Source: Flavobacteriales bacterium (GTDB taxonomy: Bacteria > Bacteroidota > Bacteroidia > Flavobacteriales_F > PHOS-HE28). From it: a DNA stretch of 33,008 nucleotides. The notes under the pieces are model-generated. The model ran no database searches and had not been told where the DNA came from. It was given only the letters and a program-made list of their open reading frames with translations. This document shows positions 1 to 33,008 of this stretch, one piece after another. The stretch is taken from positions 1 through 33,008 of the forward strand of contig JAEUSW010000345.1 in assembly GCA_016788285.1 (NCBI GenBank), given 5' to 3'. Position numbers and translations under genes: made by a program. The first letter of the stretch is position 1. Each line of letters opens with the position of its first letter.

Positions 1-2544
1 GGCTATTACCGTGTGCACCTGGACGACGAGGACGTGGACGCCGAGCTCACCGCCACCGCACGGGTGGGGGTGCATCGGTATACGTTCAACCGGATGGACA
101 CGGCCACCTTGGTGCTCGACCTTCGGCATAGGGATCAACTGCGGGAAGGCACCCTTGAGCGCGTCTCCGCGAACGAGTTCGTTGGCGAACGTCGCAGCAG
201 CTCCTGGGCCAAGGATCAGCGACTGTTCTTCTGCATCCGGACCAATGCGCCATCCATCGGCCAGATGACGGAATACACCACCGTCACTCCAGGAAGCGTG
301 GCGAAGAACCCTTGTGCCGCGCTCTTCTTCAAGCCTTCCGGCGAACCGCTCATCGTGAAGGTCGGCATCAGTGCGGTAAGCATTGAAGGCGCGCGGAAGA
401 ACCTCGAGGCCGAGGTGCCGCACTGGGACTTCGACCGGGTTCGGGCGGAGGCCGAGGCCGCCTGGAACGCCGAGCTCAACAAGGTGCAGGTGAAGGGCGG
501 CACGCCGGAGCAGCAGCGCATCTTCCACACGGCGATGTACCACAGCCTCATCGCCCCCTGCGTGTTCAATGACGTGGACGGGCGGTACCGCGGCATGGAC
601 GGCGCGGTGCACCAGGCCGACCACGACGTGTACACCATCTTCAGCCTGTGGGACACCTTCCGCGCCACGCACCCGCTGTTCACGCTGCTGGAGCCCGACC
701 GGGTGAACGACTACATCCGCACCTTCCTGCTGCATTACCAGCAGGGCGGCCGGCTGCCGGTGTGGGAGCTGTGGGGCAACGAGACGGACTGCATGATCGG
801 CTACCACAGCGCCAGCGTGATCGCCGACGCGCACAGCAAGGGCATCCGGGGCTACGACGCCCGCCTGGCGCTGGATGCGCTGGTCGCCGGGGCCATGCGC
901 GACGAGCCGGGGCTCAACGCCTACCGCACGCGCGGCTACATCAGCAGCGAGGACCAGGCGGAGAGCGTGAGCCGCACGCTGGAGTATGCGTACGACGACT
1001 GGTGCATCGCCCAACTGGCGGAGGCGCTGGGCGCGGACAGCCTGGCCGCGGTGTTCACCCGGCGCGCGTATTCGTGGCAGAACCTGCTGGACCCGGGGAC
1101 GCGGTTCTTCCGCGCCCGGCGCAACGGCGGCCTGATCGAGCCCTTCGACCCGTACGAGGTGAACTACCACTTCACCGAAGCGAACGCCTGGCAGTACGGG
1201 CTCTTCGTGCCGCACCATCTCGACGACCTGTTGCGCGACGCGGGCGGAAGCAGTGCCCTGCGCTCGCGGCTCGATGAGCTGTTCGATGCCGATGTCCGCA
1301 CCAGCGGCCGGGAGCAGGCGGACATCACGGGCCTCATCGGGCAGTACGCCCACGGCAACGAGCCCAGCCACCACATGGCCTACCTCTACGCCCGCACGGA
1401 CGCTCCGGCTTGGATGGACGGGCTGGTGGACCGCATCCGCACGGAGTTCTACCGCGACGCCCCGGACGGGCTGATCGGCAACGAGGACTGCGGCCAGATG
1501 AGCAGCTGGTACGTGCTCAGTGCCCTGGGCCTCTACCCCATCTGCCCGGGCTCGCCGCAGTACACCCTGGGCGTGCCGCTGTTCGACGAGGCCACGGTGC
1601 GGCTGGCCAATGGACGCAGCCTGCGCATCACCGCCGAGCGCACGCCTGCCGACGCGCGCTATGTGGAGGAGATCGGGTGGAACGGCCGCGAACCGGAGGT
1701 CTTCCGCCAGCTGAGCCACGACCGCCTGATGGACGGGGGAACCCTGGCCTTTCGCATGGGCCCACGTCCGGGCGGAGCCCCTTCCTTCCCCGATCCCGGG
1801 GAGCCTGAGCTCTCGCTGGAACGGCCGCTACCCGCGCCCTGGGTGAACGCCCCGTCGCGCACCTTCACGGACACGCTGGCCGTGCGTTTCGTACGCCCCA
1901 TTCCCTATGGTCAGGTGCAGTACCGTCTGAAGGAGGGCGGCGTGAAGCAATGGCGCGCCGCGCCGGAGGTGCTCACCCTGCGGCAGTCGGGCACCGTGCA
2001 GGCACGCCTGGTGCTGGGCGATCGCACCGGGCCGGTGGTGGAGGCGAGGTTCGAGCGGCTGGAGGTGCGCCACACGGTGAGCCTGCAGAGCACCTACGCC
2101 AACCAGTACGCGGCCGGTGGCGACCAGGCGCTCGTCGACGGACTGCGCGGCGGGGTGGAGTTCCGGTCCGGCGAATGGCAGGGCTTCCAGGGCCAGGACG
2201 TGCTCGCCACGGTCGACCTGGGCGGTGAGCGGCGCCTCGATGCCGTGAGCGTGGGCGTGCTGCAGGACCAGCGGTCATGGATCTGGTACCCTGAGTACGT
2301 GGATGTCGCCTGGAGCATCAACGGTCGGCAGTGGAGCAGCACGGTGCTGACGCATGCGGTGGCCCGCGATGCGGACGGTGCACAGCGCTTGGAGCTCCGC
2401 ACCGGTCCCATCGGCAAGCGCGCCCGCTACGTGAAGCTGATGGCGAAGAACGCCGGTCCCTGCCCGGACTGGCACCCCAGCAAGGGTGGGTCGAGCTGGA
2501 TCTTCCTGGACGAGATCGGCATCGAGGCGGGGCCGCCCCGCTAA
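1..2544 (+). CDS. GH92 family exo-alpha-mannosidase with C-terminal F5/8-type domain (5' partial)
   Basis: Calcium-dependent GH92 enzymes release terminal mannose from alpha-mannosides such as N-glycans and yeast mannan. The reading frame is open from base 1, so the N-terminus, including any signal peptide, lies outside the window; 847 residues remain. The end of the N-terminal beta-sandwich is followed by an (alpha/alpha)6 catalytic barrel from about residue 160. Diagnostic blocks are GNEPSHHMAYLY (about 452-463) and GNEDCGQMSSW (about 493-503), which carries the acidic residues that act as general base in this family. After residue about 610 comes a chitobiase-C-like beta domain, then a discoidin (F5/8 type C) fold from about 690 to the end, likely for carbohydrate binding. 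A GH2 beta-mannosidase and cutC lie nearby on the other strand. The family is clear; the exact linkage cleaved is not known. Confidence 0.95.
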   Translation, partial: GYYRVHLDDEDVDAELTATARVGVHRYTFNRMDTATLVLDLRHRDQLREGTLERVSANEFVGERRSSSWAKDQRLFFCIRTNAPSIGQMTEYTTVTPGSVAKNPCAALFFKPSGEPLIVKVGISAVSIEGARKNLEAEVPHWDFDRVRAEAEAAWNAELNKVQVKGGTPEQQRIFHTAMYHSLIAPCVFNDVDGRYRGMDGAVHQADHDVYTIFSLWDTFRATHPLFTLLEPDRVNDYIRTFLLHYQQGGRLPVWELWGNETDCMIGYHSASVIADAHSKGIRGYDARLALDALVAGAMRDEPGLNAYRTRGYISSEDQAESVSRTLEYAYDDWCIAQLAEALGADSLAAVFTRRAYSWQNLLDPGTRFFRARRNGGLIEPFDPYEVNYHFTEANAWQYGLFVPHHLDDLLRDAGGSSALRSRLDELFDADVRTSGREQADITGLIGQYAHGNEPSHHMAYLYARTDAPAWMDGLVDRIRTEFYRDAPDGLIGNEDCGQMSSWYVLSALGLYPICPGSPQYTLGVPLFDEATVRLANGRSLRITAERTPADARYVEEIGWNGREPEVFRQLSHDRLMDGGTLAFRMGPRPGGAPSFPDPGEPELSLERPLPAPWVNAPSRTFTDTLAVRFVRPIPYGQVQYRLKEGGVKQWRAAPEVLTLRQSGTVQARLVLGDRTGPVVEARFERLEVRHTVSLQSTYANQYAAGGDQALVDGLRGGVEFRSGEWQGFQGQDVLATVDLGGERRLDAVSVGVLQDQRSWIWYPEYVDVAWSINGRQWSSTVLTHAVARDADGAQRLELRTGPIGKRARYVKLMAKNAGPCPDWHPSKGGSSWIFLDEIGIEAGPPR

Positions 2545-2590
2545 GCGTCGGTTCGGGAACTCTTGAATGATGGGCTCCGAGACCATTTTG

Positions 2591-2639
2591 GGGTCAGGCA
2601 CGGCCGGAAAAAGGTCGGATAGCGGTGACCGCCTGACCC
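2591..2639. repeat. Long-loop inverted repeat after the GH92 gene
   Basis: A 9-base arm, GGGTCAGGC (2591-2599), is complemented exactly by GCCTGACCC (2631-2639). Inside the loop a weaker stem can form between CGGCC and GGTCG around a run of five A. It may be the 3' end structure of the GH92 transcript or part of a degenerate intergenic repeat; the 31-base loop argues against a simple intrinsic terminator. Confidence 0.4.
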
Positions 2640-2678
2640 TGTTTCGGCGAAGCATGGCCGCAAACGGGCCGGAGAGCG
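2598..2678. repeat. Imperfect 27-base direct repeat, two copies
   Basis: Copies at 2598-2624 and 2652-2678 agree at 21 of 27 positions, with shared blocks GGCCG, AAA, CGGA and AGCG, 54 bases apart start to start. Nothing in the sequence identifies a mobile element. It may be a decayed intergenic repeat. Confidence 0.4.
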
Positions 2679-2725
2679 CATTTGAAGATCTCCTGAACAG
2701 GCTCTAAGGTCACCGCACAGAACGA

Positions 2726-2752
2726 GGAAGCCCGGCTTGCGGCCGGGCTTCC
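2726..2752 (-). terminator. Intrinsic terminator-like hairpin between convergent genes
   Basis: A perfect 11-base-pair stem pairs GGAAGCCCGGC (2726-2736) with GCCGGGCTTCC (2742-2752) around a 5-base loop. It lies 17 bases past the stop codon of the minus-strand type IX-secreted protein. On that strand it is followed only by a weak T-containing tail, so it may work bidirectionally between the two convergent genes. Confidence 0.7.
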
Positions 2753-2769
2753 GAAAGAAGGGTGATCGA

Positions 2770-4674
2770 TCAGCGCGCCACCTGCACGGCCTTGGTGCGC
2801 ACGAACTCGTCCGCGTGCACCTGGAGCAGGTAGTTGCCGTTCTGCAGGCCGGAGAGGTCGACCAGCACCGAGCGGTCGTTCACCGTGCGCACCGGCACAT
2901 CGAGCACCTGGCGTCCGGTGAGGTCGAACACCCGCACCACGGCGTTGGTCAATTGGTCCAGGCCGAGCTGGATGGTCACCGCGCCGGTGGTGGGGTTCGG
3001 GTAGAGCACGAAACCGGTGGCGTCGTTCTCATCGATGCCCACGAGGCCGCAACCCACATCCCACACCAGCGGGATCGTGGCCTGGCCATCGTCGCAGGAA
3101 CCGGTGTTGTTGGACTGGACCCGCAGGGTGAGCAGGTTGTCCGGGTTCTGGGAGCTGATGGAGAGACCGCTGAGGTCGCCGCCCAGGTTTCCGTTGAAGA
3201 GCACGCCGGCCAGGTCGTAGGCCCCGTTGTAGATCACCACCTTGTCCTCCACCAGCAGCTGCCCTTGCAGGAAGGTCATCGTGATCGGCAGGTTGGGGTC
3301 GCTCGACTGGTAGACGAACCAGGCGTCGTCGGTGTTCTCGTAGCAGTACGACGTGTTCACGTTGAGGCAGGCCGGGATCACGCAGCTGTCCTCATACGCC
3401 ACCACCGGGCCGCTGAAGATGCGGCAGAGGCTGTTGTCGCCGTTGAAGACCGACAGGTTGACGATCGTGTCCATGCCGATGGGGCCGAAGTTCTGGAGGC
3501 CGGTGCCGATGCCGAAGAGCGTGTCACCCGGAAGCACGAGATCCACGGTGGCGGCATCGCCGGTGGAGGTGACGTTCACCTCGATGCTGTACTCGCGGTG
3601 GATGCAATCGGGCACCACGGTGAAGGTCGCGGCGGGCACGTCGCAGTCCAGGCAGCCCACGGTCCAGTTCCACTCCCAGGCGGGGTTGGTGGAGCACTGC
3701 ACGGAACCGTCGGAGGTGATGGTCATGAAGATGTTGGGGCCCGTGGACACGATCGGAGGCAGCGTGCTCAGGTCGAAGGTGGGACCGTTGTGCTGCCAGA
3801 TGATCGGGCTTCCGTTGTTCGGGCCGTCATAGATGGTGAGCACGTCATAGACGGAGGACTCGATGGTGCCGGATGAGAAGACGATCGCCAGCGGATCGTT
3901 GTTGGAGCTCTGGTACCACCAGGTCTTGGTGTCGTTGGCCACGTAGCAGTAACTGTCGTTGTACTCGACTCCGCCACAATTGAGGATGACCGGGCAGTTC
4001 CCGGTGCTCTGGACGTTGAAGAAGCTCTGGCTGCAGGCCGCTTCGAACTCATGGCCCACCACGATGTCCACCAAGGCTCCGACAGTGAAGGGCCCGAGGG
4101 TGATGACACCGACACCCTGCCCGGGGATCTGCGGCTGAGGCGTGCCGTTGATGCTGTGGTCGATGTTGACGAACGAGCCATCACCGGTGCTGGCCACGTT
4201 CACATCGATGGTGAAGCTGTTGGTGTTGCAGTCGTCCAGCACGCTGTAGCTGGCCACCACCGGCGTGCAGTTCAGGAAGAGCTGCACGGTGGTGGTCACG
4301 CAGCTGGACTGCACGTTGCAGAGGTCGTCCACGTTCCAGTGGGGATACAGGTCACCGCCGGTCACGGCCGTGACGGTCACCGGGCTGTAGCCTTGGCCGA
4401 TGACGTTGCCGCCGGGAAAGTCCTCACGCACGGTGATGTAGCCGCCGGAGCTGAGGGTGAACTGGTAGGTCGCACCCGCGATGATGCCGGTGATCAGGGA
4501 GTACTCGGACTCGTAGCTGCATGTGCTGATGGTGGTCAGCGCGCCGAAGGGGTCGGGCGTGGCCTGGCCGAACTGGCTGGCGTTCTGGCAGTTCCCTTGT
4601 GCAAGGACGGCAGCGGTCGGCGCAAGGGCCGAAGCAAGGACGAGGACCTGGGTGATGTGTCGAAATGCGCTCAT
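2770..4674 (-). CDS. Secreted CUB-like repeat protein with type IX sorting domain
   Basis: This 634-residue protein begins with a signal peptide (MSAFRHITQVLVLASALAP then cleavage near VLAQ) and ends with an ~80-residue type A sorting domain: the FVLYPNPTTGAVTIQL block, then VRVFDLTGRQV and LQNGNYLLQV. Proteins of this class cross the outer membrane through the type IX system and are released or surface-anchored. The middle contains two copies of one module: an Ig-like strand set (VNVASTGDG and VNVTSTGDA) followed by a Cys-rich CUB-like domain (SYCYV...WWYQSS and SYCYE...WFVYQSS). An in-frame ATG at 4761 would add 29 residues without signal character, so 4674 is preferred. The biological target is unknown; adhesion or glycan binding is plausible. 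Confidence 0.88.
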   Translation of the reverse strand: MSAFRHITQVLVLASALAPTAAVLAQGNCQNASQFGQATPDPFGALTTISTCSYESEYSLITGIIAGATYQFTLSSGGYITVREDFPGGNVIGQGYSPVTVTAVTGGDLYPHWNVDDLCNVQSSCVTTTVQLFLNCTPVVASYSVLDDCNTNSFTIDVNVASTGDGSFVNIDHSINGTPQPQIPGQGVGVITLGPFTVGALVDIVVGHEFEAACSQSFFNVQSTGNCPVILNCGGVEYNDSYCYVANDTKTWWYQSSNNDPLAIVFSSGTIESSVYDVLTIYDGPNNGSPIIWQHNGPTFDLSTLPPIVSTGPNIFMTITSDGSVQCSTNPAWEWNWTVGCLDCDVPAATFTVVPDCIHREYSIEVNVTSTGDAATVDLVLPGDTLFGIGTGLQNFGPIGMDTIVNLSVFNGDNSLCRIFSGPVVAYEDSCVIPACLNVNTSYCYENTDDAWFVYQSSDPNLPITMTFLQGQLLVEDKVVIYNGAYDLAGVLFNGNLGGDLSGLSISSQNPDNLLTLRVQSNNTGSCDDGQATIPLVWDVGCGLVGIDENDATGFVLYPNPTTGAVTIQLGLDQLTNAVVRVFDLTGRQVLDVPVRTVNDRSVLVDLSGLQNGNYLLQVHADEFVRTKAVQVAR

Positions 4675-4707
4675 GCGTGGGGTCGTGTTGACCGGTTGGA
4701 TGGTTGC

Positions 4708-4715
4708 CGAAGGTA
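4708..4715 (-). promoter_or_regulatory. -7-type promoter element TACCTTCG for the type IX cargo gene
   Basis: The minus strand reads TACCTTCG, a one-base variant of the Bacteroidota -7 consensus TAnnTTTG. It lies 33 bases before the start codon at 4674. A TTG sits 21 bases upstream, compatible with the -33 element. Assignment is by pattern only. Confidence 0.5.
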
Positions 4716-4789
4716 GGGTTTGTCCGGTGGACCGCCCAAGTGGGAGGCGGGACGTTCGCACAGGGTCTGTTGAAAACCCGTGCAGGCGG

Positions 4790-6985
4790 CTAGGGCGTCC
4801 AGACCTCCCAACCGGGGGGCGCCCCTCCCCCCACCTCGATCCAGCGGTCCGCGCCGGGCAACAGGAAGAAGTCGTTGTCGCTCAAGGTGGCCCCAGGTGC
4901 GCGCAGATGCACGTTCGGGACGGGGACATCGGTGCTCACGCGGAACCGACCGGGCCTCGTCGGGTCCGGCGTCAGCTCGATGCGCGGGCGCTGCCAGTCC
5001 ATCGCCCCCCAGGGCGCCATCGTCAACGTCCGGTCGGCCAGCAGTTGGCCCCGTGGGTCCAGGACGCGGACATGGACCAGCGTCCTCTCCGGAGTTGACC
5101 CGGCCAGCACCTCGGGCACCGGCAGCCGGACCAGGTCGATCAAGCCATTGGCCGGAGAGAACCATAAGCTGTCGGATCGCAAGCAGCGTCCGTCGGTACT
5201 GAACACCTGTGTGATGGCCAGCAACAGGTCAGGATCCGCCTCCTCGTTCCACAGTGCGGCCACCACGGTCCCCTCCGCAGGCCGGAGATCGAGCACGAGC
5301 GGACGGTAGCTGCGGGCCACCTCGTACATCGCGGCCTTCCACGTACCGGTGTGGTCCACGGTGCTCCAGCTGGGCCCGGCCCACACGTCGTTGAGCTGCC
5401 AGAACAGGGTGCCCATGCAATGCGGTTGCGCCGTGAGGTGCGCCCAGATGGCCTGGCGGTAGGCCTCGGCCTGCGCCAGCTGGCTGAAACGGATCAGCTC
5501 GCCGAGCGTCCGCGGCCGCACGCCGAACTCGCGTTGGATGGCCTCCAGGATCGGCCGGTCGGTCTTGTAGCTCCGCTGTCGGGCGCCCAGCACCGGATCG
5601 CCGAGGTGCAAGTGCTCCGGATCGAGCTGCGTGGCGAGCGTAACGCTGTCGGGATAGCTCTGGAACCCGTACTCGCTCACGAACCGGCCCACGTTGCGGC
5701 CGAAGGAGGCGAAGCTGCTGTCCCCGTGCCAGACGCCCCAATAGTGCAGGTCGCCGTTCCGCAGGCCTTCGGCGTTGCCCCAGTTGCTCAGCGGAGATGT
5801 TGGCGTGTACGGCGCGCCGTCCAGAGAACGGACATGATCAAGGCCCCGAAGCAGATCGCCCTCGAACAGCGCGGTCATGCCATGGCGGACGCGCACCGAA
5901 TCGGCACCGTGGATCCGGTAGCGGTCCTGCCAGCCCCAGTTGTTCCAGGCCACCTCCAGTTCGTTGTTGCCGCACCACAGCGCCAGCCCCGGCCAGCGGC
6001 CCAGGCGCTCGGACTGGTCGGCGACCTCGGCCCGCACATTGTCCAGGAAGGCGCCTTCGGCCGGTGGGATGTTCGCGAACATCAGGTCCTGCCACACCAG
6101 GATCCCGGCCGTGTCACAGGCCGCGTAGAACGCGTCCGGGGGGTATACGCCGCCCGCCCACACGCGCACCATGTTCATGCCCGCCCGCTGCATGTCGCGC
6201 ACCCGGGCCACCCACAGGCTGTCCGGACCGGGGAACATGGACGGCGGCACCAGGTTGCAGCCCTTGATGAAAAGCGGGCGGCCGTTGCGCATGAAGCGGA
6301 ATGTCCGCCCGATGCTGTCCGGGCGCTGGTCCAAGGATACCTGCGGCGTTGAACGCGGGACCGGAACACCAGGCCGCTCCAAGGCCACTTCCTGCCAGAT
6401 GCCGAGGGTGACGAGGCGCGGGGAGAAGTCCCATCCGAACTGGTAAGCGGCCTTGCGCACGTAGGGGCTCGTCCCGCTCGGGTCGCTGTCGTGCGGGAGC
6501 TGGATGCCGTAGGCGGCGCGCAGCTGCGCCCCTTCACGCACCGGGCTTCGGAGCACCACGCGGAGGTCGTTGGCCCCTTCACGCAGAAGGCCATGCACCG
6601 GCCATTTCCAGGTCCGGAACATGTTGTCCGCACCGCCCAACCTGACGCCGTTGAGGCGGACGTCGGCGAACGTATCGATGCCTTTGAAGACCAACAACGC
6701 GTCGGCATGAGCGGCCCAATCGGCATCCGCCTCGAACCGCAGCGCGTATTCCCAATCGCGGAGCTCGACCCAGCGCACACTGTCGCTGTGGGCGTTCCGC
6801 AAGGGGTCGGGGATGCGACCGGTGCGGAGGAGGTCCTCGTGCACGGTCCCCGGCACCCGGGCGGGCCACCACCGCTCGGTGCCGAGCTCGCGATACCGCC
6901 AGCCGTCGTTGAGCGCCTTCCGCGCGGGCTGGGCGACGGCCGCCAAGGCCCAGAGGCCCGCGACGGTCAGTAGGGCGAGCCTCAT
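4790..6985 (-). CDS. GH2 family beta-mannosidase lacking the usual Ig-like middle domain
   Basis: Exo-beta-mannosidases of GH2 remove beta-1,4-mannose, for example from the chitobiose-linked core of N-glycans. The 731-residue protein has a signal peptide (MRLALLTVAGLWALAAVAQ), an N-terminal jelly-roll sugar-binding domain (about 25-203) and a TIM barrel (from about 228). The acid/base is E342 in CGNNE and the nucleophile is E438 in VSEYGFQSYP. A short C-terminal beta domain follows. Family members usually run to about 850 residues. Here the jelly roll (ending GIWQEVALE) joins within about 25 residues to the barrel entry (SIGRTFRFMRNGRPLFIKG), so the first Ig-like domain is missing with the frame kept. 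Its start overlaps the cutC stop by 4 bases, implying coupled translation. Confidence 0.92.
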   Translation of the reverse strand: MRLALLTVAGLWALAAVAQPARKALNDGWRYRELGTERWWPARVPGTVHEDLLRTGRIPDPLRNAHSDSVRWVELRDWEYALRFEADADWAAHADALLVFKGIDTFADVRLNGVRLGGADNMFRTWKWPVHGLLREGANDLRVVLRSPVREGAQLRAAYGIQLPHDSDPSGTSPYVRKAAYQFGWDFSPRLVTLGIWQEVALERPGVPVPRSTPQVSLDQRPDSIGRTFRFMRNGRPLFIKGCNLVPPSMFPGPDSLWVARVRDMQRAGMNMVRVWAGGVYPPDAFYAACDTAGILVWQDLMFANIPPAEGAFLDNVRAEVADQSERLGRWPGLALWCGNNELEVAWNNWGWQDRYRIHGADSVRVRHGMTALFEGDLLRGLDHVRSLDGAPYTPTSPLSNWGNAEGLRNGDLHYWGVWHGDSSFASFGRNVGRFVSEYGFQSYPDSVTLATQLDPEHLHLGDPVLGARQRSYKTDRPILEAIQREFGVRPRTLGELIRFSQLAQAEAYRQAIWAHLTAQPHCMGTLFWQLNDVWAGPSWSTVDHTGTWKAAMYEVARSYRPLVLDLRPAEGTVVAALWNEEADPDLLLAITQVFSTDGRCLRSDSLWFSPANGLIDLVRLPVPEVLAGSTPERTLVHVRVLDPRGQLLADRTLTMAPWGAMDWQRPRIELTPDPTRPGRFRVSTDVPVPNVHLRAPGATLSDNDFFLLPGADRWIEVGGGAPPGWEVWTP

Positions 6986-7719
6986 CGCAGACGGGCTTTC
7001 GTCAGCGCGTTGAGCACCCCCTCGATCTTGGCCTCGTCCGGCACGGTCTCGAAGCTGAGCCCGCGATGGGCGGAGCTCATGCTCACCTCATGGGGTTCGG
7101 GCGGCAGTTTCCGCTGGGCGGCGAAGTGCACCTCGGCGACCCCCGTGCGCTCCACGAGCTCCACCACGTTCTGTGGGGTGATGCCTCCGGCCGCGGCCAC
7201 GCGCAGGCGGCCTTGTGCTCCTTCCACCATGGCCTTGATCGTGAGGGCGCCATCGATCGCCAGGGTGCGGCCGCCGCTGGTGAGCACGCGGTGCACCCCT
7301 TCGGAGAGGCAGGTGGCGAAGGCCGCGCCCGGGTCGGGGCTGCGGTCGATGGCCCGATGGAAGGTGATCTCCGCCTCCGGAGCGGCCATGCGGACGGCCC
7401 GGATGAAGGGGATGTCCGGTCCACCCTCCTCGTCCAGGGCGCCGATCACCAGACCCGGTGTGCTCATGCCGATGAGCAGGGCATCGCGCAACATGGCCTG
7501 GCGTTCGTTCATGGTGTAGGTGAACCCTCCCGGCGTGGCCCGGATGAGGACCCGCATGGGGATCCCGAGCTCCTCCTTCACGGCGTTCACCAGTCCGTAG
7601 CTGGGGGTCACCCCACCGCAATCCGGCCAGGTGCACAGTTCCACGCTGTCCACCCCTGCACGTGCGGCGGCTTGGGCTTCGGCGAGGCCGGACACGCAGA
7701 CCTCCACGTGGACCTTCAT
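6982..7719 (-). CDS. cutC: CutC family TIM-barrel protein
   Basis: The protein is 245 residues, the normal CutC length, and starts MKVHVEVCVSGLAEAQAA. Family blocks include ELCTWPDCGGVTPSYG, MRVLIRATPGGFTYT, EITFHRAIDRSPDP, VLTSGGRTLAIDGA and AAAGGITPQNV. The family is named for copper homeostasis in E. coli, but that phenotype was later attributed to a small RNA (MicL) encoded at the cutC locus, so the enzyme's function is unsettled. Here it overlaps the beta-mannosidase gene by 4 bases (ATGA) and is the first gene of that pair, which suggests a role in glycan breakdown rather than copper. An upstream in-frame ATG at 7773 would add 18 residues outside family homology. There is no signal peptide, so it is probably cytoplasmic. 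Confidence 0.93.
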   Translation of the reverse strand: MKVHVEVCVSGLAEAQAAARAGVDSVELCTWPDCGGVTPSYGLVNAVKEELGIPMRVLIRATPGGFTYTMNERQAMLRDALLIGMSTPGLVIGALDEEGGPDIPFIRAVRMAAPEAEITFHRAIDRSPDPGAAFATCLSEGVHRVLTSGGRTLAIDGALTIKAMVEGAQGRLRVAAAGGITPQNVVELVERTGVAEVHFAAQRKLPPEPHEVSMSSAHRGLSFETVPDEAKIEGVLNALTKARLR

Positions 7720-7723
7720 GGAC

Positions 7724-7731
7724 CAAACGTA
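7724..7731 (-). promoter_or_regulatory. -7-type promoter element TACGTTTG for cutC
   Basis: The minus strand reads TACGTTTG, an exact match to TAnnTTTG, with 4 bases between it and the cutC ATG. If it is the -7 element, transcription starts at or next to the start codon. A TTG 14 bases upstream is closer than the usual spacing. Confidence 0.5.
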
Positions 7732-7739
7732 GCACGCAC

Positions 7740-7751
7740 CGGTTGCAACCG
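7740..7751. promoter_or_regulatory. 12-base perfect palindrome between divergent cutC and sensor kinase genes
   Basis: CGGTTGCAACCG is fully self-complementary and lies in the 60-base gap between two divergent genes, just upstream of the cutC promoter element. A regulator-binding site is possible; no regulator gene is adjacent. Confidence 0.35.
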
Positions 7752-7779
7752 CCATCACCACCCTGGCGTACAAGGGCCG

Positions 7780-9681
7780 ATGCGTACCGCGCTGATCGTT
7801 CTTCTGCTGCTCACCGGGTGCTGGTCACCGCTGTCCGCCTCGCGCCTGGAGCACGGTCGCACCGAACGCGCGACCGGCATGGCCGGAGCACGCGATCGGG
7901 CCCGTGTGCTGCTGGAGCTGGCGCGCGGTCTGGATGCCGACCGTCCCGTGGAGGCCTTGGCGCAACGCCGCACCGCACTGCATTTCGCCGAACAGTCCAA
8001 GGACCTGGAGCTCATGCACCGGGTGCTGGTGGAGCTGCGCCGGAACGAGCTGGATGCCGGAGGGCTGGACGGTGTGCTGAGGGCCTCGCTGCGCGCCCTG
8101 GAAGTGTCCCAGCAACTGGAACGCCCGGCCGTAGTGGCCACCGACCTGGCCTGGTTGAGCCGGACGTACGCCGAGCTCGGTCAGCCCGTGCGGGCGATGG
8201 AGGAAAGCCAGCGGGCCCTGCTGGTGGTGCGCGAGCTGGGCGACAGCCTGCGGCTGGCCATGGCCCATCTGGACGTGATGGAGCGCATGATCGCGGCGGG
8301 TCGATTCCGCGAAGCGCAGGAGCAGGGTCACCTGGCCGATGCCGTCTTCGCCCATCTGGTGGACGTGGAAGGTCAGGCCCGCCGTTGGGTGCTGAGCGCC
8401 ACCGCGCTGCTCGACCAAGGGAAACCGGCCGACGCGTTGCCGTGCCTGGGCAAGGCCTCCACCCTGCTGGGCCGATCCGCATCGCCCGCCCTGTGGACCG
8501 CCTTGCGGAAGGAACAGGCCCGCGCCGCCCTCGGGATGGGGGACATGCGCGATGCCGACCGGCACCTCGACTCGTTGGAGATGCTGCTCACCCGCACGGG
8601 CGACCGCTCCGAACGTCTGCACTACCTCGACCTCCGCCAGCAGCTGGCGCGCGCCCTGGGCGCTGAACACGAGGCCCTGACCTACCTGGACCTGCAGATG
8701 AAGCTGAAGGACTCCCTGCTGAACGCGCAGATGGCGCGGCAGCTGGCCGGCCTGCAAGCGCTTTACCAGGTCTCCACCAAGGACCGCGACAATGCGATGC
8801 TCCGGGAGCGGAGCGCGATGAACGAGGCGATCGCCGGCTCGGCGCAACGGCGCAGCCGGCTGCTGCTGATCCTGCTGGGCGTGGTCTCGGCCATGGTGGT
8901 GCTGTTCGGCACCACCCTGTTCCATGTCCGCCGGGTGATCGGTCGGGTGCGTCACAAGAACCGGCTGATCCGCGAACAGGGCGATCAGCTGCAGGCCCAG
9001 AACCTGGAACTGCAGCGGCAGAACGCCCGTCTGGCGCGATCGCTGATGGCCGAGAGCGAAAAGGACCTGATGCTGCGCGAGATCCACCACCGGGTGAAGA
9101 ACGACCTGCAGGTGGTGAGCACGCTGGTCCGCCTGCGCGCCCTGCACGAACCATCGAACGGATCGCGTGAGGCGTTGGAGGACCTAGAGCGCCGGGTGCA
9201 GGCCATGGCCTTGGTGCACGACCGGCTCTACCGCTCGAACGACCTGCGCCACATCAGCCTGGGCGACCACCTGCAGGAGCTGGCGTCCGGGGTGGTGCGC
9301 AGTTTCGCCGCCGAACACCACGTGACGGCCAAGGTCTCCTGCTCGGTGGCCGAGGTGCCCACGGCGATGCTGATCCCCTTGGGGTTGCTGGTGAACGAGC
9401 TGTTGATGAACTCCCTGAAGCATGCGTTCCCCGAGGGTCGCCATGGGTCGATCCGGATGGAGCTGGACGGGTGGAACGACCACGGCCTTCGGTTGCGCTA
9501 CGAGGATGATGGCGTGGGCATGGCCGCGGCCAACGCGCTGTCGGCCGGCAGTTTCGGCCACGACCTGATCCAGGCGCTGAGCGAGCAACTGGAGGGGGAA
9601 TTGCGCATGAGCGCTGGCGATGGCCACCGCGTGGAGCTCCTGGCCACCTTGGGCGAGGCTCCTCTGCGCGCGGTCGGCTGA
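7780..9681 (+). CDS. TPR-containing sensor histidine kinase (HisKA_2 type)
   Basis: This 633-residue protein has an N-terminal signal with a lipobox-like end (LLLLTGC), a helical TPR-type region (about 40-340) and one membrane segment (LLLILLGVVSAMVVLFGTT, about 360-380). A coiled-coil linker and a cytoplasmic kinase follow. The phosphoacceptor block is EIHHRVKNDLQVV, with His437 likely modified. The ATP-binding domain shows VNELLMNSLKHAF (N539) and YEDDGVGM (about 574-581). It would autophosphorylate in response to a periplasmic TPR-bound signal. No response regulator is adjacent, so it is an orphan kinase. The frame stays open far upstream, but the start at 7780 is chosen because it begins the signal sequence and avoids overlapping cutC. 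Ligand unknown. Confidence 0.9.
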   Translation: MRTALIVLLLLTGCWSPLSASRLEHGRTERATGMAGARDRARVLLELARGLDADRPVEALAQRRTALHFAEQSKDLELMHRVLVELRRNELDAGGLDGVLRASLRALEVSQQLERPAVVATDLAWLSRTYAELGQPVRAMEESQRALLVVRELGDSLRLAMAHLDVMERMIAAGRFREAQEQGHLADAVFAHLVDVEGQARRWVLSATALLDQGKPADALPCLGKASTLLGRSASPALWTALRKEQARAALGMGDMRDADRHLDSLEMLLTRTGDRSERLHYLDLRQQLARALGAEHEALTYLDLQMKLKDSLLNAQMARQLAGLQALYQVSTKDRDNAMLRERSAMNEAIAGSAQRRSRLLLILLGVVSAMVVLFGTTLFHVRRVIGRVRHKNRLIREQGDQLQAQNLELQRQNARLARSLMAESEKDLMLREIHHRVKNDLQVVSTLVRLRALHEPSNGSREALEDLERRVQAMALVHDRLYRSNDLRHISLGDHLQELASGVVRSFAAEHHVTAKVSCSVAEVPTAMLIPLGLLVNELLMNSLKHAFPEGRHGSIRMELDGWNDHGLRLRYEDDGVGMAAANALSAGSFGHDLIQALSEQLEGELRMSAGDGHRVELLATLGEAPLRAVG

Positions 9682-9701
9682 GGGGCTCGGCGCACCGGAC
9701 C

Positions 9702-9709
9702 TATCTTCG
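9702..9709 (+). promoter_or_regulatory. -7-type promoter element TATCTTCG for the DEAD-box helicase
   Basis: TATCTTCG fits the high-GC variant TAnnTTCG seen repeatedly in this window. It lies in the gap after the sensor kinase, 48 bases before the helicase ATG. Confidence 0.45.
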
Positions 9710-9757
9710 CGCCGCTTCGCGCCCCGATCGACCGGTGCACGGGCACATCACCTGAAC

Positions 9758-11023
9758 ATGGGGTTCGAAGAACTGGGGCTCAACCCCGACCTGCTCGAGG
9801 GCATCACGGCCATGGGCATCCGCACGCCCACGCCCATCCAGCAGCAGGCCATCCCGGCCGCGCTCGATGGTCGTGACCTGATCGCCTGCGCACAGACCGG
9901 CACCGGCAAGACCGCGGCCTTCCTGCTGCCCATCATGGACGTGGTCCACCGCTACCGGCCGAAGGTCGAGGGCAGCATCCGGGCCTTGGTGGTGGTGCCC
10001 ACCCGCGAGCTCGCCCTGCAGATCGACCAGCAGTTGCAGGCCATCGCGTACTTCACCCCCATCACGTCGATCCCGGTCTACGGCGGCAGTGATGCCGCGT
10101 CGTTCGACCAGCAGAAGGCCGCCCTGACCGGAGGCACCGAGGTGATCATCGCCACCCCGGGCAAGCTGTTGAGCCACCTCAACCTGGGTTATGTGCCGGT
10201 GAAGGGCCTGGAGTTCCTGGTGCTCGACGAGGCCGATCGGATGATGGACATGGGGTTCATCGACGACATCATGCGCATCATCAGTTTCCTGCCGGAGGAC
10301 CGGCAGACGCTGCTGTTCAGCGCCACCATGCCGCCTGCGATCCGGGAGCTCACCAAACGCATCCTGAAGGACCCCGTGGAGATCACGATCGCGCTGAGCA
10401 AGCCGGCCGAGGGGGTGGACCAGCAGGCGTTCGTGGTGCACGAGATGCAGAAGGCGCCCGTGCTGGAGCACCTGCTGCGCACCACCGAGGCCAGCTGCAT
10501 CGTGCTGTTCGCCGGCCGCAAGAGCGAGGTGCGCAACCTGGCGCGCCACCTCAAGCGCAAGGGCTTCGACGCCGAGGCGATGCACAGCGACCTGGAGCAG
10601 AGCGAGCGGGAGGAGGTGCTGCTGCGGTTCCGGAACCGACGGCTGCGGATCCTGGTGGCCACCAACGTGGTGAGCCGCGGGATCGACATCGACGACATCG
10701 ACATGGTGATCAACTACGACGTGCCGCAGGACCCCGAGGACTACGTGCACCGCGTGGGACGCACGGCGCGGGCCGCCCGCAAGGGACAGGCCGTCACCTT
10801 CATCAACGACAAGGAGATGCGCGAGTTCGGCCGCATCGAGAAGCTCATCGGGTATGCCGTCCGCAAGGTGCCCCTGCCCGCGGAGTTCGGCCCCGGACCG
10901 GAGTACCGGCCCGATGCGCCCAAGCGCCGGGATGGTGGCGGAGGTGGACGGAGCGGCTCACGGAGCGGCGCCGCCGGCCGCAGCGCGGGGGGCCGTGCGG
11001 GCGGCGGTCGCGGTCGCCGTTAG
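9758..11023 (+). CDS. DEAD-box ATP-dependent RNA helicase, RhlE-like
   Basis: The 421-residue protein carries the full DEAD-box motif set in order: Q motif (GIRTPTPIQQQAIP), motif I AQTGTGKT (about 44-51), PTRELALQ, TPGKL, DEAD (about 157-160), SAT, the ATNVVSRGIDIDD block and HRVGRTARA. The C-terminal tail is rich in Gly, Arg and Ser, as in RhlE-type helicases that bind RNA loosely and act in ribosome assembly, RNA decay or cold adaptation. The start at 9758 gives the normal N-terminus (MGFEELGLNPDLL); the longer in-frame extension upstream has no homology. The gene ends one base before the convergent cyclophilin gene, with no terminator hairpin visible between them. Confidence 0.95.
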   Translation: MGFEELGLNPDLLEGITAMGIRTPTPIQQQAIPAALDGRDLIACAQTGTGKTAAFLLPIMDVVHRYRPKVEGSIRALVVVPTRELALQIDQQLQAIAYFTPITSIPVYGGSDAASFDQQKAALTGGTEVIIATPGKLLSHLNLGYVPVKGLEFLVLDEADRMMDMGFIDDIMRIISFLPEDRQTLLFSATMPPAIRELTKRILKDPVEITIALSKPAEGVDQQAFVVHEMQKAPVLEHLLRTTEASCIVLFAGRKSEVRNLARHLKRKGFDAEAMHSDLEQSEREEVLLRFRNRRLRILVATNVVSRGIDIDDIDMVINYDVPQDPEDYVHRVGRTARAARKGQAVTFINDKEMREFGRIEKLIGYAVRKVPLPAEFGPGPEYRPDAPKRRDGGGGGRSGSRSGAAGRSAGGRAGGGRGRR

Positions 11024-11024
11024 G

Positions 11025-11708
11025 TCAGCGCGCCTTGAACATGCCGGCGTTGGCGGCCAGCACCTGCGTGGCGTCGAAGGCCTTCGCCTTGTCCCCCACA
11101 CGCTCGATGCGGATGCTCTCGATCCGGTCGCCCTGGGCGATGGCGTTCACCACCTCCTGACCGGCCGTGACGTAGCCGAACACGGCGTGCCGCCCGTCCA
11201 GCCAGGGGGTCTCCTTGTGGGTGATGAAGAACTGGCTTCCGTTCGTGGCCGGACCGGCGTTGGCCATGCTGAGGGTGCCCGCGCGGTCATGCTTCAGGCC
11301 GGGGTTGATCTCGTCCTGGAACGCATAGCCCGGCCCGCCCGAGCCGGTGCCCGTGGGATCGCCGCCCTGGATCATGAAGTCGGCGATGACGCGGTGGAAG
11401 GTGAGCCCATCGTAGTACGGCTGGCCCTGCCCGCGCGCGGTGTTCTTCACCGAGCCTTCGGCCAGTCCGACGAAGTTGGCCACCGTCACCGGGGCCTTCT
11501 CATGTTCCAGCCTAATGGTGATGGCGCCCTTGGTGGTGGTGATCTTGGCGAAGACGCCCTCGGTGGGGTTGGTGCTCATGGGTGCTTGTTCGGTGGTGGT
11601 GAGTGGGTCGGTCGCGGGCGCGGCGGCCTCGCCGGCGCCTTGGCCGGAAGGCGCACACGAGGCCAACAGCAGGGACCAGAGGGCGGAAAGGGATATCGCG
11701 GATCGCAT
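11025..11708 (-). CDS. Cyclophilin-type peptidyl-prolyl isomerase, lipoprotein
   Basis: Cyclophilins catalyse cis-trans isomerisation of X-Pro bonds. The 227-residue protein has a lipoprotein signal ([18 protein letters not shown], lipid-linked Cys at 18), a low-complexity linker and a compact cyclophilin domain from about residue 52. Signature blocks are [23 protein letters not shown], which holds the catalytic Arg, and [18 protein letters not shown] closes the active-site groove. Membrane-anchored periplasmic cyclophilins are common in Bacteroidota and help fold exported proteins. A later ATG (MSTNPTEG, about residue 44) would give a cytoplasmic form. The good lipobox and a promoter-like element 19 bases before 11708 favour the longer form. 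Confidence 0.94.
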
Positions 11709-11727
11709 GGTCGGTTCGAAGTGGGCG

Positions 11728-11735
11728 CGAAAATA
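11728..11735 (-). promoter_or_regulatory. -7-type promoter element TATTTTCG for the cyclophilin gene
   Basis: The minus strand reads TATTTTCG, a TAnnTTCG variant, 19 bases before the ATG at 11708. It sits in the 36-base gap after the thioredoxin-fold gene, so the cyclophilin may have its own promoter. Confidence 0.45.
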
Positions 11736-11744
11736 CGCGGCGGC

Positions 11745-12284
11745 TCACTCCATGAGCCGTTCCTCGATGGCATCCAGCTTCTCCACGGAGAACGCGCCTT
11801 CGGTGCGGTGCACCACCCGGCCCTCGCGGTCGAGCACGAAGAAGTACGGGATGTCCTTGCTGTGCAGGCCGAGCGCCTGTTCGAAGGGCTCGATCTCGCC
11901 CTGGTAGAAGAGCACATGGTCGGCCACCTCCGGATCGGCGCTCTTGCGGAAGCGCTTCATGCTGGGCTCGTAGGCCGCCTTGTTGCCTCCGATGAACATG
12001 GGGATGAACCACACCTCGGCCTCGTAGGTGCCGGCGAACAGCCCGTGCTTGGCCACTAGCCTGAGGAAGGCCGGTTCCGCCCACTCCTCCAGCATGGGCG
12101 ATGCTTTCTGGCTGTAGGCGAGGCCGACCACCGTGAAGCCTTTGGCCGCCGGGTCGGGCAGCCGCACACGGCCCCCATCGGCCTTCTCCCCTTCCAGCGG
12201 TGGAAAGGTGGCCGTCTGAGCGAGCGAGGTGGTGCCGAGGAACACGGCCAACAAGGCGGGGACAAGGGGAAGGCGGGTCCGCAT
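11745..12284 (-). CDS. Secreted thioredoxin-fold protein without cysteines
   Basis: The 179-residue protein starts with a signal peptide (MRTRLPLVPALLAVFLGTTSLAQ). The rest resembles the thioredoxin/TlpA fold: a first strand FTVVGLAYSQ, where redox members have CxxC, then helices, an acidic strand (AEVWFIPMF) and IPYFFVLDREGRVV, which matches the usual cis-Pro loop and following strand. There is no Cys anywhere in the protein, so it cannot be a thiol oxidoreductase; a binding or scaffold role is more likely. It is last in a minus-strand run after the acyltransferase. An alternative ATG at 12314 overlaps the acyltransferase stop and would place ten residues before the signal peptide. The fold is inferred from motif order only. 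Confidence 0.75.
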   Translation of the reverse strand: MRTRLPLVPALLAVFLGTTSLAQTATFPPLEGEKADGGRVRLPDPAAKGFTVVGLAYSQKASPMLEEWAEPAFLRLVAKHGLFAGTYEAEVWFIPMFIGGNKAAYEPSMKRFRKSADPEVADHVLFYQGEIEPFEQALGLHSKDIPYFFVLDREGRVVHRTEGAFSVEKLDAIEERLME

Positions 12285-12313
12285 GGTGAGGGGGCGTTGC
12301 AGGAATGATGCCA

Positions 12314-12862
12314 TCAGTGGACGCCGTGTTCCGGGTTGCGGCCGCGCACCGGGCGGAAATGGGCCTTCATCCGTTCCACGTCGGCGTCCACATCGCCGGT
12401 GGGCCAGAAGGGCGGCGAGAAGGAGACGCATTTGCGTCCATAGTCCATGGCCGCCAGGATGATCGGGACCTTGGCCTTGACGGCGATGTGGTAGAAGCCC
12501 GTCCTCCAGGTGTCCACGCGCTTGCGGGTGCCCTCCGGGGTGATGGCGATCTTGAAGCCGGGCACGGTGCGGAACAGGTCGGCCACCTGGTCCACGAGCT
12601 GGTTCTTCTGGCTTCGGTCCACCGGATAGCCGCCCAACCAGCGGAACACGGCGCCGAACGGCGGGCGGAACAGTTCGCGCTTGGCGAGGTAGCGCACATC
12701 GCCCATGCGTGCGATGCTCCGGGTGAAGAGGCCGATGAGGAAGTCCCAGTTGCTCGTATGCGGCGCCACCACCACGATGTAGCGGTCGAGGTCCTTGGGG
12801 CGCTGATCCTCGATCCGCCAGCCGAGCAGGCGGAACATCAGCAGGGAGAACAGCCTGAACAT
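12314..12862 (-). CDS. PlsC-like acyltransferase family protein
   Basis: This 182-residue protein has the two key motifs of glycerophospholipid acyltransferases: HTSNWD (HX4D, catalytic His-Asp) and ITPEGTRKR (substrate phosphate binding). A short hydrophobic N-terminus (MFRLFSLLMFRLLGW) would hold it at the inner membrane. The family moves acyl chains to lysophosphatidic acid or related lipids. The protein is shorter than classic PlsC (about 240 residues), in line with a small subfamily that may act on other lipids such as ornithine or amino lipids; the substrate cannot be read from the sequence. Four bases separate it from the upstream STAS-like gene, and its stop lies close to the thioredoxin-fold gene, so the three are likely co-transcribed. 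Confidence 0.88.
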   Translation of the reverse strand: MFRLFSLLMFRLLGWRIEDQRPKDLDRYIVVVAPHTSNWDFLIGLFTRSIARMGDVRYLAKRELFRPPFGAVFRWLGGYPVDRSQKNQLVDQVADLFRTVPGFKIAITPEGTRKRVDTWRTGFYHIAVKAKVPIILAAMDYGRKCVSFSPPFWPTGDVDADVERMKAHFRPVRGRNPEHGVH

Positions 12863-12866
12863 GGGC

Positions 12867-13253
12867 TCACGTCTGTTGCAGCAGCCAGGCCACCGCGGCA
12901 TCCTCGGAGGTGTGCACGCTGGTGGGGAACGGATGATGGAGGTAGTGATAGTACATGCGCGCCACCTTTTCGTTGAGGGTGGTGGTGGCCACGGTGGCCT
13001 CGGCCACGGTGCGGTCCGCCACCTGTGGGGTGGTGTCGATGGTGGTCACCTCCAGCTCGAAGTCCACCTCGGCGGCCAACACGACCAGCACCCGTCGTGG
13101 CGCCCCTTCGCAGAGGCGGCGCCGGGCCTCCACCACCTCCTGCACCCCGGCGGCATCGGTGAGCAGGTCCGGTTTGAAGCGGATCTCAAGGATGTCGTCG
13201 TGTCGCACGCTCAGCACGGCCAATCGCAGGTCGATCGCATCCACGGGCTTCAT
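12867..13253 (-). CDS. Small STAS/SpoIIAA-like domain protein (DUF7793-like)
   Basis: The 128-residue protein has no signal peptide or membrane segment. The pattern of DDILEIRFKPDLLTDAAGVQEVVEARRRLCEGAPRR.. then VLVVLAAEVDFELEV, and an ending FPTSVHTSEDAAVAWLL, matches small STAS-like proteins common in Bacteroidota, in which an alpha/beta fold alternates strands and helices. Their function is unknown. It is the first gene of a three-gene run with the acyltransferase and the thioredoxin-fold protein. A degenerate promoter-like TACCTTGC lies 7 bases before the start. The match is by memory of family pattern, so the family name is tentative. Confidence 0.72.
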   Translation of the reverse strand: MKPVDAIDLRLAVLSVRHDDILEIRFKPDLLTDAAGVQEVVEARRRLCEGAPRRVLVVLAAEVDFELEVTTIDTTPQVADRTVAEATVATTTLNEKVARMYYHYLHHPFPTSVHTSEDAAVAWLLQQT

Positions 13254-13304
13254 GGGGCGGGCAAGGTATCAAAGGCGCGGATCGCAGGAACCCGACCGCC
13301 CCAC

Positions 13305-13880
13305 ATGCCGTATGAGCGCCCCATGGAGCAGATGGGATTCGCGGTGGTGGACGTGGAAACGACCTTGGGCGACCCGTTGCGGGGCCGGATCATGGAGCTC
13401 GCCCTGGTGCTGCCCGATGCCGATGGACACGTGGCGTGGAGCGCCCTGGTCGACCCGGGTGTGCCGGTGCCGGCGTTCGCACGGATGTTGACGGGCATCG
13501 CACCGGACGACCTGCGCCATGCGCCGCGCTTCCATCGGATCATCCCGCGGTTGCTGCTGCTCACGGACACCCGGGTGATCGTGGCGCACAACGCCCGGTA
13601 CGACATGGCGGCCCTGACGGCGGAGTGTGGTCGGGCGGGCGTGTCGTTCGACCGGTCGACCCTCTGCACCGAACGGCTCAGCCGCCAACTGGTGCCCCAG
13701 CTGAGCCATCACAACCTGGGCAGCCTGTGCCGCCACTTCGGGATCCCCTTCGCGGGCCGTCATCGTGCGTTGAACGACGCCCGCGCCACCACGGCGTTGT
13801 TGGCCCGGTTCATCGATGGGTTCGGCGCGGAACGGGTGGCGCGGGCCATCCATCATCCGGCCCGGGAGGCGCGCGCCTGA
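13305..13880 (+). CDS. DEDDh 3'-5' exonuclease, DNA polymerase III epsilon-like
   Basis: The 191-residue protein shows the three exonuclease motifs: FAVVDVETT (D16 and E18 bind metal), VIVAHNARYDMAAL, and HRALNDARAT, giving the DEDDh class. These enzymes remove nucleotides from 3' ends, either as polymerase proofreaders or in DNA and RNA repair. It is a stand-alone domain without a GIY-YIG or BRCT extension. The frame stays open far upstream, but family homology starts at about MEQMGFAVVDVE; ATGs at 13305 and 13323 are both possible. It is divergent from the STAS-like gene with a 51-base gap and ends 4 bases before the convergent small membrane protein gene. Whether it serves the replicative polymerase is not known. 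Confidence 0.9.
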   Translation: MPYERPMEQMGFAVVDVETTLGDPLRGRIMELALVLPDADGHVAWSALVDPGVPVPAFARMLTGIAPDDLRHAPRFHRIIPRLLLLTDTRVIVAHNARYDMAALTAECGRAGVSFDRSTLCTERLSRQLVPQLSHHNLGSLCRHFGIPFAGRHRALNDARATTALLARFIDGFGAERVARAIHHPAREARA

Positions 13881-13884
13881 CCGG

Positions 13885-14166
13885 TCACGGGAGCACGGAC
13901 GCGGCGTACAACACCCACAGCACCAGCGATAGCGCTGCACCAGCGGCCGCCAGACGGATGGTGGCACGGGCATGCCGCTCACCGTTCGGTCCGAAGCGAT
14001 GCGGCAGCACGACGGCGCGCGCTTTTGCGCGGAGGGCCAGCACCAGCGCGCACACGGCCATCAGCAGGGCGGGCACCACCAGTTGCCCCGACAGGGAGGC
14101 CGGCAGGCTCAGCACGGCGAGCACCCGTGCGGTGCGCGACCAGGGCAGGGGTTCCAGTTCGCTCAT
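13885..14166 (-). CDS. Small two-helix membrane protein of unknown function
   Basis: The 93-residue protein (MSELEPLPWS...) has two strongly hydrophobic stretches: about 14-46 (VLAVLSLPASLSGQLVVPAL then LMAVCALVLAL) and about 72-92 (LAAAGAALSLVLWVLYAASVL). A basic loop joins them. Its ATG overlaps the coaE stop (ATGA), so it is translationally coupled to coaE. This coupling and the uninterrupted hydrophobic pattern support a real gene. I do not recognise the family. Confidence 0.65.
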   Translation of the reverse strand: MSELEPLPWSRTARVLAVLSLPASLSGQLVVPALLMAVCALVLALRAKARAVVLPHRFGPNGERHARATIRLAAAGAALSLVLWVLYAASVLP

Positions 14167-14753
14167 GCGGCGGCACGATCGAGGAGGCGCTGATGAACAC
14201 CAAGCACCTGGGGGATGACGAGCTGACGGTCGTCGTTGTGGATCACATGCTGCGCCGCGGCGCGCATGTCCTCTTCCGCATCCTGGGCCGCCATGCGGGC
14301 GCGCACGGACTCCTCGCCCACCCCGTCCCGCTGCATGGTGCGGCGCAGGCGCAGGTCCTCGGGCGCGGTCACGAGCACCAGGGCGTCCAGGGCACGCGCG
14401 CCCCCGCTGCCCACCAGGATCGCGGATTCCATCAGCACGTAGGGAGCGTCCTGCGCGTCGGCCCACCGCGCGAACGCGGCCCGGACCGCCGGGTGAACGA
14501 TGCCGTTCAGCCGCGCGCGTGCCGCGGGATCGGAGAAGATCCTTCGCGCCAATGCCGCGCGGTCCAGCGTGCCGCCCGGGTAGGCTTCCGCGCCGAACGC
14601 TGCGGTCACCGCCTGCCGCACGGCGGGGTCGTCCGCGAGCAGTCGCCTGCCTGCGGCATCCGCCTCGAAGACCGGCACGCCGAGCACGCCGAAGACACGG
14701 CACACCGTGGACTTGCCACTGCCGATGCCACCGGTGATGCCGATCCTCCGCAT
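14163..14753 (-). CDS. coaE: Dephospho-CoA kinase
   Basis: CoaE phosphorylates the 3'-hydroxyl of dephospho-CoA, the last step of coenzyme A synthesis, in the cytoplasm. The 196-residue protein starts MRRIGITGGIGSGKST, a P-loop at residues 8-16, followed by the family blocks GVPVFEADAAGRRLL, LNGIVHPAVR and a lid region (RRTMQRDGVGEESVRARMAAQ). Its C-terminus (VIHNDD...) is normal. The ATG at 14753 gives the standard N-terminus; one ten residues upstream does not. It belongs to the nusB-DUF1573-yajC-coaE order often seen in Bacteroidota, although I see no YbbR-type gene between yajC and coaE. A period-8 tandem repeat occupies its leader. Confidence 0.96.
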   Translation of the reverse strand: MRRIGITGGIGSGKSTVCRVFGVLGVPVFEADAAGRRLLADDPAVRQAVTAAFGAEAYPGGTLDRAALARRIFSDPAARARLNGIVHPAVRAAFARWADAQDAPYVLMESAILVGSGGARALDALVLVTAPEDLRLRRTMQRDGVGEESVRARMAAQDAEEDMRAAAQHVIHNDDRQLVIPQVLGVHQRLLDRAAA

Positions 14754-14774
14754 GGGCTCAGACGGGGATCCGAT

Positions 14775-14838
14775 CATGTGCACGTGCGCTCATGTGACCA
14801 TGTGGCCATTTGCGCATGTGCCCGTGTGCTGAAGTGAC
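14775..14838. repeat. Period-8 degenerate tandem repeat upstream of coaE
   Basis: Eight consecutive octamers follow the pattern CATGTGnn with no change in phase: CATGTGCA, CGTGCGCT, CATGTGAC, CATGTGGC, CATTTGCG, CATGTGCC, CGTGTGCT and GAAGTGAC. Four units match CATGTG exactly and two others at five of six positions. The array lies in the 125-base gap between yajC and coaE, beginning 21 bases upstream of the coaE start. Confidence 0.8.
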
Positions 14839-14878
14839 CACGTTCCAGAGGCGCGATCAGCGGGTCCTCTTGGCTGGA

Positions 14879-15211
14879 TCAGCTGGCCTTCACGGCCTCT
14901 TCGTTCAGCTGCTGGGAGCTGTCCAACGCCAGGGCGCTCTTCTCGAAGCGGATCTTGACGTTGGTGTCCACCTCCAGCAGCACCGTCTTATCGTTCACCT
15001 CGGCCACCTTGCCATGCACACCGCCGATGGTGACCACCTTCATGCCCTTCTGGATCGACTCGCGGAACTTGCGGGCCTCCTTGGCCTTCTTCTGCTGGGG
15101 TCGGATCATGAAGAAGTAGAAGACGACCATGAGCAGGCCCATCATGATCCAGAAGCTGTACGGGCTTTGCTGGCCGGCGGCCTGCAGGGGGAAGGAGAGC
15201 GGGAACATCAT
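14879..15211 (-). CDS. yajC: Sec translocon accessory subunit YajC
   Basis: YajC forms a complex with SecD and SecF that assists Sec-dependent protein export at the inner membrane. The 110-residue protein has one membrane helix (SFWIMMGLLMVVFYFFMI) directly followed by the family hallmark RPQQKKAKE, then the conserved GMKVVTIGGVHGKVAEVND block and a strand (TVLLEVDTNVKIRFEKSAL). Length and layout are standard. It sits 14 bases downstream of the DUF1573 lipoprotein gene and is probably in the same transcript. The second Met could also be the start. Confidence 0.96.
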   Translation of the reverse strand: MMFPLSFPLQAAGQQSPYSFWIMMGLLMVVFYFFMIRPQQKKAKEARKFRESIQKGMKVVTIGGVHGKVAEVNDKTVLLEVDTNVKIRFEKSALALDSSQQLNEEAVKAS

Positions 15212-15225
15212 GCGTGTGATCGGGT

Positions 15226-15750
15226 TCAGGGGTTGCTGAGCGGAGTGAGCACTTCGCCCTTGATGGTGAGGATGGTGGTGGGTGGGCGTGTGTTGGCCAC
15301 CACGGATACGGTCTTCTCCTGAGCGCCTTCGCGACCTTCGCTATCGAAGGAGACCGTGATGGCGCCGGTGCCGCCCGGGGCGATGGGCTGTCGTGGCCAG
15401 TCCTTCCCCACCGTGCAGCCGCAGCTGCCGCGCACGTCGGCGATCACCAGATCGCCTTCGCCCGTATTGCGGAACCGGAAGCTGCGCTCCACGACCGAAC
15501 CTTGGGAGATGCGGCCCATGTGGATGACCGTGCTGTCGAAGGACATCACCGGCAGTTCTCCGGCCGCGTCCGTGTAGCCCGAAGCCCGGCCGTCGAGGGC
15601 CGTGGGGTCCACCTCGCCCGGTGGGCGCTCGCTGTGATCGGTGATGCGGCATGCACCGAGGAGCATCGCGAACACCGCCGCGGACAGGACCAGGCGCGCC
15701 GGGCGCATGCTGGCGCGAGGGGGCGCGGTCCGGTCACGGAGGTCGGTCAT
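15226..15750 (-). CDS. DUF1573 lipoprotein
   Basis: The 174-residue protein has a lipoprotein signal ending LLGAC and one Ig-like DUF1573 domain: HMGRISQGSVVERSFRFRNTGEGDLVI, then the Cys pair SCGCTV, then the end of the sandwich (VSVVANTRPPTTILTIKGEV). DUF1573 proteins are periplasmic and widespread in Bacteroidota; their function is unknown, and the conserved CGC may bind metal or form a disulfide. The start at 15750 lies 8 bases after nusB. An ATG at 15708 would begin directly with the signal sequence (MRPARLVLSAAVFAML) and is an equally good choice. Confidence 0.9.
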   Translation of the reverse strand: MTDLRDRTAPPRASMRPARLVLSAAVFAMLLGACRITDHSERPPGEVDPTALDGRASGYTDAAGELPVMSFDSTVIHMGRISQGSVVERSFRFRNTGEGDLVIADVRGSCGCTVGKDWPRQPIAPGGTGAITVSFDSEGREGAQEKTVSVVANTRPPTTILTIKGEVLTPLSNP

Positions 15751-15758
15751 GGTCCTGC

Positions 15759-16709
15759 TCAGCTCTCCAGCAGTCCGCGGCCCACCTTGCGGATGCCGCC
15801 CTGTTCCTTGAGCTCGAGGAACAGCTTGTCGAGGATGCCGTTGATGAAGTTCTTGCTCTTGGGCGTGCTGTACGCCTTGGCCACCTCGATGTACTCGTTG
15901 AGCGTCACCTTCACGGGGATGTCCTCGAAGGTGCGCGCTTCGGTGAGGGCCATGCGCATCAGGATCATGTCGCTCAGGGCGATGCGATCGGCCTCCCAAT
16001 TGGCGGCCTTCTCGGCGATGAGGCGCCCGTGCTCCTCGCCCTGCTCGATGCTCTTGCGGAACAGGGTGCTCACAAAGTGCTGCTCGGCGGCGGGGGCGGC
16101 CAGCACGTCGACCACCGCGGCATCGAAGGCGGCCGGTGCACGAAGACCTTCCAGCACGCGCTTCACCAGTGCGCAGGCCAGGTCCAGGTCCTCCAGCCAA
16201 TAGATGCTGCGGGCCTCGAAATGGTCGTGCAGGTCCTCGGAGTTGGCCACGTGCTCCACGAAGAGGTGGAGCAGGTATTGTTGCTCGGCGCGAAGGTCGT
16301 CCGAAGGCGTGGCCAGGAACGCCTTGAAGCGGTCGTCCTGGTCCATCAGCTTCAGGATGCGCTGGAACAGGTCTCCCTGCCCCATCCAGCCCACCTTGCG
16401 CTTGTTGGCCTCGGCCTCCAGCACGGGCGATCCCGTGATGGCGTTGAGGAGGGCACCGTCCACAAAGCGGCGGTTGGGGTTGAGGTCCTCGGCGGTCGGC
16501 AGGTGCTTGAGCCGCCTGTCCTCGATCCGCAGTTCCGCGGCCCGGCGCAGCTCCCCGAAGGTGAGCAGCAGGGTGACGAACAGATCGAACGTGCGTTCGA
16601 TGCTCAGGAACAGCTCCTTCTCGATGCGGGCCGCGCTGGACGAGTCGCTTTGCCAGAACGCATAGAGCGACTGGTAGACCTTGATGCGCAGGTAGCGCCG
16701 GTTGAGCAT
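15759..16709 (-). CDS. nusB: Transcription antitermination factor NusB, long Bacteroidota form
   Basis: NusB binds boxA RNA with S10 (NusE) and keeps RNA polymerase processive through rRNA operons. This 316-residue version is about twice the E. coli length, as is usual in Bacteroidota: an extended N-terminal helical part (MLNRRYLRIKVYQSLYAFWQ...) precedes the conserved NusB fold in the last ~150 residues. The latter includes NWEADRIALSDMILMRMALTEARTF, then IPVKVTLNEYIEVAKAYSTP and KNFINGILDKL. The ATG at 16709 matches the standard start; the frame stays open upstream into the leucine dehydrogenase 3' end. It leads the nusB-DUF1573-yajC-coaE cluster. Confidence 0.95.
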   Translation of the reverse strand: MLNRRYLRIKVYQSLYAFWQSDSSSAARIEKELFLSIERTFDLFVTLLLTFGELRRAAELRIEDRRLKHLPTAEDLNPNRRFVDGALLNAITGSPVLEAEANKRKVGWMGQGDLFQRILKLMDQDDRFKAFLATPSDDLRAEQQYLLHLFVEHVANSEDLHDHFEARSIYWLEDLDLACALVKRVLEGLRAPAAFDAAVVDVLAAPAAEQHFVSTLFRKSIEQGEEHGRLIAEKAANWEADRIALSDMILMRMALTEARTFEDIPVKVTLNEYIEVAKAYSTPKSKNFINGILDKLFLELKEQGGIRKVGRGLLES

Positions 16710-16743
16710 GTGGTCCTGGGGGCTGTTACGGAGGGGCGAACGA

Positions 16744-17844
16744 TCAGGAACGCAGGCCGGCCTGGCGGATGCTGCGGACACGCTGTTCGGCCGCCTGGTT
16801 GGCGGCGAGGTAGGTGGGGATGCCCTCGTCGGCGCTGCGCTTGAAGATGGCCAGGGCCGTGTTGTAGATGCCTTCGGTCTGCATCAGGGCCGCCTTGCGG
16901 TCGTAGCCCTTCCGCTCCCAGGCGCAGTTGATGATGCCCCCGGCGTTGATGAGGAAGTCCGGCGCGTACAGGATCCCACGCTTCATCACCTCCGGGCCGT
17001 GCACGCCCTCGTTGGCGAGCTGGTTGTTGGCGGCCCCGGCGATCACGCTGCACTTCAGCCTGGGCAGGGTCTCGTCGTTCACCGTGGCGCCCAGGGCGCA
17101 GGGCGAGTAGATGTCCATGTCCAGGTCGTAGATGTCCGCGGGCTTCACCAGGGTGATGGCGGGCAGCTCGGCCTTGATGGCCGCCAGTTTCTCGTCGTGG
17201 ATGTCGGTGAGGAACACCTGCGCCCCGGCCTTGACCAAGTGGGTGGCAAGGTGGCGCCCCACGTTCCCGGCACCCTGGATGGCCACCTTGCGGCCGCTGA
17301 GGTTCTCGCTGCCGTAGGCGGTCTTGGCGGCGGCCTTCATGCCGCAGAACACCCCGTAGGCCGTCACCGGGCTGGGGTCGCCGCTGCCGCCGATCTCCTC
17401 GGGCAGGCCGGCCACGTGCGGGGTCTCCTTGCGGATGTTCACCATCTCGGCGGTGCTCATGCCCACATCCTCGGCGGTGATGTAGCGACCGTTGAGGCTG
17501 TGCACGAAGCGGCCGAAGCGGCGGAACATGGCCTCGGTCTTGTCCTTGCGGGCATCGCCGATGATGACGGCCTTGCCGCCGCCCAGGTCGAGCCCGGCCA
17601 GGGCGCTCTTGTACGTCATGCCCCGGCTCAGGCGCAATACATCGCTGATCGCTTCGGCCTCGCTGGTGTAGGGCCACATGCGCGTGCCGCCCAGCGCGGG
17701 CCCCAGGGTGGTGTCGTGGATGGCGATGATGGCACGGAGACCGGTGGGGCGATCGAAGCAGAAGAGCACTTCCTCGTGATCGTGCTGCTCCATGCGGCCG
17801 ATGATGGCGGCGGCCTCGGTGGCCTTGGCGGTGGTGGTGGCCAT
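16744..17844 (-). CDS. Leucine (Glu/Leu/Phe/Val) dehydrogenase
   Basis: These NAD-dependent enzymes reversibly deaminate branched-chain amino acids to 2-keto acids. The 366 residues match the usual length of leucine dehydrogenase. Visible features are the substrate-binding block LGPALGGTRMWPY, the catalytic Lys region (GMTYKSALAGLDLGGGKAVI), the hinge VTAYGVF, the NAD-binding GAGNVGRHLATHL and the AANNQLA motif. A start at 17844 (MATTTAKATEAAAIIG) is preferred over an ATG ten codons upstream. It is divergent from the ABC exporter and 34 bases ahead of nusB. The alanine or valine form cannot be excluded from sequence, but the family is sure. Confidence 0.92.
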   Translation of the reverse strand: MATTTAKATEAAAIIGRMEQHDHEEVLFCFDRPTGLRAIIAIHDTTLGPALGGTRMWPYTSEAEAISDVLRLSRGMTYKSALAGLDLGGGKAVIIGDARKDKTEAMFRRFGRFVHSLNGRYITAEDVGMSTAEMVNIRKETPHVAGLPEEIGGSGDPSPVTAYGVFCGMKAAAKTAYGSENLSGRKVAIQGAGNVGRHLATHLVKAGAQVFLTDIHDEKLAAIKAELPAITLVKPADIYDLDMDIYSPCALGATVNDETLPRLKCSVIAGAANNQLANEGVHGPEVMKRGILYAPDFLINAGGIINCAWERKGYDRKAALMQTEGIYNTALAIFKRSADEGIPTYLAANQAAEQRVRSIRQAGLRS

Positions 17845-17893
17845 GGATGTGCGGGCTTGCGGGTGAGGGACCACCGGTGGCTTGCGGGGCGGC

Positions 17894-17901
17894 TACCTTT
17901 G
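17894..17901 (+). promoter_or_regulatory. -7-type promoter element TACCTTTG for the ABC exporter
   Basis: TACCTTTG matches TAnnTTTG exactly and lies 51 bases before the exporter ATG, in the gap divergent from the leucine dehydrogenase. I could not find a TTG at the usual -33 spacing. Confidence 0.45.
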
Positions 17902-17952
17902 GCGGGCCGGTCCTCCGGGGCGGCGCAAAACTAGCACGTTCGCCGGTCCCCG

Positions 17953-19830
17953 ATGCGCCCGCTCCTCGCGCTGAACCCGTACTTCCGCCGCTACCGCGGC
18001 CGTTTGCTGCTCGGCTTCCTCTTCATCGTGCTCAGCAACCTCTTCGCGGTGTACAGCCCGCAGGTGGTGCGCGAGGCGGTGGACCTCATCGCCGCCGGCA
18101 TCGAGCAGGCCGACCGCCCCGCGCCCGATCGCGCCCTGGCCGTGCCCGCCACCCTTGAGCTGTGGGTGGGCTGGACCGGCCTCGACCTGCAAGGCCTGTT
18201 GAGCGACCTGGGCGACCGCGATGCCATCGCCGCCACGGTCACCCGGTGCGCCCTCCTGCTGGCCGCGCTCTACCTGGTGTTCGCCCTGCTCAAGGGCCTC
18301 TTCATGTTCTTCATGCGGCAGACCATCATCGTGATGAGCCGGCTGATCGAGTACGACATGAAGAACGTGATCTTCGACCACTACCAGTCGCTGGACCGGG
18401 CGTTCTACAAGCGCAACAGCACGGGCGACCTCATGAACCGGATCAGCGAGGACGTGGGCAAGGTGCGCATGTACCTCGGCCCGGCGGTGATGTACACCGT
18501 GAACCTGGTGGTCCTCTTCGTGCTCTGCATCGGCTTCATGCTCTCGGTGAACCCCACCCTGACGCTGTGGACCTTGCTGCCTCTGCCCCTGATGAGCCTG
18601 GTGATCTACCGGGTGAGCGACCTCATCAACCGCCGGAGCCTCGATGTGCAGCGGCAGCAGAGCCTGCTGAGCACCCTGGCACAGGAGTCCTTCAGTGGCA
18701 TCCGCGTGCTGAAGGCCTACGCCCGGGAGGGCCATGCGGCGGACCGGTTCAGGGCGAGCAGCGCGCGGTACCGCACCCTGAGCCTGGCCCAGGCGCGGGT
18801 GGACGCCCTGTTCATGCCGGCCATCGGCCTGCTCATCGGCATCAGCTCCATCCTCACGGTCTTCATCGGCGGGCGCATGCTCATCGCCGGCGACCCCACG
18901 GTGACCGTGGGGCACATCGCGGAGTTCATCATCTACGTGAACATGCTCACCTGGCCCTTCGCCTCGGTGGGCTGGGTGGTGTCCCTGGTGCAGCAGGCGT
19001 CGGCCAGCATGGAGCGCATCAACGAGTTCCTGGATGCGAGCCCCTCCGTGCGGCCGGGCCATCACGTGCCTGCCGCGCTGAAGGGCGAACTGCGGTTCGA
19101 CCGCGTGAGCTTCACGTACCTCGACACGGGCATCGAGGCCTTGCACGCGGTGAGCTTCCACGTGCCGGCCGGGGGAACGCTGGCCATCGTGGGCCACACC
19201 GGATCGGGCAAGAGCACCGTGGCCGACCTGCTGGTGCGCCACTACGACCCCACGGCCGGCACCGTGCTCATCGACGGCATCCCCCTGCAGGACTACGACC
19301 TGGCCGCACTGCGCCGCCACATCGGGCATGTGCCGCAGGACGTCTTCCTGTTCAGTGAACGCATCGCGGACAACATCGCCTTCGGGGCCGATGGCGCGGA
19401 CGAGGCCCTGATCACCACGGCGGCGCAGCAGGCCCAGGTGCACGACAACATCACGGGGTTCGCCAAAGGCTACGACACCCTGCTCGGAGAACGGGGCGTC
19501 ACCCTCAGCGGCGGACAGAAGCAGCGCGTGAGCATCGCCAGGGCGCTGGCCACCCGCCCGCGCATCCTGATCCTGGATGACCCGCTGAGCGCGGTGGACA
19601 CCGCCACGGAGGCGGCTTTTCTCCGCGACCTGCGGGCACAGCGCGACACCGGCCGCACCACCGTGCTGATCAGCCACCGCATCAGCGCCGTGCAGGACGC
19701 GGACCACATCCTGGTGCTGGACCATGGTCGGGTGATCGAAGAGGGCGACCATGCGGGCCTGCTCGCGAAGGGGGGGGCCTACGCCCGCCTCCACCAGGAG
19801 CAGCTGCTGGAGGAGGCCCGGGAGGCCTGA
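17953..19830 (+). CDS. ABC exporter with fused membrane and ATPase domains, MsbA/multidrug type
   Basis: The 625-residue protein joins a six-helix type IV membrane domain (about 15-330) to one ATPase domain. The latter shows Walker A GHTGSGKST (about 416-424), Q-loop (HVPQDVFLFSERIADNIAFG), signature LSGGQKQR, Walker B ILILDDPLSAVD and H-loop LISHR. It would act as a homodimer at the inner membrane, exporting lipids, peptides or drugs; the substrate is not readable. The loop between the first two helices is long (about 50 residues) and Pro/Ala-rich. It is divergent from leucine dehydrogenase. Confidence 0.95.
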   Translation: MRPLLALNPYFRRYRGRLLLGFLFIVLSNLFAVYSPQVVREAVDLIAAGIEQADRPAPDRALAVPATLELWVGWTGLDLQGLLSDLGDRDAIAATVTRCALLLAALYLVFALLKGLFMFFMRQTIIVMSRLIEYDMKNVIFDHYQSLDRAFYKRNSTGDLMNRISEDVGKVRMYLGPAVMYTVNLVVLFVLCIGFMLSVNPTLTLWTLLPLPLMSLVIYRVSDLINRRSLDVQRQQSLLSTLAQESFSGIRVLKAYAREGHAADRFRASSARYRTLSLAQARVDALFMPAIGLLIGISSILTVFIGGRMLIAGDPTVTVGHIAEFIIYVNMLTWPFASVGWVVSLVQQASASMERINEFLDASPSVRPGHHVPAALKGELRFDRVSFTYLDTGIEALHAVSFHVPAGGTLAIVGHTGSGKSTVADLLVRHYDPTAGTVLIDGIPLQDYDLAALRRHIGHVPQDVFLFSERIADNIAFGADGADEALITTAAQQAQVHDNITGFAKGYDTLLGERGVTLSGGQKQRVSIARALATRPRILILDDPLSAVDTATEAAFLRDLRAQRDTGRTTVLISHRISAVQDADHILVLDHGRVIEEGDHAGLLAKGGAYARLHQEQLLEEAREA

Positions 19831-19862
19831 TCGGGGTCCCTTGCCCGGTCCGGACGTCCTTC

Positions 19863-19870
19863 TATCTTTG
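19863..19870 (+). promoter_or_regulatory. -33/-7 promoter for the PUR/DUF3276 gene
   Basis: TATCTTTG is an exact match to the Bacteroidota -7 consensus TAnnTTTG. A TTG at 19841-19843 lies 19 bases upstream, the usual -33 distance. The start codon follows 23 bases after the element. Confidence 0.6.
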
Positions 19871-19893
19871 GTTGACCGAAACCGGACCCAGCG

Positions 19894-20259
19894 ATGGCGG
19901 ACGACCGTGAGGATGTGTACTCCAAGGCCGTGAGGGCCGGTAAGCGCACGTATTTCTTCGATGTGAAGAGCACCCGGGGGCGCGACCTCTTCCTCACCAT
20001 CACCGAGAGCAAGAAGCACAGCAACCCGGACGGCACCGCCAGCTACGAGAAGCACAAGATCTTCCTCTACAAGGAGGACTTCGACAAGTTCCTGGACGGC
20101 CTGCACGATGCGTTCGATGAGATCGACCGCCTGCGGGCCACCGGGCAGTACCAGGCGGACCAGCCTCCGCGCGATCCGGATGCACCGCCCCCCGCGGCGG
20201 GTGGCGGCGACCGCTTCACCGACGTGGACTTCGACGACCTCGAACGGAAGGACGGCTGA
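19894..20259 (+). CDS. PUR family DNA/RNA-binding protein (DUF3276)
   Basis: This 121-residue protein matches the single PUR-alpha-like repeat found across Bacteroidota: VYSKAVRAGKRTYFFDVKST, then GRDLFLTITESKK, then KHKIFLYKEDFDKFLDGLHDAFDEI. The PUR fold (four-stranded sheet plus helix) binds single-stranded DNA or RNA; bacterial members are studied as nucleic-acid binders with regulatory roles. The C-terminal third is disordered and acidic (Pro, Asp, Gly). The gene stands alone with its own promoter, between the ABC exporter and parA. Confidence 0.92.
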   Translation: MADDREDVYSKAVRAGKRTYFFDVKSTRGRDLFLTITESKKHSNPDGTASYEKHKIFLYKEDFDKFLDGLHDAFDEIDRLRATGQYQADQPPRDPDAPPPAAGGGDRFTDVDFDDLERKDG

Positions 20260-20322
20260 GGCCCCCCCACGCACCGCGCCGACAGCGGTTTGTTCAAAAA
20301 TCGCCCGGTTATCAACAGCGAC

Positions 20323-20335
20323 GGGGAGCCTCCCC
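20323..20335. promoter_or_regulatory. 13-base near-perfect palindrome upstream of parA
   Basis: GGGGAG-C-CTCCCC is self-complementary around one central base and lies about 76 bases before the parA start, in the 152-base gap after the DUF3276 gene. It could bind a dimeric regulator. ParA proteins often repress their own operon, but no specific site is known to me for this lineage. Confidence 0.3.
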
Positions 20336-20411
20336 TGCCCTTCTTTGCGCCGTCCATAACCGTTGACCCAACGCTTTCCCGAAGGGCCTTGAACGGAGCG
20401 GGCAGACACCA

Positions 20412-21227
20412 ATGTCCAAGATCATCGCCATCGTGAACCAGAAGGGCGGCGTGGGCAAGACCACCACCGCCATCAACCTGGCCGCCTGCTTCGGGGTGCT
20501 GGAGCGCCGCACCCTGCTGGTGGACGCCGACCCGCAGGCCAACGCCACCAGCGGCGTGGGCTTCGACCCGCGCAACGTGAAGGCCAGCATCTACGAGTGC
20601 ATCATCAACGGCACCCCGGCCAGCGAGGTGGTGCTCGGCACCGACAACCCCAACCTCGACCTGCTGCCGGGCCACATCGACCTGGTGGGCGCCGAGATCG
20701 AGATGATCGACATGAGCGAGCGCGAGCGCCAGATGAAGAAGGTGCTCGACCCGCTGCGCGACCAGTACGACCTGATCATCATCGACTGCAGCCCCAGCCT
20801 GGGCCTGGTGACGGTGAACGCGCTGACGGCGGCCGACAGCGTGATCGTGCCGGTGCAGTGCGAGTACTTCGCCCTGGAGGGCCTCGGCAAGCTGCTCAAC
20901 ACGATCAAGATCGTGCAGCAGCGACTGAACCCCGAGCTGGTGATCGAGGGCATGCTGCTGACCATGTACGACAGCCGCCTGCGCCTGGCCAACCAAGTGG
21001 TCGAAGAGGTGAAGACGCACTTCCAGCAGCTGGTGTTCGACACGGTGGTGCACCGCAACGTGGCGCTGGGCGAGGCCCCCAGCCATGGACAGACCATCAT
21101 CATGCACGACGCCAGCAGCAAGGGGGCGGTGAACTACCTGAACCTGGCGCGCGAGATCCTGCAGAAGAACGACATGACGCGCATCCCGGGCTCGGAGCGC
21201 GTGATCGCCATCCCCGAGGAGCAATGA
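20412..21227 (+). CDS. parA: Chromosome partitioning ATPase ParA
   Basis: ParA/Soj ATPases bind DNA non-specifically and, with ParB-parS complexes, move replicated origins apart. The 271-residue protein begins [20 protein letters not shown] with the deviant Walker A (KGGVGKTT, residues 11-18), then [24 protein letters not shown], and the later block [18 protein letters not shown]. There is no N-terminal helix-turn-helix, as in chromosomal rather than plasmid type Ia ParA. Its stop overlaps the parB start (ATGA), so both are made together. Confidence 0.97.
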
Positions 21228-22129
21228 CCAAGAAACGCGGCCTGGGGCGCGGCCTGAGCGCCCTACTGGAGGACAGTGGCGCGGACCTCACCGAACGTCC
21301 CTCGGGCGGCGACATCGGCGTGGCGGCCGGTGCCCCGGTGCGCAGCACAGGCCATGTGGCCACCCTCCCGGTGGTGCAGATCGAGCCCAACCCCTTCCAG
21401 CCCCGCACGCACTTCAGCCCCGAGGCGCTCACCGAGCTCAGCCTCAGCATCCGCCAGCTGGGCGTCATCCAGCCGGTGACGGTGCGCAAGGTGGGCTACG
21501 ACAAGTACCAGCTCATCAGCGGTGAACGCCGCTTCCGCGCCAGCCAGGCCGCGGGCCTCACCGAGATCCCCGCCTACATCCGCATCGCCAACGACGAGGC
21601 CATGCTGGAGATGGCGCTGGTGGAGAACATCCAGCGCGAGGACCTGGACGCCATCGAGGTGGCCATCAGCTTCGAGCGGCTCATCGACGAGGTGAAGCTC
21701 ACCCAGGAGCAGCTCAGCGAGAAGGTGGGCAAGGACCGCACGACGGTGACGAACTACCTGCGCCTGCTGAAGCTGCCGCCCGAGGTGCAGCTGGGCATCC
21801 GCCAGCGGCAGATCGGCATGGGCCACGCCCGCGCCCTGCTGGCCGTGAGCGATCCCGCCCAGCAGGTGGACCTGTACCGCCGCATCGTGGAGAGCCAGCT
21901 GAGCGTGCGCGAGGTGGAGGACCTGGCGCGCACGGCCAAGCGCGGCCCGGTGCCCGCCGGCGCCTCGAAGTTGAGCGGCGCGCTGCACAAGCAGACCGCC
22001 AGGCAGCTGAGCCAGCGCTTCGGCACCAAGGTTGCCGTGAAGCAGAACGCCCAGGGCAAGGGCCGCATCGAGATCGTCTTCCGCAACGGCGACGAACTGG
22101 CGGCCCTGCTGGCCAAGCTGGGCAGTTGA
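21224..22129 (+). CDS. parB: Chromosome partitioning protein ParB
   Basis: ParB binds parS sites, uses CTP to slide as a clamp along DNA and stimulates ParA. The 301-residue protein starts [17 protein letters not shown], the ParA-interacting N-terminus. The ParB/Srx domain follows ([20 protein letters not shown], then SGERRFRAS for CTP binding and [16 protein letters not shown]). Next comes a helix-turn-helix ([20 protein letters not shown]) and a C-terminal dimerisation domain. It overlaps parA by 4 bases. No canonical parS (TGTTTCACGTGAAACA-like) site was found by eye in this window. Confidence 0.97.
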
Positions 22130-22137
22130 GCCCCGCC

Positions 22138-22683
22138 ATGCGCCGCTGCGTCCTGCTGCTCCTCCTGCTCCCCCTCGCCGCGGCGCTGCACGCCCAACGC
22201 GACCCTGCCGCGGCCGACAGCGTGCCCCCCTGGCGCCTGCGCCACAAACCCGGCCGCGCCGCCCTCTACAGCGCCATACTGCCCGGGGCAGGCCAGGTGT
22301 ACAACCGCAAGTATTGGAAGCTGCCCATCGTGGCCGCCGGCCTTGGCGTGTCCGCCTACTTCATCGCCAGCAACACCCGCGAGTACGACCGCTACAAGGA
22401 CGCCTACATCGCGCTGGTGGACAACGACCCCGCCACGGTGGACGAGTTCAACGGCCAATTCTCGGCGGCGGCGGTGCGCGATGTGGCCGACACCTACCGC
22501 CGGTGGATGGACCTGAGCTACGTGGGCCTCACCCTGGTGTACGTGCTCAACATCGTGGACGCCACGGTGGACGCGCACTTCGTGCGGTTCGACGTGGGCG
22601 ACGACCTGAGCCTGCACCTGCGTCCGGGCCTCGACCTCGCCGCACAGCGGGCCGTGGGGCTGACGCTGAGCGTGGGGTGGTGA
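22138..22683 (+). CDS. DUF5683 family membrane protein
   Basis: The 181-residue protein has a signal-type N-terminus (MRRCVLLLLLLPLAAALHAQ). The family core ALYSAILPGAGQVYNRKYWKLPIVAAGLG follows, a hydrophobic stretch typical of DUF5683 proteins that regularly follow parB in Bacteroidota. Later come DRYKDAYIAL and YVGLTLVYVLNIVDATVDAHF. The function is unknown. A TTG codon at 22126 overlapping the parB stop is a weaker start than the ATG at 22138. Confidence 0.88.
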   Translation: MRRCVLLLLLLPLAAALHAQRDPAAADSVPPWRLRHKPGRAALYSAILPGAGQVYNRKYWKLPIVAAGLGVSAYFIASNTREYDRYKDAYIALVDNDPATVDEFNGQFSAAAVRDVADTYRRWMDLSYVGLTLVYVLNIVDATVDAHFVRFDVGDDLSLHLRPGLDLAAQRAVGLTLSVGW

Positions 22684-22695
22684 GCGCCACCCTCC

Positions 22696-22703
22696 CGACC
22701 TTC
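22696..22703 (+). promoter_or_regulatory. -7-like octamer GACCTTCG ahead of dapB
   Basis: GACCTTCG keeps the AnnTTCG core but not the first T. It lies 5 bases before the dapB ATG. It is one of six such elements at 4-7 bases from a start codon in this window. Confidence 0.35.
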
Positions 22704-22708
22704 GCCCC

Positions 22709-23470
22709 ATGAACATCGCACTCTACGGCACGGGGCGCATGGGCCGCGCCATCGAGGAGGCCGCACTGCGCCGCGGGCACCGGATCGCGTTGAAGGTGGG
22801 CTCGGCCAACGCGGGCGCGCCGCCCACCGGCTGCGACGTGGCCATCGAGTTCAGCCGGCCGGCCCACGCGGTGGACAACATCCGCCTGTGCGTGCAGGCC
22901 GGAGTGCCGGTGGTGGTGGGCACCACGGGCTGGTATGACCGCCTGCCCGAGGTGCGCGAGCTGGTGGTCACCGGCGATGGCGCCGTGCTGTGGGCCAGTA
23001 ACTTCAGCATCGGCGTCAACCTGTTCTTCCGCGTGAACCGGCTGCTGGCCGCGTTGATGGACGGGCGGAGCGACTACCGGGTCCGGCTTGACGAGGTGCA
23101 CCACGTGCACAAGCTCGACGCCCCCAGCGGTACGGCCCTCACCCTGGCCCGCGACATCGACCTGCATCACGCCGGCTACACGGGCTGGTCCCTCGCCCCT
23201 GCCCCTGCCCCTGCCCCTGCTCCTGCTCCTGCTCCCGCTCCTTCCCCCACCCCTGCCCCCGTCCCCATCCACAGCGAGCGCACCGGCGAGGTGCCCGGCA
23301 AGCACAGCGTGCAGTGGACCAGCGCGGACGACCGCATCGTCATCACGCACGAGGCCTTCGGGCGGGGCGGCTTCGCCACGGGCGCGGTGCATGCGGCGGA
23401 GTGGTTGGCGGACCCGGTGCAGCGGCGGCGTGGCCTCTTCACCATGGACGATGTGCTGGGCCGTCCCTGA
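22709..23470 (+). CDS. dapB: 4-hydroxy-tetrahydrodipicolinate reductase with Ala-Pro insert
   Basis: DapB reduces 4-hydroxy-tetrahydrodipicolinate with NAD(P)H on the path to diaminopimelate and lysine. The 253-residue protein starts MNIALYGTGRMGRAI (nucleotide-binding GxGxMG). It keeps GTTGWYDRL, SNFSIGVNLFF, the substrate block EVHHVHKLDAPSGTALTLA, and the C-terminal EAFGRGGFATGAVHAAEW. Between residues about 163 and 186 is an insert of eight Ala-Pro pairs and a Pro-rich tail, encoded by near-identical hexamers. It replaces the usual loop after the substrate helix and makes the protein about 15-20 residues longer than Bacteroidota homologues. The catalytic parts are intact, so it is probably active. 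Confidence 0.95.
   Translation: MNIALYGTGRMGRAIEEAALRRGHRIALKVGSANAGAPPTGCDVAIEFSRPAHAVDNIRLCVQAGVPVVVGTTGWYDRLPEVRELVVTGDGAVLWASNFSIGVNLFFRVNRLLAALMDGRSDYRVRLDEVHHVHKLDAPSGTALTLARDIDLHHAGYTGWSLAPAPAPAPAPAPAPAPSPTPAPVPIHSERTGEVPGKHSVQWTSADDRIVITHEAFGRGGFATGAVHAAEWLADPVQRRRGLFTMDDVLGRP
23195..23242. repeat. Hexamer tandem repeat inside dapB
   Basis: Eight six-base units run without a break: GCCCCT four times, GCTCCT twice, then GCTCCC and GCTCCT. Each unit encodes Ala-Pro in the dapB frame. Gain or loss of a unit keeps the frame, so the array can change length but not switch the gene off. Confidence 0.9.
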
Positions 23471-23536
23471 ACGCCCGTCCGTCCCCTTCCCCACCCCGCT
23501 CATCCACGGGGGCATGGCCGCAGGCCGTTCGTTGTG

Positions 23537-23544
23537 CACCTTCG
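23537..23544 (+). promoter_or_regulatory. -7-like octamer CACCTTCG ahead of lepB
   Basis: CACCTTCG keeps the AnnTTCG core and lies 7 bases before the lepB ATG at 23552. The first base does not match the consensus T. Confidence 0.35.
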
Positions 23545-23551
23545 CAGCCAG

Positions 23552-25111
23552 ATGATCCCCTACCTCGTCCTCTTCGCCTACTTCGCCGTCCTCTTCGGCT
23601 GCCTGTGGAAGTACTTCCAAAAGGCCGGCCGCAAGGCGTGGGAAGGCCTCGTGCCCGGTTACAACATCCTCATCTGGCTGAAGCTGAGCGGCAAGCCGTG
23701 GTGGTGGATCTTCCTCTTCCTGGTGCCGGGCGTGAACCTGCTGATGTTCATGATCCTGAACGTGAACCTGAGCATCACCCTGGGCGAGCGCGGCTTCAAG
23801 GACCACCTGGTGATGACGCTGCTGCCTTGGGTGAAGATCCCGCAGCTGGCCTTCTCGCCGAAGCACACCTATGTGGGCCCGATCCCGGTGGCGCAGCGCA
23901 AGCGCGGGCTGCTGGGCCAATGGGGCGATGCCATCCTGTTCGCGGTGATCGTGGCCACGGTGTTCCGCACCTTCACCTTCGAGGCCTTCACCATCCCCAC
24001 GCCCAGCATGGAGAAAAGCCTGCTGGTGGGCGACTACCTGTTCGTGAGCAAGCTGAGCTACGGGCCGCGCATGCCGATGACCCCGCTCACCTTCCCCTTC
24101 ACGCACCACACCATGCCGCTGACGGCGAGCACGCCCAGCTTCGTCACCTGGTTCAGCCAGCCCTACCGGCGGCTGCCCGGCTTCGGCAAGCCCGAGCGGG
24201 GTGATGCGGTGGTGTTCAACTTCCCCGAGGGCGACACCGTGGTGGCGAACTTCCAGAACCAGAGCTACTACCAGCTGGTGCGCGACCACGGCCGCGAGAA
24301 GATCCACGACCCCGGCTACCGCATGCTGAACATGGTGGACGGCCAGGTGCGGCAGATGCCCACGGGCGGCATCCTGGTGCGGCCGCTGGACAAGAAGGAG
24401 AACTACATCAAGCGCTGCGTGGCCGTGGCGGGCGACACCGTGGAGGTGCGCGGCGGCCTGGTCCACATCAACGGGGTGAAGCAGCACGTGCCGGAGATGG
24501 CCCAGTACGCCTACGAGTTCGTGCTGAAGGACCGCTTCAACGAGCGGATGCTGAAGGAGCAGTACGACATCAGCCCGGACGACCTGTCGCCCGGCGAGAA
24601 CGGCGGGGTGAGCATCCCCCTCACCGAGGCCAACGCGGCGAAGCTGGGCGGCTTCAGCAACGTGGCCAGCATGACCCGGCAGGACCATCCGAAAGGCTAC
24701 AGCTCGCCCTACCACAAGCTGCCCTACTTCCCCAACCATCCCGCCTTCGACTGGACGGAGGACAACTTCGGCCCCCTGTGGATCCCGAAGGCCGGTGCCA
24801 CCGTGGCCCTCACCCTGGCGAACCTGCCGCTGTACGAGCGTGCGATCCGGGTGTACGAGCACAACGACCTACGCGTGGATGGCGACCGCATCCTGATCAA
24901 CGGCGCGCCGGCCACCAGCTACACCTTCAAGCAGGACTACTACTGGCTGATGGGCGACAACCGGCACCGGTCGCAGGACGCGCGGTTCTGGGGCTTCGTG
25001 CCGCACGACCACGTGGTGGGCAAGGCCGTGCTGGTGTGGTTCACCAAGGACCCGTACACGGGCATCCGGTGGAAGCGCCTCTTCACCGTGGTGCGCAACG
25101 GCCTGAAGTGA
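23552..25111 (+). CDS. lepB: Signal peptidase I, long Bacteroidota form
   Basis: The 519-residue enzyme cleaves signal peptides after Sec or Tat export. The N-terminal part (MIPYLVLFAYFAVLFGCLW.. and WWWIFLFLVPGVNLLMFMIL) is a DUF5684-type pair of membrane helices. The S26 domain follows with the nucleophile S152 in IPTPSMEKSL, the base K287 in YIKRCVAVAGDTVEV, and the closing box GDNRHRSQDARFWGFVP. A large insert (about 305-430) between the Lys box and the closing box is typical of Bacteroidota LepB. The start at 23552 skips six residues of an upstream in-frame extension. A shorter paralogue follows directly. Confidence 0.94.
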   Translation: MIPYLVLFAYFAVLFGCLWKYFQKAGRKAWEGLVPGYNILIWLKLSGKPWWWIFLFLVPGVNLLMFMILNVNLSITLGERGFKDHLVMTLLPWVKIPQLAFSPKHTYVGPIPVAQRKRGLLGQWGDAILFAVIVATVFRTFTFEAFTIPTPSMEKSLLVGDYLFVSKLSYGPRMPMTPLTFPFTHHTMPLTASTPSFVTWFSQPYRRLPGFGKPERGDAVVFNFPEGDTVVANFQNQSYYQLVRDHGREKIHDPGYRMLNMVDGQVRQMPTGGILVRPLDKKENYIKRCVAVAGDTVEVRGGLVHINGVKQHVPEMAQYAYEFVLKDRFNERMLKEQYDISPDDLSPGENGGVSIPLTEANAAKLGGFSNVASMTRQDHPKGYSSPYHKLPYFPNHPAFDWTEDNFGPLWIPKAGATVALTLANLPLYERAIRVYEHNDLRVDGDRILINGAPATSYTFKQDYYWLMGDNRHRSQDARFWGFVPHDHVVGKAVLVWFTKDPYTGIRWKRLFTVVRNGLK

Positions 25112-25127
25112 GCCGCCGCCGATCGCC

Positions 25128-25135
25128 GAGCTTTG
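25128..25135 (+). promoter_or_regulatory. -7-like octamer GAGCTTTG ahead of the second signal peptidase
   Basis: GAGCTTTG keeps AnnTTTG and lies 4 bases before the ATG at 25140. It fits the leaderless pattern of this window. Confidence 0.35.
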
Positions 25136-25139
25136 GGCG

Positions 25140-26084
25140 ATGCGCAGGGTGTGGCAACGGTGGCTGGGCCTGGGCCCGTGGACGCGGGCCTTCGTGCAGG
25201 CCTTGCTGCTGCTGGCCCTGGTGCATGCCCTGGTGCTCCGCTGGGTGATCGTGCAGAGCACGAGCATGTTCGCCACGCTGCTGCCGGGCGATGTGCTGGC
25301 CGTACAGCGCTGGCCCGTGTGGACGGGCGTGGACCGCGGGGATGTGCTCGTGTTCCGCGACCCCACGCAGGACGACCGGCCGGTGCGGAAGCGGCAACTG
25401 CTGGTGAAGCGCGTGGTGGGCCTGCCCGGCGACACGGTGGAACTGCGCGCCGGCCTGGTGCTGGTGAACGGCCGCCCCCTGCCGCCCTGGCCCGGGGAGA
25501 CCCGCCGGTACCTCGTGCGCGTGGACCCGGGCACCTCCCTGGACAGCGTCGCCGCCGCCATCGGCCTGCCCCGCACCTTCATCGCGGGGGGTGAGCGGCA
25601 CCTGGAGCTGCCGTTGAACCCCGCGCTGGCGGCCCGCCTGGAGCACGTGCGCGGCGTGCGCGACACCGGCCCGATGGGCCTGAGCCAACGCCCGGCCCGC
25701 CACCTCTTCCCCTTCAGCCCCTTCCACCCGTGGAGCAGCGACGCCTACGGGCCGTTGCGCGTGCCGGCGGCCGGCGACAGCGTGCCCTTGGAGCCCGCGC
25801 AGCTGCCGCTCTACGACCGCATCCTCACCCGGCACGAGGGGCATGTGCTGGAAGTGGGCCGGGACGGCCTGCTGCTGGACGGGGCCCCGGCCACGACCGC
25901 GGTGATCGCCCGCGACCACTACTTCGTGCTGGGCGACAGCCGGCACAACAGCGCCGACTCGCGCCACTGGGGCTTCGTGCCGGCCGACCACCTGGTGGGC
26001 CGGGCGAGGCGCGTGCTGCTGTCGTGGGACGCGGAACGCCGGCAGCTGCGCGGGGACCGGTGGTGGTGGCCCCTCGGCCGGTAG
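25140..26084 (+). CDS. Second signal peptidase I family protein
   Basis: The 314-residue protein is a divergent S26 peptidase. After a single membrane anchor (AFVQALLLLALVHALVL) it has VQSTSMFATLLPGD with nucleophile S42 and QLLVKRVVGLPGDTVEL with base K90. An insert similar to that of its neighbour follows (YGPLRVPAAGDSVPL, LPLYDRIL), then the closing box VLGDSRHNSADSRHWGFVP. All catalytic elements are present, so it should be active, perhaps on a subset of signal peptides. It lacks the DUF5684 N-terminal helices of the first enzyme and probably arose by duplication. Confidence 0.9.
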   Translation: MRRVWQRWLGLGPWTRAFVQALLLLALVHALVLRWVIVQSTSMFATLLPGDVLAVQRWPVWTGVDRGDVLVFRDPTQDDRPVRKRQLLVKRVVGLPGDTVELRAGLVLVNGRPLPPWPGETRRYLVRVDPGTSLDSVAAAIGLPRTFIAGGERHLELPLNPALAARLEHVRGVRDTGPMGLSQRPARHLFPFSPFHPWSSDAYGPLRVPAAGDSVPLEPAQLPLYDRILTRHEGHVLEVGRDGLLLDGAPATTAVIARDHYFVLGDSRHNSADSRHWGFVPADHLVGRARRVLLSWDAERRQLRGDRWWWPLGR

Positions 26085-26105
26085 GGCCGGGCCTGCCGCG
26101 CGAGG

Positions 26106-26113
26106 TACCTTCG
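26106..26113 (+). promoter_or_regulatory. -7-type promoter element TACCTTCG ahead of the TPR lipoprotein
   Basis: TACCTTCG fits TAnnTTCG and lies 4 bases before the ATG at 26118, which predicts a leaderless message. Confidence 0.45.
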
Positions 26114-26117
26114 CGCC

Positions 26118-26591
26118 ATGCGTCCCCTGGCCTTTCTGCTGGTGCTGATGGCGGGCTGCACCGGCCCCGACGACCTGTGCACCCGGCACTACGAGCCTTT
26201 CCCTGACCTGATCGGCGGCCGGGCGCGCACCGACGCCAACGCCGCGCTGCTCGACGCCATGGCGCGCTACAACGCCGGCGACCACGAGGCCGCCATCCCC
26301 GTGCTGGAGGCCGAACTGCGGAACACGCCCAACGAGGAGCAGATCCGCATGCTGCTGGCCAGCGCGCTCCTGGGTGCGGGCCGGCCCTACGACGCGGAAC
26401 TGCAGCTCGACTTCATCGAGACCTCGGCGCGCAACGACTACGACGAGGCGGCGGCGTGGTACACGGTGCTGTGCTGGCTGTGCAGCGGTCAGCACGACCG
26501 TGCGCTGGAAGGTGCGCGCGCCATCGCCGCGCGGCCTCGACACACCTACAAGCTGCAGGCGGACGCGCTGGTGAAGGACCTGATGCGATGA
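26118..26591 (+). CDS. TPR-like lipoprotein
   Basis: The 157-residue protein has a lipoprotein signal (MRPLAFLLVLMAGC, lipid-linked Cys at 14). Helical repeats follow that look like two TPR units: ALLDAMARYNAGDHEAAIPVLEAEL and EQIRMLLASALLGAGRPYDAELQLDFIE. TPR lipoproteins usually hold protein complexes at the membrane; the partner is unknown. It sits between the second signal peptidase and the Nudix gene, whose ATG overlaps its stop (ATGA). Confidence 0.85.
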   Translation: MRPLAFLLVLMAGCTGPDDLCTRHYEPFPDLIGGRARTDANAALLDAMARYNAGDHEAAIPVLEAELRNTPNEEQIRMLLASALLGAGRPYDAELQLDFIETSARNDYDEAAAWYTVLCWLCSGQHDRALEGARAIAARPRHTYKLQADALVKDLMR

Positions 26592-27220
26592 CGTTGGACG
26601 CGGTGCATGAGCGCCTGGCCACGGCCCTTCGGGGGCCGCTGCCGGGGCACGCCGCCTTCCTGTCGCGGAGCGGCTACTCCCGTGCGGACCTGGACAGCGC
26701 TCAACGCGCGGACACCGCACCCCGGGAGAGCGCCGTGCTGGCCCTGCTCTATCCCGCCTTGGGCGAGCCGCACCTCCTGCTCATGCGCCGGCCCGAGTAT
26801 GCCGGGGTGCACAGCGGGCAGGTGAGCTTCCCGGGCGGACGGCGTGAGCCGCAGGATGCCGACCTGCAGGCCACCGCGCTGCGGGAGTTCCAGGAGGAGA
26901 CGGGGGCCGTGCCCAGGGACCTGCGCGTGCTGGGGGCCTTGACGCAGGTGTACATCCCGCCCAGCCGCTCGTTGGTGACGCCCTTCGTGGGCCTGGCCGG
27001 GGAACTGGGCCCCACCCGCCCCGACCCGCGCGAGGTGCAGGCGCTGCTGGAGGTGCCGCTGGCCGAGCTGCTGCGGCCCGATGTCATCCGGCAGCGCCGG
27101 CAGCACATCCAGGTGCTCGGCCGCGAGGCGGAGATCCCCTACTTCGATCTGGGCGGCCAGGTGGTGTGGGGGGCCACGGCCATGATGCTGGCCGAACTAC
27201 GCGAGCTGCTCCACGGCTGA
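26588..27220 (+). CDS. Nudix hydrolase, CoA pyrophosphatase type (NudL-like)
   Basis: The 210-residue protein has the UPF0035 signature that marks CoA-type Nudix enzymes, LLLMRRPEYAGVHSGQVSFPGG. The Nudix box follows (GGRREPQDADLQATALREFQEETGAV), whose Glu residues hold the metal. Such enzymes cut CoA or its derivatives into phosphopantetheine and adenosine 3',5'-bisphosphate. The start at 26588 overlaps the TPR lipoprotein stop. The 3' end overlaps the convergent cyclase gene by 24 bases. Confidence 0.92.
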   Translation: MTLDAVHERLATALRGPLPGHAAFLSRSGYSRADLDSAQRADTAPRESAVLALLYPALGEPHLLLMRRPEYAGVHSGQVSFPGGRREPQDADLQATALREFQEETGAVPRDLRVLGALTQVYIPPSRSLVTPFVGLAGELGPTRPDPREVQALLEVPLAELLRPDVIRQRRQHIQVLGREAEIPYFDLGGQVVWGATAMMLAELRELLHG

Positions 27221-30200
27221 GGCCACGCCGAGCTCCTGCAGGAAGCGCTCGTTGGGGCGGCTGCCGGCCTTGTCCGCGCTGTGCTCGGGCTTGATGCGGC
27301 GCACGAAGTACATGTCGATGGCGCCCTTGTTCTTGGCCTCGATCTGCCCCCGGTGCACGCACTCGAAGCGGTCCTTGATCAGCGCGTACGTGGAGCCGCT
27401 GACGTTGACCTCGCCGGGCTCGCCGCTGCTTTCCATGCGGCTGGCGGTGTTCACCGTATCGCCCCAGATGTCGTAGGCGAACTTGCGCTTGCCCACCACC
27501 CCGGCCACCACCGGGCCGGTGTGCACCCCGATGCGCAGGATCCAGGGCACCTTGCCCTTCGCCTCGCGCTGGCGGCGCCACTCGTCCATCAGGTCGCGCA
27601 CCTCCAGGGCGGCCAGCACGCACTTCACCGCGTGGTGCGGATCGGCCACGGGCACGCCGGAGGCGCACATGTAGCTGTCGCCGATGGTCTTGATCTTCTC
27701 GATCCCGTAGCGGCCCACGATCTCATCGAAGTGGATGAAGCACTCGTCCAGTTCGGTGACCAGCTCCTCCGGGCTCATTTTCTCGGCGGCCTTGGTGAAG
27801 CCCTTCATGTCGGTGAAGAGCACGGTGACGGCGTCGTGGCGGCGGGCGGTGGCCTTGCCCTTGTCCTTGAGCTCCTCGCTGATCTCCTTGGGCAGGATGT
27901 TGAGCAGCAGGTCCTCGATGCGGCCCTTCTGGTGCTCGATCTCGCGGCTCTGGGCGCGCACCTCCTCGGTGCGTTCCTCCACCCGGCGCTCCAGGATCTG
28001 GTTGCGCATGCGCAGCTGGCGTTCGCGCACCTTCACCCAGCTGAAGAGCACGAGGGCGATGAAGGCGGTGAGCGCGGTGTAGAACCACCAGGAGCGGTAC
28101 CACGGGGGCAGCACGGTGAAGGTGAGGCTGGCGGGAGCGCTCCACAGGCCCGCCCGGTTGATGCTCTTCACCCGGAAGGTGTAGTTGCCGGGGGGCAGCG
28201 CCGGGAAGAAGGCCTCCGTGGCCGCCGTCAGCGGCTGCCAATCGGGGTCCAGGCCCTCCAGAAGGGTGCTGTACCGCACGGCACCGGGATCGCTGAGGCT
28301 CACCGTGCCGTAGTGGATGCGGATGGACCGCTCGCTGTGGCCGAGGCTGAGGTCCTGCTCCAGCGGGCGGTCCTCCAGGTTCACGCTCAGCCCGCGCAGC
28401 GCCACGATGGGCGGGGTCGGTGCACCGTCGCCCTGGTCGGGCACCACCCGGGTGGCGCCGCGGGCCGTGCCGAACCACAGGTCACCGTCGCGGGTGAGGC
28501 AGACCGCACCGGGCTTGGCCTCCACACCGATGAAGCCGGAGCGCTCCGTGTACGAGAGGAAGCCTTCCTGATCGGGGCGCCAGCTGTTGAGCCCGCCCAC
28601 CGTTCCGATCCACAGGTGGCCCTTGGCATCGCGCAGCAGCGAGCGCACCGTATTGTCCAACAGACCGTCCGCCTGGGTCCAGGTCCGGTCCTCACGGCCG
28701 TCGGTGAGCACCAGCAGGCCCTGGCTGCGGGTGCCCACCCAGATCCGCCCTTGACCATCCTGCACGAAGGCGGTCGGTGAAACGGACCTGCCCAGGTCGA
28801 TGCGCTGCGCACGTCCGTTGTCGATGCGGGTGATGCCCTTGTCCTTGCTGCCCACCCAGATGGTGCCGCGGTCGTCGCGGTACAGCGCGGTGACGGGCGT
28901 GGTGGGCACGCCGTCCTCCTCGGTGTACACCATCGGCGGGGCCCCGGTGGCGTAGCGGCGCAGACCGGTGATGGTGCCGACGTACAGCTCGCCCGGCTGC
29001 CCCACGGCCAGCGCCGTCACCTTGCCGCGCGGGATCAGCACGTCGAGGTCGGGGTGCGGCACCGGCTGGAACGCCACGGGGTCCAGCTCCACCAGCCCAT
29101 TGGTCTCCGAGCCCACCCACACGTTGCCGCTGGCATCCTCGGCCAGCACCCGCACGCGGGAGGTGCGCACGGTCTGCAGGTTCTTGATCATGCCCGTGCC
29201 CTGCACGCGCGGGTCCAGGATGCTCACGCCACCGTCCGTGCCGAACCAGATGCGTCCGCTGCGGTCCTCCAGCACGGCCCATACCTGCTGGTCCAGCAGC
29301 CCGTCCTGCTCCAGCAGGTTCAGGAAGCGCTCGCCCTTGAAGATGTTGAGGCCGTAGTCGTTGGTGGCGAGCAGCATGTTGCCTTCCCGGTCGCGGGTGA
29401 TGCGGCGGATCAGCAGGCTCTCGAGGCCGTTGCCCGGATGGTAGTGCCGGCGCACGCCGTTGAGGCCGATCACGGCGGCGCCACCGCCCCAGGTGCCCAC
29501 CCACACCTGGCCGCTGGCGTCCTCTCCGAAGCACATCACGAAGTCGCTGGGCAGGCCGTTCGCCGTGCTGTAGTTCACCACCTGTCCGGTGCGGGGATCG
29601 AGCACGAAGGCGCCGCTGCTCTGGGTGCCGAGCCAGCGGCGGCCGTCGGAATCCTCGTACAGCGCGCTGACGCCGAGCACGTCCTCCAAGCCGTTCCACT
29701 CCAGGGAGGCGAAGCGCTTGCCGGCAGGGTCCCACCGCTTCAGCGTGCCGCCGTCCTCCAGGAAGGCGAGGGTGCCGTCGCGGAAGTGTACCGCGTCCAC
29801 CACGTGCTCGAGCAGGCCCTGGTCGCTGCCGAAGCGGTCCACCGTGGGCACGCCGTCCTCGCTGATGGCGCTGATGCGCAGGGCGCCCTGGCCCATGGTG
29901 GTGACCCACACCGCACCATCGCCGTCCTGCACCAGGGCGGTGACGTCGGACGTCAGGGCCTCGCCGGGCAGGGCCAGCGTGGCGAAGCTGCGGCCGGAGC
30001 GCACCGTGAGGCCGCCGCCGGTGTGGCCCGCCCAGAAGCGGCCGCCGCGGTCGATCAGCAAGCAGCGCGCCCCCTTGGGGGCCGTGCCATCCTCCGTGCC
30101 GTAGGCCCGGATGCCCACGCGGTCACGGCCGTCGAAGCTCACCAGCCCGTCCTCGGTGCCCAGCCACACCAGGCCCGTGCTGTCCTGCACCACGCTGTAC

Positions 30201-30310
30201 ACGTTGCTGGAGGGCAGCCCGTTCTGCACATCGAGGCGCTCGAAGTAGAAGCGCTGCGCCGCCAGGGGCGCGGTGAGCACGAGCGGAAGAACGATCAGCA
30301 GGCGGCGCAT
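27197..30310 (-). CDS. Propeller/Y_Y_Y sensor fused to class III adenylate cyclase
   Basis: This 1037-residue receptor has a signal peptide (MRRLLIVLPLVLTAPLAAQ) and a periplasmic part of 14 propeller repeats (such as VWLGTEDGLVSF and IWVGSKDKGITRI), enough for two seven-bladed propellers. A Y_Y_Y domain, one membrane helix (about 735-760), a coiled coil and a cytoplasmic class III cyclase follow. Its active site is complete: metal ligands D834 (LFTDMKGFT) and D878 (TIGDSYM), plus an Asn and Arg in NTASRMES. The adenine-selecting pair K874 and D947 (YDIWGDTVN) marks it as an adenylate rather than a guanylate cyclase. In most relatives of this layout the output is a histidine kinase. The gene begins 3 bases after the caspase-like gene's stop and is probably co-transcribed. 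The ligand is unknown. Confidence 0.93.
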   Translation of the reverse strand: MRRLLIVLPLVLTAPLAAQRFYFERLDVQNGLPSSNVYSVVQDSTGLVWLGTEDGLVSFDGRDRVGIRAYGTEDGTAPKGARCLLIDRGGRFWAGHTGGGLTVRSGRSFATLALPGEALTSDVTALVQDGDGAVWVTTMGQGALRISAISEDGVPTVDRFGSDQGLLEHVVDAVHFRDGTLAFLEDGGTLKRWDPAGKRFASLEWNGLEDVLGVSALYEDSDGRRWLGTQSSGAFVLDPRTGQVVNYSTANGLPSDFVMCFGEDASGQVWVGTWGGGAAVIGLNGVRRHYHPGNGLESLLIRRITRDREGNMLLATNDYGLNIFKGERFLNLLEQDGLLDQQVWAVLEDRSGRIWFGTDGGVSILDPRVQGTGMIKNLQTVRTSRVRVLAEDASGNVWVGSETNGLVELDPVAFQPVPHPDLDVLIPRGKVTALAVGQPGELYVGTITGLRRYATGAPPMVYTEEDGVPTTPVTALYRDDRGTIWVGSKDKGITRIDNGRAQRIDLGRSVSPTAFVQDGQGRIWVGTRSQGLLVLTDGREDRTWTQADGLLDNTVRSLLRDAKGHLWIGTVGGLNSWRPDQEGFLSYTERSGFIGVEAKPGAVCLTRDGDLWFGTARGATRVVPDQGDGAPTPPIVALRGLSVNLEDRPLEQDLSLGHSERSIRIHYGTVSLSDPGAVRYSTLLEGLDPDWQPLTAATEAFFPALPPGNYTFRVKSINRAGLWSAPASLTFTVLPPWYRSWWFYTALTAFIALVLFSWVKVRERQLRMRNQILERRVEERTEEVRAQSREIEHQKGRIEDLLLNILPKEISEELKDKGKATARRHDAVTVLFTDMKGFTKAAEKMSPEELVTELDECFIHFDEIVGRYGIEKIKTIGDSYMCASGVPVADPHHAVKCVLAALEVRDLMDEWRRQREAKGKVPWILRIGVHTGPVVAGVVGKRKFAYDIWGDTVNTASRMESSGEPGEVNVSGSTYALIKDRFECVHRGQIEAKNKGAIDMYFVRRIKPEHSADKAGSRPNERFLQELGVASAVEQLA

Positions 30311-30313
30311 CGG

Positions 30314-32521
30314 CTATCGGGTGAGGTCGTAGAAACTGGCCTCCGAGCCGGCGGCATCGCTCACCACCAGGGTGTTGCTCACCGACTCGCTGTAGTTCTG
30401 GATGAGGTTCTTCAGCGGCCCGTAGTTGTAGAAGGTGTAGATGTCGTCCTTCTTGGCGTCCACGGGGATCCAGTAGCTCTTGCCGCCCACGGTGCGGCCG
30501 TGCCCGGCGTACCACACCAGCACGGTGTTCACCTTGTTGCTGCGCACCAGGTCGCGCAGCTCGGTGCTGAAGAAGCGCTCGAGCTGTTGCTTGGAGAGGT
30601 TCTTCTTGGTGATGGTCCTCTGCACATTGTACTTGGCGAAGGCCTTCTGCATCTTGGCCGCATCGCCGCCCTGGCCCTGCAGCGCGGGGAAGCTGCGGTA
30701 CTCGCTGTTCTCGATGTACACCACCCAGGTGGTGCCGGAGGACACCGCGGTGCCCCCTGTGGGCTTGTCGGCCGGGCGCTCGACGGGCTTGTCCGCGGGA
30801 CGGTCGGCCACCACGGCGGGCTCCACGGGACGCGGGGCGGGCGCCGCCTTGCGTTGGATCTGCACCACCACTTCGCTGGCGTTGCCGAAGCGGTCCTCGG
30901 CCCGCACGGTGAACCGGTCCTTGCCGGCGATCACCAGCTTGATGCTGAACTCCGTGCGGTTGGTGTCGGGCACGTAGCTGGCCACGATGCCGTCCACCGT
31001 CACGCTGCGGATGATGCTCGCATCGCCGGCCACCCCCTCGATGAAGAGGTCCTCGCGGTCGGCCGCCACCGTGATGATGCGGTCGGCCCCGGGGTCCGGC
31101 GAGGTCACCGCCAGTTCGGGGGCCACGCCTTCGGTGCGTTCCACCTTCAGGGTCACCGTGGCGATGTTGCCGTACACGTCCTCGGCCTCCACGGTGAGCC
31201 GCTCCTCGGCGAGGCCCAACGGGATGCTGGTGAAGAACTCCGGGTCCTTCTCGTCGCGGGCGAAGTCGGCCTCGGTGCCGTTCACGCGGATGGCCTTCAG
31301 CAGGTTGCGGTCGCGCACGTGGCCGTTGACCTTCACCTGGCGCAGGGCGTTGCTCACCTGCACCACCTCGCCGGTGCGGCTGGGCTCCACCAGGGTGATC
31401 ACCGGCGGGTCCTCTTCGCGGTTCAGCTCGAAGAGCGCATCGGCCACGCGCTTGCGCCGCTCCTGGATGTCCTGGGCCGTGATGCCTTCGGCGTGGATGC
31501 CCTCGGGCAAGGCCTTGGCGGCCAGGTCCAGGTCGCGCTGCGCCCCCTCCAGGTCCACGTTGGCCTCCTTGCACTCGGCGCGCAGCAGCAGGGCGTTCAC
31601 GTCCTTGGGCTGCTCCTGCAGCACGCGGTTCAGGTCGTTCACGGCGTTCTGCTGCTGGCCATAGCCGTTGTAGTAGCGGGCGCGCTGGCGGTACACCTCG
31701 GCGTCCGTGCGGCCGTTGGCGATCACCTTGCTGATGTCGTCGATGGCCTTGGCGTACTCCTTCTGCAGGGCGAAGGCCTTGCTGCGGGTGAAGAGGGCCG
31801 CGGTGCTGCGCGGGTTCAGCTCCAGGGCGGTGGTGGTGCGCTCCACGGCCTTGTCCAGGGTGCGCAGCTGCATGGTGGGGCCGGTGTACTGCTCGTACAG
31901 CTTCAGCTGCACCTCGGCCAGCGCCACGTAGGCGTCCTCGTACAGGTAGTTCCACTCGATCACCCGCTCCAGGTCGGTCTCGGCGGTGCGGTAGTCGCGC
32001 TGGGCCATGCGCACCAGGCCGTGGAGGTAGTAGGTGTCGGTGGTGCCCTTCTGCGCCAGGGCGGCGTCGCTGGCGGCGGCGGCACCGTCCAGGTCGTTCA
32101 GCGCCAGGCACACGCGCACCTTGGTCTGCAGGGCCTCCATGCTCTTGGGGTCGGTGGCCAGCGCCTTGTTGCACAGCTCCAAGGCCTCCTGCGGGCGGCC
32201 AAGGTCGAGGTAGGCGCGGGCGGCGCGGGCGGCATGGCCGGCATCGCCGGGGTCCAGCTCGTGCACCTTGCGCAGGTCGGCGGCGGCGTCGGCGGTGCGG
32301 TCCAGCAGGGTGTACACCTCGGCGCGGGCCTGGTAGGCCTTCACCATGCCGGGCTCCACCTGGATGGCCAGGCCGTATTTCTCCACCGCTTCGCTGAGCT
32401 GCTGGGCCTGGCGCAGGGCCTCGGCCTCCTTGAAGAAGGCCTTGCCGCTTTGGGCCTGGGCGGTGACGAACAGGCCCAAGGCCGCCACCAGGATCAGGGA
32501 GGAACGCGTGCTTCCGAGCAT
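30314..32521 (-). CDS. Periplasmic TPR, Ig-like and degenerate caspase-like protein
   Basis: The 735-residue protein has a signal peptide (MLGSTRSSLILVAALGLFVTAQAQ) and about nine TPR-like repeats (to about residue 370). At least two Ig-like domains follow (about 385-570), then a Pro-rich linker (KPVERPADKP) and a C-terminal caspase-like domain. The catalytic His loop is intact (VWYAGHG, H674), but in the position of the DAC-type Cys loop the sequence reads VSDAAGSEASFYDLTR and then stops. Ala724 stands where the catalytic Cys is expected, and the small-subunit part of the fold is absent. It therefore looks like a pseudo-protease, perhaps a scaffold. It precedes the adenylate cyclase by 3 bases. 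Confidence 0.82.
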   Translation of the reverse strand: MLGSTRSSLILVAALGLFVTAQAQSGKAFFKEAEALRQAQQLSEAVEKYGLAIQVEPGMVKAYQARAEVYTLLDRTADAAADLRKVHELDPGDAGHAARAARAYLDLGRPQEALELCNKALATDPKSMEALQTKVRVCLALNDLDGAAAASDAALAQKGTTDTYYLHGLVRMAQRDYRTAETDLERVIEWNYLYEDAYVALAEVQLKLYEQYTGPTMQLRTLDKAVERTTTALELNPRSTAALFTRSKAFALQKEYAKAIDDISKVIANGRTDAEVYRQRARYYNGYGQQQNAVNDLNRVLQEQPKDVNALLLRAECKEANVDLEGAQRDLDLAAKALPEGIHAEGITAQDIQERRKRVADALFELNREEDPPVITLVEPSRTGEVVQVSNALRQVKVNGHVRDRNLLKAIRVNGTEADFARDEKDPEFFTSIPLGLAEERLTVEAEDVYGNIATVTLKVERTEGVAPELAVTSPDPGADRIITVAADREDLFIEGVAGDASIIRSVTVDGIVASYVPDTNRTEFSIKLVIAGKDRFTVRAEDRFGNASEVVVQIQRKAAPAPRPVEPAVVADRPADKPVERPADKPTGGTAVSSGTTWVVYIENSEYRSFPALQGQGGDAAKMQKAFAKYNVQRTITKKNLSKQQLERFFSTELRDLVRSNKVNTVLVWYAGHGRTVGGKSYWIPVDAKKDDIYTFYNYGPLKNLIQNYSESVSNTLVVSDAAGSEASFYDLTR

Positions 32522-32527
32522 GGCCGC

Positions 32528-32535
32528 CGAAGTTA
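32528..32535 (-). promoter_or_regulatory. -7-type promoter element TAACTTCG for the caspase-like/cyclase operon
   Basis: The minus strand reads TAACTTCG (TAnnTTCG), 6 bases before the ATG at 32521. It predicts a leaderless or nearly leaderless message for the first gene of the operon. Confidence 0.45.
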
Positions 32536-32542
32536 GGCCCGA

Positions 32543-32556
32543 CGCGGCATGCCGCG
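32543..32556. promoter_or_regulatory. 14-base perfect palindrome upstream of the caspase-like gene
   Basis: CGCGGCATGCCGCG is fully self-complementary and ends 7 bases upstream of the promoter element, in the 46-base gap after the DUF5723-like gene. It could be an operator between the -33 and -7 boxes. As a hairpin it would have little loop and no T-tract, so a terminator is less likely. Confidence 0.35.
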
Positions 32557-32567
32557 CCACCCTCCGG

Positions 32568-33008
32568 TCAGATGCGGAAGCGCAGGATGCCCATGGCCAG
32601 GGACACCGTGGGCGTGTCCTGGCTGAAGAAGGACAGCACGTCGCGGCTGGCGAAGCCCCCCTCCCACTGGCCTGACGGCAGGCGGAAGAGCAGGCCCATC
32701 GGCAGGCGGGTGTCGTAGTTGCCACCGGTGACCACCCCGGCCTGCAGGGTGAGGAACTTCACCGGGCTGTACTCGCCGCCCAGGCTGAACTGGGGCTTGG
32801 CGAGGTTGCCGGGCACATCGTTCAGCGGCAGCACCACATCGAGGCCCACCTCGGCCTTGTCCGGCACCACGTAGCTGGCGCCCACCCGCAGCATGCTCGG
32901 GGTGGCCACGCGCTTTTCGGCCAGGCCCTCCCAGTTGAGGATGCCGAGCTCGGAGGTGATCACCTCGGCCTGGTCGAAGAAGTTGTAGCTGGTGAAGCCC
33001 GGGCTGTC
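32568..33008 (-). CDS. DUF5723-like outer-membrane beta-barrel protein (5' partial)
   Basis: The frame is open to base 33008, so the N-terminus is outside the window; 146 residues remain. They alternate in short strands typical of outer-membrane barrels: SMLRVGASYVVPDKAEVGLDVVLPL, then KPQFSLGGEYSPVKFLTLQAGVVTGG and LSLAMGILRFRI with the terminal aromatic and charged residues. The pattern of PTSxRxGASY..VGADVV and the ending ..SLAMGILRFRF resembles DUF5723 proteins of Bacteroidota, whose function is unknown. A PorP/SprF-like barrel is the alternative. It is upstream of the caspase-like gene on the same strand. Confidence 0.72.
   Translation of the reverse strand, partial: DSPGFTSYNFFDQAEVITSELGILNWEGLAEKRVATPSMLRVGASYVVPDKAEVGLDVVLPLNDVPGNLAKPQFSLGGEYSPVKFLTLQAGVVTGGNYDTRLPMGLLFRLPSGQWEGGFASRDVLSFFSQDTPTVSLAMGILRFRI

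Follow-up and report, generated by a model that had tools for sequence, protein, structure and literature searches.

Gene neighborhoods and genome co-occurrence suggest a role for CutC in N-glycan and GlcNAc salvage

The neighborhood of cutC in Xanthomonas is already in print, together with a copper reading of the gene. In the available parts of PMC6718126, cutC (XAC3091) is listed in the nix cluster for N-glycan degradation and read as a copper resistance gene, and the nix genes include those for a beta-mannosidase, an alpha-1,2-mannosidase and a beta-hexosaminidase; the portion of PMC5700972 available adds CutC and the asparaginase XAC3092 as predicted partners of VirK. Judged by locus number, XAC3092 is the gene next after cutC XAC3091. 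Another closely related system is the alf-2 pathway of L. casei for Fuc-GlcNAc-Asn, in which glycosylasparaginase (AGA) yields 1-amino-GlcNAc, a compound that, according to PMC6960285, cannot be metabolized before its decay under acid conditions. Like the AGA-linked operons considered below, alf-2 combines AGA and a GlcNAc kinase in one cluster, but differs from them in that its AGA is cytoplasmic, the decay of the product is ascribed to acid pH and, within the available main text, CutC is not named. In the CC-licensed PMC literature, no printed proposal of a role for CutC in N-glycan or GlcNAc breakdown, or of a joint function of AGA and CutC, was found, and none of the matches listed was, by title, a paper on a glycosylamine hydrolase.

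The window, that is, the entire stretch of 33,008 nucleotides analyzed here, belongs to a Bacteroidota assembly in 360 contigs (Table 1). Like the nix cluster, the window contains cutC beside mannosidase genes, but the gene order is different and, of the set consisting of AGA, GH2, GH92 and cutC in one cluster, only the latter three are present; the AGA-type gene of the same genome is located on a separate contig (C156). The two positional claims of the earlier note are borne out: cutC and the GH2 gene overlap by four bases, and GH92, placed about 2.2 kb away on the other strand, is separated from GH2 by 2,245 bases that contain the gene for a T9SS-sorted protein. The GH92 frame is incomplete because it is open at the start of the window, which is also the start of the contig. 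In the open reading frame analysis of the window, the cutC frame extends to a TTG codon at 7773.

Table 1. Genes and the gene overlap around cutC in the window.
Feature	Positions	Strand	Remarks
cutC (PF03932)	6982..7719	minus	245 aa, ATG start, type-G variant; RPRxGD motif replaced by RATPGG
GH2 beta-mannosidase gene	4790..6985	minus	731 aa, N terminus resembling a signal peptide; no ~110-aa domain linking jelly roll and barrel
ATGA stop/start overlap of cutC and GH2	6982..6985	minus	4 bases
GH92 alpha-mannosidase	1..2544	plus	PF07971 and PF17678; 5' end missing; convergent neighbor outside the operon
T9SS-sorted secreted protein gene	2770..4761	minus	PF18962; between GH2 and GH92, link to either not evident

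The protein encoded by cutC is a clear member of its family, with a score of 164.3 bits against PF03932 (cut-off 23.3; positions 2-200 of 202), no evident signal peptide and human CutC as the best sequence match in the PDB (E 2e-37). The predicted model (pLDDT 95.3) adopts the TIM-barrel fold of the solved CutC proteins and, in structure comparison, gives Z scores of 29-35 to six CutC entries, with the best match to human CutC (Z 35.0, rmsd 1.9 over 242 residues). The nearest folds outside the family are mostly sugar-phosphate TIM barrels with Z scores of 18-21, among them MfnB (20.9) and, near 18, hexulose-phosphate synthase, KGPDC, DERA and TrpF, all of which are matches at the level of fold resemblance only. 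The substrate of TrpF is a glycosylamine.

Although similar in sequence and fold to the solved CutC proteins (human 3iwp, Shigella 1twd, B. anthracis 4r9x, S. agalactiae 2bdq), the window protein falls within a divergent clade, here denoted type G, that is coupled to GH2 instead of AGA and has a changed RPRxGD motif. The pocket motif RPRxGDF, which was read from the present alignment and is not a published membership rule, is RATPGGF in the window and is altered in 21 of the 22 type-G loci shown. R62 and D65 of the motif have been lost in this clade, the exception being locus L164, which keeps RPRAGDF, whereas its remaining invariant pocket residues are retained; given the loss of these two residues, the substrate of type-G proteins may differ. 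The motif does not distinguish CutC with linked AGA from CutC without it, since the canonical form is found in 44 linked and 44 unlinked proteins of the phylum sample. In a 32-row CutC alignment, the columns with invariant E, H, D, S and H are all kept in the window protein, and the conserved polar residues map mostly to strand ends. The window protein scores below the NCBIfam equivalog cut-off PRK11572 (141 bits vs 311), as does an AGA-linked canonical CutC (L002, 228 bits vs 311).

The GH2 protein yields a single Pfam match, PF22666, and its 11 top PDB sequence matches are all named beta-mannosidase, the best being 2je8 (E 1.7e-118 in a sequence search), which we take to be the GH2 beta-mannosidase of Bacteroides thetaiotaomicron. 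The WCGNNE and SEYGF stretches, presumably carrying the two catalytic glutamates, are both present and aligned. The window protein lacks the domain that corresponds to residues ~194-314 of 2je8, its closest solved relative. Three congeneric loci (L163, L167 and L172) share this gap, which is therefore not an assembly flaw; the remaining 18 of the 22 type-G loci show no gap (the junction sequence was seen in all of these but L173). The AlphaFold model of GH2 is poor (pLDDT 63) and was left out of the analysis.

Across the phylum, CutC is present in 124 of 395 Bacteroidota genomes (128 match rows). A total of 120 rows were fetched, and the CutC ORF was recognized in 118 of these; the rows left out are the window, two fragments in G037 that derive from one broken copy, a sub-cut-off match in G337, and G293, G325, G324 and G343. 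Blind clustering of the neighbor ORFs produced one outstanding family, with 57 loci from 32 genera at a median distance of 53 bases, which was identified as AGA (a representative matches an Elizabethkingia-type glycosylasparaginase with E 7e-120), an amide hydrolase acting at the GlcNAc-Asn bond. The count of cutC neighbors across Bacteroidota, the test defined in advance in the earlier note, revealed a strong link: when each genus was represented by a single locus, AGA (Asparaginase_2) was the upstream neighbor of cutC in 29 of 65 genera, the next family reaching at most two, compared with none of the 60 control ORFs (20 regions of these genomes at a distance of 150 kb; the control families shown include every one with more than one member). 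When the AGA model was used, AGA was detected in 57 of 120 cutC loci (the 118 fetched loci with a recognized CutC ORF, the window and the own copy L001) vs none of the 20 control loci; in 48 of the 57 it lies within 300 bp, on the same strand in 41 of these. Within 1 kb of cutC, AGA is present in 52 of the 118 fetched loci, which represent 28 of the 66 genera and 9 of the 22 families. Several Bacteroidota families (f18, f20, f31) have no AGA adjoining cutC.

Glycosidases are few among the immediate neighbors. GH20 is directly upstream of cutC in one of 65 genera (the GH20 counts rest on the Pfam scan and rebuilt models) and, of the 64 genera with a downstream gene counted, five have Metallophos, three to four GH2-type domains and one GH92. 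In Chitinophaga, a ROK kinase, AGA, CutC, GH20 and NagB-like genes form one run. The glycan role proposed in the earlier note thus gains support from linkage and co-occurrence, with AGA and not a glycosidase as the main partner. Given the dominance of AGA and the paucity of glycosidase neighbors, the common theme is the salvage of GlcNAc and the N-glycan core rather than of mannose.

From the observed gene linkage, genome co-occurrence, fold and conserved polar residues, we infer that CutC is an enzyme of this pathway; it is probably a TIM-barrel enzyme of the cytoplasm that serves the salvage of N-glycans and GlcNAc (amino sugars), with a primary function other than copper. The family name and annotation imply a copper-handling protein, for which the glycan-gene neighborhood would be incidental, and the available text of PMC4993169 suggests a metal (zinc) role for a mycoplasma CutC, even though, by the same account, that protein lacks one essential cysteine. 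This reading is very improbable given the linkage and co-occurrence with AGA, and no copper family is found among the 25 most frequent neighbor families listed for either side of cutC. Furthermore, the statement in the earlier note that the copper role of E. coli CutC has been reassigned to a small RNA agrees with PMC8216713, which, in the part available, places MicL in the 3' region of cutC.

AGA is present in 119 of the 124 Bacteroidota genomes with cutC vs 73 of the 271 genomes without it. The marker in this comparison is an AGA profile (E up to 1e-60) that was built from copies linked to cutC and is thereby biased; across four AGA cut-offs, the odds ratios range from 36 to 65. PF01112, which also takes in isoaspartyl peptidases, was dropped in favor of this profile as too broad a marker, with matches in 288 of the 395 genomes. 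The association holds both among the GH92-positive genomes (AGA in 79 of 84 with cutC vs 19 of 56 without) and among the GH92-negative ones (40 of 40 vs 54 of 215), and GH92 is present in all five cutC genomes that lack AGA. The overall Fisher P value of ~1e-42 ignores phylogeny, and the genomes are not independent, many of them coming from few genera.

The window's genus provides a finer comparison, with CutC present in 38 of its 45 genomes. The 30 genus loci read comprise 22 with cutC-GH2 (including the window copy), seven with AGA-cutC (type A) and one too short for its type to be read; AGA and GH2 never occur together beside cutC in these short loci. The overlap between cutC and GH2 is beyond chance, because it is ATGA in 21 of the 22 loci, including the window, the remaining locus showing an overlap of one base. 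In a maximum likelihood tree of the genus CutC and 31 other Bacteroidota CutC, types A and G form separate supported groups (100/100 each) that are not sisters. Two CutC lineages of one genus are therefore each tied to an N-glycan gene of their own.

The linkage might reflect nothing but common descent or passive hitch-hiking of functionally unrelated genes, a reading favored by the dependence among genomes, which the Fisher tests disregard. Such an origin of the linkage seems extremely improbable: the link persists at one locus per genus, within a single genus AGA is present in 17 of 17 genomes with cutC vs none of the six without it, the two separate CutC clades of the window's genus are each linked, and the link extends to other phyla. 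In Pseudomonadota, sampled as the phylum of a Lysobacter locus (160 genomes), 15 genomes have CutC and seven have true AGA (E up to 1e-100); AGA is found in five of the 15 cutC genomes, in all five within 2 kb of cutC, vs two of the 145 others. E. coli has CutC and matches PF01112, a family wider than AGA. Among 80 named GTDB loci, which were chosen as the closest to a Bacteroidota CutC query and by design lean to Pedobacter and its kin, 55 contain AGA, and the AGA profile matches eight of the 13 genomes of named loci taken as non-Bacteroidota or unassigned.

Plasmids broaden the range of partners. CutC is matched by 66 plasmid records, and 27 of the 40 listed were examined, 13 with gene tables and 14 without (the rows left out are 12 enterobacterial ones and one unannotated Phocaeicola). 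Amino-sugar or N-glycan genes lie within 4 kb of cutC in 11 of the 13 annotated regions, those of Burkholderia glumae and Entomospira having no such genes within this distance; of the 14 unannotated regions, seven match profiles that were seeded mostly from the annotated ones. In the 11 annotated regions with such genes, the neighbors are AGA together with GH92 or GH2 in two Hymenobacter records, a ROK kinase in Paracoccus, Qingshengfaniella (with MurQ), Sinorhizobium (with nagA; an amidase gene precedes the kinase) and Alkalihalophilus (with a fucosidase), a BadF-type kinase in two Pseudoalteromonas records, nagA and SIS in Sphingomonas, and GH20 with nagB in Kozakia and Loktanella. Two Embleya records have an L-asparaginase II gene upstream of cutC. 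In two Persicobacter records, cutC is followed by a PNGase F gene, the distance to its start being 8 bases in one and 13 in the other, and a SusD-like gene, Pfam-scanned in one of them (L280), is located upstream. Three other plasmid records with PNGase F have no cutC nearby; PNGase F was not found in viral contigs, nor in the window's own genome by a search that was also silent in controls.

This diversity of partners bears on the possibility that CutC is not a pathway enzyme and instead assists AGA or, in the window, GH2 as a partner in maturation, sensing or regulation. The adjacent and co-directional arrangement of cutC and AGA would fit such a relationship, as would the biology of AGA itself: the linked AGA carries a twin-arginine (Tat-type) leader in 52 of 55 cases and, given this leader and the self-processing described in the accessible part of PMC6960285, AGA would acquire its fold in the same compartment as CutC, the cytoplasm. 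However, cutC occurs without AGA in 10 of the 15 Pseudomonadota genomes and pairs with enzymes as unrelated as GH2, PNGase F and kinases, and the 73 Bacteroidota genomes mentioned above have AGA without cutC, all of which makes a partner role highly improbable.

With CutC considered as a salvage enzyme, the question is which reaction it catalyzes. PNGase leaves an amine at the reducing GlcNAc. AGA releases 1-amino-GlcNAc and aspartate, and the AGA and PNGase routes both end in 1-amino-GlcNAc. If CutC were to remove this glycosylamine in the cytoplasm at neutral pH, AGA, PNGase F, the kinases and hexosaminidase would be tied together. The reaction favored here, albeit with low confidence, is a hydrolysis that yields GlcNAc and ammonia from 1-amino-GlcNAc or the corresponding 6-phosphate. 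In most of the linked Bacteroidota, CutC would be made together with AGA, whereas in the window lineage, translational coupling would link the diverged clade to a beta-mannosidase that is exported and acts in trimming the Man-GlcNAc core. Because AGA is exported by a Tat-type route, GH2 has a signal-peptide-like start and CutC shows no evident signal, CutC would have to act on an imported product; this need for import, with AGA exported and CutC not, counts against the pathway role. Also against it are the Pseudomonadota cutC genomes without AGA, the Bacteroidota families in which AGA does not adjoin cutC, the motif loss of type G and the PNGase F records with no cutC nearby.

The main rival with respect to the reaction shares the pathway role and fits most of the same facts: CutC might act in GlcNAc salvage on another compound, as an isomerase, an epimerase, an enzyme that interconverts anomers or a hydrolase of some other GlcNAc or GlcNAc-6-P derivative. 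The phosphosugar TIM barrels that are the nearest folds outside the family are compatible with such an activity, and in several Pseudomonadota records cutC adjoins ROK/BadF-type kinases, nagA, SIS, nagB and GH20 in the absence of AGA. By itself, however, this possibility, to which we assign an about even chance, leaves unexplained why AGA is the commonest partner in Bacteroidota and why cutC pairs with PNGase F. Returning to glycosylamine hydrolysis, its extension to the whole family is a speculative candidate, on balance rather unlikely: CutC would be the missing glycosylamine hydrolase of bacteria and animals, clearing at neutral pH the 1-amino-GlcNAc(-6-P) that comes from glycosylasparaginase and PNGase, the copper name would be wrong, and the second clade, that of the window lineage, would have taken on a related step tied to beta-mannosidase.

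CutC occurs from bacteria to humans, with the human structure solved. If the linkage reflects function, the family would move from copper biology to the last steps of glycoprotein recycling, with partner enzymes named in many genera and a specific reaction proposed. The finding touches an acknowledged gap in these steps, namely, the removal of the amine that is left on GlcNAc once the asparagine is cut off.

The GH2 beta-mannosidase of the window lacks a domain of ~110 residues between the jelly roll and the barrel, and both glutamate stretches are kept despite the missing domain. The short form is taken as natural because the same domain is absent in four of the 22 congeneric cutC-GH2 loci, the window's own copy included, so that, judged from its sequence, the window protein is probably a natural minimal beta-mannosidase.

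Coordinates of the short GH2 form and of genes at cutC loci fetched for comparison (L-numbers; positions within each locus)
Feature	Location	Strand	Record or basis
GH2 beta-mannosidase, short form	window 4790-6985	minus	domain comparison
L-asparaginase II (PF06089), next to cutC	L276 2878-3843		Embleya
L-asparaginase II (PF06089), next to cutC	L279 2763-3836		Embleya
cutC then PNGase F	L280 3998-5987		Persicobacter plasmid
cutC then PNGase F	L282 3995-6007		Persicobacter plasmid
ROK kinase, AGA, CutC, phosphodiesterase, exo/endo phosphatase, GH20, fused NagB-PIG-L	L190 7874-16971		Chitinophaga

Three alphaproteobacterial plasmid records (L283, L284, L287) have the common order GH20, M81 metallopeptidase, a ~350-400-aa gene (an MFS transporter in L284) and cutC. 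On both Persicobacter plasmids, PNGase F lies 8 or 13 bases past cutC, with a SusD-like gene (Pfam-scanned in L280) upstream. L-asparaginase II directly precedes cutC in the two Embleya records; in Actinomycetes, this enzyme perhaps replaces glycosylasparaginase (AGA).

At L179-L184, and at Pedobacter loci related to them, two genes repeatedly lie ahead of AGA-cutC; judged by eye, the first (~363 aa) resembles an aminotransferase gene, and the second encodes ~267 aa. The Chitinophaga run, which includes the NagB-PIG-L fusion protein, is a candidate for a full GlcNAc-Asn salvage operon.

Follow-up and report, generated by a model that had tools for sequence, protein, structure and literature searches.

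A conserved gene pair encoding a secreted pseudo-caspase and a propeller/adenylate cyclase receptor in Flavobacteriales

The window, a stretch of 33,008 nucleotides from a Flavobacteriales bacterium, carries a conserved sensor pair with an exchangeable output, which in one genus has been converted to a pseudo-protease/adenylate cyclase form. We propose, with a probability of about 0.6, that the two genes (Table 1) constitute one signalling unit, in which the secreted TPR/Ig/half-caspase protein would serve as a periplasmic co-receptor or regulatory subunit and cAMP would act via CRP-type regulators. A functional unit is likely because the pairing holds across the genus and eight further families and because the partners co-vary even where they are unlinked.

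Table 1. Features of the gene pair in the window
Feature	Coordinates	Strand	Length	Description
Caspase-like gene	32521..30314	minus	735 aa	
Secreted pseudo-caspase	30314..32521	minus		Signal peptide 1-23; TPRs 24-366; two Ig-like domains 373-560; variable linker; half caspase domain 597-735
Half Peptidase_C14 domain	30317..30733	minus		His of GHG kept; Cys position Ala (SDAAGS)
Receptor gene	30310..27197	minus	1037 aa	
Propeller/Y_Y_Y/transmembrane/adenylate cyclase receptor	27197..30310	minus	1037 aa	
Periplasmic sensor, residues 19-737	28100..30256	minus		Two seven-bladed Reg_prop propellers and Y_Y_Y; BT4663 ectodomain fold
Apparent transmembrane helix, residues ~738-765, and conserved coiled-coil linker, residues 766-815	27866..28099	minus		From sequence; conservation 60% and 79%, respectively
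Class III adenylate cyclase domain, residues 816-1005	27296..27865	minus		All catalytic motifs present

Composition of the two proteins

The earlier note on this DNA had described a two-gene unit at 27197-32521, and its position, order and spacing are borne out by the sequence: the caspase-like gene comes first, both genes share a reading frame, and the junction TAG-CCG-ATG leaves a gap of 3 bases. Elsewhere in the window, an ORF at 23534-25111 (+) encodes a signal peptidase I (Peptidase_S26 with DUF5684 in Pfam), and the adjoining ORF at 25140-26084 (+) resembles another signal peptidase I by sequence.

The 14 propeller repeats and Y_Y_Y domain noted earlier for the receptor agree with its Pfam matches (Reg_prop, 2e-53; Y_Y_Y, 6.6e-14), and the modelled periplasmic part superposes on the ectodomain of BT4663 (4a2m), which supports the reading of two propellers. 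The class III adenylate cyclase, previously called apparently complete, is a near full-length Guanylate_cyc domain (PF00211, 3e-57, model 3-181 of 183) with every catalytic residue in place, i.e., the two metal Asp, the Lys/Asp adenine pair and the Asn and Arg of the active site. Given that the motifs FTD, EKIKTIGDSY and YDIWGDTVNTASR are present in the receptor, as in nearly all of its orthologues, the domain is complete and of the adenine-selective Lys/Asp type, and the receptor should make cAMP inside the cell. Within the genus, the coiled coil (79%), the cyclase (76%) and the Y_Y_Y domain (67%) are better conserved than the propellers (51-53%).

Each protein begins with an apparent Sec signal peptide that leaves Gln as the first mature residue (+1), which corresponds to the Q-rule for exported proteins of Bacteroidetes (PMC5837995). 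From these signal peptides and the one apparent transmembrane segment of the receptor, we infer that both sensor parts are periplasmic.

The ectodomain of double seven-bladed Reg_prop propellers and Y_Y_Y, the signal peptide and the single transmembrane helix are shared with the Bacteroides HTCS proteins BT4663 (PDB 4a2l/4a2m) and BT3049 (3v9f). In contrast to these HTCS proteins, the window receptor ends in a class III adenylate cyclase, with no histidine kinase, receiver or AraC-type output found by Pfam, and a caspase-like gene accompanies it. Receptor-type class III adenylate cyclases (PDB 4p2f, 7yz9 and mammalian AC5) have the same catalytic motifs and a coiled-coil linker preceding the cyclase, whereas the window receptor adds an extracytoplasmic propeller sensor and the partner gene.

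For the secreted protein, Pfam and sequence analyses recovered the TPR/Ig/caspase-like layout with a signal peptide that had been proposed before, the Ig-like domains being Glucodextran_B/Big_9 matches. Its Peptidase_C14 match is partial (1.4e-8, model 4-126 of 233), while those of relatives reach 222-223. In the alignment, Ala stands opposite the Cys of DACESGP and only 11 residues follow it, so the term pseudo-caspase is justified. In the AlphaFold2 model the half caspase forms a strand/helix core. Compared with an active C14 peptidase, both the His-Cys dyad (His present, Cys replaced by Ala) and the domain are incomplete, and by its sequence the protein cannot act as a cysteine protease. 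It is not a paracaspase either, as no Ig domain of the PF00047/PF13895/PF13927 type precedes p20, only Glucodextran_B and Big_9. C14 homology with loss of the catalytic dyad is what defines the pseudo-orthocaspases among prokaryotic orthocaspases (PMC6426788), and in this sense the window's protein belongs with them. In the published pseudo-variants, however, Tyr and Ser replace His and Cys (PMC6426788), a replacement absent here, where His is retained in most cases, Ala stands in for Cys and the domain breaks off shortly past the Cys position.

These properties are common to the genus. Ala occupies the Cys position throughout, except for one Ser and one Val; the proteins finish 11 residues past this position with SFYELTR or a near variant; and His is retained in all except three. 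The phosphatase-paired relatives described below all have His and Cys and ~104 more residues, which complete the C14 model. At a mean pairwise identity of 72%, the half-caspase exceeds every other domain of the protein in conservation within the genus (TPR, 59%; Ig, 58 and 55%). A domain that cannot catalyse but whose conservation comes close to that of an enzyme most likely acts by binding.

The Pfam C14 match can be extended through the stop codon into the receptor (43 bits vs. 35), which we attributed to chance, as the receptor's signal peptide and first blade add only ~8 bits. We also considered whether a frameshift or an error of assembly had truncated the caspase and rejected this, every genus orthologue examined having the same terminal residue. 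The window's genome contains a second, short Peptidase_C14 match (genome G000, contig C155, 61-348, minus strand).

Pairing of the genes within and outside the genus

Within the genus, 28 genomes, the window's own included, contain a receptor orthologue (53-94% identity), and in 28/28 the caspase-like gene ends directly upstream, either overlapping the receptor match or within ~250 bases of it. The pair is also carried by G239, G353 and G407, and by G034, in which the receptor is cut by the contig end. Both partners are absent from G020, G026 and G029, and G001, G015 and G031 have caspase fragments only. In many members, as read from sequence, the pair is flanked by fabI on its upstream side and by a NUDIX gene on its downstream side; the window's upstream gene differs from this fabI. 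Recurrence of the pair in dozens of genomes, together with the fact that only ~12 ORFs of the window's genome carry Reg_prop repeats, rules out chance adjacency. It should be noted that the named GTDB records of the genus are mostly MAGs titled "Flavobacteriales bacterium"; one MAG titled Chryseobacterium gleum (L190, CAMCAZ010000003.1) has the genus's pair and is probably misnamed.

Within one genus, descent alone can keep genes adjacent. A class-wide search of 395 genomes identified full-length caspase-like homologues in many other families, and in eight of them (f6, f18, f20, f27, f29, f33, f41 and f44) the next same-strand gene encodes a propeller/Y_Y_Y receptor. The pairing is thus not particular to this genome, as the earlier note had asked of its own proposal. 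The complete receptors of these eight families end in a SpoIIE-type phosphatase (PF07228 confirmed in three), and their caspase-like partners are full length with His and Cys intact. The earlier comparison with histidine-kinase receptors is refined accordingly: among the nearest relatives of the receptor, the output is a SpoIIE-type phosphatase and the partner an intact caspase. Protein by protein, these pairs are homologous to that of the window, with the same gene order and spacing; they differ in the intact, full-length caspase and in the phosphatase that stands where the window has a cyclase. We know of no published name for such propeller/Y_Y_Y/SpoIIE and TPR-Ig-caspase pairs.

A GTDB scan gave 270 relatives, and among the best 80 the propeller receptor is the next gene in 74 (35 in the genus and 39 outside, L210 being judged by inspection), while the other 6 reach a contig edge; a pairing rate of 74/74 is an upper figure, since the best 80 lie closest to the query. 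Wherever the output could be read among these 80 loci, an intact Cys always accompanies a phosphatase and a lost Cys always a cyclase. Given that the genus is one clade, this association represents one evolutionary event, not many.

Other arrangements were also observed. In G048, a different, shorter caspase-like protein (L080, 177-1517, plus strand) precedes by ~460 bases a propeller-SpoIIE receptor (1976-5476, plus strand) that falls outside the paired clade, and the association of caspases with receptors may have arisen more than once. In G175, five consecutive same-strand ORFs match the TPR-caspase profile (L157, 826-11813, minus strand), and the Cys motif is intact in one or more of them. 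The class survey found second caspase-like copies in f27 and f41 and unpaired copies in f3, f62 and one f33 genome. G200 (f33) has a caspase and a paired-clade receptor that are unlinked.

In f3, the caspase gene stands alone, and the genomes with an intact dyad (G036, G082, G118 and G311) have a paired-clade receptor elsewhere. Five g84 genomes of this family have a caspase without His and Cys (read in L134, L136, L143, L158 and L159), and no paired-clade receptor was found in them. Their proteins are full length with His/Cys replaced by Gln/Ala, Glu/Gly or Leu/Gly, probably through one event of loss. In f62, G324, G201 and G171 have an intact caspase and no paired-clade receptor, so the caspase appears able to act without the receptor. 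Two f62 loci have an MFS protein encoded next after an intact TPR-Ig-caspase gene, one with HEAT repeats and a cyclic-nucleotide-binding domain (L130, 3424-6738, minus strand) and one resembling it by sequence (L153, 1854-5204, plus strand); they are a further link of this caspase family to cyclic nucleotides.

Phylogeny and probable exchange of the output domain

The trees were quick ones with SH-aLRT support only. In the tree of the propeller part, the paired receptors form one strongly supported clade, which includes the receptor of the window, and the cyclase receptors of the genus nest among phosphatase receptors, near f33. In the caspase tree, the genus is one clade within the paired group, its sister not settled. 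As related bacteria keep the pair, the pairing is old and real, and the cyclase output and dead caspase are derived states of the genus. Because the cyclase receptors nest within the phosphatase-paired clade, the best reading is that an ancestor of the genus exchanged a phosphatase output for a cyclase, and that the caspase of the genus was deprived of its Cys and of the C-terminal half of its domain. Descent of the sensor from the genus's other propeller-cyclases was rejected, as these fall elsewhere in the propeller tree.

A paired-clade receptor with a class III cyclase output also occurs in f62 (L266, 1429-4479, plus strand, in G303). The cyclase of L266 clusters with a second f62 cyclase and is distant from that of the genus, so cyclase outputs were probably acquired twice. 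The same f62 genome retains an intact caspase (L160), so a cyclase output does not in itself require loss of the caspase.

A proposed signalling unit and its alternatives

In the proposed unit, the TPR and Ig parts would take in a signal (a ligand, a peptide or an envelope state), and the conserved caspase-fold domain would bind the receptor ectodomain or a ligand shared with the receptor. The Y_Y_Y domain, transmembrane helix and coiled coil would relay the change to the cyclase dimer, and CRP-type regulators would be the targets of the cAMP so made. Proteolysis may be part of the periplasmic step in relatives whose unit combines an intact caspase-like enzyme with a SpoIIE-type phosphatase; in the window's genus, this step would have to consist of binding alone. 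The CRP-type regulators that such a route presupposes are present in the genome: of six cNMP-binding ORFs, Pfam assigns a Crp HTH to two or more. The genome also has ~10 class III cyclase domains, so cAMP made by this receptor would either have to be insulated or mix into a shared pool, and the specific cAMP route is uncertain.

Consistent with a signalling unit are the joint absence of both genes from G020, G026 and G029 and the situation in f3, where an intact unlinked caspase accompanies a clade receptor and a dead caspase the absence of one. Against it stand the three f62 genomes that keep an intact caspase alone. Since the two genes are in frame, read-through translation gave a tethered chain that comprises only the caspase domain and the receptor ectodomain. 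AlphaFold2 models of this chain from the window (mean pLDDT 86, pTM 0.71) and from a phosphatase pair (pTM 0.68) showed no confident interface between the caspase domain and ectodomain, as both values are about equal to the pTM of ~0.7 that we estimate for an undocked domain of these sizes; the poorly predicted caspase part makes the second model weak evidence either way. The idea that the caspase-like protein is a co-sensor or ligand of the propeller is partly supported, by conserved pairing and co-variation; the models lend no support to direct contact.

The lack of a predicted interface would be expected if the two proteins shared a pathway without contact, i.e., were co-transcribed and responded to the same envelope condition, the caspase-like protein acting elsewhere (e.g., as a TPR scaffold) and the propeller alone gating the cyclase. 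HTCS receptors that bind glycans directly offer a model for such propeller-only gating, which the close fold match to the glycan-sensing BT4663 ectodomain and the lone caspases of f62 also favor. However, the partners are strictly adjacent, one to one, across many families, have been lost together and are both kept even where they are unlinked, which is more than usual co-regulation shows, and we regard this explanation as a tentative second choice.

A rather improbable alternative is that the link was originally proteolytic, the caspase cleaving the receptor or its ligand, and that the truncated form of the genus is a leftover inhibitor or decoy masking the former cleavage site. The intact His and Cys of every phosphatase-paired relative, the full-length dead versions where the receptor is gone and the conservation of the truncated domain all fit such a history. 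Set against them, no cleavage site or substrate is known, and the coexistence in f62 of the cyclase receptor L266 with an intact caspase indicates that output type and catalysis are not tied. That the pair merely reflects chance neighbors, or an assembly or frameshift artefact, is very hard to sustain, because all examined genus orthologues have the same pair and the same C-terminal end, the pair is retained in eight other families and it stays while its upstream neighbor changes.

Returning to the co-receptor reading, it can be extended, at roughly even odds, to a class of caspase-coupled transmembrane receptors in Bacteroidota, in which a periplasmic caspase-like protein would gate a propeller receptor with an exchangeable cytoplasmic output (SpoIIE phosphatase, or adenylate cyclase at least twice), the protease having become a pure binding subunit in one genus when the output changed to cAMP.

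Discussion of bacterial caspase homologues usually treats them as proteases of cell death or stress, with few known partners. No description of the pair was found in the open-access literature searched, in line with the earlier statement that no described system of this form was known. TPR architectures and operons are reported in a survey of prokaryotic caspase homologues, in which a term search found no mention of propellers or cyclases (PMC3501461). The pair described here ties one family of caspase homologues to a constant genetic partner, a transmembrane receptor, across many families of the class. It also illustrates clearly how a sensor can exchange its output domain and keep its periplasmic partner. 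The genus in which a dead half-caspase is combined with a cyclase offers a natural experiment, in which binding by the caspase fold is set apart from proteolysis.
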